Origin: an uncultured Ignavibacteriales bacterium
Lineage (GTDB): Bacteria; Bacteroidota; Ignavibacteria; Ignavibacteriales; Ignavibacteriaceae
Length of the DNA stretch: 57,668 nt
Reading direction: 5' to 3'
Assembly (NCBI GenBank): GCA_903929035.1
Contig: CAIYTF010000074.1
Location: forward strand, 1-57,668
Under the pieces are notes generated by a model. It searched no databases. It worked only from the letters and a program-made list of their open reading frames with translations, and was not told where the DNA came from. Shown here one piece after another: positions 1 to 57,668 of this stretch. Each line of letters starts with the position of its first letter. Position 1 is the first letter of the stretch. The position numbers were made by a program, and so were the translations under genes.

Positions 1-1
1 C

Positions 2-432
2 GGTGTATATTTCCTTAGAACTTCAAGAGTCGATTTGTCGGAAACTGATATTTGGGATATTTACAATACATTAACACGGATTGAAGAAACATTTCGAACC
101 CTTAAAACCGACTTGAGCTTACGTCCTGTTTTTCATATTTCTGATGAACAATCCGATGCTCATATTCATCTTGGCATTGTAGCTTATAGATAGTCAATTC
201 CATTCGTTATCAGCTCAAAAAGCAAGATATTAATTTCAGCTGGGATACTATTACACGCATTATGAACACGCGAAAACTCATCGTTTCTACGGTTAAAGAT
301 AACAAGAATCAAATCCTGCTTATCAAGAGCTGCACCGTGCCTATTCCACGGGTATTAGAAATTTACCACGCCCTCAACTTTAAACAAGTCCCTTTCTCTA
401 TGAAAAAATATGTGTTACCCCAGCCTACATAG
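2..432 (+). pseudogene. Transposase C-terminal remnant (DDE, IS4/IS1634-like), frameshifted
   Basis: Reading from base 2 gives 63 codons of transposase-like protein (for example DIWDIYNTLTRIEETFRTLK, the region around the last acidic residue of a DDE transposase). This frame stops at TAG 191-193. The protein clearly continues in another frame from about 190 to the stop at 430-432, with VNSIRYQLKKQDINFSWDTI and then a basic tail, so one frameshift breaks the gene. The 5' part lies outside the window. The pattern YQLKK...INFSW followed by a short C-terminal tail resembles IS1634/IS4-family transposases by my recollection of the family. The family assignment is tentative, but that it is a decayed transposase is fairly secure. 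Confidence 0.6.
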
Positions 433-728
433 CGCATAGCCTATCTCTTTATCTAATCATAACTTATGATTTGAAACTTGCAAGTTGGGTTAAAGTTGCT
501 TTTGAAGAATTACACATTATGGGAAACATTAATTTTATCCCCATTTCTTAATTTCTTCGTTTTTGCGTAACGTGAGTTTTTAAGCATAAATGAAAACTGT
601 TCAAATGGATTGTTCTTCAACTCAACCCAATATATCTACAATCCAATTGTTTCGGATATAAAACCTACAATTCATTAAGTAATTTTGTAACGAAACAAAT
701 TTATAAAAATAACCAGGAATTATTCACG
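433..728. other. Intergenic leader between transposase remnant and lipoprotein gene
   Basis: AT-rich stretch with no convincing ORF. It probably contains the outer end of the decayed insertion sequence in its first part and the promoter of the downstream gene in its last part. A TAATTTTG at 680-687 matches the Bacteroidetes -7 consensus TAnnTTTG, but I see no properly spaced -33 TTTG, so this is only a candidate. An AGGAA at 714-718 lies about 10 bases before the ATG at 729. Confidence 0.4.
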
Positions 729-1997
729 ATGAAATCAAGAATCGATTTTGCGCGTTCACTATCATTTTTACTGGGCAGCCTATTCTTTCTGACAATAATT
801 TTAGATGGATGCAAAAAAGATGATAATGTAACTAACCCCAACGGTACATCAAACACCAATGTTGCATTGCAGGTTATTCCGCGTGAAGCGGCTTACAAAG
901 GGAGTTATCCGATCGTTAGCACAAGTCAGGTTGGATTTTGGGACGGCACCGGCAACAGTATTATTGCCCCCACACCCGCCGCGGCATTTTACGGACAAGA
1001 TGCTCAGTTTACACGTATATCTCCCGTTTACACCAAAAGCAGCGATGGACTTACTGTAAAGGATGAAGTTACCGGCTTAACGTGGCAGAAAACGTATGAA
1101 AAGGGTTTTTTCGGTGGAATGTATTACTGGGCAGCAACTCAAACCGTGGTTGACAATTTGAACAAACAAAACTACGGCGGCTACAACGATTGGCACGTGC
1201 CAACCATAAAAGAACTATACTCTTTATGGAATGGAAGTTCCGGCTGGCCATATATTAATACAAACTATTTTGACATTAAATATACAGATGAACAAGACCT
1301 TAGTCACGCTATATTCTGGAGCAGCGATAAATATACCGGAGTAATGGGCAATACAAGCGAAAATACGCCGGGCGCGGAACTTGCCTTTGGTGTGAATTTT
1401 GGCACCGGACATATTAAATCGTATAATATTAGTGCAGGACCAAAGCACTTTGTCAGGTGTGTACGCGGCAATCTTGCCTACGGTGTAAATTTATTTCAAA
1501 ACAACGGCAACGGAACAATTTCCGATCTGGCTACCAACTTGATGTGGCAACAAAGCGACAATGGCACGGGCATAGATTGGGAACACGCGCTGGCATACAC
1601 TCAAACACAGAATAAGGCAAATTTTCTTGGACATAATGATTGGCATTTGCCCAATTCAAAAGAACTTCAAAGCCTTGTTGACTACACCCGCTCTCCGTGT
1701 GCAACAAACTCAGCCAATGTAGGTCCTGCAATAAATACACTTTTCAGTTGTACCGGCATCACAAACGATGGCGGAAAAGCAGACTATCCCTATTATTGGA
1801 CGAGCACATCGGTTATTTCAAAAGCCAATGGTACATATTCCTACGCGTGGTATGTGGCTTTTGGGAGGGCAGAAGATGGAAATGGCGAAGACCTGCACGG
1901 TGCCGGCGCGGTGCGTTTTGACACTAAGATAATTGGAAGCGGCACCGGAGAGGAAAGGGTACTAAACTATGTACGCCTGGTAAGGACAATACAATGA
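729..1997 (+). CDS. Secreted lipoprotein with two DUF1566 (Lcl C-terminal) domains
   Basis: A 422-residue protein with a hydrophobic N-terminus and a lipobox ending at Cys28 (LDGC), so it is probably lipidated and surface or periplasmic. Two copies of the DUF1566/Lcl fold are visible. The first, about residues 115-245, has TGLTWQK, then NDWHVPTIKEL, then a Trp-Ser-Ser stretch and FVRCVR. The second, about residues 260-422, has NLMWQQ, NDWHLPNSKELQSL, YWTSTS and YVRLVR. The domain is common in secreted and adhesive proteins of unclear biochemical role. The stop overlaps the start of the next gene in ATGA (1994-1997), so the two are translationally coupled. The partner is a SusC-like receptor, so this lipoprotein sits where a SusD-type binding lipoprotein would usually be. 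A role in ligand capture is inference. Confidence 0.8.
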   Translation: MKSRIDFARSLSFLLGSLFFLTIILDGCKKDDNVTNPNGTSNTNVALQVIPREAAYKGSYPIVSTSQVGFWDGTGNSIIAPTPAAAFYGQDAQFTRISPVYTKSSDGLTVKDEVTGLTWQKTYEKGFFGGMYYWAATQTVVDNLNKQNYGGYNDWHVPTIKELYSLWNGSSGWPYINTNYFDIKYTDEQDLSHAIFWSSDKYTGVMGNTSENTPGAELAFGVNFGTGHIKSYNISAGPKHFVRCVRGNLAYGVNLFQNNGNGTISDLATNLMWQQSDNGTGIDWEHALAYTQTQNKANFLGHNDWHLPNSKELQSLVDYTRSPCATNSANVGPAINTLFSCTGITNDGGKADYPYYWTSTSVISKANGTYSYAWYVAFGRAEDGNGEDLHGAGAVRFDTKIIGSGTGEERVLNYVRLVRTIQ

Positions 1998-4360
1998 CTC
2001 TAAGAAATAATATTTTAAGTATGTTCCTGTTATTATCACTTTTATCTTTTGCTCAAACCAACAGGCAAAATATCAGAGGTAGTATTTTTGATAAACTTAC
2101 GCAAACGCCTATTCAGGGTGCTACAGTCCGGTTAATTGGAGGTGCCTATAAAAGCGGGACACGATCCGATGAAAACGGGAATTATGTGTTGTCTGGTGTT
2201 GCCCCTGAAAGATATGAGATTAAAGTATCCTGCGTTGGTTATAAAAATGCCGGTGTTGCCAATGTGGTTGTTACATCCGGTAAAGAAACCATAATGGATG
2301 TTGCTTTGGAAGAAAGTATATTGCAGATAAATGAAGTGGTTATTTCGGCTAACGCGAAAGACAAGACTCTAAACGACTTAGCCAGTATCAGTGCTCGTAC
2401 TTTTTCGATGGAAGAAGTTAACAGGTATGCAGGAGGCAGAAGCGATCCCGCTCGATTGGCCGCTAATTTTGCAGGCGTAAGTGCACCTGATGATTCAAGA
2501 AATGATATAGTCATCCGAGGCAATTCACCTGTTGGTGTTTTATGGCGGATTGATGGTATGAACGTAACAAACCCGAACCATTTTGCTTCTGTTGGAACAA
2601 CCGGTGGAGCCGTAAGTGCCTTAAACACGAATATGCTGAAGAGTTCTGATTTTTTTACATCTGCTTTTCCGGCGGAATATGGTAATGCGATCTCCGGTGT
2701 TTTTGATTTGGGCTTCCGAAATGGAAACTCAAAGAAAAGAGAGACAACAATCCAACTTGGAGTAATAACCGGTATGGAAGCGACTACTGAAGGACCAATT
2801 AACGAGGAGAATGGATCCTCATATTTAATTGGTTATAGATATACTCTCGCCGGAGTAGCGCAGGCAATGGGGATTGATATAGGAACAACTGCAACACCAT
2901 CATTTCAGGACCTTTCTTTCAAGCTAAACAGTGGAAATACAACTTATGGGAAATTTTCCTTGTTCGGAATTTTAGCTAAAAGCAATATTTCAATAACAAC
3001 AGATAAAACGAAAAGTTCGAATTCGATGTATGCACCCGGTGAGAATACCGAATTAACCAGTGATATTGGAATTCTCGGATTAACACACTTTAAACAAATC
3101 AGCAACGAATCTTTTTTGAGTTCCTCGATTGGAATAAACTATTCAAAAAATTATCAGTTGCAGGATTCTGCGGATAGTCAGGGTAATTCCGTAAAGAGCA
3201 GGGAGGAAGAAAAGGTCACAAAATTAGCTTATGAATTCATCACCAACTATAATATAAAAATCAATTCGAGACTGTTTATTAAATTAGGCATTCAGGATGA
3301 ACTGATGAATCTGAATCTGTATTACAGAACAAGAAGAGGTCTGCCGGAATGGAAACAAATCTGGGATTATGATAGTTATTCCAATTTAGCACAAGTATAT
3401 GTACATACTAAATATAACATCAGTGATAATCTTACTTTAAATACCGGCATACACGCGCAAAGATTTTTCCTTAATAAATCTTTCTCGGTAGAACCCCGTT
3501 TCGGGCTAAAATACGAAATGAATAATACCGGTAGTTTGAACATAGGATATGGCTTGCACTCTCAAATGCAGCCAATAAACGTATATTTCTTACAAACTCA
3601 AAATCAGGACGGCTCGTATAGTTACAACAACAAAAATCTGGATTTTACTAAGAGTCATCATTTCGTTTTAGGATATGATTTACAGCCATTTACCGACTGG
3701 CGGGTGAAGGCAGAAGTATATTATCAGTATTTATTCAATGTACCGGTAAATACTTTTTCAAGTAGTTATTCTATGCTTAATACCGGAGCAAGTTTCAAAA
3801 CCGATTTGGAAGACCATCTCGCCAACAGTGGTACCGGCAAAAATTATGGGGCAGAATTAACTATTGAGAAATTCTTCAGCGACGGGTATTATGGTTTATT
3901 TACCTCCTCGCTTTACGATTCGAAATACACAGCAAGCGATGGTATAGAACGAAACACAGCATTCAACGGCAAATATGTATATAACATTTTGGGCGGGAAA
4001 GAATGGAAGGTTGGAAGCGATGACCACAATATAATTGCCGTTGATCTAAAAATAACGAACGCGGGAGGACGGTACTATACGCCTGTTGATTTAGAAGCAT
4101 CGCGGATGACAAACCAAGAGCAACGTCAAGGTGATGCTTATGCCTATTCAAGTCGGTATTCCAATTATTTCAGAATGGATTTGAAGGTCGGCTACACGTT
4201 CAACAGCAGCACGATGCAATTATCTCACTCATTTTCGTTAGATTTGCAAAATGTGACGAACAATAAAAATGTATTTTCACAAAGTTATGATCACGGAAAC
4301 ATTAAAACGACCTATCAACTGGGTTTTTTCCCGAATTTTACATATAAATTGCAATTTTAG
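1994..4360 (+). CDS. TonB-dependent outer-membrane receptor (SusC-like, with carboxypeptidase-like domain)
   Basis: A 788-residue outer-membrane receptor. After a signal peptide ending near SFAQ there is a carboxypeptidase regulatory-like beta-sandwich at about residues 26-115 (GSIFDKLTQTPIQGATVRLI, then RSDENGNYVLSGVAPERYEI). A plug domain follows at about 120-245 (DIVIRGNSPVGVLWRIDGM and EYGNAISGVFDLGFRNGN), and a beta-barrel to the C-terminal LQF, the aromatic-ended last strand expected of outer-membrane barrels. It would import a substrate using TonB/ExbBD energy; the substrate cannot be told from sequence. It starts inside the lipoprotein gene (ATGA overlap) and is followed by a kinase/regulator pair that may control the cluster. 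Confidence 0.88.
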   Translation: MTLRNNILSMFLLLSLLSFAQTNRQNIRGSIFDKLTQTPIQGATVRLIGGAYKSGTRSDENGNYVLSGVAPERYEIKVSCVGYKNAGVANVVVTSGKETIMDVALEESILQINEVVISANAKDKTLNDLASISARTFSMEEVNRYAGGRSDPARLAANFAGVSAPDDSRNDIVIRGNSPVGVLWRIDGMNVTNPNHFASVGTTGGAVSALNTNMLKSSDFFTSAFPAEYGNAISGVFDLGFRNGNSKKRETTIQLGVITGMEATTEGPINEENGSSYLIGYRYTLAGVAQAMGIDIGTTATPSFQDLSFKLNSGNTTYGKFSLFGILAKSNISITTDKTKSSNSMYAPGENTELTSDIGILGLTHFKQISNESFLSSSIGINYSKNYQLQDSADSQGNSVKSREEEKVTKLAYEFITNYNIKINSRLFIKLGIQDELMNLNLYYRTRRGLPEWKQIWDYDSYSNLAQVYVHTKYNISDNLTLNTGIHAQRFFLNKSFSVEPRFGLKYEMNNTGSLNIGYGLHSQMQPINVYFLQTQNQDGSYSYNNKNLDFTKSHHFVLGYDLQPFTDWRVKAEVYYQYLFNVPVNTFSSSYSMLNTGASFKTDLEDHLANSGTGKNYGAELTIEKFFSDGYYGLFTSSLYDSKYTASDGIERNTAFNGKYVYNILGGKEWKVGSDDHNIIAVDLKITNAGGRYYTPVDLEASRMTNQEQRQGDAYAYSSRYSNYFRMDLKVGYTFNSSTMQLSHSFSLDLQNVTNNKNVFSQSYDHGNIKTTYQLGFFPNFTYKLQF

Positions 4361-4379
4361 GTATTCTGTGCATATTATT

Positions 4380-5375
4380 ATGAGTAGATTATTAAAAAAG
4401 ACAGGGCTTTCAATTCTGGCTGCTGCTCTGATAAAACTGTTGTTTTTCAGATTTGATGAGTTTCTTAATGTCGATTTAATTTTTATTACTGTTATCCTGG
4501 CAATTCTGTGGGAAGGCAATCTTTGGATTGACACACAATTGAACAGGAGATATAGCTGGTTGACCAACCCTAAAAAAAGGATACTTTATCAAATCATTGC
4601 CTGCACGATTTATACTGCCAATACCCTGTTCTTTGCAATGTACCTTATTCATCAGGTAAAATTCGGGGATGGCGAACTAATCAACCCTAAAATGAGGGAA
4701 ATATTTATTCCTTCTCTATTTTTAGCATTTGCTGTTTTGGCTGCGACTATCGGTATCCAATTTTTTAGGTACTGGAAACAAAGCCTCATCGATGTGGAAA
4801 AGTATAAAACTGAAAGTGCTGTTGCTCAGCTGCAAAATCTCAAAAATCAACTCAACCCTCATTTTCTGTTCAATAATCTTAGCGTTCTTTCTTCGTTGGT
4901 TTACAAGAGTCAGGACAAGGCGGTTGAGTTTATTACTGAACTTTCCAAAGTATATCGCTATATTTTGGACAACAAGAATTCCGAGGTTGTTCCACTGCGT
5001 GATGAAATAAGTTTTATTAACCATTATATTTACTTATTGAAAATACGGTTTGATGATAGTTTAATATTTACGCTAAAGATCGATGAAAATAAAAATGATT
5101 TTTATCTGCCTCCGATGTGTTTACAGATGTTTGTGGAAAACACGATTCAACACAATGAAGCTTCCATAGTAAACCCATTACGGGTGTCGATATATACATA
5201 CGCGGACACTCTTGTAATAGAAAACACGGTGCTCCCACGAAGTGACGTGATGGAAAGTTCCAAAACAGGAATACAGAACATTGAATCGCGGTATTCGTAC
5301 TTCACGGATAAAAAAGTTGAAATAATTAATAATGGCAAAAACTTTAAAGTAGCTTTGCCTTTAGGGATAAATTAG
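4380..5375 (+). CDS. LytS/YehU-type sensor histidine kinase
   Basis: Membrane sensor kinase of the LytS family. With the start at ATG 4380 the protein is 331 residues. Starting further upstream at 4269 would overlap the receptor gene by more than 90 bases and add a non-matching N-terminus. Three or four hydrophobic segments occupy about residues 8-130 and lack a recognisable extracellular sensor domain. The His_kinase core follows, with the phospho-acceptor His161 in NQLNPHFLFNN, and a divergent ATPase domain with FVENTIQHNEAS. The partner response regulator lies about 110 bases downstream. Adjacency to the receptor operon suggests sensing linked to nutrient uptake, which is inference. Confidence 0.87.
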   Translation: MSRLLKKTGLSILAAALIKLLFFRFDEFLNVDLIFITVILAILWEGNLWIDTQLNRRYSWLTNPKKRILYQIIACTIYTANTLFFAMYLIHQVKFGDGELINPKMREIFIPSLFLAFAVLAATIGIQFFRYWKQSLIDVEKYKTESAVAQLQNLKNQLNPHFLFNNLSVLSSLVYKSQDKAVEFITELSKVYRYILDNKNSEVVPLRDEISFINHYIYLLKIRFDDSLIFTLKIDENKNDFYLPPMCLQMFVENTIQHNEASIVNPLRVSIYTYADTLVIENTVLPRSDVMESSKTGIQNIESRYSYFTDKKVEIINNGKNFKVALPLGIN

Positions 5376-5484
5376 AAATAACATAACAGATAAGGTCTGT
5401 TTGTGTTCTATTTGGATTCCAATTCGAACAATAAGCAGGATAATGTTATAACTTATTATTAATTCATTCCTTAATTGGTATAAA

Positions 5485-6240
5485 ATGAAAGTAATTATTG
5501 TAGAAGATGAAAAACTCTCGGCAGAACACCTAACTATGCTGCTGCAAAAAATAGATAATAACATTGAAGTTGTTCAATATCTCGATACTGTAAAAGCTGC
5601 AATTAATGCTTTTAGCAAAGGGTTGAAAGCGGATTTGTTGTTTCTTGATATTCATTTAGCGGATGGGAATAGTTTTGAAATTTTCTCGGGAATTAAAATA
5701 GATATCCCTATAATATTTACCACCGCATACGATAACTATGCTATTCAGGCATTTAAACAAAATAGTATAGATTACTTATTAAAACCCATATCTTTGAATG
5801 ATTTACAATTTGCATTTGATAAATTCAAAAAACAAAAGCAGGTTTTGGATGCAAATTTACTCGAAAATATAACTCAAGCATATAAGAAAATAAACAACCA
5901 TTATAAAAGCAGATTTTTAGTAAAAATGGGACAAAGCATTCATACTATTCAAACCGAAGATGTACATTTTTTTGAAACAAAAAATAGTTTGACCTTTTTG
6001 GTAACTACAAAAGGAAATAAGTATCCCATTGATTATACATTAGACCAACTTGAAGCAACACTTGACCCAAAAGTATTTTATCGAATCAATAGAAAAATAA
6101 TAATAAGTATTCATTCTATTGAAAAAGTAGAGGCCTATTTCAACAGCCGCTTAACGATAAAGTCTAAAATGTTGGAGGACGATGCTCGGATAGTAAGCAG
6201 AGAACGGGTGAGTGATTTTAAGAAGTGGCTGGATAATTAG
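5485..6240 (+). CDS. LytTR-family response regulator
   Basis: A 251-residue regulator. The receiver domain (about 1-115) has the acidic pair VEDE, phospho-acceptor Asp55 in LLFLDIHL, the TTAYD switch and KPIS lysine. A LytTR DNA-binding domain follows (about 145-250), with FLVKMGQSIHTI, FYRINRKIIIS and a C-terminal RVSDFKKWLDN. It should be phosphorylated by the kinase encoded just upstream and bind direct-repeat operators. Its TAG stop (6238-6240) overlaps the first bases of a transposable-element inverted repeat beginning at 6239, so the element lies exactly at the 3' end. The protein nevertheless has a normal-looking C-terminus. Confidence 0.9.
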   Translation: MKVIIVEDEKLSAEHLTMLLQKIDNNIEVVQYLDTVKAAINAFSKGLKADLLFLDIHLADGNSFEIFSGIKIDIPIIFTTAYDNYAIQAFKQNSIDYLLKPISLNDLQFAFDKFKKQKQVLDANLLENITQAYKKINNHYKSRFLVKMGQSIHTIQTEDVHFFETKNSLTFLVTTKGNKYPIDYTLDQLEATLDPKVFYRINRKIIISIHSIEKVEAYFNSRLTIKSKMLEDDARIVSRERVSDFKKWLDN

Positions 6241-6485
6241 GGTTTCCTGAAAAAGTCAGGATAGCGATATAGTACAATAATAACGCGGTTCAAATGGAGC
6301 TATATAATTTATAGGTGCACGCTTTTTGACCATAAACCGCATTTTCCCGTGTACTTGCTAAAAAGCAATTAAATCGAAAGCGATGCGAATCAATGACCTA
6401 AATCAAGCGGAATTTGAAGTTTAAACTCGTTTAGCTATCAAAATGCTCTTTCTTCGGCCTTTTTATGGAGCAAATCTATACTTTA
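6239..6485 (+). mobile_element. Truncated copy of a small inverted-repeat element (copy 1)
   Basis: This stretch begins with AGGGTTTCCTGAAAAAGTCA and matches, in reverse orientation, the complete 338-bp element at 52235-52572. Shared landmarks include the GGTGCACGCTTTTTGA and GCTATCAAAATGCTCTTTC segments. Similarity fades at about 6485, so the distal part and the second terminal inverted repeat are missing. No transposase gene is present. The first bases of the element form part of the stop codon of the preceding regulator gene. Confidence 0.75.
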
Positions 6486-6497
6486 CTATCTATAACC

Positions 6498-7343
6498 CTA
6501 TTGGAATGTGAGTTCAACTTTATTTGAAGTATAAAGCTGCTTAATGTATCCTGCCAAAAAATCTTTTTTCTTGCCGTCAATTATTCTTGCCTCAATTGTT
6601 GAGGAAACAGCCTCTATCGGGGCAATATCACCCTCGTGTAACGCGGCAATTATATGCACTACCCAGAATGTCCGCGTATCATCGCTAAAGACAAGAGAGA
6701 TTTCATCGCGTGACATAACCGAGAGTAATCTTGCCTGCATCGCGGAGTTAGTCTGATAGTTATAGCGGAAAATATTACGATTGATTCGGGTTACATCCGT
6801 GCTAAGCGAAAATTCATCTGCTGCTTTTTGCCAGCCGCTTTGCTGGGCAAGCACCCTGAATTTTTCCGCGGTGCTTTCGGAAGAAAAATAAACCGCGTCA
6901 TAAATGAAGCCTTCTTCCCGCAGCACGAAACTTGTTCTATGATTGTTATAATATGTAGTGACCTCCTCGGGGAGACAGGTAAATATTTTTTCTTTGAACA
7001 ATTTAGCATAGAGGAATGAAGCGGCAAGTTCCCGTCTGTTTTGCTCTGCAAGTGCCGAAAATTTTTCATCTTTTAGAATTCCCTGTTTTTCAGCCTCTGC
7101 AAAAAGGAGCTGTCCGCGTGTCCAATTTTGAGCAAATTCAATTTGGGATTGTTGTGTCAAATGAGCGGAATCAACACTTTGCCGGAAAGTTTCTTCAGTA
7201 AGATAATTATCATTCACCCTGGCGATATATCCAATTGGTGTTTTAGTTCTGCCGCAAGAAGCAAGAATTGCTAACGCGGCAGAAATAAAACAAAAAACAA
7301 AAAAAGATTTAAGACTATTTTTTAAAGGCTTTTGCCAAAACAT
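6498..7343 (-). CDS. Lipoprotein with SurA/parvulin-like fold, probable periplasmic chaperone
   Basis: A 281-residue lipoprotein with signal peptide and lipobox at Cys30 (AILASC). The sequence after it (GYIARVNDNYLTEETFRQSV) resembles the N-terminal domain of SurA/PrsA-type folding factors, with helical TPR-like segments and a degenerate parvulin-like C-terminal part (about 150-245). Its start lies inside the 3' end of the upstream gene for a larger double-parvulin protein (29-base overlap), so the two are co-transcribed and probably both assist folding of exported or outer-membrane proteins. The rotamase signature is weak, so this may be a chaperone without isomerase activity. Confidence 0.65.
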   Translation of the reverse strand: MFWQKPLKNSLKSFFVFCFISAALAILASCGRTKTPIGYIARVNDNYLTEETFRQSVDSAHLTQQSQIEFAQNWTRGQLLFAEAEKQGILKDEKFSALAEQNRRELAASFLYAKLFKEKIFTCLPEEVTTYYNNHRTSFVLREEGFIYDAVYFSSESTAEKFRVLAQQSGWQKAADEFSLSTDVTRINRNIFRYNYQTNSAMQARLLSVMSRDEISLVFSDDTRTFWVVHIIAALHEGDIAPIEAVSSTIEARIIDGKKKDFLAGYIKQLYTSNKVELTFQ

Positions 7344-9300
7344 CGGTATGAGTGACCGGTTTATATCTTTCCGACAAAGTCTTTATGTATTCACTCTCTA
7401 ACCGCTTGCTTTCATCTTCCTGAAAAGCACTCGAAACTTCGGCTTTGCATTCTTCAAAAGTCTTCACGCGGGCTGATTCTTTTCTAACCAATTGATAAAG
7501 CGAGAATCCGCCGGAATTTGGAACAACCGGAGAAACATCACCCGGTTTATTTAACTTTGCCGCTTGGCGGGTATTGTCATTTGCATTAACATCTTGTAAC
7601 TCATACCGCCCCGATTTTTCTTTTAATCCGGCACGCTCGGTGTATTGAGCAGCAACTGAATCAAATGCAGCACCGGAATTAAGTTTTTCTTGGCATATTT
7701 TCAGAAGCGAATCGGCGCGAACAAAAATCTCCCTAAACTCTACTCTATCTGGCCACTTGAAGTTGTTTTTATTCTTCGTGTAATAACTTTCTAATTTGAC
7801 GCTGTCAACAGCTAATTTATTCCAAACAGTTTCTTCCTGCAGCTTGAATATATAGATGCCATTTTTATAGTCATCCATAAGCGAGGCAAATTCTGCATTT
7901 GATTTGTCTAAATTCATTGCTTCAAATTCAAGTGAAATGTCACCGGAATGTTTCTTGATAATTCCCGCGAGCATTTTTTGGTCAATCAGGCGTGAAGCAA
8001 ATTCATTTTGTGATAATGCATAAGCCAAAAGTGTATCCACCCGGTAAGAGGAACCGCCCATTGAGTACAGCACTTTGGGACCTATTTCCGCTAACCGGTC
8101 AGACTTTAGGAAATCGGCAGTTAAATGTAGAGTATCAAATTTGCGCGCTGTTTCATCAAACACTTTTTGATCGGCGATATATCCGTATTTTTTTCGCAGT
8201 CCAATGGTCAGTGTATCATAGTCCGCCTGATAGCGGTATTGCTTATAATTATTTTTGATTGCTTCTTTATCCTCATCAAATGAAAGGAATGGTTTTCTTT
8301 CAATCAATTTAATAACGTGATAGCCGTATTGTGTTTTGACAGGTTTTGAAATTTCACCCGGATTTAAGTTAAAGGCTGCCTCATCAAACTCTTTCACCAT
8401 CATACGCCGCGCGAAAAATTTCAAATCTCCGCCATCTTCTTTTGTGCCTTGGTCTTTTGAATAGAGTTTTGCAGCAGCTGCAAAATCTTTATGTCCGCTT
8501 GTAACCATATTATACACGGAATCTGCACGTAAGCGTGCTGCTGCTGAATCATTTTCGCCCTTTTCATCGAGGAAATCAATCAGGATATGCGCCGCGTGAA
8601 CTTCAGGAATACGTTCGCGCTTTTCAGTAACTTTCAATATATGATAGCCGTAACGGGTATGAATAACACCCGGGTTGACTTGTCCAACCGGAGTATTAAA
8701 ATATGCCTCTTCAAATTCCGGAATAAAAGTACCCGGAGTAAAATAATAAATATCCCCGTTGTTTGGCTTTGAGAAATTATCCCGCGTGTAGAGCTGCACC
8801 ATTTCTGCAAATGAGCGTTTGCCTGATTTAATCGAATCAAGGATAGCCTGTGCTTTTTCGCGGGCAGCTTCCTCGCCGGTAGAATCCGGACGAATCATAA
8901 TGTGGCTGAGGCGCATTTCATAGTGCCGCATATCCCACAAACGCCTCAAGTTAATATCGACTAACTGCTTTTCTAAGATATAGGTAACTCCCACTTTTTT
9001 TCTATAGTCGATTAATTCATTATTCATATCCGCGTTGTTATCAAATCCGCGAAACTGTGCATCGGCAAGTTTCATCTTGAATTTGAGATACAAGTCCAGA
9101 AAGTTCTCGTACTGTTTGGACGAGTCGCCGCCCTGTTTGTTTTGAGAACTGTTTTTCGTGTAGGCTTTCTCAAATTCCGACAAAGAAATTTGAGAAGTAC
9201 CAAATTCGGCAACATTTTTGTTGTCTTGGAACAGGGAACAGCCCTGCAAGAGCATCAAAGAGATGCCGAATATCGCAGAAAATAACGCGATTCGTTTCAT
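7315..9300 (-). CDS. Peptidyl-prolyl isomerase lipoprotein with two parvulin (PpiC) domains
   Basis: A 661-residue periplasmic foldase. A lipobox ends at Cys21 (LLQGC). An N-terminal SurA-like helical domain is followed by two PpiC/rotamase domains at about 130-232 (LSHIMIRPDS...RSFAEMVQLYTRD...GYHILKVTEKRERIPEV) and about 235-340 (VHAAHILIDF...DFAAAAKLYSKDQ...GYHVIKLIERK). A third, more diverged region near 515-615 has EFREIFVRADS, suggesting another rotamase-like unit. It is the first gene of a two-gene minus-strand operon with 6498-7343. Such proteins assist outer-membrane protein maturation, and a tandem arrangement like this is common in Bacteroidetes. Confidence 0.87.
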   Translation of the reverse strand: MKRIALFSAIFGISLMLLQGCSLFQDNKNVAEFGTSQISLSEFEKAYTKNSSQNKQGGDSSKQYENFLDLYLKFKMKLADAQFRGFDNNADMNNELIDYRKKVGVTYILEKQLVDINLRRLWDMRHYEMRLSHIMIRPDSTGEEAAREKAQAILDSIKSGKRSFAEMVQLYTRDNFSKPNNGDIYYFTPGTFIPEFEEAYFNTPVGQVNPGVIHTRYGYHILKVTEKRERIPEVHAAHILIDFLDEKGENDSAAARLRADSVYNMVTSGHKDFAAAAKLYSKDQGTKEDGGDLKFFARRMMVKEFDEAAFNLNPGEISKPVKTQYGYHVIKLIERKPFLSFDEDKEAIKNNYKQYRYQADYDTLTIGLRKKYGYIADQKVFDETARKFDTLHLTADFLKSDRLAEIGPKVLYSMGGSSYRVDTLLAYALSQNEFASRLIDQKMLAGIIKKHSGDISLEFEAMNLDKSNAEFASLMDDYKNGIYIFKLQEETVWNKLAVDSVKLESYYTKNKNNFKWPDRVEFREIFVRADSLLKICQEKLNSGAAFDSVAAQYTERAGLKEKSGRYELQDVNANDNTRQAAKLNKPGDVSPVVPNSGGFSLYQLVRKESARVKTFEECKAEVSSAFQEDESKRLESEYIKTLSERYKPVTHTDVLAKAFKK

Positions 9301-9522
9301 AAAAGATATAACTCCGCTTTGTTTGTTTATTAATTTTCTATTCTATATGAATAGATTAAATTAGTAGCATTTTTATGTATAAAAAATTCCTCGTTAAAAA
9401 TTGAATCTGAAAGTGCAGTAAAAAATTATTTTAATCTTAATAATAACAGTAAATAAGCATAAAATCAAGGTGAGAATTTACTAATTTTTTTAACGCGGAT
9501 ACAGGGTATGATGATTTTTATC

Positions 9523-9543
9523 GCGGAAGTTTTCCGCTTTTTA
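9523..9543. terminator. Short hairpin downstream of the antiporter gene
   Basis: GCGGAA (9523-9528) pairs with TTCCGC (9532-9537) around a three-base loop, about 20 bases beyond the stop of the minus-strand antiporter gene. The T-run (9538-9543) is on the plus-strand side, which is the wrong side for a classical terminator of that gene, so its role is uncertain. Confidence 0.3.
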
Positions 9544-9558
9544 TGGGGAAAAATTTCA

Positions 9559-11550
9559 TCAGACTGTATTATTTATTGTTTCCCCTGAACCATTCAGTAA
9601 ATCTATTGCTGCATCAACCGCTTCGTGCGTTCCGGTCAGAACAAGTACATCTCCGTACAGCAGTTTTGTTAAACCGGAAGGATTATTTATCGGGGTATCC
9701 TGCCTGACGATTGAAATTATTGTTGCACCGGTTGCCGCCCGTAAATCTATTTCTTTGAGCGATTTGCCGATTGCCTTGCTCGTACTCTCGATAAAGAAAG
9801 TTTCGGTTACACTCCGCGCGATAATATCCATCAGGTGCATCGGGCTGATGCCGCTCTGCGCGTTCCTGAGCATTTGGTAGCTATCCTGCCTGATGATATT
9901 AATCTGCCGCATAACAATATTTACCGGCAAGTGATATTCTGCCAGCACCTTGCTGAATATTTGCAGTGAGGTTTCAAACTCTTCCGGTATGACGGTGTCC
10001 GCTTTTAGTTTTGCCAGTTCATCAATTTCCGTTACATAACGCGTGCGAACAATGGTATGCACTTTTGGATTCAACATTTTTGCCATCGCGAGACTGACGC
10101 GTGTTGATCGCGGATCGGAAATAGCATATACAAACACTTTTGCTTTCATTATACCTGCGCGCAAAAGGATGTCCCGTTTGGTGATATCTCCGTAAAGGAT
10201 ATTTTCTCCTTCGGATTTAACCTTTCTCACCGTACCAGGGTTCAGCTCAAGAATGATATATGGTATTCCTGTTTCCTTCAGCACTTTCACCAAGTTTCTC
10301 CCGTTGAGTCCGTAGCCAGCTATAATAACGTGGTTTTCCAACGGTATTGACTTCCGGCGAGGCGGGGCATCATAATCAAAATCATCCTTGAGATGCAGAA
10401 AATGAAAAACACGGGGAACAAATTCGAACAAGAATGGCGTGAATACCATTGTAAGAATGGCAACTGAAAGAAAAATATTATTCCCTGAAGCAGAAATGAT
10501 TCCCGCCTGTTCGCCTGATTTTGCAAGGACAAAGCCAAACTCGCCGATTTGCGCGAGCGAAACACCCGCGACAATTCCCGTGCGCGAAGGATACCCGAGT
10601 GCAAGAACAATTAACAGAACAATCGCTGCCTTTATGCCAACTACTACCAATGACATCAGGAGTATTTGGATAAAGTGTTCCCTGAGAACCGTTAATGAAA
10701 GTAAGAGACCCGCGGACACGAAAAAAATGCTGTTAAAAATGTCGCGGAAAGGGGTTATTTCCGATAGTATCTGATAACTGAATTCCGATTCCGCGATAAT
10801 AAATCCCGCGATAAAAACGCCGATACTAAAGGAAAGACCTACCGCGTGAGCAAGATAGGCCGTCCCGAAAATAAGAACAACCACGGAGGCACTAAAAACT
10901 TCGCGCATACGCATTGAAGAAACGAAATACAAAAGTTTGGGAACAACGAAACGCGCCAAAGCGATCATAGCGGTTATAAGTGTGCCGGCGAATAAAATTT
11001 TGAGCATAAATGATCCGATGCTGAAACTTTCTCCGCTTTTCAGTAACGGCAGGATGATGAGCATTGGTATGACTGCAAGGTCTTGAAAAATCAGGATACC
11101 GACAGATATTTTACCGTGCGGTGAATCAACTTCGCTTTTCTCCGCGAGCAGTTTAAGTACAATCGTGGTGCTTGAAAGGGATACAACCATACCGATAAAC
11201 ACCGCGACCTGAATCGGCATACCGTAAAATGCGAGTAACCCGAATCCGGCAGCGGAACTGATAATAACCTGCAATCCACCGAAAAGCAGCAGGTACTTTT
11301 TCATCTGAACTAATTTGGCAATGGAAAATTCCAAGCCTATGGTGAACATCAGCAGGATGATGCCGACCTCTGACATTACCTCTATTTGCTCGTTTTGCGC
11401 GATAAGATGAAGACCTGAAGGACCAATGATTATGCCTGTAATGAGGAAGCCGATGATAGGGGATATTTTTATCTTCCTGAACACGTACAGCACCGGGAGA
11501 CTAACCGCCAGAATCAAGGTTATATCGCGAATAATTGAAAACTTATCCAT
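9559..11550 (-). CDS. CPA2-family cation:proton antiporter, KefB-like, with TrkA-N and TrkA-C domains
   Basis: A 663-residue inner-membrane transporter. About 12-13 hydrophobic segments fill residues 1-390, with family landmarks GFLITGIIIGPSGL, FTIGLEFS and VSLSSTTIVLKLL. A Rossmann TrkA-N (RCK) domain follows at about 405-520, with nucleotide-binding GYGLNGRNL and an acidic residue ending the second strand (LELNPGT). A TrkA-C domain lies at about 575-655 (IGKSLKEIDLRAATGATII...GDVLVLTG). It probably exchanges K+ or Na+ for H+ under nucleotide control. It stands alone, in the same orientation as the foldase genes but separated from them by about 260 bases. The coding sequence is notably rich in CGCG (22 by my count). 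Confidence 0.88.
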   Translation of the reverse strand: MDKFSIIRDITLILAVSLPVLYVFRKIKISPIIGFLITGIIIGPSGLHLIAQNEQIEVMSEVGIILLMFTIGLEFSIAKLVQMKKYLLLFGGLQVIISSAAGFGLLAFYGMPIQVAVFIGMVVSLSSTTIVLKLLAEKSEVDSPHGKISVGILIFQDLAVIPMLIILPLLKSGESFSIGSFMLKILFAGTLITAMIALARFVVPKLLYFVSSMRMREVFSASVVVLIFGTAYLAHAVGLSFSIGVFIAGFIIAESEFSYQILSEITPFRDIFNSIFFVSAGLLLSLTVLREHFIQILLMSLVVVGIKAAIVLLIVLALGYPSRTGIVAGVSLAQIGEFGFVLAKSGEQAGIISASGNNIFLSVAILTMVFTPFLFEFVPRVFHFLHLKDDFDYDAPPRRKSIPLENHVIIAGYGLNGRNLVKVLKETGIPYIILELNPGTVRKVKSEGENILYGDITKRDILLRAGIMKAKVFVYAISDPRSTRVSLAMAKMLNPKVHTIVRTRYVTEIDELAKLKADTVIPEEFETSLQIFSKVLAEYHLPVNIVMRQINIIRQDSYQMLRNAQSGISPMHLMDIIARSVTETFFIESTSKAIGKSLKEIDLRAATGATIISIVRQDTPINNPSGLTKLLYGDVLVLTGTHEAVDAAIDLLNGSGETINNTV

Positions 11551-11757
11551 ATATCAAATAGTTGTAACTATGATGTGTTTGATAAAAATGATTATTATGA
11601 AAAACAATAATAGCAGGAATAATCGGACTATAAAATTTCTGTTCAGACAACTTTATTAATAAAATACTTGTATATTGCAGATATTTAATTTTCACCATTT
11701 TAAACATTAATCAAAAAATCACGTAACATCCGGTTATTTTTATTTATCATTTGCCTT

Positions 11758-12891
11758 TTGTCCGGCACAGTGCTGTTTGTGTCGTTCATCCCAATAATTT
11801 TAAAAACTCAAAATATCGCGGCACCACAATTTACAGCAGCGGATTCCGGTGTTACGGTCAGGCTTTCGTTCACGGGTGATTTGATGTGCCATTCTCCGCA
11901 ATATCAATCGGCACATATAGCCGCTGATAGTTTTGATTTTACACCGTGCTTTTCTGAATTGCAGTCCATATTTAGTGAATCTGATTTTCTGGCAGGAAAT
12001 TTAGAAACGGTCACTGCCGGAAATAATCGTTCTTATAGCGGTTATCCTTTTTTCAATTCCCCGGATGACTATGTTGAATCTCTGAAGAAAGCCGGGTTCA
12101 ACTTTCTTTTCACATCCAACAATCACTCGTACGATCAAACCGAGCAGGGAGTCCTCCGAACACTTGAAGTATTGAAGACAAACGGATTGCCAAGCACGGG
12201 AACATTTAGCTCGCGGCGCGACCGCGATTCTATTCGTGTTGTCAGCATCAAAGGTATCCGATTTGCATTGCTTGCTTTTTCTTACGGATTGAACGGGAAC
12301 AGACTGCCTGCAGGCAAAAAATATTTGGTTAATGTTATTGACACGCTTGCTATGGGGCAAGATATTTTACAGGCAAAATCATTACATCCCAACTGTATTA
12401 TTACTTACCTGCATTTCGGCAATGAATATGCGCGTATGCCAAACAAGTTTCAGAAAGGGATCGCGCAGTTTTTGAAAAGAAGCGGTATTGATTTAATTAT
12501 TGCATCGCACCCGCACGTTTTGCAGCCAATAGAGTTTTATAAAACAGTTGACGGGCAGTTAGATAGCGGCATTGCTGCCTATTCCCTTGGCAACTTTATT
12601 TCCAATCAGCAATGGCGGTATTCGGACGCGGGTGCAATATTATCGATAGATATAAAACAAAATGCAGTTTCCAAAAAACTTTCTATCGTGCAAATCGCTG
12701 CAACACCAACTTGGGTATTTAAAGGAGTAATAAGCGGCAGACCTACTTTTCGCGTTATACCGTTTTCAATAACACGCGCGCTTAACAGCTATGATTTTCT
12801 CTCTATGAATGATAAAAAAAATTGTTTACAGGCATTCGATGATACGAGAGATATTCTAACAAGAATGTCAAATAATATCAAGATAAAATAG
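11758..12891 (+). CDS. CapA-family (PGA synthesis protein-like) metallophosphoesterase-fold protein
   Basis: CapA/PGA_cap domain at about residues 30-290: LSFTGDLMCHSP, LAGNLET, FLFTSNNHSYDQ, YLHFGNEY, IIASHPHVLQP and AAYSLGNFISN follow the conserved metal-ligand pattern of the family. An N-terminal hydrophobic stretch would anchor it facing the periplasm. CapA-like proteins act in polyglutamate or cell-envelope polymer metabolism. The 5' end is uncertain: the first standard start in frame is TTG 11758, but the open frame extends to a stop at 11701-11703, and the residues encoded just upstream (KKSRNIR then a hydrophobic run) look like the proper beginning of the signal anchor with no ATG, GTG or TTG to start it. 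The gene stands alone on the plus strand. Confidence 0.8.
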   Translation: MSGTVLFVSFIPIILKTQNIAAPQFTAADSGVTVRLSFTGDLMCHSPQYQSAHIAADSFDFTPCFSELQSIFSESDFLAGNLETVTAGNNRSYSGYPFFNSPDDYVESLKKAGFNFLFTSNNHSYDQTEQGVLRTLEVLKTNGLPSTGTFSSRRDRDSIRVVSIKGIRFALLAFSYGLNGNRLPAGKKYLVNVIDTLAMGQDILQAKSLHPNCIITYLHFGNEYARMPNKFQKGIAQFLKRSGIDLIIASHPHVLQPIEFYKTVDGQLDSGIAAYSLGNFISNQQWRYSDAGAILSIDIKQNAVSKKLSIVQIAATPTWVFKGVISGRPTFRVIPFSITRALNSYDFLSMNDKKNCLQAFDDTRDILTRMSNNIKIK

Positions 12892-12984
12892 GTAACGCGT
12901 TCTGTATTTACATTCATTTTTGGTATGAAATGCTTATATGAGAAATACCGTCAAATTTAATTTGGTTTTCACTCAAAATCATCA

Positions 12985-13039
12985 CGGACTTCGCGTGATA
13001 AATGTTCCATTATAGATTTAAAAGGGTGAACGAACTTAT
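12985..13039 (+). repeat. Degenerate copy of the ~90-bp palindromic repeat family
   Basis: Contains CTTCGCGTGATAAATGTT and a GTGAACGAACTT segment, resembling the core TCTTCGCGTGAGAAAGTGTT and end CTGAACGAGTCC of the full copies elsewhere in the window. It overlaps the 3' end of the site-2 protease gene at 13036. Its counterpart arm is not clear. Confidence 0.4.
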
Positions 13040-13680
13040 AGATATTGTATTAATATCGATGTTAAATATCTCACCATTTTCATAAAATACCCAAAGATTG
13101 GTGTATTCAGAATTACAAGAATAAAAACTGTCCCGACAAGCCCCATCTTCAAATATCGGGCAGTGTAATCATTCGGAAATAAATCATACAGGATGTGCGA
13201 ACCATCTAACGGGGGAATTGGGAGCATATTAAAACAAAATAAAAATACATTTAAGAAGATGCCATAAATTAATATTTGTTCAATAAGCTTATTTACTTCA
13301 ATATGCAGTATTCCCATAACAGTTAGGGCGAGCAAAATCACCACTGCCAATATAAAATTTGAAACGGGACCGGCTGCCGAAACTATCAAATCATTTTTTA
13401 TTGGATCGCGGAAGTTAGCTCTGTTTACCTGCACCGGTTTTGCCCAGCCAATCAGTGCAAATCCGGATGCAAGAGAGAGCATCGGCATTATAACCGTGCC
13501 AAACAAATCAATATGTTTCAGAGGGTTGAGCGTCATCCTGCCTTGTGAGCGCGCGGTCAAATCACCGCACCTAAAAGCGGTATAAGCGTGCGCAAACTCG
13601 TGAACTGTAATAGAAATAATAAACAACGGCAAAAACCCGATTAGACGGAGAATTGAGTCATCAACAGTGATGTGGGGCAT
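13036..13680 (-). CDS. Site-2 protease family (M50) membrane metalloprotease
   Basis: A 214-residue polytopic membrane protein with the zinc-binding HEFAH motif (His27, Glu28, His31) in the first hydrophobic segment and the second metal-ligand motif in PLDGSHILYD near residue 160. It lacks PDZ domains and is the short, YwhC-like form of the family. It probably cleaves or gates membrane-embedded substrates, but the substrate is unknown. The gene is five bases downstream of xerD and likely co-transcribed with it, as is common in this phylum. A second, PDZ-containing M50 protease (rseP) lies at 25881-27248. Confidence 0.87.
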   Translation of the reverse strand: MPHITVDDSILRLIGFLPLFIISITVHEFAHAYTAFRCGDLTARSQGRMTLNPLKHIDLFGTVIMPMLSLASGFALIGWAKPVQVNRANFRDPIKNDLIVSAAGPVSNFILAVVILLALTVMGILHIEVNKLIEQILIYGIFLNVFLFCFNMLPIPPLDGSHILYDLFPNDYTARYLKMGLVGTVFILVILNTPIFGYFMKMVRYLTSILIQYL

Positions 13681-13685
13681 TTAGT

Positions 13686-14588
13686 TTATCCTCGCGGATG
13701 ATAGGCTGTATGCTCTTCGCGCACAAAGTCTATGTCCAGATGTGTATAAATTTGTGTAGTAGAAATATCGCTATGTCCCAGCATTTCTTGAACCGCGCGC
13801 AAATTAGCACCGCCTTCAATCAAATGTGTAGCAAACGAATGACGAAACAGATGCGGATGCACGTGCTTATTTATTCCTGAAAGCTGTACATACCCGCTGA
13901 TTATTTTCCATACTCCCATTCGCGAGAGGCGTTTACCACGAGCATTAAGAAACACGTAGTTTTCGCTTTTCATTTTCTTTGCAAGCAGCGGACGCGCCTT
14001 TGTCAAATATTCTTTCAGCCAAAATATAGCCGAACTTCCGATAGGGGTAATACGCTCTTTATCGCCTTTGCCCAAAACACGTATAACTCCATCATCAAGC
14101 AGCAAAGCATTAATAGTTAAATTAATAAGCTCAGAGACTCGCAGCCCGCAGGCATACAGCGTTTCCAACATTGCCCGATCCCGCGATGATTTCGCGGTAT
14201 CGCCTATCGGAACAGAAAGAAGTTTTTCCATTTCATCAATCGTTAGAGTGTCAGGTAACTTTTTACTAATTTTAGGTGCCGGTAATCGGGCAAGCGGGCT
14301 GTTTTTCATTCTCTCTTCAGCGATCATAAAAAGAAAGAATCCTTTGATGGAGGAATAATAGCGTGCCGCGGAAATTGATTTTATTCCGCACTCCGATAGG
14401 AACGAAAAAAACTTACGGATAGAATCAGTAGTAACCTCTTCGGGTGTTTCAATGCCAAACTTAGTAATATAGGATGCGAAATGCATCAAGTCACTTTTAT
14501 AGGAAACAAGTGTATTATCCGATCTTCCGCGCTCGTAAGAGAGAACATCGATATATTCTTTTATAGCTGCCTGAAATACATCACTCAT
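13686..14588 (-). CDS. xerD: Site-specific tyrosine recombinase XerD (or XerC)
   Basis: A 300-residue recombinase of normal XerC/D length. The N-terminal SAM-like core-binding domain covers about 5-90 and the catalytic domain 110-295. Catalytic residues are all present: Arg150 (CGLRVSEL), Lys174 (GKGDKE), His246 and Arg249 (HPHLFRHSFATHL), His272 (LGHSDIS) and the nucleophile Tyr281 (QIYTHL). It resolves chromosome dimers at dif sites; XerC and XerD cannot be separated confidently from one paralogue. It heads a short operon with the site-2 protease gene. No dif-like site was seen nearby. Confidence 0.88.
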   Translation of the reverse strand: MSDVFQAAIKEYIDVLSYERGRSDNTLVSYKSDLMHFASYITKFGIETPEEVTTDSIRKFFSFLSECGIKSISAARYYSSIKGFFLFMIAEERMKNSPLARLPAPKISKKLPDTLTIDEMEKLLSVPIGDTAKSSRDRAMLETLYACGLRVSELINLTINALLLDDGVIRVLGKGDKERITPIGSSAIFWLKEYLTKARPLLAKKMKSENYVFLNARGKRLSRMGVWKIISGYVQLSGINKHVHPHLFRHSFATHLIEGGANLRAVQEMLGHSDISTTQIYTHLDIDFVREEHTAYHPRG

Positions 14589-14603
14589 ACATCATTCAGC
14601 GGT

Positions 14604-14870
14604 TTATCTTCCAACACGCGCAGGTCTGTTTTTACGATTGATTATTCTACGACTGTACCCTTTATGTTTTCTATGGTAATCAAGCTCGGCGGTTAGATGA
14701 TACGCTTCCGAATAGATGGAATCTAATAGAGCATACATTGGGTCAACGAGATTTTCAAGGACTTCTTCGGACATATTATTTTCGGTGCACCATATTCTAA
14801 GCACGACAATATTATCGTGGACTGCTTTCGCTCTTATTTTTATTGTTTCTGACCAATTTGAACCGTTCAT
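14604..14870 (-). CDS. Small helical protein of unknown function
   Basis: An 88-residue protein with no family I recognise. It is predicted mostly helical from its heptad-like content (SETIKIRAKAVHDNIVVL, then EEVLENLVDPMYALLDSIY) and has a strongly basic tail (RRIINRKNRPARVGR). Its ATG overlaps the stop of the upstream small gene in ATGA (14867-14870), which indicates translational coupling and supports both being expressed. A two-gene coupled pair of this size is reminiscent of toxin-antitoxin loci, but nothing in the sequence proves that. Confidence 0.55.
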   Translation of the reverse strand: MNGSNWSETIKIRAKAVHDNIVVLRIWCTENNMSEEVLENLVDPMYALLDSIYSEAYHLTAELDYHRKHKGYSRRIINRKNRPARVGR

Positions 14871-15070
14871 ATTATTACCTTTATTATACCTTTCTTTTCT
14901 TTTGATGACATATCGCGTTTCATTCCTTCTTTAATTCCAACGTACTGAAAGAATTCCACGAAGTTATTCCCGTTCGGAGCTACGGTGATGTACGCGTCAA
15001 GTGAATATGGTGAACATTCGTAAATGCCCGGAGGCAATACGCCTTTATCGTTAAATTCAGGCAAGGGCAC
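14867..15070 (-). CDS. Short DUF6932-like protein, apparently internally deleted
   Basis: A 67-residue frame starting at GTG 15070. Its first residues (LPEFNDKGVLPPGIYEC) resemble the N-terminus of DUF6932 proteins as I remember them, and its end (FFQYVG...KEKKGIIKVI) resembles that family's C-terminus, while the roughly 100-residue middle expected of the family is missing. It is coupled to the 88-residue gene by ATGA. It could be a remnant or a genuine short form. The family call rests on memory of short motifs and is moderate to weak. Confidence 0.45.
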   Translation of the reverse strand: MPLPEFNDKGVLPPGIYECSPYSLDAYITVAPNGNNFVEFFQYVGIKEGMKRDMSSKEKKGIIKVII

Positions 15071-15140
15071 GTTTGGTTTCTTTCATACCTACCTCATCAT
15101 TTTTTTTATAATTATTGCCCTTGTGGTTATAATGGGGGGA

Positions 15141-15578
15141 TTAATTGAAATCAAATCCGAGCAATATTCCTACCATTACTCCGCGGGTTTGTCCATACTC
15201 AATTATTAAACAACTTTTATCAGTATTGTATAGATTCAATCGTCCGAATACTTCAGAATTTGTTTTTAACTCTTCAGAATCAAGATATTTTCGTTTTCCT
15301 TCAAGGGTTGACGCGGATAAGCCAAATCCGAATGCTACGATTTTAGTTAATCGTATTGAAAAACCAATCCCGTAACTTTTTGCCGATGGCATTTGCTGGT
15401 TGAAAAGATATTCAAAATAGCCTCCAGCACCATTATTGCTGTTAACCCCAAATGAAGCTCCAAAATACCTTCCAATAACAATACCTATCTCACTTGTTTT
15501 ATTTTGGTTTTTAGAAGTATCGTTTTGTGAATATATACTAACGGACATTAATGCTAATATTGTGATGATTGTTTTCAT
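15141..15578 (-). CDS. Small secreted outer-membrane-like protein, hypothetical
   Basis: A 145-residue protein with a clear signal peptide (MKTIITILALMSVSIYSQ) followed by alternating hydrophobic/glycine segments (IGIVIGRYFGASFG, GGYFEYLF, YGIGFSIRL, VAFGFGLSAS, GVMVGILLGFDF) typical of a small beta-barrel or porin-like outer-membrane protein. No named family recognised. It follows the small coupled pair on the same strand at a 70-base distance. Confidence 0.6.
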   Translation of the reverse strand: MKTIITILALMSVSIYSQNDTSKNQNKTSEIGIVIGRYFGASFGVNSNNGAGGYFEYLFNQQMPSAKSYGIGFSIRLTKIVAFGFGLSASTLEGKRKYLDSEELKTNSEVFGRLNLYNTDKSCLIIEYGQTRGVMVGILLGFDFN

Positions 15579-16315
15579 TTTAACCTAGTTTGTTTTCTTG
15601 ATTTTTTACTTTAGCGATGCAAGTATTATCGTGATCGTGTCTTTGTTCATTTTCGATTCCTGTTCTTTTTATTCATATCTGTTAATACGTTGGAGATTAA
15701 ATTTATCAGCACTCCATTTACTCTCGTTCGGGGGCTTTGCTATCAAATATGCTTGAGCATCTCATACGAATGATATATCTTATTAAATTCAAGAATATTG
15801 CTGTTCCACGTGAAAGGAGGTTTCTTGGGAATCTTAATTGATAGTTTGTCTTTTACCACTTCTTTAAGTCCTACCATAAAGAAGAACGCCGACATCTATA
15901 TTGTCCAAGATAGAAAGCAGATTGTTCACGTGGATACTCCGTGCAAAGATATATATAACGCAGAACATTATCAAGACATCCACTAACTGCTTTTTTCCCA
16001 AAAGGAGATATCATTCAAGAGTTCTTTGAGAGTAATAAGGAACTTTTTATTGACAGAAAAAGTCGTGTTTACAGAAGATGGTCTTCAGGCAGATATGGCA
16101 ATATTGAAAGATAGAATTCGTGGAAAAATAATACTCCAAAGACCCGGAAGGCACTACCCAAGAAAAACTAAAAAAGGTGCTTATAAAAAATATAAATGAT
16201 TACTTATCTTAGTGACATTACTTCCGGAGAGGGCAGGGTGAGGGACTTTTTCTAATGTCACAAGTAATCGCGGTCTTCGCGTGACAAAGTGTTAATGTTA
16301 TTTCTGAACGAGTCC
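15579..16315. other. Gene-poor region with decayed sequence and repeats
   Basis: No intact recognisable gene. The first 220 bases are AT-rich with no features I can name. A possibly decayed coding stretch (15798-16199) follows. At 16212-16220 GTGACATTA pairs with TAATGTCAC at 16253-16261 around a 32-base loop that includes the G-rich word GAGGGCAGGGTGAGGG. The right half of a palindromic repeat closes the region at 16268-16318. Confidence 0.5.
15798..16199 (+). pseudogene. Possible decayed gene, one frame with an internal stop
   Basis: The frame starting at 15798 reads 62 codons to TAA 15984-15986, and the same frame then continues 70 codons to TGA 16197-16199 with protein-like composition (FLLTEKVVFTEDGL, then a basic end RPGRHYPRKTKKGAYKKYK). 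One base change would join them. I recognise no family. Low confidence that this was ever one gene. Confidence 0.25.
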
Positions 16316-16318
16316 TTA
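16268..16318 (-). repeat. Half copy of the ~90-bp palindromic repeat family
   Basis: Contains the core CGGTCTTCGCGTGACAAAGT and the conserved arm GTTATTTCTGAACGAGTCCT, but the opposite arm is replaced by unrelated sequence. The TTA at 16316-16318, part of the element end, is the reverse complement of the stop codon of the adjacent minus-strand methyltransferase-like gene, so the element supplies that stop. Confidence 0.75.
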
Positions 16319-16948
16319 CCGCTTCCGAAACCTAATTGGCAGCAGTCTTGGAACCAATCGCTGATATTCTTTATACTGTTCTCCGAAGGTCTCAAGAAGC
16401 CGTTTTTCTTCATAGTATGTTCCTATGTAAAAATATGCAATGATGCAAACAATTGCCGTGAGATAATCGAGCGACATAGTTGGTCTAAGTACGAGGAAGA
16501 GGATACAAAAAAAATAGACGGGGTGTCTGCACCAAAGAAATGGACCCTTGATAATCAGTTTTGTTTCTTCGTCAAAAGTGGAATTGTCATAGCTGCCATT
16601 AATTTTTCTGAACAGTTGATTGATGCCGAGAAATTCTTTAGCATTAAAATATTGGAATGTCCAAAAGAAACCAAGGAGTGCCTGCAATTGAAGTATGAGT
16701 ATGATAAAGTCATAAGGGAACTGAAAGTCATATATTTTTATGTCGATATCCGGCGTTAGTTGATATATAACATAGAAGTGCAAGAGAGAAATGACCGTGT
16801 AGGAAAATCTATAAAAAGGAAGAAATTTAGGAAACCGAACAGCTGCATATTTTTTTAATTTCAGCATTGCCAGCAAAGAATGCACCGCGCCGAATGACGC
16901 GTATAACACTATGATGGCAATTATCCGGAAATAATTATTAATGGTCAA
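16316..16948 (-). CDS. Membrane methyltransferase-like protein (isoprenylcysteine methyltransferase/NnrU type)
   Basis: A 210-residue polytopic membrane protein with five or six hydrophobic segments. The C-terminal region has the pattern of the ICMT/PEMT-like family: GPFLWCRHPVYF (cofactor-contact RHP motif) and EEKRLLETFGEQYKEYQRLV. It may methylate a lipid or small molecule, or be a structural NnrU-like member; the substrate is unknown. The only plausible start is TTG at 16946-16948, which lies within an AT-rich repeat, and the stop lies within a palindromic repeat, so both ends of the reading frame are defined by mobile repeats. Confidence 0.7.
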   Translation of the reverse strand: MTINNYFRIIAIIVLYASFGAVHSLLAMLKLKKYAAVRFPKFLPFYRFSYTVISLLHFYVIYQLTPDIDIKIYDFQFPYDFIILILQLQALLGFFWTFQYFNAKEFLGINQLFRKINGSYDNSTFDEETKLIIKGPFLWCRHPVYFFCILFLVLRPTMSLDYLTAIVCIIAYFYIGTYYEEKRLLETFGEQYKEYQRLVPRLLPIRFRKR

Positions 16949-17029
16949 TTGTTAATGGTAAATGGTTAATTTTAATGATTACTTGTTCATTAACAATTGA
17001 TAATTTACCCTTAACAATTGTAAATTATA
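16936..17029. repeat. AT-rich TTAACAATT-family repeat (copy 1)
   Basis: Two arms, CAATTGTTAATGGTAAATGG and TTAACAATTGATAATTTACC, form an imperfect inverted repeat between the methyltransferase-like gene and rpoN. The same words recur at 45690-45780, 48915-48990 and 52573-52606. The repeat overlaps the start of the upstream frame and the stop of rpoN. Confidence 0.7.
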
Positions 17030-18506
17030 GTTCTCGGCGTAAACGGGCAACAGAAATGCGTAATGCTTCGCGATATTTGGCAACAGTGCGGCGCGCGATG
17101 TGAATGCCTTGTTTATTTAAAACGTGCGCGATTTTATCATCACTCAGTGGTGTACGTTTATTTTCACTCTCTATCATCTCGCGGATTATTTCTTTAATGT
17201 GTTTATTTGCAATCTCTTCACCGGAATCGGTCTCAAGTCCCTCGCTAAAAAAATACTTTAACTCGTGAACGCCCTGCACAGACTGCACGTATTTCCCGCT
17301 GACAACGCGGCTGATTGTTGAAATATCCATCCCGATTACATCAGCGATATCTTTATATACCATTGGGTTGAGAAACTTGGGCCCTTTTTCAAAAAACCTA
17401 AATTGTTTTTCTAAAATTGTCCGCATTACTCTCAACATAGTATTCCGCCGCTGTTCTATGCAGGCAATAAACCAACGGGCAGATTCAAACTTTTCTTTCA
17501 TAAACAGGTAAGTGTTTTTTTGCACCGGATTTAATTTTTTCTTGCCTTTATCTTTTTGGAGCATTTCTAGATAGGTGCGGTTTATTGAAAGAGATGGAAC
17601 ACTGCGGTCGTTGAGGGTGATAAGATAATTATCATCATCTCTTTCAATAATAAAATCAGGCGTAATCTGATTTAATGCTTCATAATCAGTGGAACCTTCA
17701 CCCGGCTTGGGGTTTAAGATGTGAATAAGTTTAAGTACGGCACGAAGCGTGTCCTCGGTAAGATTCATCTTTTGCATTAACAAATCGAATCGTTTATGAC
17801 TAAAGTCTTCGAAATGTTCTGTCAAAAGTTTTTGGGCGAGGAAAGAAAAATATTCATCGTGTTTTATGTGCCGCAGCTGAATCAATAAACATTCCTGCAA
17901 GTCGCGGGCGGCAATTCCTACCGGATCAAAAGTCTGCATCTTGAGAAGCAGTGCCTCGGCAGCGGTGGGCGCGATTACAATATGATCTAAGATGTCAAGT
18001 TCTTTTAATATCGCGGACAAGCTTTGTTTAAGATACCCGTCTTCATTTAAATTGCCGATAATTTCTTCACCGAGCGTTACCAATTTTTCATCAAGCTCAA
18101 GCATATAAAGCTGGTTCAGCAGATGCTCGCTTAGTGATTCTTTAGATTGCGTGTAAGGCTGTAAACGGTCATTATCTTTTTTTGCCTCTGCTTTGTCAGC
18201 CGGTTCATCAAAATATTCTTCATCATTCTGATAATCTTCAGCAGTAAACTCATCATCGCTGTCGCCGCTCACGGGTGCTTCTTCCTCGCCTTTGTCGTCA
18301 TCGGAGGAACCAATTTCAATTGCCTCATCGGGGTGTTCCTCCTCAATGGCTTCTTCCATCTCGCCTTCAAGAAAAGGATTTAGCTCCATCTCGGTTTTGA
18401 TGCGCTGTTCCAATGCAAGCGTATTGAGCTGCAGTAATTTTTGATATTGAATTTGCTGCGGGGAAAGTTTTTGTTCTAACCGTTGTTGTTGTTTTAATGA
18501 AAGCAT
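17025..18506 (-). CDS. rpoN: RNA polymerase sigma-54 factor
   Basis: A 493-residue sigma-54. Region I is the Gln/Leu-rich activator-interacting segment (KQQQRLEQKLSPQQIQYQKL). Region II is long and acidic (about 50-110). The core-binding domain follows, with a helix-turn-helix segment (KDIADVIGMDISTISRVVSG) at about 385-405 and the diagnostic RpoN box ARRTVAKYRE at 471-480. It directs transcription from -24/-12 promoters with enhancer-binding ATPases. The stop lies at the edge of an AT-rich repeat. The DUF3109 gene ends one base upstream of the rpoN start, so the two are probably co-transcribed. Confidence 0.95.
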   Translation of the reverse strand: MLSLKQQQRLEQKLSPQQIQYQKLLQLNTLALEQRIKTEMELNPFLEGEMEEAIEEEHPDEAIEIGSSDDDKGEEEAPVSGDSDDEFTAEDYQNDEEYFDEPADKAEAKKDNDRLQPYTQSKESLSEHLLNQLYMLELDEKLVTLGEEIIGNLNEDGYLKQSLSAILKELDILDHIVIAPTAAEALLLKMQTFDPVGIAARDLQECLLIQLRHIKHDEYFSFLAQKLLTEHFEDFSHKRFDLLMQKMNLTEDTLRAVLKLIHILNPKPGEGSTDYEALNQITPDFIIERDDDNYLITLNDRSVPSLSINRTYLEMLQKDKGKKKLNPVQKNTYLFMKEKFESARWFIACIEQRRNTMLRVMRTILEKQFRFFEKGPKFLNPMVYKDIADVIGMDISTISRVVSGKYVQSVQGVHELKYFFSEGLETDSGEEIANKHIKEIIREMIESENKRTPLSDDKIAHVLNKQGIHIARRTVAKYREALRISVARLRREL

Positions 18507-18507
18507 T

Positions 18508-19074
18508 TTATTTTTTAACCATTAGTAATAATTTTTGATGCCATTCTTGGCCGTATTTTCTAATTAAGGAATCTTTGCAAAACTCTGCAATAGTAATGTT
18601 TTCTTTCTTTCCGTTCTCTAATGCCGGCGCGCAGTCCTGAAAACGCTCGTACCTGATAACTTCCCCCAGAAAATCGGTTACACGGATAGGAAAAAGATGA
18701 CAGGAAATAGGTTTTCTGAAATCAATCTTTCCTTCAAAATAAGCCCGCTCGTAGGCGCATTTCGCGATACCGGTTTCATAAAAGACAAATACACAAGCAC
18801 GATTATTCAGGCTTTGCGTCATCATCTCGCCTTCTTTGTATTCGTGAAATCCCGCTTCCGCAATTTTTGCTTTGTGCAGTTCCGGCAGATATTCCAGAAC
18901 AACAGGCAAATACTTTTCCATAAGCGGAATTTCTTCAATTAATAACGGGGCACCGTATTCGCTATCTAAAGTACAGCACGCGCCCTTGCATTGGTTTAAA
19001 TCACAGGCAAAGCGGGTATCTAATACTTCTTGATTAATGACTATGCCATCAATTTCCACAAAAGGACGTTTCAT
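18508..19074 (-). CDS. DUF3109 family cysteine-rich protein
   Basis: A 188-residue protein beginning MKRPFVEIDGIVINQEVL. I chose ATG 19072-19074 because homologues begin just before the IDG...INQEVL motif, and a longer start would overlap the divergent SDR gene. Conserved cysteines lie in FACDLNQCKGACC, CVFVF...KCAYE, ISCHLFP and DCAPA, a pattern that suggests a bound metal. The family is widespread in Bacteroidetes with no established role. It precedes rpoN with a one-base gap. Confidence 0.8.
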   Translation of the reverse strand: MKRPFVEIDGIVINQEVLDTRFACDLNQCKGACCTLDSEYGAPLLIEEIPLMEKYLPVVLEYLPELHKAKIAEAGFHEYKEGEMMTQSLNNRACVFVFYETGIAKCAYERAYFEGKIDFRKPISCHLFPIRVTDFLGEVIRYERFQDCAPALENGKKENITIAEFCKDSLIRKYGQEWHQKLLLMVKK

Positions 19075-19188
19075 AAACTTTGGAACAATTTTTGTTAAGA
19101 TATTTATTATTTTACTTACTGAAAATAAATAGTTGTTTTTAAATAGAAAAATTGATTCTTTTGAATTTACAATATTTCTTTGGGCTGT

Positions 19189-19974
19189 ATGCACTTTCAT
19201 TCTAAACAAATCATCATCACAGGTGCCTCAAGCGGCATTGGCGAAGCAGTAGTTAGTGAATTATCCGCATTTGATTGTAGCATTCATATTATTGCCAGGC
19301 GTATTGATTACTTGAACGACCTCAAGAAAAAGCTTTCCGGCAATCCTGCCAAAATACAAACATATCAATGTGATGTTTCCAATAGAGAACAAATTTTGCA
19401 TACCGTTGCCGCGATTTATGAACAGACTGACCGCGTTGATTTGGCTATTCTGAACGCGGGCGTTGGTATCTATAATGATTTTACATCGTTCTCGGCAGAT
19501 AATGCCGAAACAATGATTTCTGTTAACGTGCTTGGTATGCTCTATTGCATAGAAGCACTTGCACCGCGTTTCATTCAGCAACGCTCCGGAATAATTGCCG
19601 GAGTTTCCAGCCTTGCAGATTCCCGCGGTTTTGCAAGAAGCGGTGTCTATTGCGCGAGCAAAGCCGCTGCAACACTTGTTTTAGAAAGTGCCGCCGTTGA
19701 ACTACTGCAATATAACATAAAAGTTATAACCATTCGTCCTGGATTTGTAAAAACACCAATGACAGATAAAAACAAGTTTAAAATGCCTTTCTTGATGCCG
19801 GCAGAAAAAGCCGCTAAAATTATCCTTCGCGGTTTGCAGAAAGAAAAACGATATATCGCTTTCCCCCTGATTTTGAAGCTGATTGTTGATATCGGGCGGC
19901 TTGTACCCAACAGTTTATTTGAATTTTTCTCTCGAAAGCAATATCAAAGCTTGAACAAAAATGCAGTCAAATAA
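19189..19974 (+). CDS. Short-chain dehydrogenase/reductase
   Basis: Classical SDR of 261 residues using ATG 19189; a TTG at 19180 is also in frame but has no support. NAD(P)-binding TGASSGIG lies at residues 11-18, ILNAGVG at about 85-91, and the catalytic Ser...Tyr-x-x-x-Lys is present as GVSSLADSRGFARSGVYCASK. The Arg in IIARR after the second strand hints at NADP preference. C-terminal residues before the stop are basic and hydrophobic. The next gene begins 14 bases before this one ends, so they are coupled. The substrate is unknown. Confidence 0.85.
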   Translation: MHFHSKQIIITGASSGIGEAVVSELSAFDCSIHIIARRIDYLNDLKKKLSGNPAKIQTYQCDVSNREQILHTVAAIYEQTDRVDLAILNAGVGIYNDFTSFSADNAETMISVNVLGMLYCIEALAPRFIQQRSGIIAGVSSLADSRGFARSGVYCASKAAATLVLESAAVELLQYNIKVITIRPGFVKTPMTDKNKFKMPFLMPAEKAAKIILRGLQKEKRYIAFPLILKLIVDIGRLVPNSLFEFFSRKQYQSLNKNAVK

Positions 19975-21724
19975 TGAGAACAGCAATCGATTGAAAGAAT
20001 TTTTTTCGTGGAAATTATTGATTTGTTTAATCTTTGTATCAAAGGGAATTTTCGCACAGGCTGATGTTAATCATCCTGTCTATCAAAAAGAACATAGTTT
20101 CAATGATATAGTTGTGAACGAAATTATGTTTACCCAGATTAACAAAGAACCGGAATGGATTGAAATTTACAATAGACAAAGTGACTCGATAAATCTTCGT
20201 AAATGGAAAGTTTCCGATGGGACAACAACGGCAGTGCTTTCGTTAGTTGATTTATTTATTCAACCGCGCAGTTTCTTAGTGCTGGTGAAGGATAGTACTT
20301 TATCTGCATTTTATCCGTATAGTTTCCCCCTGCATATAGTCGCGGAATTTCCATCTCTGAATAACACAGGAGATAATGTGATTATTACCGATTCGCTCGG
20401 GTTTACTATTGACTCTCTACGATATACTCCGCAGCAGGGCGGTGCAAACGGTCATTCATTAGAACGGTTGTTTGTCGATTCTTCTTCTCTCACAAACACG
20501 AACTGGAAGCAGTCGGTCAGTGCTAACCGCGCTACGCCCGGTAAGCAAAATTCGGTTACACCAAAGCAATTCAATTTACAGGCAGTAAGTTTATCTTGCA
20601 GTCAAAAATATAATCTCGCGGGTGATACGTTACGCCTTGCACTGAAAATCAAAAATATCGGAACACAAACAGCGAGCGGTGCAAGAGTTTTGGTATATAA
20701 CGATGCCGACTTAGACACAATACCGCGGACAACGGAGCTGCTATTTTCACAGCAGTGTGCCGACATAGCGGCGGCAGATTCAGCTGCAGTTCAATTGCAA
20801 TGCGGTGTTTTGAGCAATCAATTCAGCAGATATATCGCGGTGATTGTTTTTGCTAATGATGAGGACACTTCAAATAACCGATTAGACTACACTATAACTC
20901 CTATGGTGCTGAATGAACATCGCGGCGATATTGTGATTAACGAAATTATGTATGCCCCGATTAATAAAGAGCCGGAGTGGATTGAACTCTATAACCGAAA
21001 AACTAATACTGTAAATCTTCGCGAGTGGAAAGTTACCGACAGCAAAGATACCGCGGCACTTTCGACAGGTGATTTATTGATTCAACCGTGCAGTTTCTTA
21101 GTGTTGTCAAAAGATACCGCTGTATCATCGTTTTATCCGTATAGTTTCCCCCTGCATATAGTCGCGAAATTTCCATCTCTGAATAACACCGGAGATAATG
21201 TGATAATTACCGATTCTCTTGGGTTTGTCATTGACTCTCTACGATATACTCCGCAGCAGGGCGGTGCAAACGGTCATTCATTGGAACGGGTCTTAGTTGA
21301 TTCGTTTTCTCTAACAAACACGAATTGGAAGCAGTCAGTCAGTACTTATCACGCTACGCCCGGCAAAGTTAACAGCCAAAGCAATTTGCAAGGCACCGGG
21401 CAAAGAGGACTATCGTTCAATCCCAACCCGTTTTCCCCTGATGGTGACGGATTTGAAGATTTTATGACAATAACAATTGGAGCAGGTTTCAATCTTGCTA
21501 ACATCAGCATCACTATATTCGATCAAAAGGGAAGGCAGGTCAGGAAGCTCTTAAACAATGAGCCGCGGGCACTGCCGGCATTTATTGTTTATGACGGGAT
21601 GAGTGACAATAAATCCCTATTACGAATGGGAATATACATTGCCTATGCCGAAGTGACTGACGCGGTCAGCGGTAAGAAAGAAACATTCAAGAAAGTGTTT
21701 GTTGTCGCGCAGAAATTGAATTGA
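19961..21724 (+). CDS. Surface protein with two lamin-tail domains and a gliding-motility-type C-terminal domain
   Basis: A 587-residue exported protein. After an N-terminal signal segment (LLICLIFVSKGIFAQ) come a lamin-tail domain at about 45-195 (DIVVNEIMFTQINKEPEWIE), a CARDB-like linker at about 205-310, and a second lamin-tail domain at about 320-475 (DIVINEIMYAPINKEPEWIE). The C-terminus has a FlgD/CHU_C-like fold (NPNPFSPDGDGFEDFMTI ... KKVFVVAQ). The two lamin-tail units are nearly identical in DNA over 20309-20467 and 21131-21289 (about nine differences by eye), pointing to recent duplication or gene conversion. Probably a cell-surface or secreted protein of structural or nucleic-acid-associated role; function unknown. 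It overlaps the SDR gene by 14 bases. Confidence 0.78.
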   Translation: MQSNNENSNRLKEFFSWKLLICLIFVSKGIFAQADVNHPVYQKEHSFNDIVVNEIMFTQINKEPEWIEIYNRQSDSINLRKWKVSDGTTTAVLSLVDLFIQPRSFLVLVKDSTLSAFYPYSFPLHIVAEFPSLNNTGDNVIITDSLGFTIDSLRYTPQQGGANGHSLERLFVDSSSLTNTNWKQSVSANRATPGKQNSVTPKQFNLQAVSLSCSQKYNLAGDTLRLALKIKNIGTQTASGARVLVYNDADLDTIPRTTELLFSQQCADIAAADSAAVQLQCGVLSNQFSRYIAVIVFANDEDTSNNRLDYTITPMVLNEHRGDIVINEIMYAPINKEPEWIELYNRKTNTVNLREWKVTDSKDTAALSTGDLLIQPCSFLVLSKDTAVSSFYPYSFPLHIVAKFPSLNNTGDNVIITDSLGFVIDSLRYTPQQGGANGHSLERVLVDSFSLTNTNWKQSVSTYHATPGKVNSQSNLQGTGQRGLSFNPNPFSPDGDGFEDFMTITIGAGFNLANISITIFDQKGRQVRKLLNNEPRALPAFIVYDGMSDNKSLLRMGIYIAYAEVTDAVSGKKETFKKVFVVAQKLN

Positions 21725-22116
21725 GTTCAAAAAATGTCAAAAATTGATATAAAATAAAACATAAAAGCGATGAGCTAAGAGAAAGCACGATAAACGATAA
21801 TAATCAGGGCTGAATAATGGGGCATCCGAAAAAAGAAGGCTATAGAAATACAGCGGTTTGAACAGGCACTTATCGCGGTACAGAAAAAAACTCTCAGTAC
21901 CTAAGTCCTTGTAAAGAAATAACCTTTGCATCTTCCAACATATAACCCTTTGGGCTCTTCGCGTGAGAAAGTGTAAAGGTTATTTGTAAAAAAGCCCAAA
22001 ATTCCTTAGCATATAGATGATTTTAATTCTTTTACTCTAATTTTTATTGTTATTTTTGGTTTTATTTCCTGCTTATACTATAATACGTGAAGTAATTCTT
22101 AAAAAAATTGTAATTT
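21725..22116. other. Intergenic region with one palindromic repeat, promoter region of the helicase gene
   Basis: No credible gene; a short minus-strand frame at 21737-21931 starts inside the repeat and has no protein-like support. The repeat occupies 21902-21990. The remaining 120 bases before the helicase ATG are very AT-rich and presumably hold its promoter. Confidence 0.5.
21902..21990 (-). repeat. ~90-bp palindromic repeat, copy with one eroded arm
   Basis: Left arm AGTCCTTGTAAAGAAATAAC and core CTCTTCGCGTGAGAAAGTGT match the family. The right arm (GGTTATTTGTAAAAAAG) has diverged from the GAACGAGTCCT seen in other copies. Confidence 0.75.
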
Positions 22117-24795
22117 ATGGAAAAATTGAATTCAAATGAACTAATAATAGTTGTCACCGCTTCTGATTTTGACATCGACCGGCAGCCTATCGAACGGGAG
22201 GTGGATGACAAACAAAAATTACTTGAGCATAAAATATTAGAATGGGCAAAAAATAATAAATATTACGCGCTATTCGAATTAGGGTTCACAGATTTATCTA
22301 TTCCCCTTTCATCCTCATTTAGTTTCGTTAGAAATATATCAAATTCTTTCATTAAAAAAGTATCACGATTACCGGAACTTGAAATAATTCGAGAGAATAT
22401 TGAAGTTGAACTTGAAGAAGAAGAGATAAACGGTTTTTTAACTAATATTCCATATTTCCCCGGATGGGAATTTGTAGATTCAAACCGGATTAAAGAAATA
22501 ATAATTGAGCTTAATAAGGCATTGTTGATTGAGCTTAATGAATATAAAGGAAGTGTATCCAGCTATCTCATCTCCAAAAGTCCGGATATAAAGTTAGTTG
22601 GACGAGTTTTCTTTCATCTTGTTGAAAACAAAACCGGCGAGGCACCTTTTGCTTTTTTAGCAACATATTCTTCCGGTGTGACTGATATGGGAAAATCGAA
22701 GCATCTACCGCTAAAAAATGCCTTAATCGAATATAAGAATGACGAAGAAAAATTATTAACTTTACTCTCTACCGTGAACAAAGCCGCTCAAAAAAGCGAA
22801 TTTATTACAGAAATTATAAATTCCGGAGAGATATTTCACCCACTTGGACTTTCCACGAATGATGCATATACTTTCTTGAAAGAAATACCACTCTATGAAG
22901 AATCAGGAATTTTATGCAGAATTCCCAATTGGTGGTTAAATAGATCAAATAAAGCCAAAATAAGTGTAAGTGTAGGGAATAAAACACCTTCAATTCTCGG
23001 GAGAGAGGCTTTAGTCGATTTCAATATAATGATTGCTCTTGGCGGGGAAAAAATTTCAGTTAATGAAGTAAAAAAACTTCTTGCTGAATCTGAAGGGCTT
23101 GCTTTTATTAAAGGGAAATGGGTTGAAGTAAATCATAATTCTCTTAATGAAGTCCTTAAAGCATATCAACACGCTCAGAAATTTATAGAATCCGGCTCAA
23201 TGAGCGTGATTGAAGCTTTACAGTTCCAATTGAATGCTTCAAAGACCCTAAAAATTAGTGATGATTCAGTTGCCGTGGAAATCAGTAATGGCGAATGGCT
23301 TAAATCCGTTATAGGTAAATTAACATCGCCGGAAAAGATTGCTCCCATAGACATTGGCACAGACTTTAGAGCTGTATTAAGGGCTTATCAGGCGAAGGGT
23401 CTCAATTGGCTCAATTATATGAAAACCCTTGAATTAGGTGCTTGTTTGGCTGATGATATGGGACTTGGAAAAACTATTCAGGTACTTGCTTTGCTCAATA
23501 GCATTAGAGATATTAAAGAGGAAAAAGCCTTGTTAATAGTACCGGCTTCATTGATTAGTAATTGGGCTAATGAAGTTTTGAAATTTGCTCCATCAATAAA
23601 ATTTTGCATTCTTCATCCTTCTGAAGAAAAATCTTTACAACTATCCGGTAAGAAATTCAATTTGAATGCCGATCTTTTATCTGCCGGTTATGAATTGTAT
23701 ATAACCACTTATGGAATGCTTACAAAATATGAATGGCTAAAAACATTCGAATGGGATACCGTTATTATTGATGAAGCACAAGCAATAAAGAATCCGGATA
23801 CTAAACAAACAAAAGAAGTAAAAAAACTAAAGGCAAAACATAGAATTGCTCTTACCGGCACTCCAATAGAAAACAGATTGACAGATTTATGGTCAATATT
23901 TGATTTCTTAAATAAAGGACTCTTGGGCAGTGTTAAGGAATTCAAAAGTTTTTCTAAACGATTGCAGGAAAAATCCGAGGGGTACTTACAACTTAGAAAA
24001 GTTGTTAGTCCTTTTTTTCTTAGAAGATTGAAAACAGATAAAACAATAATCGGCGATTTACCGGAAAAAATCGAAATGAAAACTTATTCCGCCCTTTCTA
24101 AAAAGCAGGCGGTGCTTTACGATGCATATCTAAAAGAACTGATTGACAAACTTGACAACTCCGAAGGCATTCAGAGGAAAGGATTAATACTCGCCTCATT
24201 AATGAAGTTCAAGCAGATATGTAATCATCCGGACCAATATTTAGGACAAAAAGTTTACGCGGAAAACGAAAGCGGCAAATATGCTGTCCTGCGCGAGATA
24301 TGCGAAACTATTTATGAAAAAAGGGAAAGAGTGCTTGTTTTTACCCAGTTTAAAGAAATTACAGAACCTTTAAGAGCATTTCTTGAATCTGTTTTTCAAC
24401 ATAAAGGGCTTGTGTTACACGGCGAAACAGCAATAAAAAAACGGAAAGATATAGTGGCTTCGTTCCAAGATGCTGCATACATACCGTTTTTGGTCTTATC
24501 AATCAAGGCAGGCGGCGTGGGCTTAAACCTGACGGCTGCAAATCACGTTATTCATTTTGATAGATGGTGGAATCCTGCAGTTGAGAACCAAGCTACCGAC
24601 CGTGCTTTTAGAATTGGTCAAAAGAAGAACGTGATAGTACACAAATTTATCACAAAAGGAACGATTGAAGAAAAAATCGACGTGATGATTGAACAAAAAA
24701 ATAAATTAACTGCCGAGATTATTCCTGCCGCTCAGGAAAACTGGATTACGGAAATGGATAATAAACAGCTAATCGAATTATTCAAACTAAGCTGA
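22117..24795 (+). CDS. SNF2-family DNA-dependent ATPase/helicase with bacterial SNF2-associated N-terminal region
   Basis: An 892-residue Swi2/Snf2 protein. The first 400 residues match no domain I can name beyond the bacterial SNF2-associated region (about 270-390). The ATPase core runs from about 420: LRAYQAKGLNWL, Walker A in DDMGLGKT, DEAQ box in VIIDEAQAIKN, LTGTPIENR, and on the second RecA lobe SIKAGGVGLNLTAA and QATDRAFRIGQ. It should translocate on double-stranded DNA and remodel protein-DNA complexes. A SWIM zinc-finger gene lies 79 bases downstream, a frequent bacterial pairing. The gene contains only about three CGCG words, unlike the CGCG-rich housekeeping genes, which may mean later acquisition. 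Confidence 0.9.
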   Translation: MEKLNSNELIIVVTASDFDIDRQPIEREVDDKQKLLEHKILEWAKNNKYYALFELGFTDLSIPLSSSFSFVRNISNSFIKKVSRLPELEIIRENIEVELEEEEINGFLTNIPYFPGWEFVDSNRIKEIIIELNKALLIELNEYKGSVSSYLISKSPDIKLVGRVFFHLVENKTGEAPFAFLATYSSGVTDMGKSKHLPLKNALIEYKNDEEKLLTLLSTVNKAAQKSEFITEIINSGEIFHPLGLSTNDAYTFLKEIPLYEESGILCRIPNWWLNRSNKAKISVSVGNKTPSILGREALVDFNIMIALGGEKISVNEVKKLLAESEGLAFIKGKWVEVNHNSLNEVLKAYQHAQKFIESGSMSVIEALQFQLNASKTLKISDDSVAVEISNGEWLKSVIGKLTSPEKIAPIDIGTDFRAVLRAYQAKGLNWLNYMKTLELGACLADDMGLGKTIQVLALLNSIRDIKEEKALLIVPASLISNWANEVLKFAPSIKFCILHPSEEKSLQLSGKKFNLNADLLSAGYELYITTYGMLTKYEWLKTFEWDTVIIDEAQAIKNPDTKQTKEVKKLKAKHRIALTGTPIENRLTDLWSIFDFLNKGLLGSVKEFKSFSKRLQEKSEGYLQLRKVVSPFFLRRLKTDKTIIGDLPEKIEMKTYSALSKKQAVLYDAYLKELIDKLDNSEGIQRKGLILASLMKFKQICNHPDQYLGQKVYAENESGKYAVLREICETIYEKRERVLVFTQFKEITEPLRAFLESVFQHKGLVLHGETAIKKRKDIVASFQDAAYIPFLVLSIKAGGVGLNLTAANHVIHFDRWWNPAVENQATDRAFRIGQKKNVIVHKFITKGTIEEKIDVMIEQKNKLTAEIIPAAQENWITEMDNKQLIELFKLS

Positions 24796-24874
24796 TTTAG
24801 TTTGTCTTGGATATAATACACGTTTGAACTTTACCGATGAAAAATAATCAGAAAATAAGAAAGGATTTTATATA

Positions 24875-25672
24875 ATGTATTGGAATTATTATCCGCCCTA
24901 TGTTTCCGTAGCGGAGAAAAAAGCGAGAGCTAAAAAAAAATTGGAACAATTAAAAAAGAAAAATCCGAATTTATCTCCGGTTACAATAGAAGGTCAAACC
25001 TTGGCAAAGAATTGGTGGGGAAAAGCGTGGAATAAAAATTTGGAAAGTTACGCTGATTTTTCCAATAGAATTGGCAGAGGAAGAACTTATGTACGTTCTG
25101 ATGCAGTGTTAGATTTGCAAATAAATCAGAACAAGGTATCCGCTCTCGTGCAGGGAAGCGAGTCCAATCCATATAAGGTTACAATAAATATTGAACCGAT
25201 AGACAAGAAGATTTGGCAGAATATCCTTAAAGAATGTCAAGGAAAACTTGAGAAGTTGGATGGACTTTTAGCAGGTGAATTTCCGAAAGAGCTTGCCGAA
25301 GTGTTCACAAAGCAGGCGACCGGATTATTCCCGACACCTGACGAGATACATTTAGCTTGTTCCTGTCCGGATGGGGCGTATATGTGCAAGCACGTGGCGG
25401 CGGCACTCTATGGAATAGGCGCGAGGCTTGATGTTAAGCCGGCATTGTTTTTTGAACTTAGAAACGTAAATATCGGTGAATTGATTTCCGAAGTAATACA
25501 AAGTAAAACGGATGAATTAATAGCGAAAGCTTCAAGAAAAAGTAAACGCGTTATCGATGATAGTAATATATCCGCTGTTTTTGGAATTGAGATGGAACCG
25601 GAAATTACAAAGCCTGTTAAGAAAGTAAAGAAAAATATAACCAAGAAAACTGCCCTGTCTGTCAAAAAATAG
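24875..25672 (+). CDS. SWIM zinc-finger protein
   Basis: A 265-residue protein with a SWIM finger, Cys162-x-Cys164...Cys171-x-His173, in ACSCPDGAYMCKHVAAALYG. The N-terminus is aromatic and basic (YWNYYPPYVSVAEKKARAKK). The middle (WWGKAWNKNLESY and GRGRTYVRSDAV) is typical of SWIM proteins encoded next to SNF2 helicases. The C-terminal 50 residues are lysine-rich. It is likely a DNA- or protein-binding partner of the adjacent helicase. It is followed by a strong intrinsic terminator at 25749-25773, marking the end of the operon. Confidence 0.88.
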   Translation: MYWNYYPPYVSVAEKKARAKKKLEQLKKKNPNLSPVTIEGQTLAKNWWGKAWNKNLESYADFSNRIGRGRTYVRSDAVLDLQINQNKVSALVQGSESNPYKVTINIEPIDKKIWQNILKECQGKLEKLDGLLAGEFPKELAEVFTKQATGLFPTPDEIHLACSCPDGAYMCKHVAAALYGIGARLDVKPALFFELRNVNIGELISEVIQSKTDELIAKASRKSKRVIDDSNISAVFGIEMEPEITKPVKKVKKNITKKTALSVKK

Positions 25673-25748
25673 CGAAAGCGTCACACACCGCGGCTCGAAA
25701 ATATAAATCGTGTTCATAAAGTCTTGCTATCGGATTCATAAACCGGAA

Positions 25749-25773
25749 AAGGCTGCCCTTTGGCAGCCTTTTT
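25749..25773 (+). terminator. Rho-independent terminator after the SNF2/SWIM operon
   Basis: GGCTGCC (25751-25757) and GGCAGCC (25762-25768) form a perfect seven-base stem, extended by AA/TT, around CTTT, followed by five Ts. It ends the plus-strand operon. Confidence 0.88.
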
Positions 25774-25784
25774 ATATTCAGGGA

Positions 25785-25873
25785 AGTATTAAGAAATAAC
25801 TTTTATATCTTCTCAAGATAACCTTCGCGGTCTTCGCGTGAGAAAGTGTTAATGTTATTTCTGAACGAGTCCT
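25785..25873 (-). repeat. ~90-bp palindromic repeat, full copy
   Basis: Arms AGTATTAAGAAATAAC (25785-25800) and GTTATTTCTGAACGAGTCCT (ending 25873) flank the core TCGCGGTCTTCGCGTGAGAA. It lies between the SWIM gene terminator and the stop of rseP, which is eight bases away. Confidence 0.85.
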
Positions 25874-25880
25874 CAATTTC

Positions 25881-27248
25881 TTAAAACTTAATAACCGATT
25901 TGAAATCATTAAAAATAATAAATGCCATCAGCAAAAGTAGCAGCACCATACCGGTGTTTTGTATTGCAATTTTCATTTTAATGGGAATCTCGCGTTTTAT
26001 CAAATGCTCAACCAAAATCATTACAAAGTGCCCGCCATCAAGCGCGGGAATGGGTAATATATTTAATATGGCTAAACTTAAACTCAAATAGCCGAGGAAG
26101 AGTATAAAGCTCGAAAGTCCCGAGTCTGCCGATTTTGCCGCGTATTGCGCTATCTTGATTGGTCCGCCAAACACGCTTTTAAATTCAACTTCACCGCTTA
26201 CCACGCGTTTAAGCATAGTTAAAGTCAATCCGGTCATATTAGCAAGTGCTTTTGAGCCTTCGCTTAGAGATTCAAAAACTGTATATTTTTTTGTCTCTAC
26301 TTCACCGAAAAACTTATGAGATAGTGCCATACCAAGCTTGCCCTCCGCGCTTGGAGTGGCGGCTATGGCAATAGTATCTTTCTCGTTACGCAATATCCGG
26401 AGTTTTAATTCTTTTCCTTTTGAAGAAGATATAAGCCCGATAGTTTGTTCAACCGTGTTAACCGGTGTTTCATTAATCGAGAGCAAAACATCATCTTTTA
26501 AAATTCCCACTTTAGCCGCCACGGAGTTCGCGAGAGTGCTTTCAACAATTGGTTTCGCGCCGTCATAATAAAAGAAATTCAGTGCCGCTTCGTCTTGTGG
26601 TATCGCTTTTCTTTCCACGTGGATTGTTGTTTCAGTTCCGGCACGCGCGAGCGCGACATCAAGGTCCTTGCCCAGCGTGTTAACAAAAAATTCATTTCGC
26701 AAATCCTCCCAGTTTGCAACAGCAACGCCGTTGATGCGGAGAATCTTATCACCGGTCGCGAAACCTGCCTGCCGCGCCGCGCTATTGGGGGCAACATAAC
26801 CAATAGTGGTTGTTTTAAGGTATTGCTTCCCGTGAGAATAGGCACTGAGCCAAAAAATAATCAATGCAAGTAAAAGATTCATCAATACACCGGCAGTGAT
26901 AACAAACACTTTTTTTGATGTTGATTTTGAACGAAATTCATAAGGCTGCGGTTCCTTATCCGCGAACGAAGTATCGGCACTTTCGTCAACCATTCCTGCA
27001 ATTCTCACGTAACCGCCAAGTGGAAGAGCGCACAGGCGATAGTCAGTATTGCCCGCGCCATCAAAATCATCAGGGAGATTGCCAAACGTGAATCCTGATA
27101 ATTTATTCCAGCCAAACAAGCGATAACCAAACCCAATCGCGAACGCTTCCACGCGCATTTTACTCAGCTTAGCCGCCGCAAAATGACCGAATTCGTGTAT
27201 GAACACCAAAATTCCAATGGTGAGAATAAAATATAAAACTTCACTCAT
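25881..27248 (-). CDS. rseP: Membrane site-2 zinc metalloprotease with two PDZ domains
   Basis: A 455-residue RseP-type intramembrane protease. The zinc motif HEFGH (His18, Glu19, His22) is in the first transmembrane segment. Two PDZ domains lie between the membrane segments at about 140-220 (GYVAPNSAARQAGFATGDKI) and about 222-300 (TLANSVAAKVGILKDDVLLS). The third motif PIPALDGGH is near residue 400. It probably performs the second cleavage of anti-sigma factors and clears signal peptides. It follows dxr on the same strand, a conserved neighbourhood in many bacteria, but here a palindromic repeat (27271-27362) separates the two genes. Confidence 0.93.
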   Translation of the reverse strand: MSEVLYFILTIGILVFIHEFGHFAAAKLSKMRVEAFAIGFGYRLFGWNKLSGFTFGNLPDDFDGAGNTDYRLCALPLGGYVRIAGMVDESADTSFADKEPQPYEFRSKSTSKKVFVITAGVLMNLLLALIIFWLSAYSHGKQYLKTTTIGYVAPNSAARQAGFATGDKILRINGVAVANWEDLRNEFFVNTLGKDLDVALARAGTETTIHVERKAIPQDEAALNFFYYDGAKPIVESTLANSVAAKVGILKDDVLLSINETPVNTVEQTIGLISSSKGKELKLRILRNEKDTIAIAATPSAEGKLGMALSHKFFGEVETKKYTVFESLSEGSKALANMTGLTLTMLKRVVSGEVEFKSVFGGPIKIAQYAAKSADSGLSSFILFLGYLSLSLAILNILPIPALDGGHFVMILVEHLIKREIPIKMKIAIQNTGMVLLLLLMAFIIFNDFKSVIKF

Positions 27249-27270
27249 TTAAATGCAATTCCTTTCTAAT

Positions 27271-27362
27271 ATCCGTGTAAAGAAATAACCTATACATCTT
27301 CTAAATTTAACCTTCGCGCCTTCGCGTGAGAAAGTGATAATGTTATTTCTGAACGAGTCCTA
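27271..27362 (-). repeat. ~90-bp palindromic repeat, full copy between dxr and rseP
   Basis: Arms ATCCGTGTAAAGAAATAACC and GTTATTTCTGAACGAGTCCT around the core CGCGCCTTCGCGTGAGAAAG. The outer end CTA (27360-27362) is the reverse complement of the TAG stop of dxr, so the repeat supplies that stop codon. Confidence 0.85.
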
Positions 27363-28505
27363 ATTTATTAATGATTCCGCGAACCGGCGTGCTGCCAAAT
27401 CGCAGGCATATATGTCTTCAAGACAGGGATTGGAAATAATCTCAAAATTGTCTAAAGCACGATGTACAATATACGGTATTTTTAAGAAATTTATATCGCC
27501 CCTTAAAAAACCTGCCACTGCAATTTCATTTGCAGCATTGAGGATGCAGGGGGCAGTTCCTCCCTCGCGGATAACATCAAATGCAAGCCCGAGGCACTCG
27601 AATTTCTTGAAGTCAGGCTCAAAAAAACTAAACGACTGCAAAGCAGGGAAATTGGTTTTGACGTGATCCGCCGCGAAACGTTCCGGATAGCTGAGGGCAA
27701 GCTGTATCGGCAGGTGCATATCAGGGACACTCAATTGGGCTTTGATAGAGCCGTCTATAAACTGAACCATCGAATGAATGATGGATTGCGGGTGAACAAC
27801 CACTTCTATTTTACTAATCGGAAACTTGAAAAGCCAATGAGCCTCGATTACCTCGAGTCCTTTGTTCATCAATGTTGCCGAATCTATGGTAATTTTTGAA
27901 CCCATCTTCCAAGTTGGATGATTTAATGCCTGCGCGATAGTTACCGCTTCAAGTTCAGCGCGGGTGGCAGTAAAAAATGGTCCGCCTGAAGCCGTGATAA
28001 TTAATTTTTCAACTTCTTCAATTTTTTCGCCGAGCATACATTGAAATAGCGCGCTGTGCTCAGAATCCACCGGTATCATTTCAGCATTATACTGTTCACA
28101 AAGCGCGGTCACTAATTCCCCTGCAACAACAAGTGTTTCTTTGTTGGCAAGCGCGACGCGTTTCCCGCGCTTGATTGCTTCAATGGTCGGGGCAAGACCC
28201 GCGAAGCCCATCATCGCGCCGACAAAAATATCGTAGCTGCATTCTCTGGCAATTATAGCACTGCCTTCAGTGCCGCGAAGACATTCAACGGAATAGTTTA
28301 GCTCTTTTGCCAATTTGTCCGCCATCGCGGGATCACCCACCGCGACAATTTTCGGATGGAATTCCGCTATCTGCAATTTAAGCAGTTCTGTATTTGAATT
28401 AACGCATAACGCGGCAACTTCAAACTTATCGGGGAATTTTCTAATTACATCAAGGGCAGCGCGGCCAATAGAACCGCTGGAACCCATAATTACTACTTTT
28501 TTCAT
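27360..28505 (-). CDS. dxr: 1-deoxy-D-xylulose-5-phosphate reductoisomerase
   Basis: MEP-pathway enzyme converting DXP to methylerythritol phosphate with NADPH. Starting at ATG 28503-28505 gives 381 residues (MKKVVIMGSSGSIGRAALDV), the usual family length; an upstream in-frame ATG would add 16 non-conserved residues. NADPH-binding GSSGSIG lies at the N-terminus, active-site PVDSEHSALFQ near 150 with ITASGGPF near 190, and TWKMGSKITIDSATLMNKGLE near 215. The stop falls in a repeat element. Together with ispF (31229-31726) it shows that isoprenoids are made by the MEP route. Confidence 0.95.
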   Translation of the reverse strand: MKKVVIMGSSGSIGRAALDVIRKFPDKFEVAALCVNSNTELLKLQIAEFHPKIVAVGDPAMADKLAKELNYSVECLRGTEGSAIIARECSYDIFVGAMMGFAGLAPTIEAIKRGKRVALANKETLVVAGELVTALCEQYNAEMIPVDSEHSALFQCMLGEKIEEVEKLIITASGGPFFTATRAELEAVTIAQALNHPTWKMGSKITIDSATLMNKGLEVIEAHWLFKFPISKIEVVVHPQSIIHSMVQFIDGSIKAQLSVPDMHLPIQLALSYPERFAADHVKTNFPALQSFSFFEPDFKKFECLGLAFDVIREGGTAPCILNAANEIAVAGFLRGDINFLKIPYIVHRALDNFEIISNPCLEDIYACDLAARRFAESLIN

Positions 28506-28645
28506 TACGCTTATATTACTGCTTTTTTTGAGTGTGTTAGTGTGAAAATACAAATCTCGCCACCGCTGGCAAACAGCTCAATTCGATACCCTTATAACTT
28601 TGGTGCATTCTTCGCCGAATTGAGAGTCTATTTTTTTTTACATAG

Positions 28646-28822
28646 TTATTGAAATAGTTTATTTAATTCTGATTGTACGGTTTCGCTTTCAAATCTATCA
28701 TCTGCTTTCAAAATCTCGAAATAACGCGACCACGTCAATTTGTGGGACACTGTCCCACAAATTGGGAAAGGCAGATACAATAAGTCCCCTTTGAGAGGAC
28801 TAACATATATTTCTACGCTCAT
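28646..28822 (-). pseudogene. Fragment of a DUF1016/YhcG-type nuclease gene
   Basis: From ATG 28822, immediately beyond the OLD gene stop, a 58-residue frame contains ICGTVSHKLTWSRYFEILKA, which matches the start of the DUF1016 N-terminal domain (usually ...LSWSHYVELLK..DD...). The remaining 250 or so residues and the PDDEXK domain are absent, so this is a remnant or a short domain-only gene. It sits beside an intact OLD-family nuclease gene, and both families recur in defence-related loci. It also contains a perfect 27-bp palindrome. Confidence 0.5.
28737..28763. repeat. Perfect 27-bp palindrome
   Basis: Two 13-base arms (AATTTGTGGGACA and its exact reverse complement) around a single C. 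It lies within the DUF1016 fragment, where it encodes part of ICGTVSHKLT. It may be a protein-binding site, a folded RNA element or a repeat remnant. Confidence 0.8.
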
Positions 28823-28823
28823 A

Positions 28824-30545
28824 TTATTCAGGTTTGATAACATCATAAATAATATCCAGTTTTTCATAAATTTCAACATCTATTTCATCGGGCTTCATCA
28901 ATTCGATTAATCGATAATAGTCGCGCTTATAAAAATTCTGAGGCAAATTTAATCTTTTATAAAACTCAGAGTAAATCGGGTCTAACCAATCATCCGACAA
29001 TTTTTCCTTATTCCACCAGCTGTTATTAATATCGTTAAGATATCTCGGCGGAGTAAGGTCAATAATAATCGCGTTCATAGTATCCGCCATTGTCTCTATC
29101 CCGATTGCAGGATTAAGTTTATATAATTCGGAGGCGTGTTTGAGCAGTAAAGCAGGTCTCGCGAAATAGTTTTCTAATTCACGCCTCGACCAGCAAATGA
29201 TTTTAAGTTTCGGATTCTCTTGAAGATTAGGCAGAAAATCAAAAAGAGCCAGCCCCTTCAATTCCGGAAATATCTCCGAAAGAGCCGCGTAATTGTTTAT
29301 TGCAGTTCCGGGTACATTATCTGATGTATATTGAACATTGGCGAATTTTAATAACGGCTCGACTTTATGCTTGATAATTTTCGCGAACTTTTTCAACATT
29401 TCTAAATCAGTGGAACCTTCTAAATATAAAATATGCTTTTTGAGGCGGGCGAGATAATATTTTTCCCACCCTATTTCCGTTAATGCCTTTTTAATATATT
29501 TGAGTTTTTGAGGTGTTGCCGCCTCGTTTATTTCAAACACTTTATTTTCGATAATCGCGATTACTTTTGAGGCATCAGCCGCTTCGTCCAGAATAACTTC
29601 AGAATGTGAAGCAACAATAATTTGCGAATTCATTTCCATTGCCGCTTCATTAATCGTCTGAAAAGCTTCACGCTGCCGGATTACTTCTAAGTGAGCATCC
29701 GGTTCATCCAAAAGAAGAATAGTATTAGGGTTTGCATACATATAAGCAAGAAGAAGTAATGTTTGCTGAAATCCTCTTCCTGCAGCGGAAATATCATAAT
29801 TTATTCCATTCTCAAGGTATTCCAATTGCATAAGTCCCGTTGCCTTGATAAACTCCGGTTCACGAAGTTTCGCGCCAAACATAGATTCTATCCTCCGGCA
29901 AAGCTTCTTCCAATTCTTATTGGAATCATATCCCGCGGGATGCGGTGTTTCCGGGTATAATATTTCATAACAGATATTTCTTAAAACTTCAGCGGTTTTT
30001 CCTTCGCCTAACTTCCTGTCAATAGACCCTTGAGTAAGTTTATCTTCATTTGTTGAAATCCCTGACATTGGCTGAAGGAACCCAAAGTGAATTCCATTGT
30101 TGGTTTCATACAGATTTAGAACATCATCATAGCCCTTTGTTACTATGCAAGAAAATGATTCGGTATTGTAGAACAAAAATTCCGCGTTACAAGACCATTT
30201 ATTACCTGACTCATCCCCTTCAAGTTCTATCACCAATTTGATTGGTTTGGCATTTTTATTTTTTCCGGGTTCCGTTACTTCGCGATTTCTCCACAACGAG
30301 CGGGCATCGGCAATCGGGCTGTTCAATAAATCTTTTCTATTTATTGTAACCGCACCTTGATTATTTAAATTTTTTCTCTTTTTTGCCTGTATATAATTAG
30401 TCACTCCAATTTCCCAAAGGCACAATGATTGGAATACAGTAGATTTTCCTGAATTATTGGGCCCGATAATAACCACCGATTGGGACAATGAAAATTCAAT
30501 GTTCTCCAATTTTTTAAAATTATTTATTTTAATTTTGGTAATCAT
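28824..30545 (-). CDS. OLD-family ATP-dependent nuclease (AAA ATPase plus TOPRIM)
   Basis: A 573-residue protein with an SMC/RecF-like ATPase domain: N-terminal ITKIKINNFKKLENIEF, Walker A GPNNSGKST at 28-36, and Walker B region LLLDEPDAHLEVIRQ with downstream SQIIVASHSEVILDEA near 290-330. A TOPRIM-like domain starts near residue 375 (HILYLEGSTDLEMLKKF). OLD nucleases occur alone or with partners such as GajB in anti-phage systems. No UvrD-like partner is adjacent here, so it is a class-1-like stand-alone OLD. Lower CGCG frequency than flanking genes fits accessory DNA. It is followed by the DUF1016 fragment. Confidence 0.85.
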   Translation of the reverse strand: MITKIKINNFKKLENIEFSLSQSVVIIGPNNSGKSTVFQSLCLWEIGVTNYIQAKKRKNLNNQGAVTINRKDLLNSPIADARSLWRNREVTEPGKNKNAKPIKLVIELEGDESGNKWSCNAEFLFYNTESFSCIVTKGYDDVLNLYETNNGIHFGFLQPMSGISTNEDKLTQGSIDRKLGEGKTAEVLRNICYEILYPETPHPAGYDSNKNWKKLCRRIESMFGAKLREPEFIKATGLMQLEYLENGINYDISAAGRGFQQTLLLLAYMYANPNTILLLDEPDAHLEVIRQREAFQTINEAAMEMNSQIIVASHSEVILDEAADASKVIAIIENKVFEINEAATPQKLKYIKKALTEIGWEKYYLARLKKHILYLEGSTDLEMLKKFAKIIKHKVEPLLKFANVQYTSDNVPGTAINNYAALSEIFPELKGLALFDFLPNLQENPKLKIICWSRRELENYFARPALLLKHASELYKLNPAIGIETMADTMNAIIIDLTPPRYLNDINNSWWNKEKLSDDWLDPIYSEFYKRLNLPQNFYKRDYYRLIELMKPDEIDVEIYEKLDIIYDVIKPE

Positions 30546-30633
30546 TATTTAGATACTCTGTATTTTATCAGTTAATTCATTTTTAATATTACGGATGTCG
30601 CTGGCAATTAGAACGTGAATCGAATTATCTTCC

Positions 30634-31242
30634 TCATTTCCCCTTTTGGGCTAAATAATACCTTGCTCCAAAAATTATTACAATTACCAATACTGCTATG
30701 GTCAACACCGTGCCATACACGCTGATAATGTGGTCAATCTTCTGCACGTGCGCGCCAAACAGCCAGCCCAGACTAAGCAAAACAATATGCCATAGCAGTG
30801 AACTTATTGATGAGAGTATAACTGTTTTCTTAAACGGTAATTCACTCAATCCGGCAAAAAATGCAATCACCGAGCGTACTCCCGAAATAAAACGGTTAAA
30901 AAGAATTATTACAAAACCATATTTAGCAAACCAGTCTTCGGCAATCTGTAGCGCGTCAGCCGATATAAATTTCAGCTTGCCGGCGTGAATAATTTTTCTA
31001 TCAGTTTGTGTTCCCAGATAGTATAATAAAATAAATCCCAGCTCACTGCTTACTGCCGTAATCAGCACTGCCGGAATAAAATCAATTGATTTGCCAATCA
31101 TCGTGCCGCCGACAAGAATTATTAAATCACTCGGTGACGGCGGGAATATATTTTCGATGAACGGAAACAGTAGCAATATGGTGTACACGGCTATTGGCGG
31201 GGCGGTATGAATATATTCTAATAAGTGCTCAAGCATTTTCAC
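30634..31242 (-). CDS. DedA/VTT family membrane protein
   Basis: A 202-residue polytopic inner-membrane protein with the DedA signature: [18 protein letters not shown] near the N-terminus and [18 protein letters not shown] near 115-133, followed by three hydrophobic helices. DedA proteins act in membrane lipid turnover, including undecaprenyl phosphate or phospholipid flipping in some members; the exact role here cannot be assigned. Its start overlaps ispF by 14 bases, so it is the last gene of a minus-strand chain DMT-acyP-ispF-dedA. Confidence 0.87.
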
Positions 31243-31726
31243 TCCTTTTCATCAAAAGCACAACTGCATTTGCCGCGATACCTTCTTCTCTGCCGATACT
31301 GCCAAGCATTTCCATTGTTGTTGCTTTTATGGAAATCTGATTTTCTTCGGATTCAAGAATAGTCGCGATGGTGCTTGTCATTGCCGGAATGTGCCGCGAT
31401 ATTTTCGGCTTTTCGGCAAGCAGCATCACATCAAGATTACCAAGCTCGTATCCTTTGCCGGTAATCAATTCATACACGTGCTTCAGCAATAACCTGCTGT
31501 CAATATCTTTATACCGCTGGTCAGTATCAGGGAAATGCTTCCCGATATCACCTAATGCCAGCGCGCCTAACAAGGCATCGCATACCGCGTGCAAAATAAC
31601 ATCCGCGTCGGAATGCCCTTCCAATCCTTTTGTATGCAGTATTTCAATTCCACCGAGAAAAAGTTTTCTTCCTTCAGCAAACCGATGAATATCAAATCCG
31701 TTCCCGATTCTTATTTGTTGTTTCAA
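31229..31726 (-). CDS. ispF: 2-C-methyl-D-erythritol 2,4-cyclodiphosphate synthase
   Basis: A 165-residue MEP-pathway enzyme of normal length that cyclises CDP-ME 2-phosphate. Metal ligands are in FDIHRF (Asp12, His14) and [18 protein letters not shown] (His in SDADV context), with [13 protein letters not shown] and [12 protein letters not shown] as further family blocks. It overlaps acylphosphatase by four bases and dedA by 14. ispD is not in the window. Confidence 0.95.
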
Positions 31727-32004
31727 TAACGTATCCCAAATTGTGTAAATTCTCCGGATGCTTCCCCCCAGTTAATCGTGAATTTATTCACGTGCGCGCC
31801 AAACGGACCTATTTTAATATGCTCTATTAATTCTTTAACCTCAAACTGCTCGCCTTCAATCACTGATTGAACTTCACCTGTATATAAATTCCGTACATAT
31901 CCTGTAACGTGCAGTGCCTGCGCCTTGGAAAATACAAAGTATCTGAACCCGACTCCCTGCACAAGACCGTTCACGATAATTTCCGCCCGTATATGTCTGC
32001 CCAT
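31723..32004 (-). CDS. Acylphosphatase
   Basis: A 93-residue protein starting at ATG 32002-32004 ([24 protein letters not shown]). The active-site loop [11 protein letters not shown] with the catalytic Arg, and the Asn in [12 protein letters not shown], are both present. It hydrolyses acyl phosphates. A longer in-frame start at 32046 would run into the upstream DMT gene and is not needed. It lies seven bases beyond the DMT gene and overlaps ispF by four bases. Confidence 0.9.
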
Positions 32005-32011
32005 CGTGCCT

Positions 32012-32914
32012 TTAATCCTTTGAGAATAATTCTGAAATAAGAACACCTGAAATAATCAGCCCCGATCCAATATATCCGAATAACGATATTCGTTCACTTA
32101 ATATAAGAAAAGCAAATACGGCGGCAAATACCATCTCCATCGAGAAAATTAGACTTGCACGAGTCGGGCTGACTGCGCGCTGAAATTTTGTCTGCACTGC
32201 TGTCGTAAGTGTAGTGGCAAACAATGCTGTATAAAGTATCGCGCCAATCACTAACGGGCTTGGAGTAAACCTCGCTGGCTCAATCCCGCTCAAGTGCATC
32301 ACGGGAATACTCAACAGGCTTAATACGGCGGTAACAAAAATCTGCCAAAAGGTCAAAAACTTATAATCCATACTTTCTGAAATCAAATCGATATAAACAA
32401 TATACAGCGCATAAGAAATAGCGCAAATGAGCGTGAGAAAATCTCCAAAGGTAATATTACGTCCTATTTCGCTGAAAAATCCGGAAAGTGATGAACCATT
32501 ACCGGCAAGAAAGAGTACTCCAATAATCGCGGACGCGATAGCAGCTATATTTGCTTTCGATGGAATTCGCCTTTCCAATATTGTTTGAAATATTGGAGTA
32601 AAGATAATAAACGTGCCTGTTATAAAAGCAGACTTAGTGGCAGTGGTTGTCATAAGTCCCACTGTCTGCGTTATAAAGCCAATGAACAAAATAAATCCTA
32701 AAATGGATGCCTGCCTGAATTGTTTCGCGTTTGCCTGCCGAACCGGTGCAATAAAAAACGGCATCATAACTAATGACGCGAGCAGAAAGCGTGACGATAC
32801 AAGCACCATCGGGGATATGCCTGAAAGAGCAGACTTAACAATCGTGAAAGTGCTTGCCCAGATAAGCGTATTAGCAAATAAAGCAGCTGAAGCTATCAGC
32901 TTAGTCCTTGTCAA
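32012..32914 (-). CDS. DMT-superfamily (EamA) transporter
   Basis: A 300-residue protein with ten hydrophobic helices in two EamA repeats (ANTLIWASTFTIVKSALSG in the first; ILYTALFATTLTTAVQTKFQ and SLIFSMEMVFAAVFAFLIL in the second). It probably exports a metabolite. The start is unusual: the only codon placing a complete first helix in frame is TTG 32912-32914, which lies inside a palindromic repeat together with codons 2-4, so the repeat appears to have replaced the native 5' end and to supply translation start. The next ATG would cut off the first helix. Confidence 0.8.
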   Translation of the reverse strand: MTRTKLIASAALFANTLIWASTFTIVKSALSGISPMVLVSSRFLLASLVMMPFFIAPVRQANAKQFRQASILGFILFIGFITQTVGLMTTTATKSAFITGTFIIFTPIFQTILERRIPSKANIAAIASAIIGVLFLAGNGSSLSGFFSEIGRNITFGDFLTLICAISYALYIVYIDLISESMDYKFLTFWQIFVTAVLSLLSIPVMHLSGIEPARFTPSPLVIGAILYTALFATTLTTAVQTKFQRAVSPTRASLIFSMEMVFAAVFAFLILSERISLFGYIGSGLIISGVLISELFSKD

Positions 32915-32998
32915 GAAATAACCTTTACATCTTCCAACACATAACCCTTCGCGTCTTCGCGTGAGAAATTGTTAAAGTTATTTATGAACGAGTCCTTA
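32901..32998 (-). repeat. ~90-bp palindromic repeat, full copy between era and the DMT gene
   Basis: Arms AGTCCTTGTCAAGAAATAACC and GTTATTTATGAACGAGTCCT around the core CTTCGCGTCTTCGCGTGAGA. One end contains the start of the transporter gene and the other lies eight bases after the stop of era. Confidence 0.85.
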
Positions 32999-33005
32999 GT
33001 TTTTT

Positions 33006-33923
33006 TCACTCATCGTTTCCGTCATCATAACCAAACTCGTTAAGCGCGCGTTCATTACTTCGCCAGCTGTCTTTCACCTTAACGCGCAGCTCTAAATAAA
33101 CAGGATGCTCTATGAATATCTCTATATCTTTGCGTGCCAGCTCTCCAAGTTTCTTTATCTGAATACCGCCCTTGCCGATAACAATACTTTTTTGTGAATC
33201 TCTTTCAACATATATCAATGCCGCGATAAAATATTTTCCTTCTTCGCGTTCTTTATAATCTTCTATTACCACTTCGCAGCTATATGGCACCTCTTCACGG
33301 TAAAGCTCAAGTATTTTCTCGCGAATAATTTCCGTGACAAAAAACCGTTCATTCTCATCAGATACAAAATCATCAGGATAAAATTTGGGTCCTTCCGGAA
33401 TGTGAGCAAGCAGCAAATCTATAATTGCAGGACGGAAAGACCCGTCAAGCGCGGATATTGCAAGCCCCGCGAGATAGTGTCTTGATTTCCCTACTTGAGC
33501 CACAACCGCTTTAACTGCTTCTTCATCTATAAGGTCAATTTTGTTCATCAGCAATATGGAGGGCTTCTTCTTGCCGCCAAGATAAAGTCTCTCAAATTCA
33601 CCCGAGAGGGCATCATCAATTTCTTTTTGGGATGTAGAATCAATGATATGAATTATAATATCCGCGTCAAATACAGAATGCTTCACGTACTTCATCATCT
33701 TTTCCTGCAGCAAATATTTTGGGTCGATAATGCCCGGTGTATCAAGAAAAATAATCTGATAATTTTCTTCCGATAGAATACCAAGGATTCTTTTTCTTGT
33801 TGTCTGCGGTTTAGGAGTTGTGATTGTTAGTTTTTGACCGAGTATTGTATTTAAAAGAGTGGACTTCCCTGCATTCGGTTTGCCGATAATGGCAACGTAG
33901 CCGGCACGGTGAATTTCTGACAT
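33006..33923 (-). CDS. era: GTPase Era
   Basis: A 305-residue ribosome-assembly GTPase. G1 is GKPNAGKS (14-21), G2 lies in ITTPKPQTTR, G3 is LDTPGI and G4 is NKID, with a C-terminal KH domain (about 205-295) containing VIGKGGIQIKKLG. It binds 16S rRNA near the 3' end and supports 30S maturation. It lies between a hypothetical exported-protein gene and a repeat on the minus strand. Confidence 0.95.
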   Translation of the reverse strand: MSEIHRAGYVAIIGKPNAGKSTLLNTILGQKLTITTPKPQTTRKRILGILSEENYQIIFLDTPGIIDPKYLLQEKMMKYVKHSVFDADIIIHIIDSTSQKEIDDALSGEFERLYLGGKKKPSILLMNKIDLIDEEAVKAVVAQVGKSRHYLAGLAISALDGSFRPAIIDLLLAHIPEGPKFYPDDFVSDENERFFVTEIIREKILELYREEVPYSCEVVIEDYKEREEGKYFIAALIYVERDSQKSIVIGKGGIQIKKLGELARKDIEIFIEHPVYLELRVKVKDSWRSNERALNEFGYDDGNDE

Positions 33924-33953
33924 AATTTCTTTCTATATTATAAATAGCCGAGG

Positions 33954-34325
33954 TTATTCTTCATCCCTCAGCATTGATGAATTTTTATCAAGATAGCCCT
34001 CCTGCACAAGTGCAGCAAATGTTCTGTATAGTATCAGCGAAATCTCCGTGCTGCCGCAAAAGCCGAATGCCGCGAGCTTCACCCCGTTAATTTCTTTTTC
34101 TATCTTCACTGTAGCAATCAAATTGTTATCTGCTACTAATTTGTTTTCCGAACGGACTTTTTTTGCCTTGATATTTGCCAAACCCCACTGCAGCCCCTTT
34201 TGCGCGTTTTTATATGCCGAATCAACATCGGAAAATTTTGGTTTCTCCGATGATTGCGCCTGTAATTTAATACAGGGAATACAAACAACCCAAACTAAAA
34301 CAAGCAATACTAATATTCGTTGCAG
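33954..34325 (-). CDS. Small exported protein of unknown function, probable CTG start
   Basis: The coding part (signal peptide RILVLLVLVWVVCIPCIKLQAQ, then SSEKPKFSDVDSAYKNAQKG and a domain ending GYLDKNSSMLRDEE) is conserved in character, but no ATG lies near it; the first ATG in frame is inside ogt. An AAGGAG at 34334-34339 (minus strand) is followed after eight bases by CTG 34323-34325, in frame and at the expected beginning of the signal peptide, so I propose CTG as start. TTG at 34305-34307 is the alternative. Function unknown. It follows ogt by 43 bases. Confidence 0.55.
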   Translation of the reverse strand: MQRILVLLVLVWVVCIPCIKLQAQSSEKPKFSDVDSAYKNAQKGLQWGLANIKAKKVRSENKLVADNNLIATVKIEKEINGVKLAAFGFCGSTEISLILYRTFAALVQEGYLDKNSSMLRDEE

Positions 34326-34368
34326 CCGATTATCTCCTTGATAATAACTTGTGAAACCATAACAATGT

Positions 34369-34845
34369 TTATACCGTTTTTGCTTTTTCCAAGTCAAGCA
34401 GCATACGTTTGACTTTAATACCGCACGCGTAGCCGCCAAGACTGCCATCCGCCTGTATTACTCTATGACACGGTACAATTATCGGCAGCGGATTAAGTTT
34501 ATTCGCGCCGCCGACCGCGCGCACTGCTTTCTCATTCCCTATCTGTATAGCAAGTGTTTTATAGCTCACTGTCTCGCCATACGGAATTTCTTTCAGAGCG
34601 TTCCACACTTGAACTTGAAATTCAGTACCTTTCAGGTGAGTTTTCGCGTTAAACACTTTGCGTCTGCCTTTCAGGTATTCAGCCATCTGTTCCGATATGT
34701 CATAAAAATGTTTGTCCTCTATCGGCAGCTCAATAAAGCCCGCCGGTATTTTGGGACTATCATTAATGAACAGAGAAAAGATTCCCTCCTCATCGGCAAA
34801 TACAGTGAACTGTAAAGGTTCAGCAGTGAATTTCGAATAATACAT
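34369..34845 (-). CDS. ogt: Methylated-DNA--protein-cysteine methyltransferase
   Basis: A 158-residue suicide repair protein that removes alkyl groups from O6-alkylguanine. The active-site PCHR motif has acceptor Cys126 (NPLPIIVPCHRVIQ). The helix-turn-helix region EIPYGETVSYKTLAIQIG (86-104) and KAVRAVGGANK (recognition helix, Arg finger) are present, and the N-terminal domain is of the short Ogt kind without Ada regulatory parts. It lies downstream of nfu, about 60 bases apart, on the same strand. Confidence 0.93.
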   Translation of the reverse strand: MYYSKFTAEPLQFTVFADEEGIFSLFINDSPKIPAGFIELPIEDKHFYDISEQMAEYLKGRRKVFNAKTHLKGTEFQVQVWNALKEIPYGETVSYKTLAIQIGNEKAVRAVGGANKLNPLPIIVPCHRVIQADGSLGGYACGIKVKRMLLDLEKAKTV

Positions 34846-34902
34846 TATCTTCTCGTATCGTTATAATTTTCTATATCGGCTCTGTGTGCCGATAGCGTAA
34901 CT

Positions 34903-35445
34903 TTAGTCGGCAATTACTTTTAATGCAGGATTAACATCTCGTTTAAGTACGCTTTCTATAGAGGAGAGTGTTCCTTTGATTGAACTTGGACAACTGCCGC
35001 ACGCTCCTTGATAGCGCACGCGAAGAGTGTTACCCGCTAAACCCAAAATCTCTAATCCGCCGCCGTCAAAGGCAAGTGCAGGGCGCACTTTCTGATTTAA
35101 TATCGTGTTAATTTTTTTCATTAATTCATCGGCTTCTTCATCAGTTCCTTTCAGAGCAAACTCTTCCGGCAAAAGCGACTTATCAAATTTAGTGATAAAA
35201 TCAACAAAAGGACGCTGAATTTTTCCCCAATCTGTATCTTTTGATTTTTCTATGGTAATAAATTTCTCCATATAAAATACGGAAACTACACCTTTTATCG
35301 CTAAAATACCTGATGCTAACGGGTCATTTGCTGCATCTTCCTTCGCGGTAAAATGCCGGGTTTCATTTTGCAGCAACCGTTCATTAAGTAAAAATTTCAG
35401 AGCCTGCGGATTTGGTGTCAATTCGACATCAATAACGTGAAACAT
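34903..35445 (-). CDS. nfu: Nfu/NifU-type iron-sulfur scaffold protein
   Basis: A 180-residue protein using ATG 35443-35445 (MFHVIDVELTPNPQALKFLL). The N-terminal Nfu_N domain covers residues 3-88 and the NifU-like C-terminal domain about 105-178, with the cluster-binding CxxC at Cys149 and Cys152 (QGACGSCPSS). It receives and delivers Fe-S clusters to client proteins. An upstream in-frame start at 35475 would add ten residues not seen in the family. It heads the minus-strand block nfu-ogt-hypothetical-era. Confidence 0.93.
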   Translation of the reverse strand: MFHVIDVELTPNPQALKFLLNERLLQNETRHFTAKEDAANDPLASGILAIKGVVSVFYMEKFITIEKSKDTDWGKIQRPFVDFITKFDKSLLPEEFALKGTDEEADELMKKINTILNQKVRPALAFDGGGLEILGLAGNTLRVRYQGACGSCPSSIKGTLSSIESVLKRDVNPALKVIAD

Positions 35446-35688
35446 ACGATTTTCCTTAGAATTTGTGACGGGCAAAAATACTCTTAATTACGTTAAAGTT
35501 CAATTACAATTTTCAGTATTTGCAATTTACTACAAATTATTAACTTACAAACCTATTTGGGATATTTTTTTACTGAACTAAAGAAGCAATTTTATTGGTG
35601 CAAAAACTTGTTAATTTGCTCATCTGAGTTTTTACAACTCATAATTGTATTTTTTGCCATTTATCGTTATAATATTTTTGGTAAGGTA

Positions 35689-36759
35689 CTAAGTGTTAAC
35701 AATAACGTAGTGTAAGTACTCAACAGTCTTAGCGTACTTAAAATAACGATTTTCAGGTCTATCTGCTTTGAACCTATTATATTCTCTGTAAAAACAACCA
35801 TACTCACCGCACTTACTTAGTATTTCTCTGATGTCATCAAACAATAGCAGTCCCTCGTTATTATAGCTGAGAAAAATATATTTTGCTTTTAGCTTTGATA
35901 TTAAATCCACAAATGTTTTTTTTACTTCTGTCTTTGAACAATACAACGATTTCTGATCCTTATAGCCCCTCAATCCTGTCTTCCCATAAATAATAGGATT
36001 GTCATATTTGGCAATTGTCTCAAGAATATGATAATTGGCAGCGTATTGCCTATGATTGTATGGCGGATCTAAATAGACAATGTCACCGGATATTTTTTCA
36101 ACTCTGGAATTTATATCTCCGCAATATACTTCATGATTACGGTCATTAATAATTAATTCCGCGGGCTTAATAATTAACCTATTTTGTGCTGTTCTTTTTA
36201 GTTTTTTTAGAAATGCCCCGTAAACTGAAGCTGTGTTTGCATACTTATCGACAGACTCAAGCAGACTCGTGACAAGAAAAAAATATTCATCATCCGTTAT
36301 ATATTCTTTATTCATCCACATTTCAATTTCTTGACGAATTGCATCGCACCGCATCCCGTTTTCATCAGAAAAATATTGTCGTTCTTCGCCGCATGAAACG
36401 GAACCACCGCTGCAATAATTATTATAGATAAACCCCTCTGTCCCTTCTATACTATTTAAATATTCACAAACCGCGATTCTCCTCAATGACAAAGCCTTGT
36501 ATTGCAATTCTGGAATAATTTCAGAAAGATTTTGAAAATCTAATTCATTGTGGTTTCCAATGTAATGCCGATTAAGAACGTAACTATAATACTGTAAATC
36601 ATTCGCTATTATCTTGAAGCCCTTTTTCTTAAAATGGCTGCCAACAGCACCTGTTCCAGCAAACAAATCGCAGAAAACACTGCAATTGCCATCAACAACT
36701 TGAAAAATCGAGTTTTCAATAAACTCCAACAATGATAATTTACTGCCAATGTAGTTCAT
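35689..36759 (-). CDS. D12-class N6-adenine DNA methyltransferase of a restriction-modification operon
   Basis: A 356-residue alpha-class adenine methyltransferase. Motif X/N-terminus is MNYIGSK, the SAM-binding motif I is DLFAGTGAVG (31-40), a long target-recognition region follows, and the catalytic motif IV is DPPYNHRQYA (231-240). The NYIGSK start and the RQYFSDENGMRCDAIRQEI stretch resemble D12 enzymes such as the NlaIII/FokI-type modification group. It is the last gene of a tight minus-strand operon with a second methyltransferase and a nuclease candidate. The gene contains two of the only four CATG sites found in the window. Recognition site not predictable with confidence. Confidence 0.88.
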   Translation of the reverse strand: MNYIGSKLSLLEFIENSIFQVVDGNCSVFCDLFAGTGAVGSHFKKKGFKIIANDLQYYSYVLNRHYIGNHNELDFQNLSEIIPELQYKALSLRRIAVCEYLNSIEGTEGFIYNNYCSGGSVSCGEERQYFSDENGMRCDAIRQEIEMWMNKEYITDDEYFFLVTSLLESVDKYANTASVYGAFLKKLKRTAQNRLIIKPAELIINDRNHEVYCGDINSRVEKISGDIVYLDPPYNHRQYAANYHILETIAKYDNPIIYGKTGLRGYKDQKSLYCSKTEVKKTFVDLISKLKAKYIFLSYNNEGLLLFDDIREILSKCGEYGCFYREYNRFKADRPENRYFKYAKTVEYLHYVIVNT

Positions 36760-36763
36760 ATTG

Positions 36764-37663
36764 TTAATTGTGTAATAAAATTACAAAGCAGGCAACTTTA
36801 TAATTCTTTTCTCCGGTAGTTTTGTGTTTATAAGTAAAAGTTACCTCAATAGGCTCGTATAAATTAGCGGAATCAATTGTATTCTTAATCTTTTCAATTG
36901 ACACATCCTCGTCAAGATAAACTACCAATAGTCTCGGGTCTGCCCCAAATCTGCCTTCATCTTGGTATGTATATAGATATTTTGCCACTAATTCAGGCTG
37001 TACAACAGCAACTTGTTTCCAATTTTCACCATAGTATCTTTTGAATTCATTTGTCGGGCTTTTTGCCACCTTTTGGTCAAAAGAAATTCCATTGATAAAA
37101 AAATCTACTCCTCTTCTATGGTTTAGTGTTGGAAGAATATTTTCATTTTTCTCAAATATTAAGGTTTCAATAAAATCATTACGAACAGTATTTATTTCCT
37201 TGATTCTCCTATATTTCACTGCTGCAATTTTTACTTTTGTATCTTTTTCGTATCCGTTACTTTTTTCAGAATTGACCCTCTGGACAAACTCATCAAAAGC
37301 TCCTTGCGAAAAAGGCCATGCAATATCGCCTAATTTTAATTTCTCCCATTCCTTAATTAGAATGTCGATTGCATTGACTGCCTCTTTCCCATTCTTATAC
37401 TTCTCAGTTTCAACGAAGAGACTTCGAATAATTGTTTTTCCAATCTCGTACTCCCATGTGTCAACAATCGTTTTCCAAATTTCCTTGGACGTTAAATCCA
37501 ATGCTTCACTGCCTGCATTCTTTCCTCTCGAAATCATATATGTTTTGATTGAATGATTGCAAGTCTGCTTTTTCAATTCCATCAAATATTTACTGGCGTT
37601 CTCCGTATTCCCAATTATCTTTTTTGCCAAGTCATCGGAAAAACTTGATTTTATATGCTTCAT
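36764..37663 (-). CDS. Putative type II restriction endonuclease
   Basis: A 299-residue protein lying between two DNA methyltransferase genes with gaps of three and four bases, so a restriction role is strongly suggested by context. I recognise no named family. A plausible PD-(D/E)xK core is present: Asp187 in HRRGVDFFINGI followed by Asp196-Gln-Lys198 (FDQK), with a basic N-terminal half. The C-terminal half has strand-like segments (RLLVVYLDEDV, VACFVILLHN). It carries the other two CATG sites of the window. Confidence 0.65.
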   Translation of the reverse strand: MKHIKSSFSDDLAKKIIGNTENASKYLMELKKQTCNHSIKTYMISRGKNAGSEALDLTSKEIWKTIVDTWEYEIGKTIIRSLFVETEKYKNGKEAVNAIDILIKEWEKLKLGDIAWPFSQGAFDEFVQRVNSEKSNGYEKDTKVKIAAVKYRRIKEINTVRNDFIETLIFEKNENILPTLNHRRGVDFFINGISFDQKVAKSPTNEFKRYYGENWKQVAVVQPELVAKYLYTYQDEGRFGADPRLLVVYLDEDVSIEKIKNTIDSANLYEPIEVTFTYKHKTTGEKNYKVACFVILLHN

Positions 37664-37666
37664 ATA

Positions 37667-38449
37667 TTAATTCTTAAATAGTAAAATATACTCGTGTTTA
37701 AAGATAAAATAATCACTTGACAAAGCGCGGTATCGCCAAATAGCTTCTTTATTTTGCTTTGCCCTATTACCCTCCATATTTTTCACAACAATACTCTTGA
37801 GCGTCAATCCTAAGTTTTGTGCTGCCTGCATACAGTAAAACCCAAGAGGCACCCATTTCCCTGCTGTATATTTGTCTCCGATAACAATTGCTAAGTATCT
37901 TCCCTTTTCTAATATTCCTATCGTATTATTTATGACCGCGGAAAAACTTTCTAAAAATCCTTCAAGTGTAGGAGCATTGGATAAATCTTCTTTCATATCA
38001 CTAAACCTAATAATATCGCTATAAGGGGGATGGAGGATGGCAAGTTGCACAAATGGGTTTCCTTGTTTAACAATACTTTCCTTCACTCTCTTGAAAGTTT
38101 CCGGTTGAGTACTATCACCTGCAAGTAAATTGCAGTAAAGAAAATTAGGATCAATCTTACTTTGTATTTCCACAATTAAGTCGGAACGAATATCTACTCC
38201 AATGAAATTTCGCTGCAATGTTTCAGCCTCATAAGCAGTTGTACCGCTTCCAACAAAAGGATCAAATACAATATCATTTTTCTTAGTGTATCGCAATATA
38301 AGTTGGCGTGGAATCTGTGGAACAAAATTGCCGTGATAAAACCCGCTATGCTTCCCTGTTTTATCACGTTCCTTAATAATCCAGAGACTATCAGTCCAGA
38401 TCTCGGAGTCTTTCCACTTTTCTATGTCCAAATCATTAAATTTCGGCAT
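37667..38449 (-). CDS. Second DNA methyltransferase of the restriction-modification operon
   Basis: A 260-residue amino-methyltransferase with SAM motif I VFDPFVGSGTT (61-71) preceding a catalytic motif HPPYSD (140-145), a His-for-Asp variant of DPPY seen in some N4-cytosine or N6-adenine enzymes. Little sequence separates the motifs, so the target-recognition region must lie in the N-terminal or C-terminal parts. It is first in the operon, followed by the nuclease and the D12 enzyme. Two methyltransferases of different classes plus one nuclease suggest an asymmetric recognition site with each strand methylated by one enzyme, which is inference. Confidence 0.82.
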   Translation of the reverse strand: MPKFNDLDIEKWKDSEIWTDSLWIIKERDKTGKHSGFYHGNFVPQIPRQLILRYTKKNDIVFDPFVGSGTTAYEAETLQRNFIGVDIRSDLIVEIQSKIDPNFLYCNLLAGDSTQPETFKRVKESIVKQGNPFVQLAILHPPYSDIIRFSDMKEDLSNAPTLEGFLESFSAVINNTIGILEKGRYLAIVIGDKYTAGKWVPLGFYCMQAAQNLGLTLKSIVVKNMEGNRAKQNKEAIWRYRALSSDYFIFKHEYILLFKN

Positions 38450-38494
38450 TCTTAATCATCTGTTAAATTATTTATTCTCTAAAACTATTTACTA

Positions 38495-38511
38495 TATGAA
38501 ATTATTTCATA
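38495..38511. promoter_or_regulatory. Candidate operator palindrome between divergent genes
   Basis: TATGAAA-TTA-TTTCATA is a perfect seven-base inverted repeat in the 190-base gap between the restriction-modification operon and the TPR gene. Its location in a divergent promoter region suggests a binding site, but no controller protein is encoded nearby. Confidence 0.3.
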
Positions 38512-38641
38512 AATCCTGCTCTAAAAGATAGTCAATATTTTTATCCTTTCTCTTATACCATTTTTTTATTTAAATCCTTATTGATTATTACCATTATTTT
38601 CTTTAATCTAATGGTATTGTTTTTATTTTTAACTGATAAAT

Positions 38642-39124
38642 ATGGTTAACGAAAAATTTGAAGAAGCATTTGCTCTAATTGTTGAGGGAAAAAAATACGC
38701 GGAAAAAGGAATTGGCTTTCGTGCTATGAGGTGCTACCGTGCTTCTTTGCGCGTTTTCCCAACTCCGGAGGCACATTTTCGACTGGGTGAGGAATATTTT
38801 TCGCGTTATAATTATACCAAAGCAGCCAAGCAGTTTATGATAGCGATGGAATTAGACCCCTATTTTCCCCTCCCTGTTTATGGAATGGCAAGTGTTTACT
38901 TTGCAGTGCTGCGTTTTGAAAAAGCAATACTTTGGTTTGAGAAAGCAATTACTATGGGGGATATTAATTTGAAAGCCCTGAGTTATTTTGGCATTGGACA
39001 GGTTCTTGAAGAACAAGGTAACTCAACAAAAGCTCTCGAGTTTTATTTTAAGGCACACAAGTTAGTACCTGATGATTCGAAAACGCTTGATTCTATTGTT
39101 TATTTGCTGGCGTGCAGAAACTAA
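38642..39124 (+). CDS. TPR-repeat protein
   Basis: A 160-residue protein made of about four tetratricopeptide repeats: GIGFRAMRCYRASLRVFP, AHFRLGEEYFSRYNYTKAAK, YGMASVYFAVLRFEKAILWF and YFGIGQVLEEQGNSTKALEF. No signal peptide, so it is cytoplasmic and likely a protein-interaction adaptor. It is immediately upstream of a longer TPR protein on the same strand (128-base gap). Confidence 0.75.
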   Translation: MVNEKFEEAFALIVEGKKYAEKGIGFRAMRCYRASLRVFPTPEAHFRLGEEYFSRYNYTKAAKQFMIAMELDPYFPLPVYGMASVYFAVLRFEKAILWFEKAITMGDINLKALSYFGIGQVLEEQGNSTKALEFYFKAHKLVPDDSKTLDSIVYLLACRN

Positions 39125-39251
39125 TGATTCCCATCACCCGATTTATTGAAATGATACAATTTGCATCATCTTGAATATTTGCAGTAATGTTCTATTTTCA
39201 ATTCATAGAATTTTGGTATTTTTCACCATTGATTAATTCTTCTATTCCTTT

Positions 39252-40907
39252 TTGAAAAAAGAACAGGTAACACGGGTAACTTTGATGCAGGGTACATCTG
39301 AACAAGTATTTAACTCGATTTCTAAAACACTATTCGAAATTAAAAGTCTGCAGGATAGTCCCGCGGATGGTCAATTAATACCAAAGCTTTTTAGTGCATT
39401 AAATATTGCTGCAAACTATTCTATTGATCATCTCGACATTCCTTCCGCGATCGTGTATATACGCGATATGGGAAAATATACCGCGAATAATGAATCTTTT
39501 CAAACTATTCTCGGATGGAACATTTTCTACAGCTTAAAAGCTATTGCCGCGGATGACTATGCTAAGCGTCATTATTCAAAAGCAGTTCCGGAATTGATTT
39601 ATCATTACAATGCTATTAACTTCCCGTGTCCGTCACAGCTCCATTCCGCTATCCTTTCCATCCTTACACGAATTTCAACAGAAGATTCTGATTGGTTCTT
39701 GCCGTTTGTCCGGCAATATGGCTTTGAATCGATGCAAGAATCTGATTTTAATGCTTTTGCTAAAGATGGGAAGAAAATTACACCGCTTGCCGAAACACTT
39801 TTTCTGAAGTTAGCAAAAACAGTTGAGCGGTCAAGAAATACCGATGACAGCAAGTGGCTTTTTGAATCTTGCGAAAAACAGTACACCCGGTTTGCAGAAA
39901 ACCAGTGGATAATTTATTATCGCGGAAAATTACTTTTCAAACTTGGTCATATAGAGGCAGCAAAATGTTATGCTAAAGAAATTATCATACGAAACAAACA
40001 TCAGTTTTGGGCGTGGGCAATTTTTGCCGCGACTTATAAAGATATAAACAACGAGCTGTATATTACGTGCCTGTGCAAAGCACTTTCTTTTCCTACAGAG
40101 TCAGCATTGTTTCTTATGGTAAGAGAAGAGATGGCCTTTATATTGAAAGAAATGAATTATCTTCGCGAAGCGAAAACTGAGTTTGAAATTATTATCGCCA
40201 GCCGCCGCTCGCTTGAAATGCCAATTCCTGAAGAAATTGCCGCTGTTACCGCTGAATCCTGGTATGCAGAGATGGAATTTGACGCGAGCAATTTAAGTTT
40301 TTACTTGAAGAGACTGCCGGATGCTAACAAATTGACAAAAGAAAATACCGATCCCGTGCAGGGAATTGTAACTGCATTCTACGAAGGCACAAAAGGTGTT
40401 TTTATTCAATTTGGTTTAGACAAAGTCGCGTTATACAGGTATGCTAAAACGCCCATCGAAGTACAATATTGTATTGGTGATACAATGAAAGTTTGGGTAC
40501 AGGGTTTGATTATTAACGGGCAGCAACGATATGAAGCATCGCGGGTTGAATGTGACGATTGTTTTCCGGCAGAAGATTTTGCAAAAAATATTACAGGGGA
40601 ATTGAAAATACCGCAAAAGGGAGATGGTATTGCTTTTGGTTTTATTCGCGATGCTTATGTGCCGCCCGACTTGATTAAAAACTTCAAAAGCGGGATGATG
40701 ATTAATGCTACTATTGTTAAAGAATTTAATAAAAAGCGCGAGCAATATGGATGGCGCGCTATCGCGGTAAAAGCCGATGACGCACCCCCTGTAAAGATTA
40801 TTATCATCGATTCACCCGGGATAGGGATAACAGAAACACTTACCGAAGAATGTTCTGAAACTATTGAATTGCCATTACAGGCAATTGAAACAATGGATGT
40901 AATTTAG
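39252..40907 (+). CDS. Large TPR-like helical protein with two C-terminal OB/S1-like domains
   Basis: A 551-residue protein starting at TTG 39252 (MKKEQVTRVTLMQG); no ATG gives the same N-terminus. Residues 1-360 are helical with TPR-like units (WIIYYRGKLLFKLGHIEAAKCYAKEI). The C-terminal part holds two probable OB folds, about 370-440 (GIVTAFYEGTKGVFIQFG) and about 455-525 (GFIRDAYVPPDLIKNFKSG, reminiscent of cold-shock/S1-like domains). I recall helical-plus-OB proteins of this shape in bacterial conflict systems, but cannot name the family. RNA or nucleotide-related binding is a reasonable inference. Confidence 0.6.
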   Translation: MKKEQVTRVTLMQGTSEQVFNSISKTLFEIKSLQDSPADGQLIPKLFSALNIAANYSIDHLDIPSAIVYIRDMGKYTANNESFQTILGWNIFYSLKAIAADDYAKRHYSKAVPELIYHYNAINFPCPSQLHSAILSILTRISTEDSDWFLPFVRQYGFESMQESDFNAFAKDGKKITPLAETLFLKLAKTVERSRNTDDSKWLFESCEKQYTRFAENQWIIYYRGKLLFKLGHIEAAKCYAKEIIIRNKHQFWAWAIFAATYKDINNELYITCLCKALSFPTESALFLMVREEMAFILKEMNYLREAKTEFEIIIASRRSLEMPIPEEIAAVTAESWYAEMEFDASNLSFYLKRLPDANKLTKENTDPVQGIVTAFYEGTKGVFIQFGLDKVALYRYAKTPIEVQYCIGDTMKVWVQGLIINGQQRYEASRVECDDCFPAEDFAKNITGELKIPQKGDGIAFGFIRDAYVPPDLIKNFKSGMMINATIVKEFNKKREQYGWRAIAVKADDAPPVKIIIIDSPGIGITETLTEECSETIELPLQAIETMDVI

Positions 40908-40973
40908 ACTTGATTATATGCTGATGAATTGCCAACTTACTTATTAATTATTTTACATTATTTAAAATCTAAA

Positions 40974-42005
40974 ATGCTAAAGAAATATATTGTTGTTTTC
41001 GTGTTCTTTTTTCCTGTTCTTATGTTTTCGCAGACAGTTGCTGCAAAATATGCAGGTGAATTTCTGGCAATCGGCATAGGCAGCCGGCCAACAGGTATGG
41101 GCGGAGCATTCGCCGCTATCGCCAATGATGTTACGGCTGTATATTATAACCCTGCAGGTTTGACGCAGCTTGATTTTCCTCAATTTGCTGTAATGCACGA
41201 TGAACAGTTTGGAAAATTAGTTAACTATAATTATGCAGCTGTCGCTATTCCCTATAAGGAATATTATACTTTCGCGTTCTCGGCTACGCGGCTTGGCATA
41301 GATGGAATACCAGACACAAGAGGAGCATTAGTTGACAAACTCACAGGGGCAGTTATTAACGATATTACTAACGAAAACGCCCGCATTGACCCCAGCAAGG
41401 TAAAAGATATAAGTAACCAGGACTGGGCATTTTATCTTTCAGCAGCAAAAAAATATTCCGATAATCTTTCAATTGGCGCGAACGTGAAAATAATTACCCG
41501 AAGCATTGGCGAATATACTGCTTTCGGTTTAGGTTTCGATATCGGCACCCTCTATAGATTGGACACTGATTTTATGATCGCGGCATCGGTTCAGGATGTT
41601 ACAACAACTTTGGTCGCGTGGAGTACGGGAAGAAATGAATTAATCACGCCAACAGTTAAAATTGGTTCTTATTATAATATGCAATTATTCGGAGCATTAA
41701 CTGTTTCACCGGCAATTGATATAGATACGCGCTTTGAGAATAGAAGATATGCCTCCACCTTTCACGCGGGAAGCGTGAGTTTTGATCCTCATTTTGGTAT
41801 TGAAGCGGCATATAATAAAATATTTTCAGTTCGCGGCGGATATAATGATGTAAAGCAATTTACCATTGGCGCAGGTGTAAAACTGCCAAAATTAAACATT
41901 GATTATTCTTTCGCGCGTTTCAGCGGGGCTGCAGACGAAAATCTGCCGGTTAGTCATCGTATCTCGTTAATACTCACGTTAGAGGAACCGCGTTATTCGC
42001 GATAA
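40974..42005 (+). CDS. PorV/PorQ-family outer-membrane protein
   Basis: Outer-membrane barrel of 343 residues from ATG 40974 (signal peptide LKKYIVVFVFFFPVLMFSQ). The hallmark of the family is IGSRPTGMGGAFAAIANDVT followed by AVYYNPAGLTQL. In Bacteroidetes, PorV and its relatives act in type IX secretion and cell-surface attachment of cargo. That fits the T9SS-sorted protein encoded at 52610-54454, although ignavibacteria carry several paralogues and the exact one cannot be told. It is followed by a palindromic repeat 24 bases after the stop. Confidence 0.85.
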   Translation: MLKKYIVVFVFFFPVLMFSQTVAAKYAGEFLAIGIGSRPTGMGGAFAAIANDVTAVYYNPAGLTQLDFPQFAVMHDEQFGKLVNYNYAAVAIPYKEYYTFAFSATRLGIDGIPDTRGALVDKLTGAVINDITNENARIDPSKVKDISNQDWAFYLSAAKKYSDNLSIGANVKIITRSIGEYTAFGLGFDIGTLYRLDTDFMIAASVQDVTTTLVAWSTGRNELITPTVKIGSYYNMQLFGALTVSPAIDIDTRFENRRYASTFHAGSVSFDPHFGIEAAYNKIFSVRGGYNDVKQFTIGAGVKLPKLNIDYSFARFSGAADENLPVSHRISLILTLEEPRYSR

Positions 42006-42028
42006 GAGGTATAACAGGCAGCTAATCT

Positions 42029-42116
42029 TTAGGACTCGTTCAGAAATAATATTAACGATTTTTCACGCGAAGGTTAGATTTAGAAGTTGTAAAGGTTATT
42101 TCTTTACAAGGACTAA
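42029..42116 (+). repeat. ~90-bp palindromic repeat, full copy (inverted relative to most)
   Basis: Begins TTAGGACTCGTTCAGAAATA and ends TTTACAAGGACTAA, with the core TTTTTCACGCGAAGG. This copy is in the opposite orientation to the others, consistent with its lying downstream of a plus-strand gene. Confidence 0.85.
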
Positions 42117-42329
42117 GCCGCAATAATTGATATAGTACAGTTATTAGATGGGAATTCCACATTCAATAGCGTGATACAGCCCAACTTTTTTTTGGATAAA
42201 ATAAAAAAGTTTAACTTTTTGTTAGATTATGTTTTTTTTTGTCTAATATTTATTTTATATTTACTCTTTATTCTTGTAACAGAACTAATTTATTCTAAAC
42301 CTAAATTAATCCTAATCGGAGGAAACGAT

Positions 42330-42599
42330 ATGAAAATCAATGTCCGTGTAATTGCAGGAGTATTTCTCTTTGCATTCGGCACACTTCTTTTATCAGCCTG
42401 TGGCGGTTTGACTGAAGAACAGCTCGCCCAGTTGGAAGCTAAAAAGAAAGAAGTAAAAAGTCTTGAACTTCAAGCAAACGGTCTGAAAGATGAGCGTGCT
42501 CGTCTTGAGAGAGAAATAGCTGAAAAAAACAAAAAAGTTGACGATTGCAGCAAGTTGAAGCAAGAAGTTAAATCAAATATTGAAAAAATAAAGAAATAA
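42330..42599 (+). CDS. Small coiled-coil lipoprotein
   Basis: An 89-residue lipoprotein starting at ATG 42330, with a strong Shine-Dalgarno GGAGGAAA directly before it. Lipobox LLLSACGG, then a charged heptad-rich coiled coil (LEAKKKEVKSLELQANGLK, then KDERARLEREIAEKNKKVDD) and a lysine-rich end. It resembles Lpp-like envelope spacers in design though not in sequence. It is 18 bases before the LysM gene, with which it forms an operon ended by the terminator at 43360-43395. Confidence 0.75.
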   Translation: MKINVRVIAGVFLFAFGTLLLSACGGLTEEQLAQLEAKKKEVKSLELQANGLKDERARLEREIAEKNKKVDDCSKLKQEVKSNIEKIKK

Positions 42600-42617
42600 G
42601 AAGGAAGGAGGAAAACA

Positions 42618-43313
42618 ATGAAATCACTCATAAATTTATTAGCACTTGTTCTTTTATTCTCGTTCATTAGCGTTAATGCACAGGATATCAAAATCAGTGC
42701 TGAAGAATGGGCTAAGCAAATGGCGGCTAACACCACCAAATTCCAAAGCCTTACCTCGGAAATTGCCGGATTGACCACGGATATTGACAAACTGCGCGAA
42801 TCATCTGCAAAACTGATTGTTCCTAACTGCGATCAGGAGTTAAACAAATTGGTTTCTGCTACTACAGCAGATATTGATAACTATCGCAAGGCAGTTAATG
42901 ACATCGAAGGAAAGATTAGAAGGAAAGAAGGACCTAAAGCCGACAGGCAGAAAGACCTAGATGCTTTGAGATCTAATAAAATTGCAGCTCTTCCGGAGTT
43001 CTTTGGTAAATTAAATAATTTGCAATCATTGCTTGACGGCTGGGTTGAAGAAAACTCTGTTGTTGAAAATGTCAGCAGCAAAGATAACTATACTGTAGTT
43101 AAAGGCGATTGTCTATGGTTTATTGCAAAGAAAAAAGAAAACTATGGCAACGGATTTGCTTGGCCGAAAATTTATCAGGCTAATAAAGATCAAATTAAGA
43201 ACCCGAATCTTATCTATCCTAAACAAACGTTTAAGATTCCTTCTTTAACCGAAGACGAAAAAGCAAAATATGAGAAATTGAAAAAAAGCTATAAACCGGC
43301 ACCGGCTAAATAG
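42618..43313 (+). CDS. Secreted LysM-domain protein
   Basis: A 231-residue exported protein with signal peptide (LLALVLLFSFISVNAQ), a coiled-coil region at about 35-120 and a C-terminal LysM domain at about 155-213 (NYTVVKGDCLWFIAKKK...NKDQIKNPNLIYPKQTFKIP). LysM binds peptidoglycan, so this may tie the envelope layer to the wall together with the upstream coiled-coil lipoprotein. The preceding AAGGAAGGAGGAAAAC is an exceptionally strong Shine-Dalgarno, suggesting high expression. Confidence 0.85.
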   Translation: MKSLINLLALVLLFSFISVNAQDIKISAEEWAKQMAANTTKFQSLTSEIAGLTTDIDKLRESSAKLIVPNCDQELNKLVSATTADIDNYRKAVNDIEGKIRRKEGPKADRQKDLDALRSNKIAALPEFFGKLNNLQSLLDGWVEENSVVENVSSKDNYTVVKGDCLWFIAKKKENYGNGFAWPKIYQANKDQIKNPNLIYPKQTFKIPSLTEDEKAKYEKLKKSYKPAPAK

Positions 43314-43359
43314 TTAAATTTCCGGTCTTGCTATGATCGTTTAGCTCTTTTATTATTAC

Positions 43360-43395
43360 AAAGCCCTTGTTCTTTTTGAAGAATAGGGGCTTTTT
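43360..43395 (+). terminator. Rho-independent terminator after the LysM operon
   Basis: AAAGCCC (43360-43366) pairs with GGGCTTT (43387-43393), with inner complementarity between TTGTTC and GAAGAA, followed by a T-run. Confidence 0.85.
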
Positions 43396-43496
43396 ATTTG
43401 ACTTAAACTGTACCCAAAACTGAGCAGAAAGGGTGCAGTTCGTTTCGGATTTGTTCAACTTATTTTTAATTTATTTTCAAAGGAGCATATTAACAG

Positions 43497-44453
43497 TTGG
43501 AGAAAAGGTTATCGTTTGATAATGTGGATATGGTTTCATTTCTCGGGGCAAACGACTCGAATATAAAAATTTTAGAAAACGCTTTTAGTATCGAGATGAT
43601 GTTTCGAGGCGATCAGGCTTTGCTGCGCGGCAATGATGAAGAAGTTGTCCATACTGAAAAAATATTAAAAGAAATGGCTTATGTTCTCAATACTTCAGGA
43701 AAACTCGCCCCCAATGATGTTCAAATGATTATTGACCTGACAATGGAAGGTAGAGAGATTGTAAGTGATAAGGAATTTGATTCTGTCATTCTCTACACTC
43801 GGACAGATACTATTAAAGCAAAAACCACAGGTCAGCAGCAATATATTTCCGCTGCGCGCAAGAACGATATTTGTTTTGCAATAGGACCGGCAGGAACGGG
43901 AAAGACATATTTGGCAGTCGCGCTTGCAGTTGCCTCCCTCAAAAAAGGAATTGTTAAAAAAATTATTTTGGTTCGGCCTGCAGTTGAAGCAGGTGAAAGC
44001 CTCGGATTTCTACCCGGAGATTTTCGCGAGAAAATTGATCCCTATCTTCGCCCGCTTTACGATGCACTGGATGAAATGCTGCCAACAGAAAAACTAAAAG
44101 GATATCTTGAAAAAGGAATAGTTGAAATTGTTCCTTTGGCATATATGCGCGGCAGGACACTCAATCAGGCATTCGTGATTTTAGATGAAGCACAAAACAC
44201 GACTGATACACAAATGAAAATGTTTCTCACCCGGCTTGGCGTTAATTCGCGTGCTATTATCACCGGTGATATTACGCAGATAGATTTGCCCCCTAAAACA
44301 ATCAGCGGTTTAGTAAAAGCACAGGAAATTCTGAAAAATGTTGACGGGGTCGAGTTTATTTATTTTGAAAAATCCGATATAGTGCGGCATAAATTAGTAA
44401 AAGACATCATTGATGCTTACGAAAAACACTTTGAAAAAGAAACACGAGTTTAA
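43497..44453 (+). CDS. phoH: PhoH-like ATPase
   Basis: A 318-residue PhoH-family protein using TTG 43497 after AAAGGAG (about 43480). An N-terminal KH-like region (about 25-65, EMMFRGDQALLRGNDEEV) precedes a P-loop ATPase with Walker A GPAGTGKT (130-137), FVILDEAQNTTDTQMKMFL as Walker B, and GDITQIDLP. PhoH proteins are linked to RNA metabolism and phosphate response and often lie with ybeY. It precedes the arginine operon with a 232-base gap. Confidence 0.9.
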   Translation: MEKRLSFDNVDMVSFLGANDSNIKILENAFSIEMMFRGDQALLRGNDEEVVHTEKILKEMAYVLNTSGKLAPNDVQMIIDLTMEGREIVSDKEFDSVILYTRTDTIKAKTTGQQQYISAARKNDICFAIGPAGTGKTYLAVALAVASLKKGIVKKIILVRPAVEAGESLGFLPGDFREKIDPYLRPLYDALDEMLPTEKLKGYLEKGIVEIVPLAYMRGRTLNQAFVILDEAQNTTDTQMKMFLTRLGVNSRAIITGDITQIDLPPKTISGLVKAQEILKNVDGVEFIYFEKSDIVRHKLVKDIIDAYEKHFEKETRV

Positions 44454-44496
44454 TTGGGTTTTCGTTGAGGAAGTTATGTGAACAATAAGTAAAAAA

Positions 44497-44552
44497 ACAG
44501 CATATTATTCCAATTTTATGCATAAAAATCAAGTAATATGCAAAAATGCTGT
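44497..44552 (+). promoter_or_regulatory. Overlapping alternative stems and candidate ARG box upstream of argC
   Basis: ACAGCAT (44497-44503) pairs with ATGCTGT (44546-44552), while GCATATTA (44500-44507) can instead pair with TAATATGC (44534-44541). The two stems share bases and exclude each other. TGCATAAAAATCA at 44519-44531 resembles an ArgR box (TGAATwwwwATTCA). Since argR is encoded in the operon, ArgR control here is plausible. The outer stem is followed by a T-rich run and could alternatively end phoH transcripts. Confidence 0.4.
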
Positions 44553-44643
44553 ATAAATTTTTTTATCCACCTTGATCAAACACTCTCCTTTAAATATCTT
44601 TCTCTTTAGAATTTTTACATTTTAATGATTATGTTTTCATTGG

Positions 44644-44669
44644 CGGCAGCGGAAATGCTGCCGTTTTTT
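44644..44669 (+). terminator. Intrinsic-terminator-like hairpin in the argC leader
   Basis: CGGCAGC (44644-44650) and GCTGCCG (44657-44663) form a perfect stem around GGAAAT, followed by six Ts. It is only 16 bases before the argC ATG and directly before the AAGGAG ribosome binding site, so any promoter for argC must be upstream of it and transcripts must read through the hairpin. It may be an attenuator or a leftover phoH terminator. Confidence 0.65.
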
Positions 44670-44685
44670 ATCACAAGGAGCTATA

Positions 44686-45717
44686 ATGTTATCAGTTGGA
44701 TTACTTGGCGCAACGGGATACACGGGGAAAAAACTTATACAAATTTGCCAACAACATCCTTATATCTCGGATTATACGCTATATGCATATTCGAGCGCGG
44801 ATCAAATGTTATGGGATATTTTTCCCGAACTTTCAAATGTAGTTGAAAATAAACAGGTAAAATCTATCGCAAATCTTTCAACGGAGCATAATGTTTATTT
44901 CATCACGCTCCCGCACGGCGAAGCTCTAAAATACATTCCGGCACTGATAGCAAATGACAAAAAAGTAATTGACCTTGGCGGAGACTATCGTCTTGATTTT
45001 GAAGAATTATACAGACAATGGTATCACTTTGAGCATACATCGCCATATTTATTGAAATCAAAAACTTACGGTTTAGCTGATTATATAGATGCGGCTATAT
45101 ATGAGAATTCGCGATTGATTGCAAATCCGGGCTGCTTTCCAACTGCTGTTTTGCTGGGATTGCTCCCGCTCGTTGAAAATTTCCCTAACTTTATTCTATC
45201 TGCAAGCAGTATTGCATATTCGGGCACCAGCGGTGCCGGAAAATCTGCCCGCGCTGACTTGATGATTAGCGAGATGGACGGGAATGTTAAAGCCTATAAT
45301 GTAAATGAGCACAGGCACGAACCTGAAATTTTGCAAATGTTGTATAAACATAAGTTTAACTCTCCCTATTCATTTACCACGCACTTGCTGCCTGTGGCAG
45401 TGGGAATTTATGCCACTACCACTGTTCATTTGAAGAACGAAATTGATGCGGCTGCGGTTAAATCCGTTTATGAAAAAAGCTATAAAGATAAACCGTTTAT
45501 TCGTCTTCGCGATGTTCCCCCTGAATTAAAGTGGGTTGTCAATACAAATTTTTGCGATATCAACGTGGCAGTCAGCGGCAATACAATTATTATCACTTCA
45601 GCGATTGATAACCTTATCAAAGGCGCGGCAGGTCAGGCGTTCCAAAATATGAATAAACTATTCGGATGGGAAGAAACGATAGGATTTAATAATCAATTGT
45701 TAATGGTTAATTATTAA
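44686..45717 (+). CDS. argC: N-acetyl-gamma-glutamyl-phosphate reductase
   Basis: A 343-residue enzyme of arginine biosynthesis reducing acetylglutamyl phosphate to the semialdehyde with NADPH. GLLGATGYTGKKL is the nucleotide-binding loop, the catalytic Cys150 is in NPGCFPTAVL, and the HR motif is in YNVNEHRHEPEI. It is led by AAGGAG. The last nine residues (NNQLLMVNY) are encoded by an AT-rich repeat, so the natural end has been replaced or extended. First gene of the arg operon. Confidence 0.95.
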   Translation: MLSVGLLGATGYTGKKLIQICQQHPYISDYTLYAYSSADQMLWDIFPELSNVVENKQVKSIANLSTEHNVYFITLPHGEALKYIPALIANDKKVIDLGGDYRLDFEELYRQWYHFEHTSPYLLKSKTYGLADYIDAAIYENSRLIANPGCFPTAVLLGLLPLVENFPNFILSASSIAYSGTSGAGKSARADLMISEMDGNVKAYNVNEHRHEPEILQMLYKHKFNSPYSFTTHLLPVAVGIYATTTVHLKNEIDAAAVKSVYEKSYKDKPFIRLRDVPPELKWVVNTNFCDINVAVSGNTIIITSAIDNLIKGAAGQAFQNMNKLFGWEETIGFNNQLLMVNY

Positions 45718-45780
45718 TTGTCAGCCGGAACAATCAACAAACAATATTTAACCATTAATAATTTACCATTAACAATTATT
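45690..45780. repeat. AT-rich TTAACAATT-family repeat (copy 2), inside argC end and leader of argJ
   Basis: Contains CAATTGTTAATGGTTAATTA and, on the other side, TTAACCATTAATAATTTACC then ATTAACAATT. It matches the arms at 16936-17029. It encodes the last residues of ArgC and ends just before the AGGAGA ribosome binding site of argJ. Confidence 0.75.
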
Positions 45781-45792
45781 AGGAGACAGTCT

Positions 45793-46995
45793 ATGCAGTA
45801 TCTTAAAGACGGATCAATTACAAGTGTAAAAGGATTTAAAGCAGCGGGAATATTCTGCGGCATAAAGAAAGCTAAAAAAGACTTAGCATTAATTTATTCT
45901 ACCGTGCCTTGCAACGCGGCAGGAACATATACTTTAAATAAAGTAAAAGCAGCACCAACCCTGATTTCAAAAAAATCTGTGAATGACGGAAATCTCATTC
46001 AGGCAGTCTTGGTCAATTCCGGAAACGCGAATGCCTGCACCGGAGAGATCGGGTTCGCGGATGCCTTTAAAACGCGAGACTATTGCGCGGATAAACTCGG
46101 TATAGTCAAAGAAAGTGTTCTAGTCAGTTCTACCGGTGTTATCGGTGTGCCCCTTCCTGTTGAAACTATGTTAAAAGGAATTGACGCGATTGTTCCCGCG
46201 CTTTCCGAAGAAGGCGGATTGGATGCAGCTGAAGCAATTCTTACAACCGACCTGAAAACAAAATCATTCGCGCTTGAAGTCCTGTTATCAACAGGAAAAG
46301 TAACAATTGGCGGAATCTGTAAAGGCAGCGGGATGATTGCCCCGAATATGGCTACTATGCTTGCATTTATTGGAACAGATGCGCGTATTGATAAACAGTT
46401 GCTGCAAAGTTTATTGTTGAATGCCGTTAATCTATCATTTAACTGCATCACTGTTGATGGCGATACCAGCACGAATGATATGGTTATTCTTATGGCAAAC
46501 GGACTTTCAGAGCTGTCTGTTTCTGAAGGCACTGAAGATGAAAAAATATTCTTTGACGCGTTGACCGATATTTGCACAGAGATGGCAAAATCTATCGTAG
46601 TTGATGGTGAGGGTGCCACTAAATTAGTACAGATTGATGTTAAGAATGCCCGCTCAATTGCTGATGCAAATCTTACTGCTAAAGCTATTGCAAACTCACC
46701 GTTAGTAAAAACTGCATTTTATGGTGAAGATGCTAATTGGGGCAGGATTCTTTCAGCGGCAGGAAATAGCGGTGCTGAATTTGATCCTGAACACGTGTCT
46801 GTTTATTTTGATGATGTCGCGGTTCTTCTCCCGAACTATAATATTGTTATTGATGAAGTAACCGCGAAAGCCGTAATATCGAAGTATGAGTTTACAGTCA
46901 CGATAGATTTAAATGCCGGAAATTATTCGGTTAGATGGTGGACTTGTGATTTTTCGGAAGACTACATTAAAATCAACGCGAGATACAGGACCTGA
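45793..46995 (+). CDS. argJ: Bifunctional ornithine acetyltransferase / N-acetylglutamate synthase
   Basis: A 400-residue enzyme that moves the acetyl group from acetylornithine to glutamate. I chose ATG 45793, with AGGAGA eight bases upstream; the upstream extension is repeat sequence. The self-processing site is present with nucleophile Thr188 in MIAPNMATMLAFIGTDA. Other family blocks are SGNANACTGEIG and WGRILSAAGNSG. It lets the cyclic pathway run without constant acetyl-CoA supply. Next is argB after two bases. Confidence 0.95.
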   Translation: MQYLKDGSITSVKGFKAAGIFCGIKKAKKDLALIYSTVPCNAAGTYTLNKVKAAPTLISKKSVNDGNLIQAVLVNSGNANACTGEIGFADAFKTRDYCADKLGIVKESVLVSSTGVIGVPLPVETMLKGIDAIVPALSEEGGLDAAEAILTTDLKTKSFALEVLLSTGKVTIGGICKGSGMIAPNMATMLAFIGTDARIDKQLLQSLLLNAVNLSFNCITVDGDTSTNDMVILMANGLSELSVSEGTEDEKIFFDALTDICTEMAKSIVVDGEGATKLVQIDVKNARSIADANLTAKAIANSPLVKTAFYGEDANWGRILSAAGNSGAEFDPEHVSVYFDDVAVLLPNYNIVIDEVTAKAVISKYEFTVTIDLNAGNYSVRWWTCDFSEDYIKINARYRT

Positions 46996-46997
46996 TT

Positions 46998-47780
46998 ATG
47001 AAAATCGCGCTATTAAAACTTAGCGGGAAAGCGTTGGAAAAATTTTCAACCGATGGAACTTGGGCTGGCCGGATTAACGATTTGCGGAAAACATACAGCG
47101 GCGTTATTATTGTCCACGGTGCCGGAACTACTATTTCCGATTGGTCGGAAAAATTGGAATGCAAAGTAGATTTTGTTAATGGCCAGCGAGTGACAACCGA
47201 GGCAATAATGGACGTGGTTGCCGCGGTTCAGGCAGGCTTGTTGAATCACAAGTTGATTGCATATCTGGAAACTAACGGCATCGAATCACTGGGTTTATCG
47301 GGAATTGACAGGGGTTTATTTATTGCAGACTACCTAAATCCCGAATTGGGTTTTGTCGGTTATCCGCGTGCGGCAGGCTCACCCGAATGGGTTTATAAAC
47401 TATTGCAAGATGGCGTTGTCCCTGTTTTCTCAAGTGTTTGCAGGGATGCTGACGGAAACTTAATGAATGTAAATGCCGATGTATTTGCCGAACGGCTCGC
47501 GGAACTATTAAAAGCGGAGACCGTTCTTTTTCTTTCAGATGTGACCGGAGTTAAAATTAATGGAGAAGTTCAGACAAAAATGAATGAAGAAATAATCAAT
47601 TCAGGTATTACAAATGGTGATATTACCGGAGGAATGATACCCAAATTAGAAAGCTGTATTAAGCTGCTAAATAGCGGAGTTAATAAAATATGGATAGGTT
47701 CAGAATCTGCATTCTCGGGCGATATTAGTGACTCTTATAATAATTTATTTGGAACGTGGATTGTAAATGAACGAGCATAA
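46998..47780 (+). CDS. argB: Acetylglutamate kinase
   Basis: A 260-residue amino-acid kinase phosphorylating N-acetylglutamate. N-terminal KLSGKALE, VHGAGTTISDW and, at the C-terminal half, FLSDVTGVKING with GDITGGMIPKLESCIKLL are family landmarks. The VHGAG loop replaces the common VHGGG. It is shorter than typical arginine-inhibited hexameric forms and lacks an N-terminal helix, so simple feedback inhibition by arginine is uncertain. Overlaps argD by 14 bases. Confidence 0.92.
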   Translation: MKIALLKLSGKALEKFSTDGTWAGRINDLRKTYSGVIIVHGAGTTISDWSEKLECKVDFVNGQRVTTEAIMDVVAAVQAGLLNHKLIAYLETNGIESLGLSGIDRGLFIADYLNPELGFVGYPRAAGSPEWVYKLLQDGVVPVFSSVCRDADGNLMNVNADVFAERLAELLKAETVLFLSDVTGVKINGEVQTKMNEEIINSGITNGDITGGMIPKLESCIKLLNSGVNKIWIGSESAFSGDISDSYNNLFGTWIVNERA

Positions 47781-48927
47781 CCAAGAAAAAAAATCTTCTG
47801 TCGCGGGTAATTATAACAGATATCCTATTGAATTTGTTTCGGGAACAGGCTCGACATTAGTAGATGCAGCCGGTAAAGAGTATCTCGATTTTATGAGCGG
47901 TATCGCGGTAACTTCGTTTGGACATCAGCATCCCCTGATTAAAGCGGCAGTCATCGCGCAGCTGAATAAAGTCTGGCATACATCTAACCTGTTTGAAATA
48001 TCGTTACAAAAAAGTGTTGCTGAAAAATTAACGGCAAAGACAGGACTTGAAAAAGTTTTTTTCTGCAACTCCGGTACTGAAGCAAACGAAGCAGCGATAA
48101 AATATGCCCGTAAATGGGGCGGGGAGCGATTTGAAATAATAACCGCTACCGGCGGGTTTCACGGCAGAACAATGGGTAGTTTATCGGCAACCGGACAAAG
48201 TAAAATCCAAGATGGTTTTTCACCTTTGCTGCCCGGTTTTGTATATGTACCTTTTAATAACTCTAATGCAATTAGAGCTGCAATTAATAGCAATACGGTT
48301 GCAGTGCTTATAGAGCCTATACAAGGCGAGAACGGTATTATGGTACCTGATGATAATTACCTTGCAGAGGTAAGCTTGCTATGTGCTGAACATAACCTGC
48401 TTTTAATAATTGATGAAGTGCAGACAGGAATTGGAAGAACCGGCAGTTTCTTTGCTTATCAAATGTCAAATATTATCCCTGATATGGTAACATTTGCTAA
48501 GGGAATCGCGAATGGCTTGCCTTTGGGCGGGTTGATTTGTAATGCTAAAGTTTCACAGGTTATGGTTCCCGGAACACACGGTTCCACTTTCGGCGGGAAT
48601 CACGTATCATTAGCTGCTGCTGAAGTTGTACTTGATTTGCTGACCGATGAGAAGTTGGCTGAGATAGCCGGTATGGGCGAATATCTTATGAAAGAATTAA
48701 GATTGGTCCAAAATGAACATATTAAAGATGTCCGCGGTAAAGGATTATTGATTGGCGTTGAACTTGCCAAAGAAATTGAAGTGAAAAAAATAGCGGAACT
48801 TATGCTGAAGGAAGGTGTTGTCTGCGGAACTTCGGGCAATAATACATTGCGTCTGTTGCCGCCGTTTATTATTTCGAAAACGGATCGCGATCATTTCATC
48901 GCGGTATTTAAAAAAATTGTTAATTGA
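47767..48927 (+). CDS. argD: Acetylornithine aminotransferase
   Basis: A 386-residue PLP-dependent class-III aminotransferase that makes acetylornithine from the semialdehyde. PLP lysine is Lys245 in MVTFAKGIANGLPLGG. IIDEVQTGIGRTG supplies the Asp contacting PLP, and FCNSGTEANEAAIKYAR binds the phosphate. It overlaps argB at the start and ends in an AT-rich repeat, whose bases form the stop (TGA 48925-48927). Confidence 0.93.
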   Translation: MNEHNQEKKSSVAGNYNRYPIEFVSGTGSTLVDAAGKEYLDFMSGIAVTSFGHQHPLIKAAVIAQLNKVWHTSNLFEISLQKSVAEKLTAKTGLEKVFFCNSGTEANEAAIKYARKWGGERFEIITATGGFHGRTMGSLSATGQSKIQDGFSPLLPGFVYVPFNNSNAIRAAINSNTVAVLIEPIQGENGIMVPDDNYLAEVSLLCAEHNLLLIIDEVQTGIGRTGSFFAYQMSNIIPDMVTFAKGIANGLPLGGLICNAKVSQVMVPGTHGSTFGGNHVSLAAAEVVLDLLTDEKLAEIAGMGEYLMKELRLVQNEHIKDVRGKGLLIGVELAKEIEVKKIAELMLKEGVVCGTSGNNTLRLLPPFIISKTDRDHFIAVFKKIVN

Positions 48928-48990
48928 TAATTGTCATTGGTTAATTGCTATTTTTTTAATTTATCATTTACAATTAACCATTAACAATTT
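48915..48990. repeat. AT-rich TTAACAATT-family repeat (copy 3) between argD and argR
   Basis: Holds ATTGTTAATTGATAATTGTC and TTACAATTAACCATTAACAA, again in inverted arrangement. It spans the end of argD and stops just before the AAGGAG of argR. Confidence 0.7.
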
Positions 48991-49008
48991 TAAAAGAAGG
49001 AGTTGATA

Positions 49009-49503
49009 GTGCCTGTTAAATTAAAGCGTCTAACAAGAATAAAAGAATTGCTTTCGACTTACATCGTGTCGAATCAAGAAGACCTGTTACGGTTACTGAA
49101 AAAAGAATCATTTGAAATGACACAAGCTACACTCAGCCGTGATTTCGCGGAGTTAGGTGTTGTTCGTGTTTTCACCGATGGCGGCATACGCTACATTCTA
49201 AACTCGGAAGAAAGCGGTAAGCAAATCGCGAAACTAATTGGTTTTGAAATATTAAGCGTGCAGAATAACGAGAGTATGATTGTAATACGAACCCTCGCGG
49301 GGCGGGCGCAGGGAGTGGCGCATTTTATAGATAGGCTGAATAAAGAAGAAATAATCGGGACAGTCGGCGGTGATGATACCGTGCTGGTTATTCCGAATAA
49401 AAGCGAAAGTATGCCTAAAATAATTGATTTTATCAAAAAATTAATGACTGAATCTCCAAATCAGAGAGCAGAAAGCAAAGGAAATAAATATGGCAAAGAA
49501 TAA
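49009..49503 (+). CDS. argR: Arginine repressor ArgR
   Basis: A 164-residue regulator. GTG 49009 is the start because AAGGAG (48996-49001) lies seven bases before it; the in-frame TTG at 49003 is too close. The N-terminal winged helix-turn-helix has [13 protein letters not shown] and [18 protein letters not shown], and the C-terminal trimer/arginine-binding domain has [18 protein letters not shown] and [12 protein letters not shown]. It likely controls this operon from an ARG box upstream of argC. It overlaps argG by 14 bases. Its placement inside the operon is unusual but seen in some Bacteroidetes-related groups. Confidence 0.9.
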
Positions 49504-50715
49504 AATAGTTGTAGCATATTCCGGTGGTTTAGATACTTCCGTGATGGTGCGCTGGTTAAAAGAAAAATATGACGCGGAACTTATTACTGTTACAGGTAAT
49601 TTAGGACAGAAAGATGAAATTGAAAATCTTGAGGAAAAAGCGAAAAAAACAGGTGCCTCAAAGTCATATATTATTGATCTGCAGGAAGAATTTATCACGG
49701 AGTATGTTTGGAAAGCCCTGAAAGCAGGCGCGCTGTACGAAAACGTATATCCGATGGCGTGCGCGATTGGCAGACCATTGCTTGCAAAACTTATGGTGGA
49801 TACTGCCATAGCGGAAGGCGCGAACATTATTGCTCACGGCTGCACCGGCAAAGGAAATGATCAGGTACGCTTTGAAGTCGGAATTCAGACTTTGGCACCT
49901 GATGTAGAAATTATAGCTCCTCTCAGAACTTGGGAGTTCAAGAGCAGGGAAGAAGAAATTGATTACGCCGCTAAACATAACATTCCAATTAAAATTAAAA
50001 AAGACTCCCCCTATTCTATTCTATTGATGAAAATATTTGGGGTATTGCTATCGAGTGCGGTGTTCTTGAAGACCCAACCGCCGCACCGCCTGAAGATGCA
50101 TATTTAATTACAGTGAATCCAAAACTCGCCCCGAATGAATCAGAGACAATCACCATTGAATTTGAGAAAGGTATTCCTGTAGGTTTAAATGGAGAAAAAA
50201 TTCCTGCAGTAGAACTTGTCAGAAAGCTGAATACTCTTGGCGGTAAGCACGGCGTTGGACGTATGGACGTTATTGAGAATCGCGTGGTTGGAATTAAATC
50301 GAGAGAAGTTTATGAAGCTCCCGGTGCAGTTATATTATACGCGGCACATAATGAATTGGAAAAACTGACTATGGACAAGGAAACATTTAGATTCAAGCAG
50401 GGCGTTTCCGATAAAGTTGCTAATTTAATTTATGACGGTTTATGGTTTTCGCCATTGTTCGATTCGCTAATGGCGTTTGTCGATCAAACACAGGTACGCG
50501 TAACTGGTTCCGTGACAGTTGAACTTTACAAAGGAAATGTCACCATCCTCTCCCGCGAATCGGTATATAGCTTGTATAACAAAGAATTGGCAACTTACAC
50601 TGTTGCAGATAAATTTGATCATAGTGCCGCTGAAGGATTTCTCGCGCTTTACGGGCTGCCATACAAAACAATGACAAAAGTAGCACGGGCTGCCGCGCAT
50701 ACAATAACTATATGA
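49490..50715 (+). pseudogene. argG: Argininosuccinate synthase, frameshifted by an extra CTATT
   Basis: ArgG joins citrulline and aspartate with ATP. The first frame (49490-50107) carries [20 protein letters not shown] (ATP loop) and reads normally to SPYSI, after which it goes out of frame. The protein resumes with [17 protein letters not shown] in the frame that stops at 50713-50715. The break is at (CTATT)3, 50011-50025; with two copies the reading is continuous ([11 protein letters not shown]) and gives a normal 406-residue enzyme. The gene is otherwise intact. It may be a genuine slipped-strand mutation or phase-variable switch, or a sequencing/assembly error. Overlaps argR and argH. Confidence 0.93.
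50011..50025 (+). repeat. (CTATT)3 pentanucleotide tandem repeat within argG
   Basis: Three exact CTATT copies in a row. Loss of one copy restores the argG frame. Tandem pentanucleotides change copy number by slippage. Confidence 0.95.
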
Positions 50716-52100
50716 AGCTTTGGGGCGGAAGATTTTCCGCACCGTTAAACAACGCGGCTTTGAAATTTTCATCCTCGCTTGGAATAGACATACTATTATT
50801 CGGCGAGGATATTCTTTGCAGTAAAGCCCACTCAAAAATGCTCCGCGAAATCGGTTTGCTGAAAGAGAGCGAGTTCGAGTCCATAGACTTGGCTCTTTCT
50901 CGAATCAGGAATGAGTATGAATCGGGAGAGTGGGTTCCCAAACCGGAACAATTCGAGGATGTACATTCTGCAATTGAAAGCAGGTTGTTTGAACTTATCG
51001 GTGATACCGCCGGCAAACTGCATACGGGTAGAAGCCGCAATGATCAAGTCGCGACTGACCTGCGGTTATGGGTTAAATTCCAAAGCAAACAAGTACAAAA
51101 AGCTATTCGGCAAACGCAAGCGGCATTTCTTGAGATTGCAAAATCCGCGGCTGAAGTTATTATTCCCGGTTACACCCATTTGCAGCGCGCACAGCCAATT
51201 TCATTGGCTTTTCACCTGCTTGCTTACGTTGAAATGTTAGAAAGAGATTATCGAAGATTCGCGAACGTGATAATTGAATCCGATTATTGCCCTTTAGGTG
51301 CCGGTGCCCTTGCAGGAAGCACTCTGCCTCTCGATAGAAATTTTACCGCGAATGAGCTGGGCTTTTCAAATATTGCTATGAACGCTTTGGATGCAGTTTC
51401 GGACAGGGATTTTGTAATAGACTGTGTTCACGCCTGCTCCGCGGGTATGCTGCATCTTTCGCGGTTCGCGGAAGAAGTTGTTTTATGGTCTTCCCAAGAA
51501 TGGCATTTTATGAAACTAAATGATACCGTATCTACAGGGTCATCGTTGATGCCTCAGAAGAAAAATCCTGACCTTGCCGAGTTGACGCGCGGAAAAACAG
51601 GCAGAGTGCTGGGCGCGGATTGCAGTCTGAAAGCAATGATGAAAGGCTTACCCCTAAGCTATAACAGGGATTTGCAAGAAGACAAAGAACAACTATTTGA
51701 CGCGGTGCAAACCTACATTGATTCTCTCGCGATAACTCAAATGATTTTAGCAAACAGTTCATTCGATAATAATAGATTTGAAAACGAACTTTCCGGAAGT
51801 TTTATCTTATCAACCGATATAGCTGATTGGTTGGTATTAAGAGGCATTCCGTTTCGCGAGGCTCACCATATTACCGGCAGCATCGTAAAATACTGCGAAG
51901 CGAATGAAAAACAATTTAATCAACTGACAATCGCGGAGCTTATTTCATTCAGTCCTGTTTTTGATGAATCAGTGATGGCAGTATTTGATATTACAACATC
52001 CCTGCACCGCAAGCAGACTATCGGTTCTCCGAATCCCGTGTTGGTTCGGAAAGAAATAGCGCGGTGGGCTGAACGAGTCCAATCTGAATCGGATTTATAA
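50712..52100 (+). CDS. argH: Argininosuccinate lyase
   Basis: A 462-residue fumarase-superfamily enzyme that splits argininosuccinate to arginine and fumarate. Conserved blocks: LWGGRFSAPLNN, DVHSAIESRL, LHTGRSRNDQVATDLRLW, GYTHLQRAQPISLAFH (catalytic His156) and the signature GSSLMPQKKNPDLAEL (276-291) with the catalytic serine. It overlaps argG by ATGA. Last gene of the arginine operon; argF and carAB are not in the window. A hairpin follows at 52161-52184. Confidence 0.95.
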   Translation: MKLWGGRFSAPLNNAALKFSSSLGIDILLFGEDILCSKAHSKMLREIGLLKESEFESIDLALSRIRNEYESGEWVPKPEQFEDVHSAIESRLFELIGDTAGKLHTGRSRNDQVATDLRLWVKFQSKQVQKAIRQTQAAFLEIAKSAAEVIIPGYTHLQRAQPISLAFHLLAYVEMLERDYRRFANVIIESDYCPLGAGALAGSTLPLDRNFTANELGFSNIAMNALDAVSDRDFVIDCVHACSAGMLHLSRFAEEVVLWSSQEWHFMKLNDTVSTGSSLMPQKKNPDLAELTRGKTGRVLGADCSLKAMMKGLPLSYNRDLQEDKEQLFDAVQTYIDSLAITQMILANSSFDNNRFENELSGSFILSTDIADWLVLRGIPFREAHHITGSIVKYCEANEKQFNQLTIAELISFSPVFDESVMAVFDITTSLHRKQTIGSPNPVLVRKEIARWAERVQSESDL

Positions 52101-52160
52101 TCAAGAGATATTGTTTTGAACCTGAAGAGTTCAATACTTCGAATCACAAATAAAAAAGTG

Positions 52161-52184
52161 GGCAGACGGCTTGCACCGTCTGCC
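52161..52184. terminator. Strong hairpin between convergent argH and T9SS protein genes
   Basis: GGCAGACGG (52161-52169) and CCGTCTGCC (52176-52184) make a nine-base stem around CTTGCA. A run of six As precedes it, so on the minus strand the hairpin is followed by a T-run, a classical terminator for transcripts from the right. It may also stop argH transcripts. Confidence 0.7.
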
Positions 52185-52234
52185 GAATAAATATAACCTA
52201 TTTGTTTAAAATCATTTTCTTTGAAGCTCTAAAT

Positions 52235-52572
52235 AGGGTTTCCTGAAAAAGTCAAAAGGTTTATTCGCCGTTTCTAAATGGCAGCCACTTGCTGCAATCT
52301 GTTCATCGGCACGGACATATAGGCGCAAAAGTATTGATTTGCTCCGTAAAAATGCCGGGAAAGAGCATTTTGATAGCTAAACAATTTTAAAATTCAAAGT
52401 CTGGTTGATTTAGGTCATAGATTCGCATCGAGTACGATTGAATTGCTTTTTAGCAAGTGCAAGGAAAAATGCGGATTATGCTCAAAAAGCGTGCACCTAT
52501 AAATTATCCAAATCCATTTGAACCGCGTTATTATTGTACAATATCGATATTTTGACTTTTTCAGGAGACCCT
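52235..52572 (+). mobile_element. 338-bp element with 23-bp terminal inverted repeats (MITE-like, copy 2)
   Basis: The left end (52235-52257, AGGGTTTCCTGAAAAAGTCA...) and right end (52550-52572) are inverted repeats with 22 of 23 matching bases. AAT flanks both sides (52232-52234 and 52573-52575), a possible 3-bp target duplication; TA is also present at both boundaries. No full transposase fits inside, though one frame has transposase-like residues near the right end of the inverted orientation. It may be a deletion derivative of an insertion sequence. A truncated relative is at 6239-6485 in the opposite orientation. Confidence 0.82.
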
Positions 52573-52606
52573 AATTAACAATTGATAATTTACCATTAAC
52601 AATTAT
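52573..52606. repeat. AT-rich TTAACAATT-family repeat (copy 4, single arm)
   Basis: TTAACAATTGATAATTTACC followed by ATTAACAATT, directly next to the 338-bp element and just before the stop of the T9SS-protein gene. Only one arm is present. Confidence 0.65.
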
Positions 52607-52609
52607 TCG

Positions 52610-54454
52610 TCATTTCATCAGCATCAGTTTCTTAGCTGACCTAAACTTCTCTGTTTTCAGTTCATAGAAGTAAACACCGGAACACGTATTACCGGCGTTC
52701 CATACAGCTTGATGATTGCCCGCTGCCATTTGTTCGTTAATCAGGTTGGCAACTTTTTCGCCTATTCCATTATATATAGATAGCTGAACAGTTGCCTTTT
52801 CAGGCAGAGCAAATGAAATTGTCGTGGACGGATTGAACGGGTTCGGATAATTTTGGCTCAATGAATATTTGTCCGGCAAGCCTAAATCCGCTTCCGCGGT
52901 TTTGCTGTAATCGAATTTACCATCGGTATCGACTTGTTTCAGACGATACACGTGCTTTCCGTTTACAGCGGATTTATCCCTGAACGAATATTCTTTCGGG
53001 GAATTACTGTTGCCCGCGCCCTGCACAAAACCAATCTTTGTCCAGTTACCTTCTGTTAAATGCTCCACTTCAAAACCGTAGTTGTTCACTTCAGTAGCTG
53101 TTTCCCATTTAAGAAGGACAGAGGAGCGGGAGGCTGCAACGGTGAAAGATGTTAATTCCACGGGGAGAGGATTACCCGGATCGATGAATGTTCCGACATA
53201 TTTCACGTTGACCGCGCCGTTTAGCAAACTTACATTTCCGCCCATATACATCTTTCCTTCAAGAGGATTGATTATCAACGCGTTGATAAGCGCATTTGCT
53301 CCACCTTCTATTGAAGACCAAGCACCACCACTCCATTTAGCTAAATAATTAGCGGTTGAAGCATCACCAAGAGTGGTAAAGTTCCCGCCAACATAAACAT
53401 CCGAACCACTGACCGCTATGGCATCCACCTCACTACCTCCTATTCCGTTAATACTGCCATTAGTTAATGATGACCAACCTGTGGAACTATTCCATTTGGC
53501 TATATGATTAGCGTTAATATTAGAAGCGTTAACTTTAGTAAATGATCCTCCAATATAAATATCCGAACCACTGACCGCTATGGCCTTGACCGTACCGGCA
53601 TCTATCCCTTGTCCTAATGCTGACCAAGCAGTGCCACTCCATTTGGCTATCCGGCTTGCAACACCTCCCGCTGAAGTAAATAATCCTCCAACATAAATGT
53701 CCGTCCCGCTGACGGCTATGGCATTGACATCATTATTTACTCCATTATTACTACTTCCATCAATTAATGCTGACCAAGCAGTGCCATTCCATTTGGCTAT
53801 ACGATTAGCAACCGTTAAGTTGTTGCTTAGATAAGTAAATAATCCTCCAACATAAACATTTGTGCCGCTGATGGCTAGGGCAAACACTGCATTATTCACT
53901 CCGTTAATAGTTCCATCGGTTAATGCTGACCAGCCTGTGGAGCTATTCCATTTGGCTATATTATTAGCGGCTGTTCCATTACCAAGAGTGGTAAAGTCCC
54001 CGCCAACATAAACATCGAAGCCACTGACCGCTATGGCATAAACATTGCCGTTACTTACTCCGTTAATACTGTTGTAGGTTAATGCTGACCAACCTGTGGA
54101 ACTATTCCATTTGGCTATATGATTAGCTGTCACATTGCTGCCATAAGTAGTAAACACTCCCCCAACATAAACATTGCCGCTCGCGTCAACAGCCAAGGCA
54201 TAAACCGTGGCGTTCGTGCCTGTACCGAGGCTGCCCCAGGTATATGCTGTTGTTTTATTAATCCCGTTATCTTTCTTGAAAACCGGTTTGTTGTTTTCAT
54301 CGCAGGTCATTGTATAACCTTTTACATCATAAGAACCGGGGGCATCTGTTTTAATAGTACCGTCCTTATCTAAGATTTTTTCAATGCTCTCTTGCTGAGC
54401 ATATAACGAGAAACTAATCATTATGGTTAGAATCAAAATGTGTATCTTCATCAT
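52610..54454 (-). CDS. Type IX-secreted protein with seven-repeat propeller and T9SS sorting domain
   Basis: A 614-residue exported protein starting at ATG 54452-54454 (AAAGGA about nine bases before). Signal peptide ends near SLYAQ. About residues 70-400 contain seven repeats with the form AIAVSG-x-DVYVGGxF followed by HIAKWNSSTGWSAL, consistent with a seven-bladed beta-propeller. A CHU-like domain (PVELTSFTVAASRSSVLLKW) follows. The last 90 residues form the T9SS type A sorting domain with SLSQNYPNPFNPSTTISF and a C-terminal YFYELKTEKF...KKLMLMK. Repeat DNA is strongly alike between blades. Probable cell-surface or extracellular role; ligand unknown. Confidence 0.85.
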   Translation of the reverse strand: MMKIHILILTIMISFSLYAQQESIEKILDKDGTIKTDAPGSYDVKGYTMTCDENNKPVFKKDNGINKTTAYTWGSLGTGTNATVYALAVDASGNVYVGGVFTTYGSNVTANHIAKWNSSTGWSALTYNSINGVSNGNVYAIAVSGFDVYVGGDFTTLGNGTAANNIAKWNSSTGWSALTDGTINGVNNAVFALAISGTNVYVGGLFTYLSNNLTVANRIAKWNGTAWSALIDGSSNNGVNNDVNAIAVSGTDIYVGGLFTSAGGVASRIAKWSGTAWSALGQGIDAGTVKAIAVSGSDIYIGGSFTKVNASNINANHIAKWNSSTGWSSLTNGSINGIGGSEVDAIAVSGSDVYVGGNFTTLGDASTANYLAKWSGGAWSSIEGGANALINALIINPLEGKMYMGGNVSLLNGAVNVKYVGTFIDPGNPLPVELTSFTVAASRSSVLLKWETATEVNNYGFEVEHLTEGNWTKIGFVQGAGNSNSPKEYSFRDKSAVNGKHVYRLKQVDTDGKFDYSKTAEADLGLPDKYSLSQNYPNPFNPSTTISFALPEKATVQLSIYNGIGEKVANLINEQMAAGNHQAVWNAGNTCSGVYFYELKTEKFRSAKKLMLMK

Positions 54455-54537
54455 TTCAAATATCCTTTCAGTAATAAATAATTTGCTGCCTCGGAAAATT
54501 AGGCTATAATAAATAACCACGATAGTAAGTTAAGATG

Positions 54538-54726
54538 TCAAGTTTCACAAGCTTGTTTAAGAAAACTTGAATAATAATTTTGTTGTAAAGATAATAATTT
54601 GGATTTAAAATCCAAAGGTGTTTGAAAAAAAAGTTGTGGCTTTAACTCATACCATTTTTCAATAGCATTAAAAGGTGTTTTTACATTTAGCTCTTTTCTA
54701 ACTCCTCCATATCTTCTATAAAGCAT
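54538..54726 (-). pseudogene. Transposase C-terminal scrap (IS481/IS3-like integrase family)
   Basis: A 62-codon open frame whose protein (YRRYGGVRKELNVKTPFNAI, then EKWYELKPQLFFQTP) looks like the end of an IS481/IS3-type rve integrase transposase, where a -RRHGGL-K-(R/K)TPx-A- pattern precedes the tail. Upstream sequence does not continue it, so only the last part survives. The call rests on a short motif. Confidence 0.45.
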
Positions 54727-54847
54727 AATAAATAAGGAAAGCGTTTGTTATCAATATGATTATCTTTACAAACAATATCAAGTTTAGAGGGCTTGGCACA
54801 TAAGACCCCTTTTTAGATTTCCATTCCCGCCCGCTGTTACAATTTTA

Positions 54848-56236
54848 TCAGGGGTAAAATAAAGTAAATAAAGTTCCTTCATCGGGGAGGCTCGCGACCG
54901 TGAGTTTTACTCCTATAACTTCAACTAATTTTTTTACAATCGAAAGCCCAAGCCCGACACTATTTAAATCGGTTCGGCGCGATTCATCCGCCATATAAAA
55001 TCTATCGAATATTCTTTTTATTTGTTCCTCTGTCATTCCCGTGCCATCATCCCGAACGGCTATCCGCGTAAAGCCGAGTTCACTGCTGATTTCGATTTTT
55101 ATATTCCCGTTTTGACGGGAATATTTAATAGCATTAGAAATAATATTGCCGATAATCATTTCTGAAATTGAGTGATCCGTTTGAATAATACAATGTTCCG
55201 GAATGTTTTTAGTAAGCCGGATATTCTTGATTTCAATTTCTGTTTGGTATCGGGAAAGCAGCTGCTCAAGCAGAGAATTTAATTCAACATCTTCAGGTTT
55301 AGGTGTTATCTTACCCGCGTCAAATCTCGCGAGCATAAGTAATTGTTCAATCAAATCCGCTATCCTGTTTACCTCGTTAATGCAGAATATTATTTTCTCC
55401 TGATACTGTTCTACAGATCGCGGCTTCCTGATTAAGACTTCTAATGTACCTTTAATAGCGGAGAGTGGAGTTCGTAATTCGTGTGAAGCATCAGAAGTAA
55501 ATTGCTTTTCCCTTTCTAACGTGTCTTCTAATCGGTTTAACAGTTCATTTATTGTTTTGGCTAAACTGAAAAGCTCATCTTGGTTTTGCGGAAGCGTTAT
55601 TCGCTCGGCTATATTTTTTCTTGATATTTGTTCCGCGGTTTTAATGATAGCCGCGACAGGCGCGATACTTTTACCCGCGATAAGTTTGGTAGAAAAAAAT
55701 AACACAACAGTAATTATGGGGAATAGAATCATTAGAATGGTCAGGAGGTTGCTTAGCACTATATCGGATTCCTGTAAAGGTGTCGCGATTATATAGTAAC
55801 CAAGCACCGTGCCCGTGGGATTAACTATCGGCTGTTGAAGCTGTCTGATTCTGGCTCTATGCAAATTGGTGTTAATATAAGTTCTGCCCTTATATCCGTA
55901 ATTGTAAGCAAGAGAGTCGTTAAGCAGATTTCCTGTTTTACGGACAACCCACCCGCTTGAATCCATTATTTGCATAAAAGTGGGATTAACTTCTATTTGC
56001 TTATGTTCTTTTTCAGTCCACTCCAATGGATTGGCAATAATAAATGAATCATTGAGGATTACTAAACTATGAAATATTTCCGATGCTTCGAGATCGAGGT
56101 CATCATCGTGGTGGCTGGTAACTGTTGTATATACAACCAAGTAGATAATTGAGAAAACAAGCAATATTAATCCTGATGAAAGGATCATATTTGAAACGGC
56201 AATTCTACCGCGTAAACTAAGCCGAATTTGCTTCAT
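54848..56236 (-). CDS. Two-component sensor histidine kinase (HAMP, HisKA, HATPase)
   Basis: A 462-residue membrane kinase. Two transmembrane segments (about 15-40 and 162-185) enclose a periplasmic sensor of about 120 residues. HAMP lies at about 185-240, and the HisKA domain has His252 in FTSDASHELRTPLSAIKGT. The HATPase carries the N box (IGNIISNAIKYS), DDGTGM and GLGLSIVKKL. It overlaps the regulator gene by one base, so the pair is coupled, the regulator first. The architecture is like CusS/PhoR-type kinases; the signal is unknown. Confidence 0.92.
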   Translation of the reverse strand: MKQIRLSLRGRIAVSNMILSSGLILLVFSIIYLVVYTTVTSHHDDDLDLEASEIFHSLVILNDSFIIANPLEWTEKEHKQIEVNPTFMQIMDSSGWVVRKTGNLLNDSLAYNYGYKGRTYINTNLHRARIRQLQQPIVNPTGTVLGYYIIATPLQESDIVLSNLLTILMILFPIITVVLFFSTKLIAGKSIAPVAAIIKTAEQISRKNIAERITLPQNQDELFSLAKTINELLNRLEDTLEREKQFTSDASHELRTPLSAIKGTLEVLIRKPRSVEQYQEKIIFCINEVNRIADLIEQLLMLARFDAGKITPKPEDVELNSLLEQLLSRYQTEIEIKNIRLTKNIPEHCIIQTDHSISEMIIGNIISNAIKYSRQNGNIKIEISSELGFTRIAVRDDGTGMTEEQIKRIFDRFYMADESRRTDLNSVGLGLSIVKKLVEVIGVKLTVASLPDEGTLFTLFYP

Positions 56237-56904
56237 CAGTCATCTTTAATCATATAGCCGACACCTCTAACGGTATGAATAAAACTTTTGTTCTGCCCGC
56301 TATCAAGTTTCTTACGCAGGAAATTAATATATACATCTATGACCGATGTATCGGCATCGAAATGCAGGTCCCACACGTGTTCTATTATTTTAGTACGCGA
56401 GCAGACTTTCCCTTTATTTCTCACGAGAAATTCAAGAAGCGCGAACTCCTTTTGAGTGACTTGAACAGGAATAGAATCTTTATAGACCATATAGGAATTC
56501 AAATCGAGAACAATATTTCCGCTAGACAAAATAGAAACTTCTTCATCCTTATGCCGCAGCTGCACGCGTATCCTTGCTAATAATTCCGTAAAGGAAAACG
56601 GTTTCTTCAGAAAATCATTTGCCCCTGTCTCCAATGCAAAAACAGTCTCATCTACGGTATCTTTCGCGGTGAGGAAAATAACAGGGGTAGTTTTATTCAC
56701 TTCGCGGTATTGACGGCAAACTTCTATACCGCTCAAGCCGGGCAGCATCCAGTCCAGAAGGATTAAATCATAGTCATTGCATAATGCTAACTCTAACCCA
56801 TCTTTCCCGTTCACGGCAACATCTACTGCAAAGGATTCCTCGCGTAAGCCGTCCCGTAAAAAATTCGATATTCCGATTTCATCTTCAACAATTAGTAAAC
56901 GCAT
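56236..56904 (-). CDS. OmpR-family response regulator
   Basis: A 222-residue regulator with receiver (VEDE at the N-terminus, phospho-acceptor Asp51 in DLILLDWMLPG, Thr in FLTAKD, Lys in FLKKPFS) and C-terminal winged-helix DNA-binding domain (VTQKEFALLEFLVRNKGKVCSR, then SVIDVYINFLRKKLD and IHTVRGVGYMIK). It forms a coupled pair with the kinase downstream. A palindromic repeat lies eight bases upstream of the start, so its promoter must be beyond or within the repeat. Confidence 0.93.
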   Translation of the reverse strand: MRLLIVEDEIGISNFLRDGLREESFAVDVAVNGKDGLELALCNDYDLILLDWMLPGLSGIEVCRQYREVNKTTPVIFLTAKDTVDETVFALETGANDFLKKPFSFTELLARIRVQLRHKDEEVSILSSGNIVLDLNSYMVYKDSIPVQVTQKEFALLEFLVRNKGKVCSRTKIIEHVWDLHFDADTSVIDVYINFLRKKLDSGQNKSFIHTVRGVGYMIKDD

Positions 56905-56912
56905 AACCTAAT

Positions 56913-57017
56913 TTAGGACTTGTTAAGAAATAACTTTAACATTTTCTAAAGATAACCTTTGCGATCTTCGCGTCTTCGCGTGAGAAATTGTTTAGGTTAT
57001 TTATGAACGAACCCTTA
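56913..57017 (-). repeat. ~90-bp palindromic repeat, slightly longer copy (105 bp)
   Basis: Arms TTAGGACTTGTTAAGAAATA and GTTATTTATGAACGAACCCT. The core contains a doubled CTTCGCG (GATCTTCGCGTCTTCGCGTG), which makes this copy longer. One end supplies the TAA stop of the DUF2231 gene and the other sits upstream of the regulator start. Confidence 0.83.
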
Positions 57018-57512
57018 ATGATTTTCCTTCTCGGAATTATCATAGAGCGGGGCATCCTGAGGATTAAGCCCAATATTCAATTGAACTCCGGCTGCATATT
57101 TATAAACTAATTGCCCGCCATAATATCCGGTGCGGCAAACTGCTATCGCGCCGCACAGAAAGAGTACGAATGACAGCCATTTCAGCGCGAGATAATTTTT
57201 CTTTAGTAAAACATAACCGGTTTTGATGATGGAGGCAGAGACTGCTATGCACAGTGCTATGAACGCGGCATCTTCGTGAGAATCCAAGGCATTTTTCAGC
57301 ATACCGCTCTCGGATATTCCGTCTCCGGCAATATCCCCGGATATATACGCCCCGATTACTCCAAGCGTTCCGAGTATAAGCAGATAGAATGCTGCAGTGC
57401 TAAAAACTTCTTTCTTGATAAATAACGACAACACTTCAAATAAAAATCCTACTAACAAAAGCGCAATAGGAAAATGTACTATCATCGGGTGCAGATGATT
57501 AGTATCGAACAT
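57015..57512 (-). CDS. DUF2231 membrane protein
   Basis: A 165-residue membrane protein with four hydrophobic helices. The N-terminus HPMIVHFPIALLLVGFLFEV matches DUF2231, whose conserved histidines in HPMIVHFP may bind a cofactor or metal, and GGxLVY-like sequence (GGQLVYKYAAGV) lies near the C-terminus. The function of the family is not established. Its stop is provided by the adjacent repeat. Confidence 0.8.
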   Translation of the reverse strand: MFDTNHLHPMIVHFPIALLLVGFLFEVLSLFIKKEVFSTAAFYLLILGTLGVIGAYISGDIAGDGISESGMLKNALDSHEDAAFIALCIAVSASIIKTGYVLLKKNYLALKWLSFVLFLCGAIAVCRTGYYGGQLVYKYAAGVQLNIGLNPQDAPLYDNSEKENH

Positions 57513-57668
57513 AATAACTCCTTTTTTTTAAACCATCAACTTACTGCTTCTTCCCTTAATAAATTCTAAGAGGATTCTTAAAAAACGATTAAAATATGAA
57601 GAAAATATCCGTACCATATATTTTCTTGATTTCAGGAGACTAAAGTAGTTACAGGCGGTGAAAAAATC

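Follow-up and report, generated by a model that had tools for sequence, protein, structure and literature searches.

We conclude, with a probability of roughly 80%, that three adjacent genes on an Ignavibacteriales contig form a Type II restriction-modification system whose nuclease is the product of the middle gene, which we call R299. The genes lie in a 57,668 nt stretch that was analysed as a whole and is referred to here as the window (contig CAIYTF010000074.1 of assembly GCA_903929035.1, positions 1 to 57,668, forward strand; Table 1). Strong support for the prediction that R299 is a PD-(D/E)xK restriction endonuclease comes from the invariance of Glu166, Asp187, Asp196 and Lys198, and the foreign origin of the operon, by recent transfer, is well supported. 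In the mechanism we propose, a compact Type II operon would have been acquired horizontally, R299 would use the metal site formed by these four residues to cut a specific DNA target when it is unmodified, and an HPPY-type and a D12-class methyltransferase would modify the target in the host DNA and so guard the host. One methyltransferase of either kind is probably enough as a guard in the R299 family, and this operon has both. We infer the nuclease activity of R299, the sharing of one target and the protection by one mark from the evidence that follows.

Table 1. Positions in the window of the operon, its genes and their predicted functional residues.
Feature	Position	Strand	Evidence
Gene 1, HPPY methyltransferase, 260 aa	37667..38449	-	ORF, translation, Pfam PF01555 (N6_N4_Mtase) E=3.1e-26
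HPPY tetrapeptide codons (motif IV position)	38021..38032	-	translation; conservation among homologues
Gene 2, R299, putative PD-(D/E)xK restriction endonuclease, 299 aa	36764..37663	-	ORF, relatives, alignment, methyltransferase linkage
R299 predicted active-site stretch, Glu166 to Lys198 (E166, D187, D196-Q-K198)	37070..37168	-	invariance
Gene 3, D12-class N6-adenine methyltransferase, 356 aa	35689..36759	-	ORF, translation, PF02086 (MethyltransfD12) E=2.5e-46
Foreign block, whole operon	35689..38449	.	all 4 window CATGs, few CGCGs

The coordinates, gene order and spacing that a preliminary description had read from this DNA agree exactly with the list of open reading frames, all three genes being on the minus strand with 3 bases between the HPPY methyltransferase and R299 and 4 bases between R299 and the D12 methyltransferase. 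The operon consists of these three ORFs only, and a separate specificity or helicase subunit is absent from it. Its neighbours are a NifU-like gene (34903-35475) and a TPR-like gene (38642-39124), both named by reading their translations. We saw no conspicuous integration repeats around the operon, and promoter-like sites at the operon were no more frequent than the shuffle level.

Both outer genes score far above the Pfam cut-offs of their families (93.2 bits against 26.7 for gene 1 and N6_N4_Mtase, 158.9 bits against 22 for gene 3 and MethyltransfD12). The earlier reading of the locus as a restriction-modification operon with two dissimilar methyltransferases is supported. The D12 enzyme has DLFAGTG at residues 31-37 and DPPY at 231-234, and the DPPY is kept in 19/19 distinct homologues. 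Gene 1 has FDPFVGSG at residues 62-69 and HPPY at 140-143. The usual motif IV of N6_N4_Mtase enzymes is (D/N/S)PP(Y/F/W), and gene 1 departs from it by having His in place of Asp/Asn/Ser, a feature kept in all 33 of its distinct homologues (33/33). Because the remaining domain fits, we regard gene 1 as a variant of N6_N4_Mtase and not as a non-member.

R299 had been described as a nuclease of unrecognised family, and this held in the libraries we searched: none of Pfam, NCBIfam, PADLOC, PHROGs and PDB offered a convincing match. The best Pfam match was DUF7570 at 16.6 bits, below its cut-off of 27, PADLOC gave no match at E<=1, and profile searches of PDB gave chance-level matches only. When two relatives and two remote nucleases were scanned against PADLOC, the sole match was PDC-M03B (E=0.017) for one of them (L013). 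The family is thus unnamed in Pfam, NCBIfam, PADLOC and PHROGs, and its newness is limited to these libraries; REBASE may well list members as predicted enzymes. In literature searches, judged from the openings of abstracts, we did not recognise a description of the nuclease family.

The possible PD-(D/E)xK core proposed earlier (Asp187, Asp196-Gln-Lys198) is present, and we add Glu166 to it. In an alignment of the window protein with 49 relatives, reaching down to 18-23% identity to R299, E166, D187, D196 and K198 are invariant in 50/50 sequences, as are Y151, N158, Y231, Q234, R238 and R244. The order and kind of the residues E166, D187 and D196-x-K198 fit a PD-(D/E)xK metal site. R299 resembles PD-(D/E)xK nucleases in having Glu, Asp and then Asp-x-Lys, all invariant, and differs in that no solved nuclease of this kind matches it in sequence or structure.

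The full-length AlphaFold model of R299 has a mean pLDDT of 82.8 and a pTM of 0.76, and is weakest at residues 181-200, around the active site (pLDDT 60-70); modelling residues 133-299 separately gave a poor result (pLDDT 62.6). The fold comparison that had been suggested for the 299-residue protein was run on the full model with Foldseek against PDB, against BFVD and with VIA-align, and nothing rose above noise. There was no match at E<=0.001 in PDB or BFVD (best BFVD match E=2e-3 at TM 0.14), and VIA-align found no Z of 5 or more, the best being 3.8 over 43 residues. Because the full model gave no fold match, we base the assignment of R299 as a nuclease on its invariant residues and on the gene context.

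One scan of genome contigs located R299 relatives, 51-70% identical to it, at 15 loci. These come from Bacteroidota, Acidobacteriota, Chlorobiota and Campylobacterota, from bins of the candidate phyla radiation, and from one bin each of Methylomirabilis and Rickettsiales. A profile of this close set found remote relatives in the phylum of the host, and an extended profile had a match at E<=0.001 in 44/391 genomes of a class sample and 21/395 of a phylum sample, two samples that overlap and in which some of the matched genomes supplied rows of the profile. A family this frequent in the class, and unnamed in libraries, would be a source of candidate restriction enzymes, and the lack of a useful Pfam, NCBIfam, PADLOC or PHROGs match would be a gap in the annotation of defence systems. 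No relatives of R299 were found in viral contigs (short-pattern prefilter), plasmids or phages. A remote 277-aa form of the nuclease had one match on a Priestia megaterium plasmid (E=3e-5), and the same kind of search with the form at L023 gave no match.

Besides the 277-aa form, the nuclease occurs as the R299 form of 285-304 aa, a long form of about 360-390 aa and a core-only form of 204-240 aa, and hhalign links the R299, long and core-only forms with probabilities of 98.2, 96.5 and 99.6. The core-only forms suggest that recognition and cutting may share one small domain. In one close locus the nuclease gene is broken (L014), and in another it reads through in-frame TGA codons (L017).

The base usage of the operon had been said to differ from its surroundings, with few CGCG and with CATG present, in support of recent transfer, and both parts of this were upheld. 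The GC content is 34.7% in the operon and 39.2% elsewhere in the window, and CGCG occurs 4 times in the 2,761 bases of the operon against 346 times in the 54,907 bases elsewhere. The window has four CATGs (36132, 36392, 37317 and 37455), every one of them inside the operon, which has 4 of about 5 expected, while the rest of the window has 0 of about 129 expected; by length arithmetic, four CATGs placed at random in the window would all fall within the operon with a probability of about 5e-6. In a 362-kb sample of the host, made up of the window and 20 stretches of the host genome, the observed/expected ratio is 0.04 for CATG (30 in 362 kb), 0.13 for CTAG and 0.17 for GGCC. The host also strongly avoids CATATG, GTATAC, AGCGCT and GAGCTC in this sample. 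Since the operon keeps CATGs that the host avoids, we believe that it came from a CATG-tolerant donor and arrived too recently to have lost them. Nothing here ties the CATG avoidance of the host to the R299 operon. CATG is not supported as the target: carriers of the nuclease range from 0.05 to 0.79 observed/expected, and the operon itself holds four.

In total 22/30 CATGs of the host sample are in three clusters, in the operon and on contigs C110 and C150, so that of the 26 outside the operon 18 are in two clusters, and such clusters may mark foreign DNA in this host. The cluster on C150 is beside a D12 gene: there, a D12 gene and a 355-aa ORF (L161 206-2060) have four CATGs in 0.73 kb and adjoin a 1265-aa ORF, and are perhaps a second acquired restriction-modification pair. 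On C110 (L157 1480-3604) there are fourteen CATGs in 2.1 kb, which represent either acquired DNA or an assembly mixture. The host also has a paralogue of R299, a remote family member beside a 485-aa methyltransferase on C82 (L022 6260-8847). It looks older than the operon in the window because the 13-kb stretch around it has no CATG.

After removal of duplicates and of loci without the nuclease gene from 86 loci, 60 non-redundant nuclease loci remained besides that of the window, and a methyltransferase ORF, in some cases a fragment, was in the fetched stretch at 58 of them; the exceptions are L057, at a contig edge, and L070. Because the loci were fetched through the nuclease, this linkage shows that the nuclease accompanies methyltransferases and not the reverse. 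The partners are HPPY enzymes, either short (257-273 aa) or long (341-388 aa), the D12 subfamily to which gene 3 belongs, a second D12 subfamily that also occurs fused to the nuclease in proteins of 728-739 aa, and an N6_N4-type enzyme of 430-511 aa. In the R299 clade short HPPY enzymes are paired with D12; long HPPY enzymes occur without it. L012 and L014 are exceptions. The order HPPY-nuclease-D12 is found at 8/15 close loci (L003-L009, L011) and at one further locus (L054, in G497). Four loci have the nuclease and D12, with HPPY not found (L010, L015, L016 and L017, the last with just 0.66 kb before the nuclease), and three have HPPY with no neighbouring D12 (L012, L013, L014).

We built a tree of the nuclease from 50 rows, the window and 49/60 relative loci; L014, L017, L032, L035, L038, L057, L069, L070, L075, L077 and L085 were omitted because they were truncated or broken, nearly duplicated another locus or were not taken up. 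Distributing the five partner classes over this tree takes 10 changes, with a minimum of 4 and a shuffled mean of 28.6 (as low in 0/200 shuffles), the label 'D12 only' being unsure for L081, whose contig begins at the nuclease gene. Deep branchings in the tree are poorly supported. The window is in a 15-row clade (support 100/100) in which 10 loci have both methyltransferases, 3 have only D12 and 2 have only HPPY, and well-supported sister rows within this clade differ in their methyltransferases (L008/L010 at 100/99, L015/L054 at 100/98, L011/L016 at 99/87). We searched the assemblies under 12 handles for the missing partners, which are 11 distinct assemblies since G486 and G713 give identical coordinates. 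No D12 relative was found in the HPPY-only assemblies G486 (=G713), G401, G537, G478 and G714, and the D12-only assemblies G427, G396 and G717 likewise yielded no HPPY relative, absences that are uncertain in several cases because the bins are incomplete (0.7 Mb for G714, 1.3 Mb for G717). In the bin of L012 a D12 relative (43% identity) lies on a different contig, and remote N6_N4 enzymes are present in G715 and G716.

The preliminary description had also taken two different methyltransferases to imply an asymmetric target. Two unlike methyltransferases are the usual sign of such a target but not proof of it, and the implication is not supported as stated, since each enzyme is found without the other in the same nuclease clade and the DpnII system offers a precedent for another arrangement (PMC3573125, excerpted text). 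Because each methyltransferase occurs alone in the clade, a target that each can protect alone becomes more likely, and with the caveat that relatives may differ in target, we give even odds that the target of the window operon is symmetric or redundantly guarded, with each enzyme protecting alone.

The first alternative to this is an asymmetric target (Type IIA/IIS) of which the HPPY enzyme marks one strand and the D12 enzyme the other, both being needed, and we consider it possible but doubtful. In its favour, the first half of the D12 enzyme is matched by a 646-aa PADLOC methyltransferase model, presumably as expected of a two-domain enzyme of an SfaNI-like asymmetric system. Two methyltransferases are usually read in this way, as in the SfaNI-like systems described in the excerpted text of PMC9799307. 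These Type IIS systems (R + M1 + M2) resemble the window operon in having one nuclease and two methyltransferase genes per operon, but R299 falls in no family of Pfam, NCBIfam or PADLOC, whereas the same excerpt places the CsaDORF2754P nuclease of a related Caldicellulosiruptor system in the AlwI family, and relatives of R299 may miss either methyltransferase. If an asymmetric site needed both enzymes, a locus with a single methyltransferase should be harmful to its host unless one mark gave enough protection, so the D12-only and HPPY-only loci within the same nuclease clade argue against this alternative. The core-only nucleases are also hardly large enough for recognition and cleavage to reside in separate domains. 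Loci with a single methyltransferase are no proof of a symmetric target, because in vitro a lone methyltransferase was enough to shield DNA from SfaNI, an enzyme with an asymmetric site (PMC9799307, excerpted text).

The R299 family may be a plug-in nuclease, around which unrelated methyltransferases, namely HPPY enzymes, the two D12 subfamilies, the 430-511 aa N6_N4 enzyme and the fused D12, are swapped as guards, and the three-gene operon would be a two-guard intermediate. We offer this tentatively and would sooner bet against it than for it. If true, such exchange would let a restriction system change its methylated base while keeping its target, and would open to experiment how the methyltransferase that guards a host can be replaced without the death of that host.

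An improbable alternative is a division of labour like that of the DpnII system, in which the D12 enzyme guards double-stranded DNA and the HPPY enzyme guards single-stranded DNA entering by transformation. DpnII strains have two unlike methylases, DpnM for double-stranded and DpnA for single-stranded DNA, according to the excerpted text of PMC3573125, and as in the window, D12 and N6_N4-type methyltransferases are together with a nuclease. In Fusobacterium, a D12 enzyme and a DpnII nuclease (PF04556, E=4.7e-109) are encoded in the same gene row as an HPPY relative, and DpnA entries (E about 3e-7) are among the uniformly weak PDB matches of the window's HPPY enzyme. R299 itself has no match to PF04556, the DpnII nuclease family, in Pfam. 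Against a split of this kind, the HPPY enzyme is the sole methyltransferase found beside the nuclease in many loci, and because of this it should protect double-stranded DNA there.

GATC, the target that would go with a DpnII-like system, was suggested by its depletion in some carriers but failed a control within one family. We compared 20-kb samples of 19 carriers (G139 left out) and 18 genomes taken as non-carriers (G066, at 1.8 kb, and G013, a carrier, left out), of which 12 had no match in profile searches and G058, G080, G083, G090, G092 and G095 were rated on a weaker search only. GATC observed/expected was 0.03-0.14 in the four D12b-R carriers G353, G572, G580 and G639, 0.04 in G486, 0.20 in G577 (broken nuclease), 0.27 in G497, 0.41-0.84 in the remaining 12 carriers and 0.46-1.01 in the 18 presumed non-carriers. 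Close to the nuclease genes, G402 had no GATC where 28 were expected, the ratio was 0.16 at G666 and 0.66 at G033, and in the flanks of the 15 close loci the ratio ranged from 0.00 to 1.02. For the control, in family f11, we counted close GATC pairs. Carriers had 12 (G572), 17 (G580), 14 (G639), 58 (G666), 61 (G724) and 189 (G730). Among non-carriers, two of the same genus as G572 and G580 had 6 (G654) and 17 (G599), three of genus g90 had 0, and the others had 1 to 618. Because depletion tracks lineage and not carriage, GATC is not established as the target.

Very improbably, R299 is an accessory or modification-dependent nuclease attached to the methyltransferases and not a restriction endonuclease, a reading that its lack of a fold or family match would allow but that is hard to reconcile with a nuclease that stays constant while the methyltransferases vary, with its invariant predicted catalytic residues, with the absence of any other nuclease candidate among the operon's three ORFs and with the existence of D12-nuclease fusions.

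The surroundings of some relatives are also of interest. In the Fusobacterium vincentii row (L040 1363-4729), the DpnII nuclease, D12 enzyme and HPPY relative are accompanied by a possibly Mrr-like ORF, from reading its translation. At L007 (5902-7581) an AbiU-like gene with an AIPR domain is between the nuclease and the D12 methyltransferase. Two other cassettes have a defence-island setting, with a Dsr1-like ORF directly beside the cassette at L016 (2114-4969) and a PDC-S06-like AAA ORF directly beside it at L009 (6999-9371).
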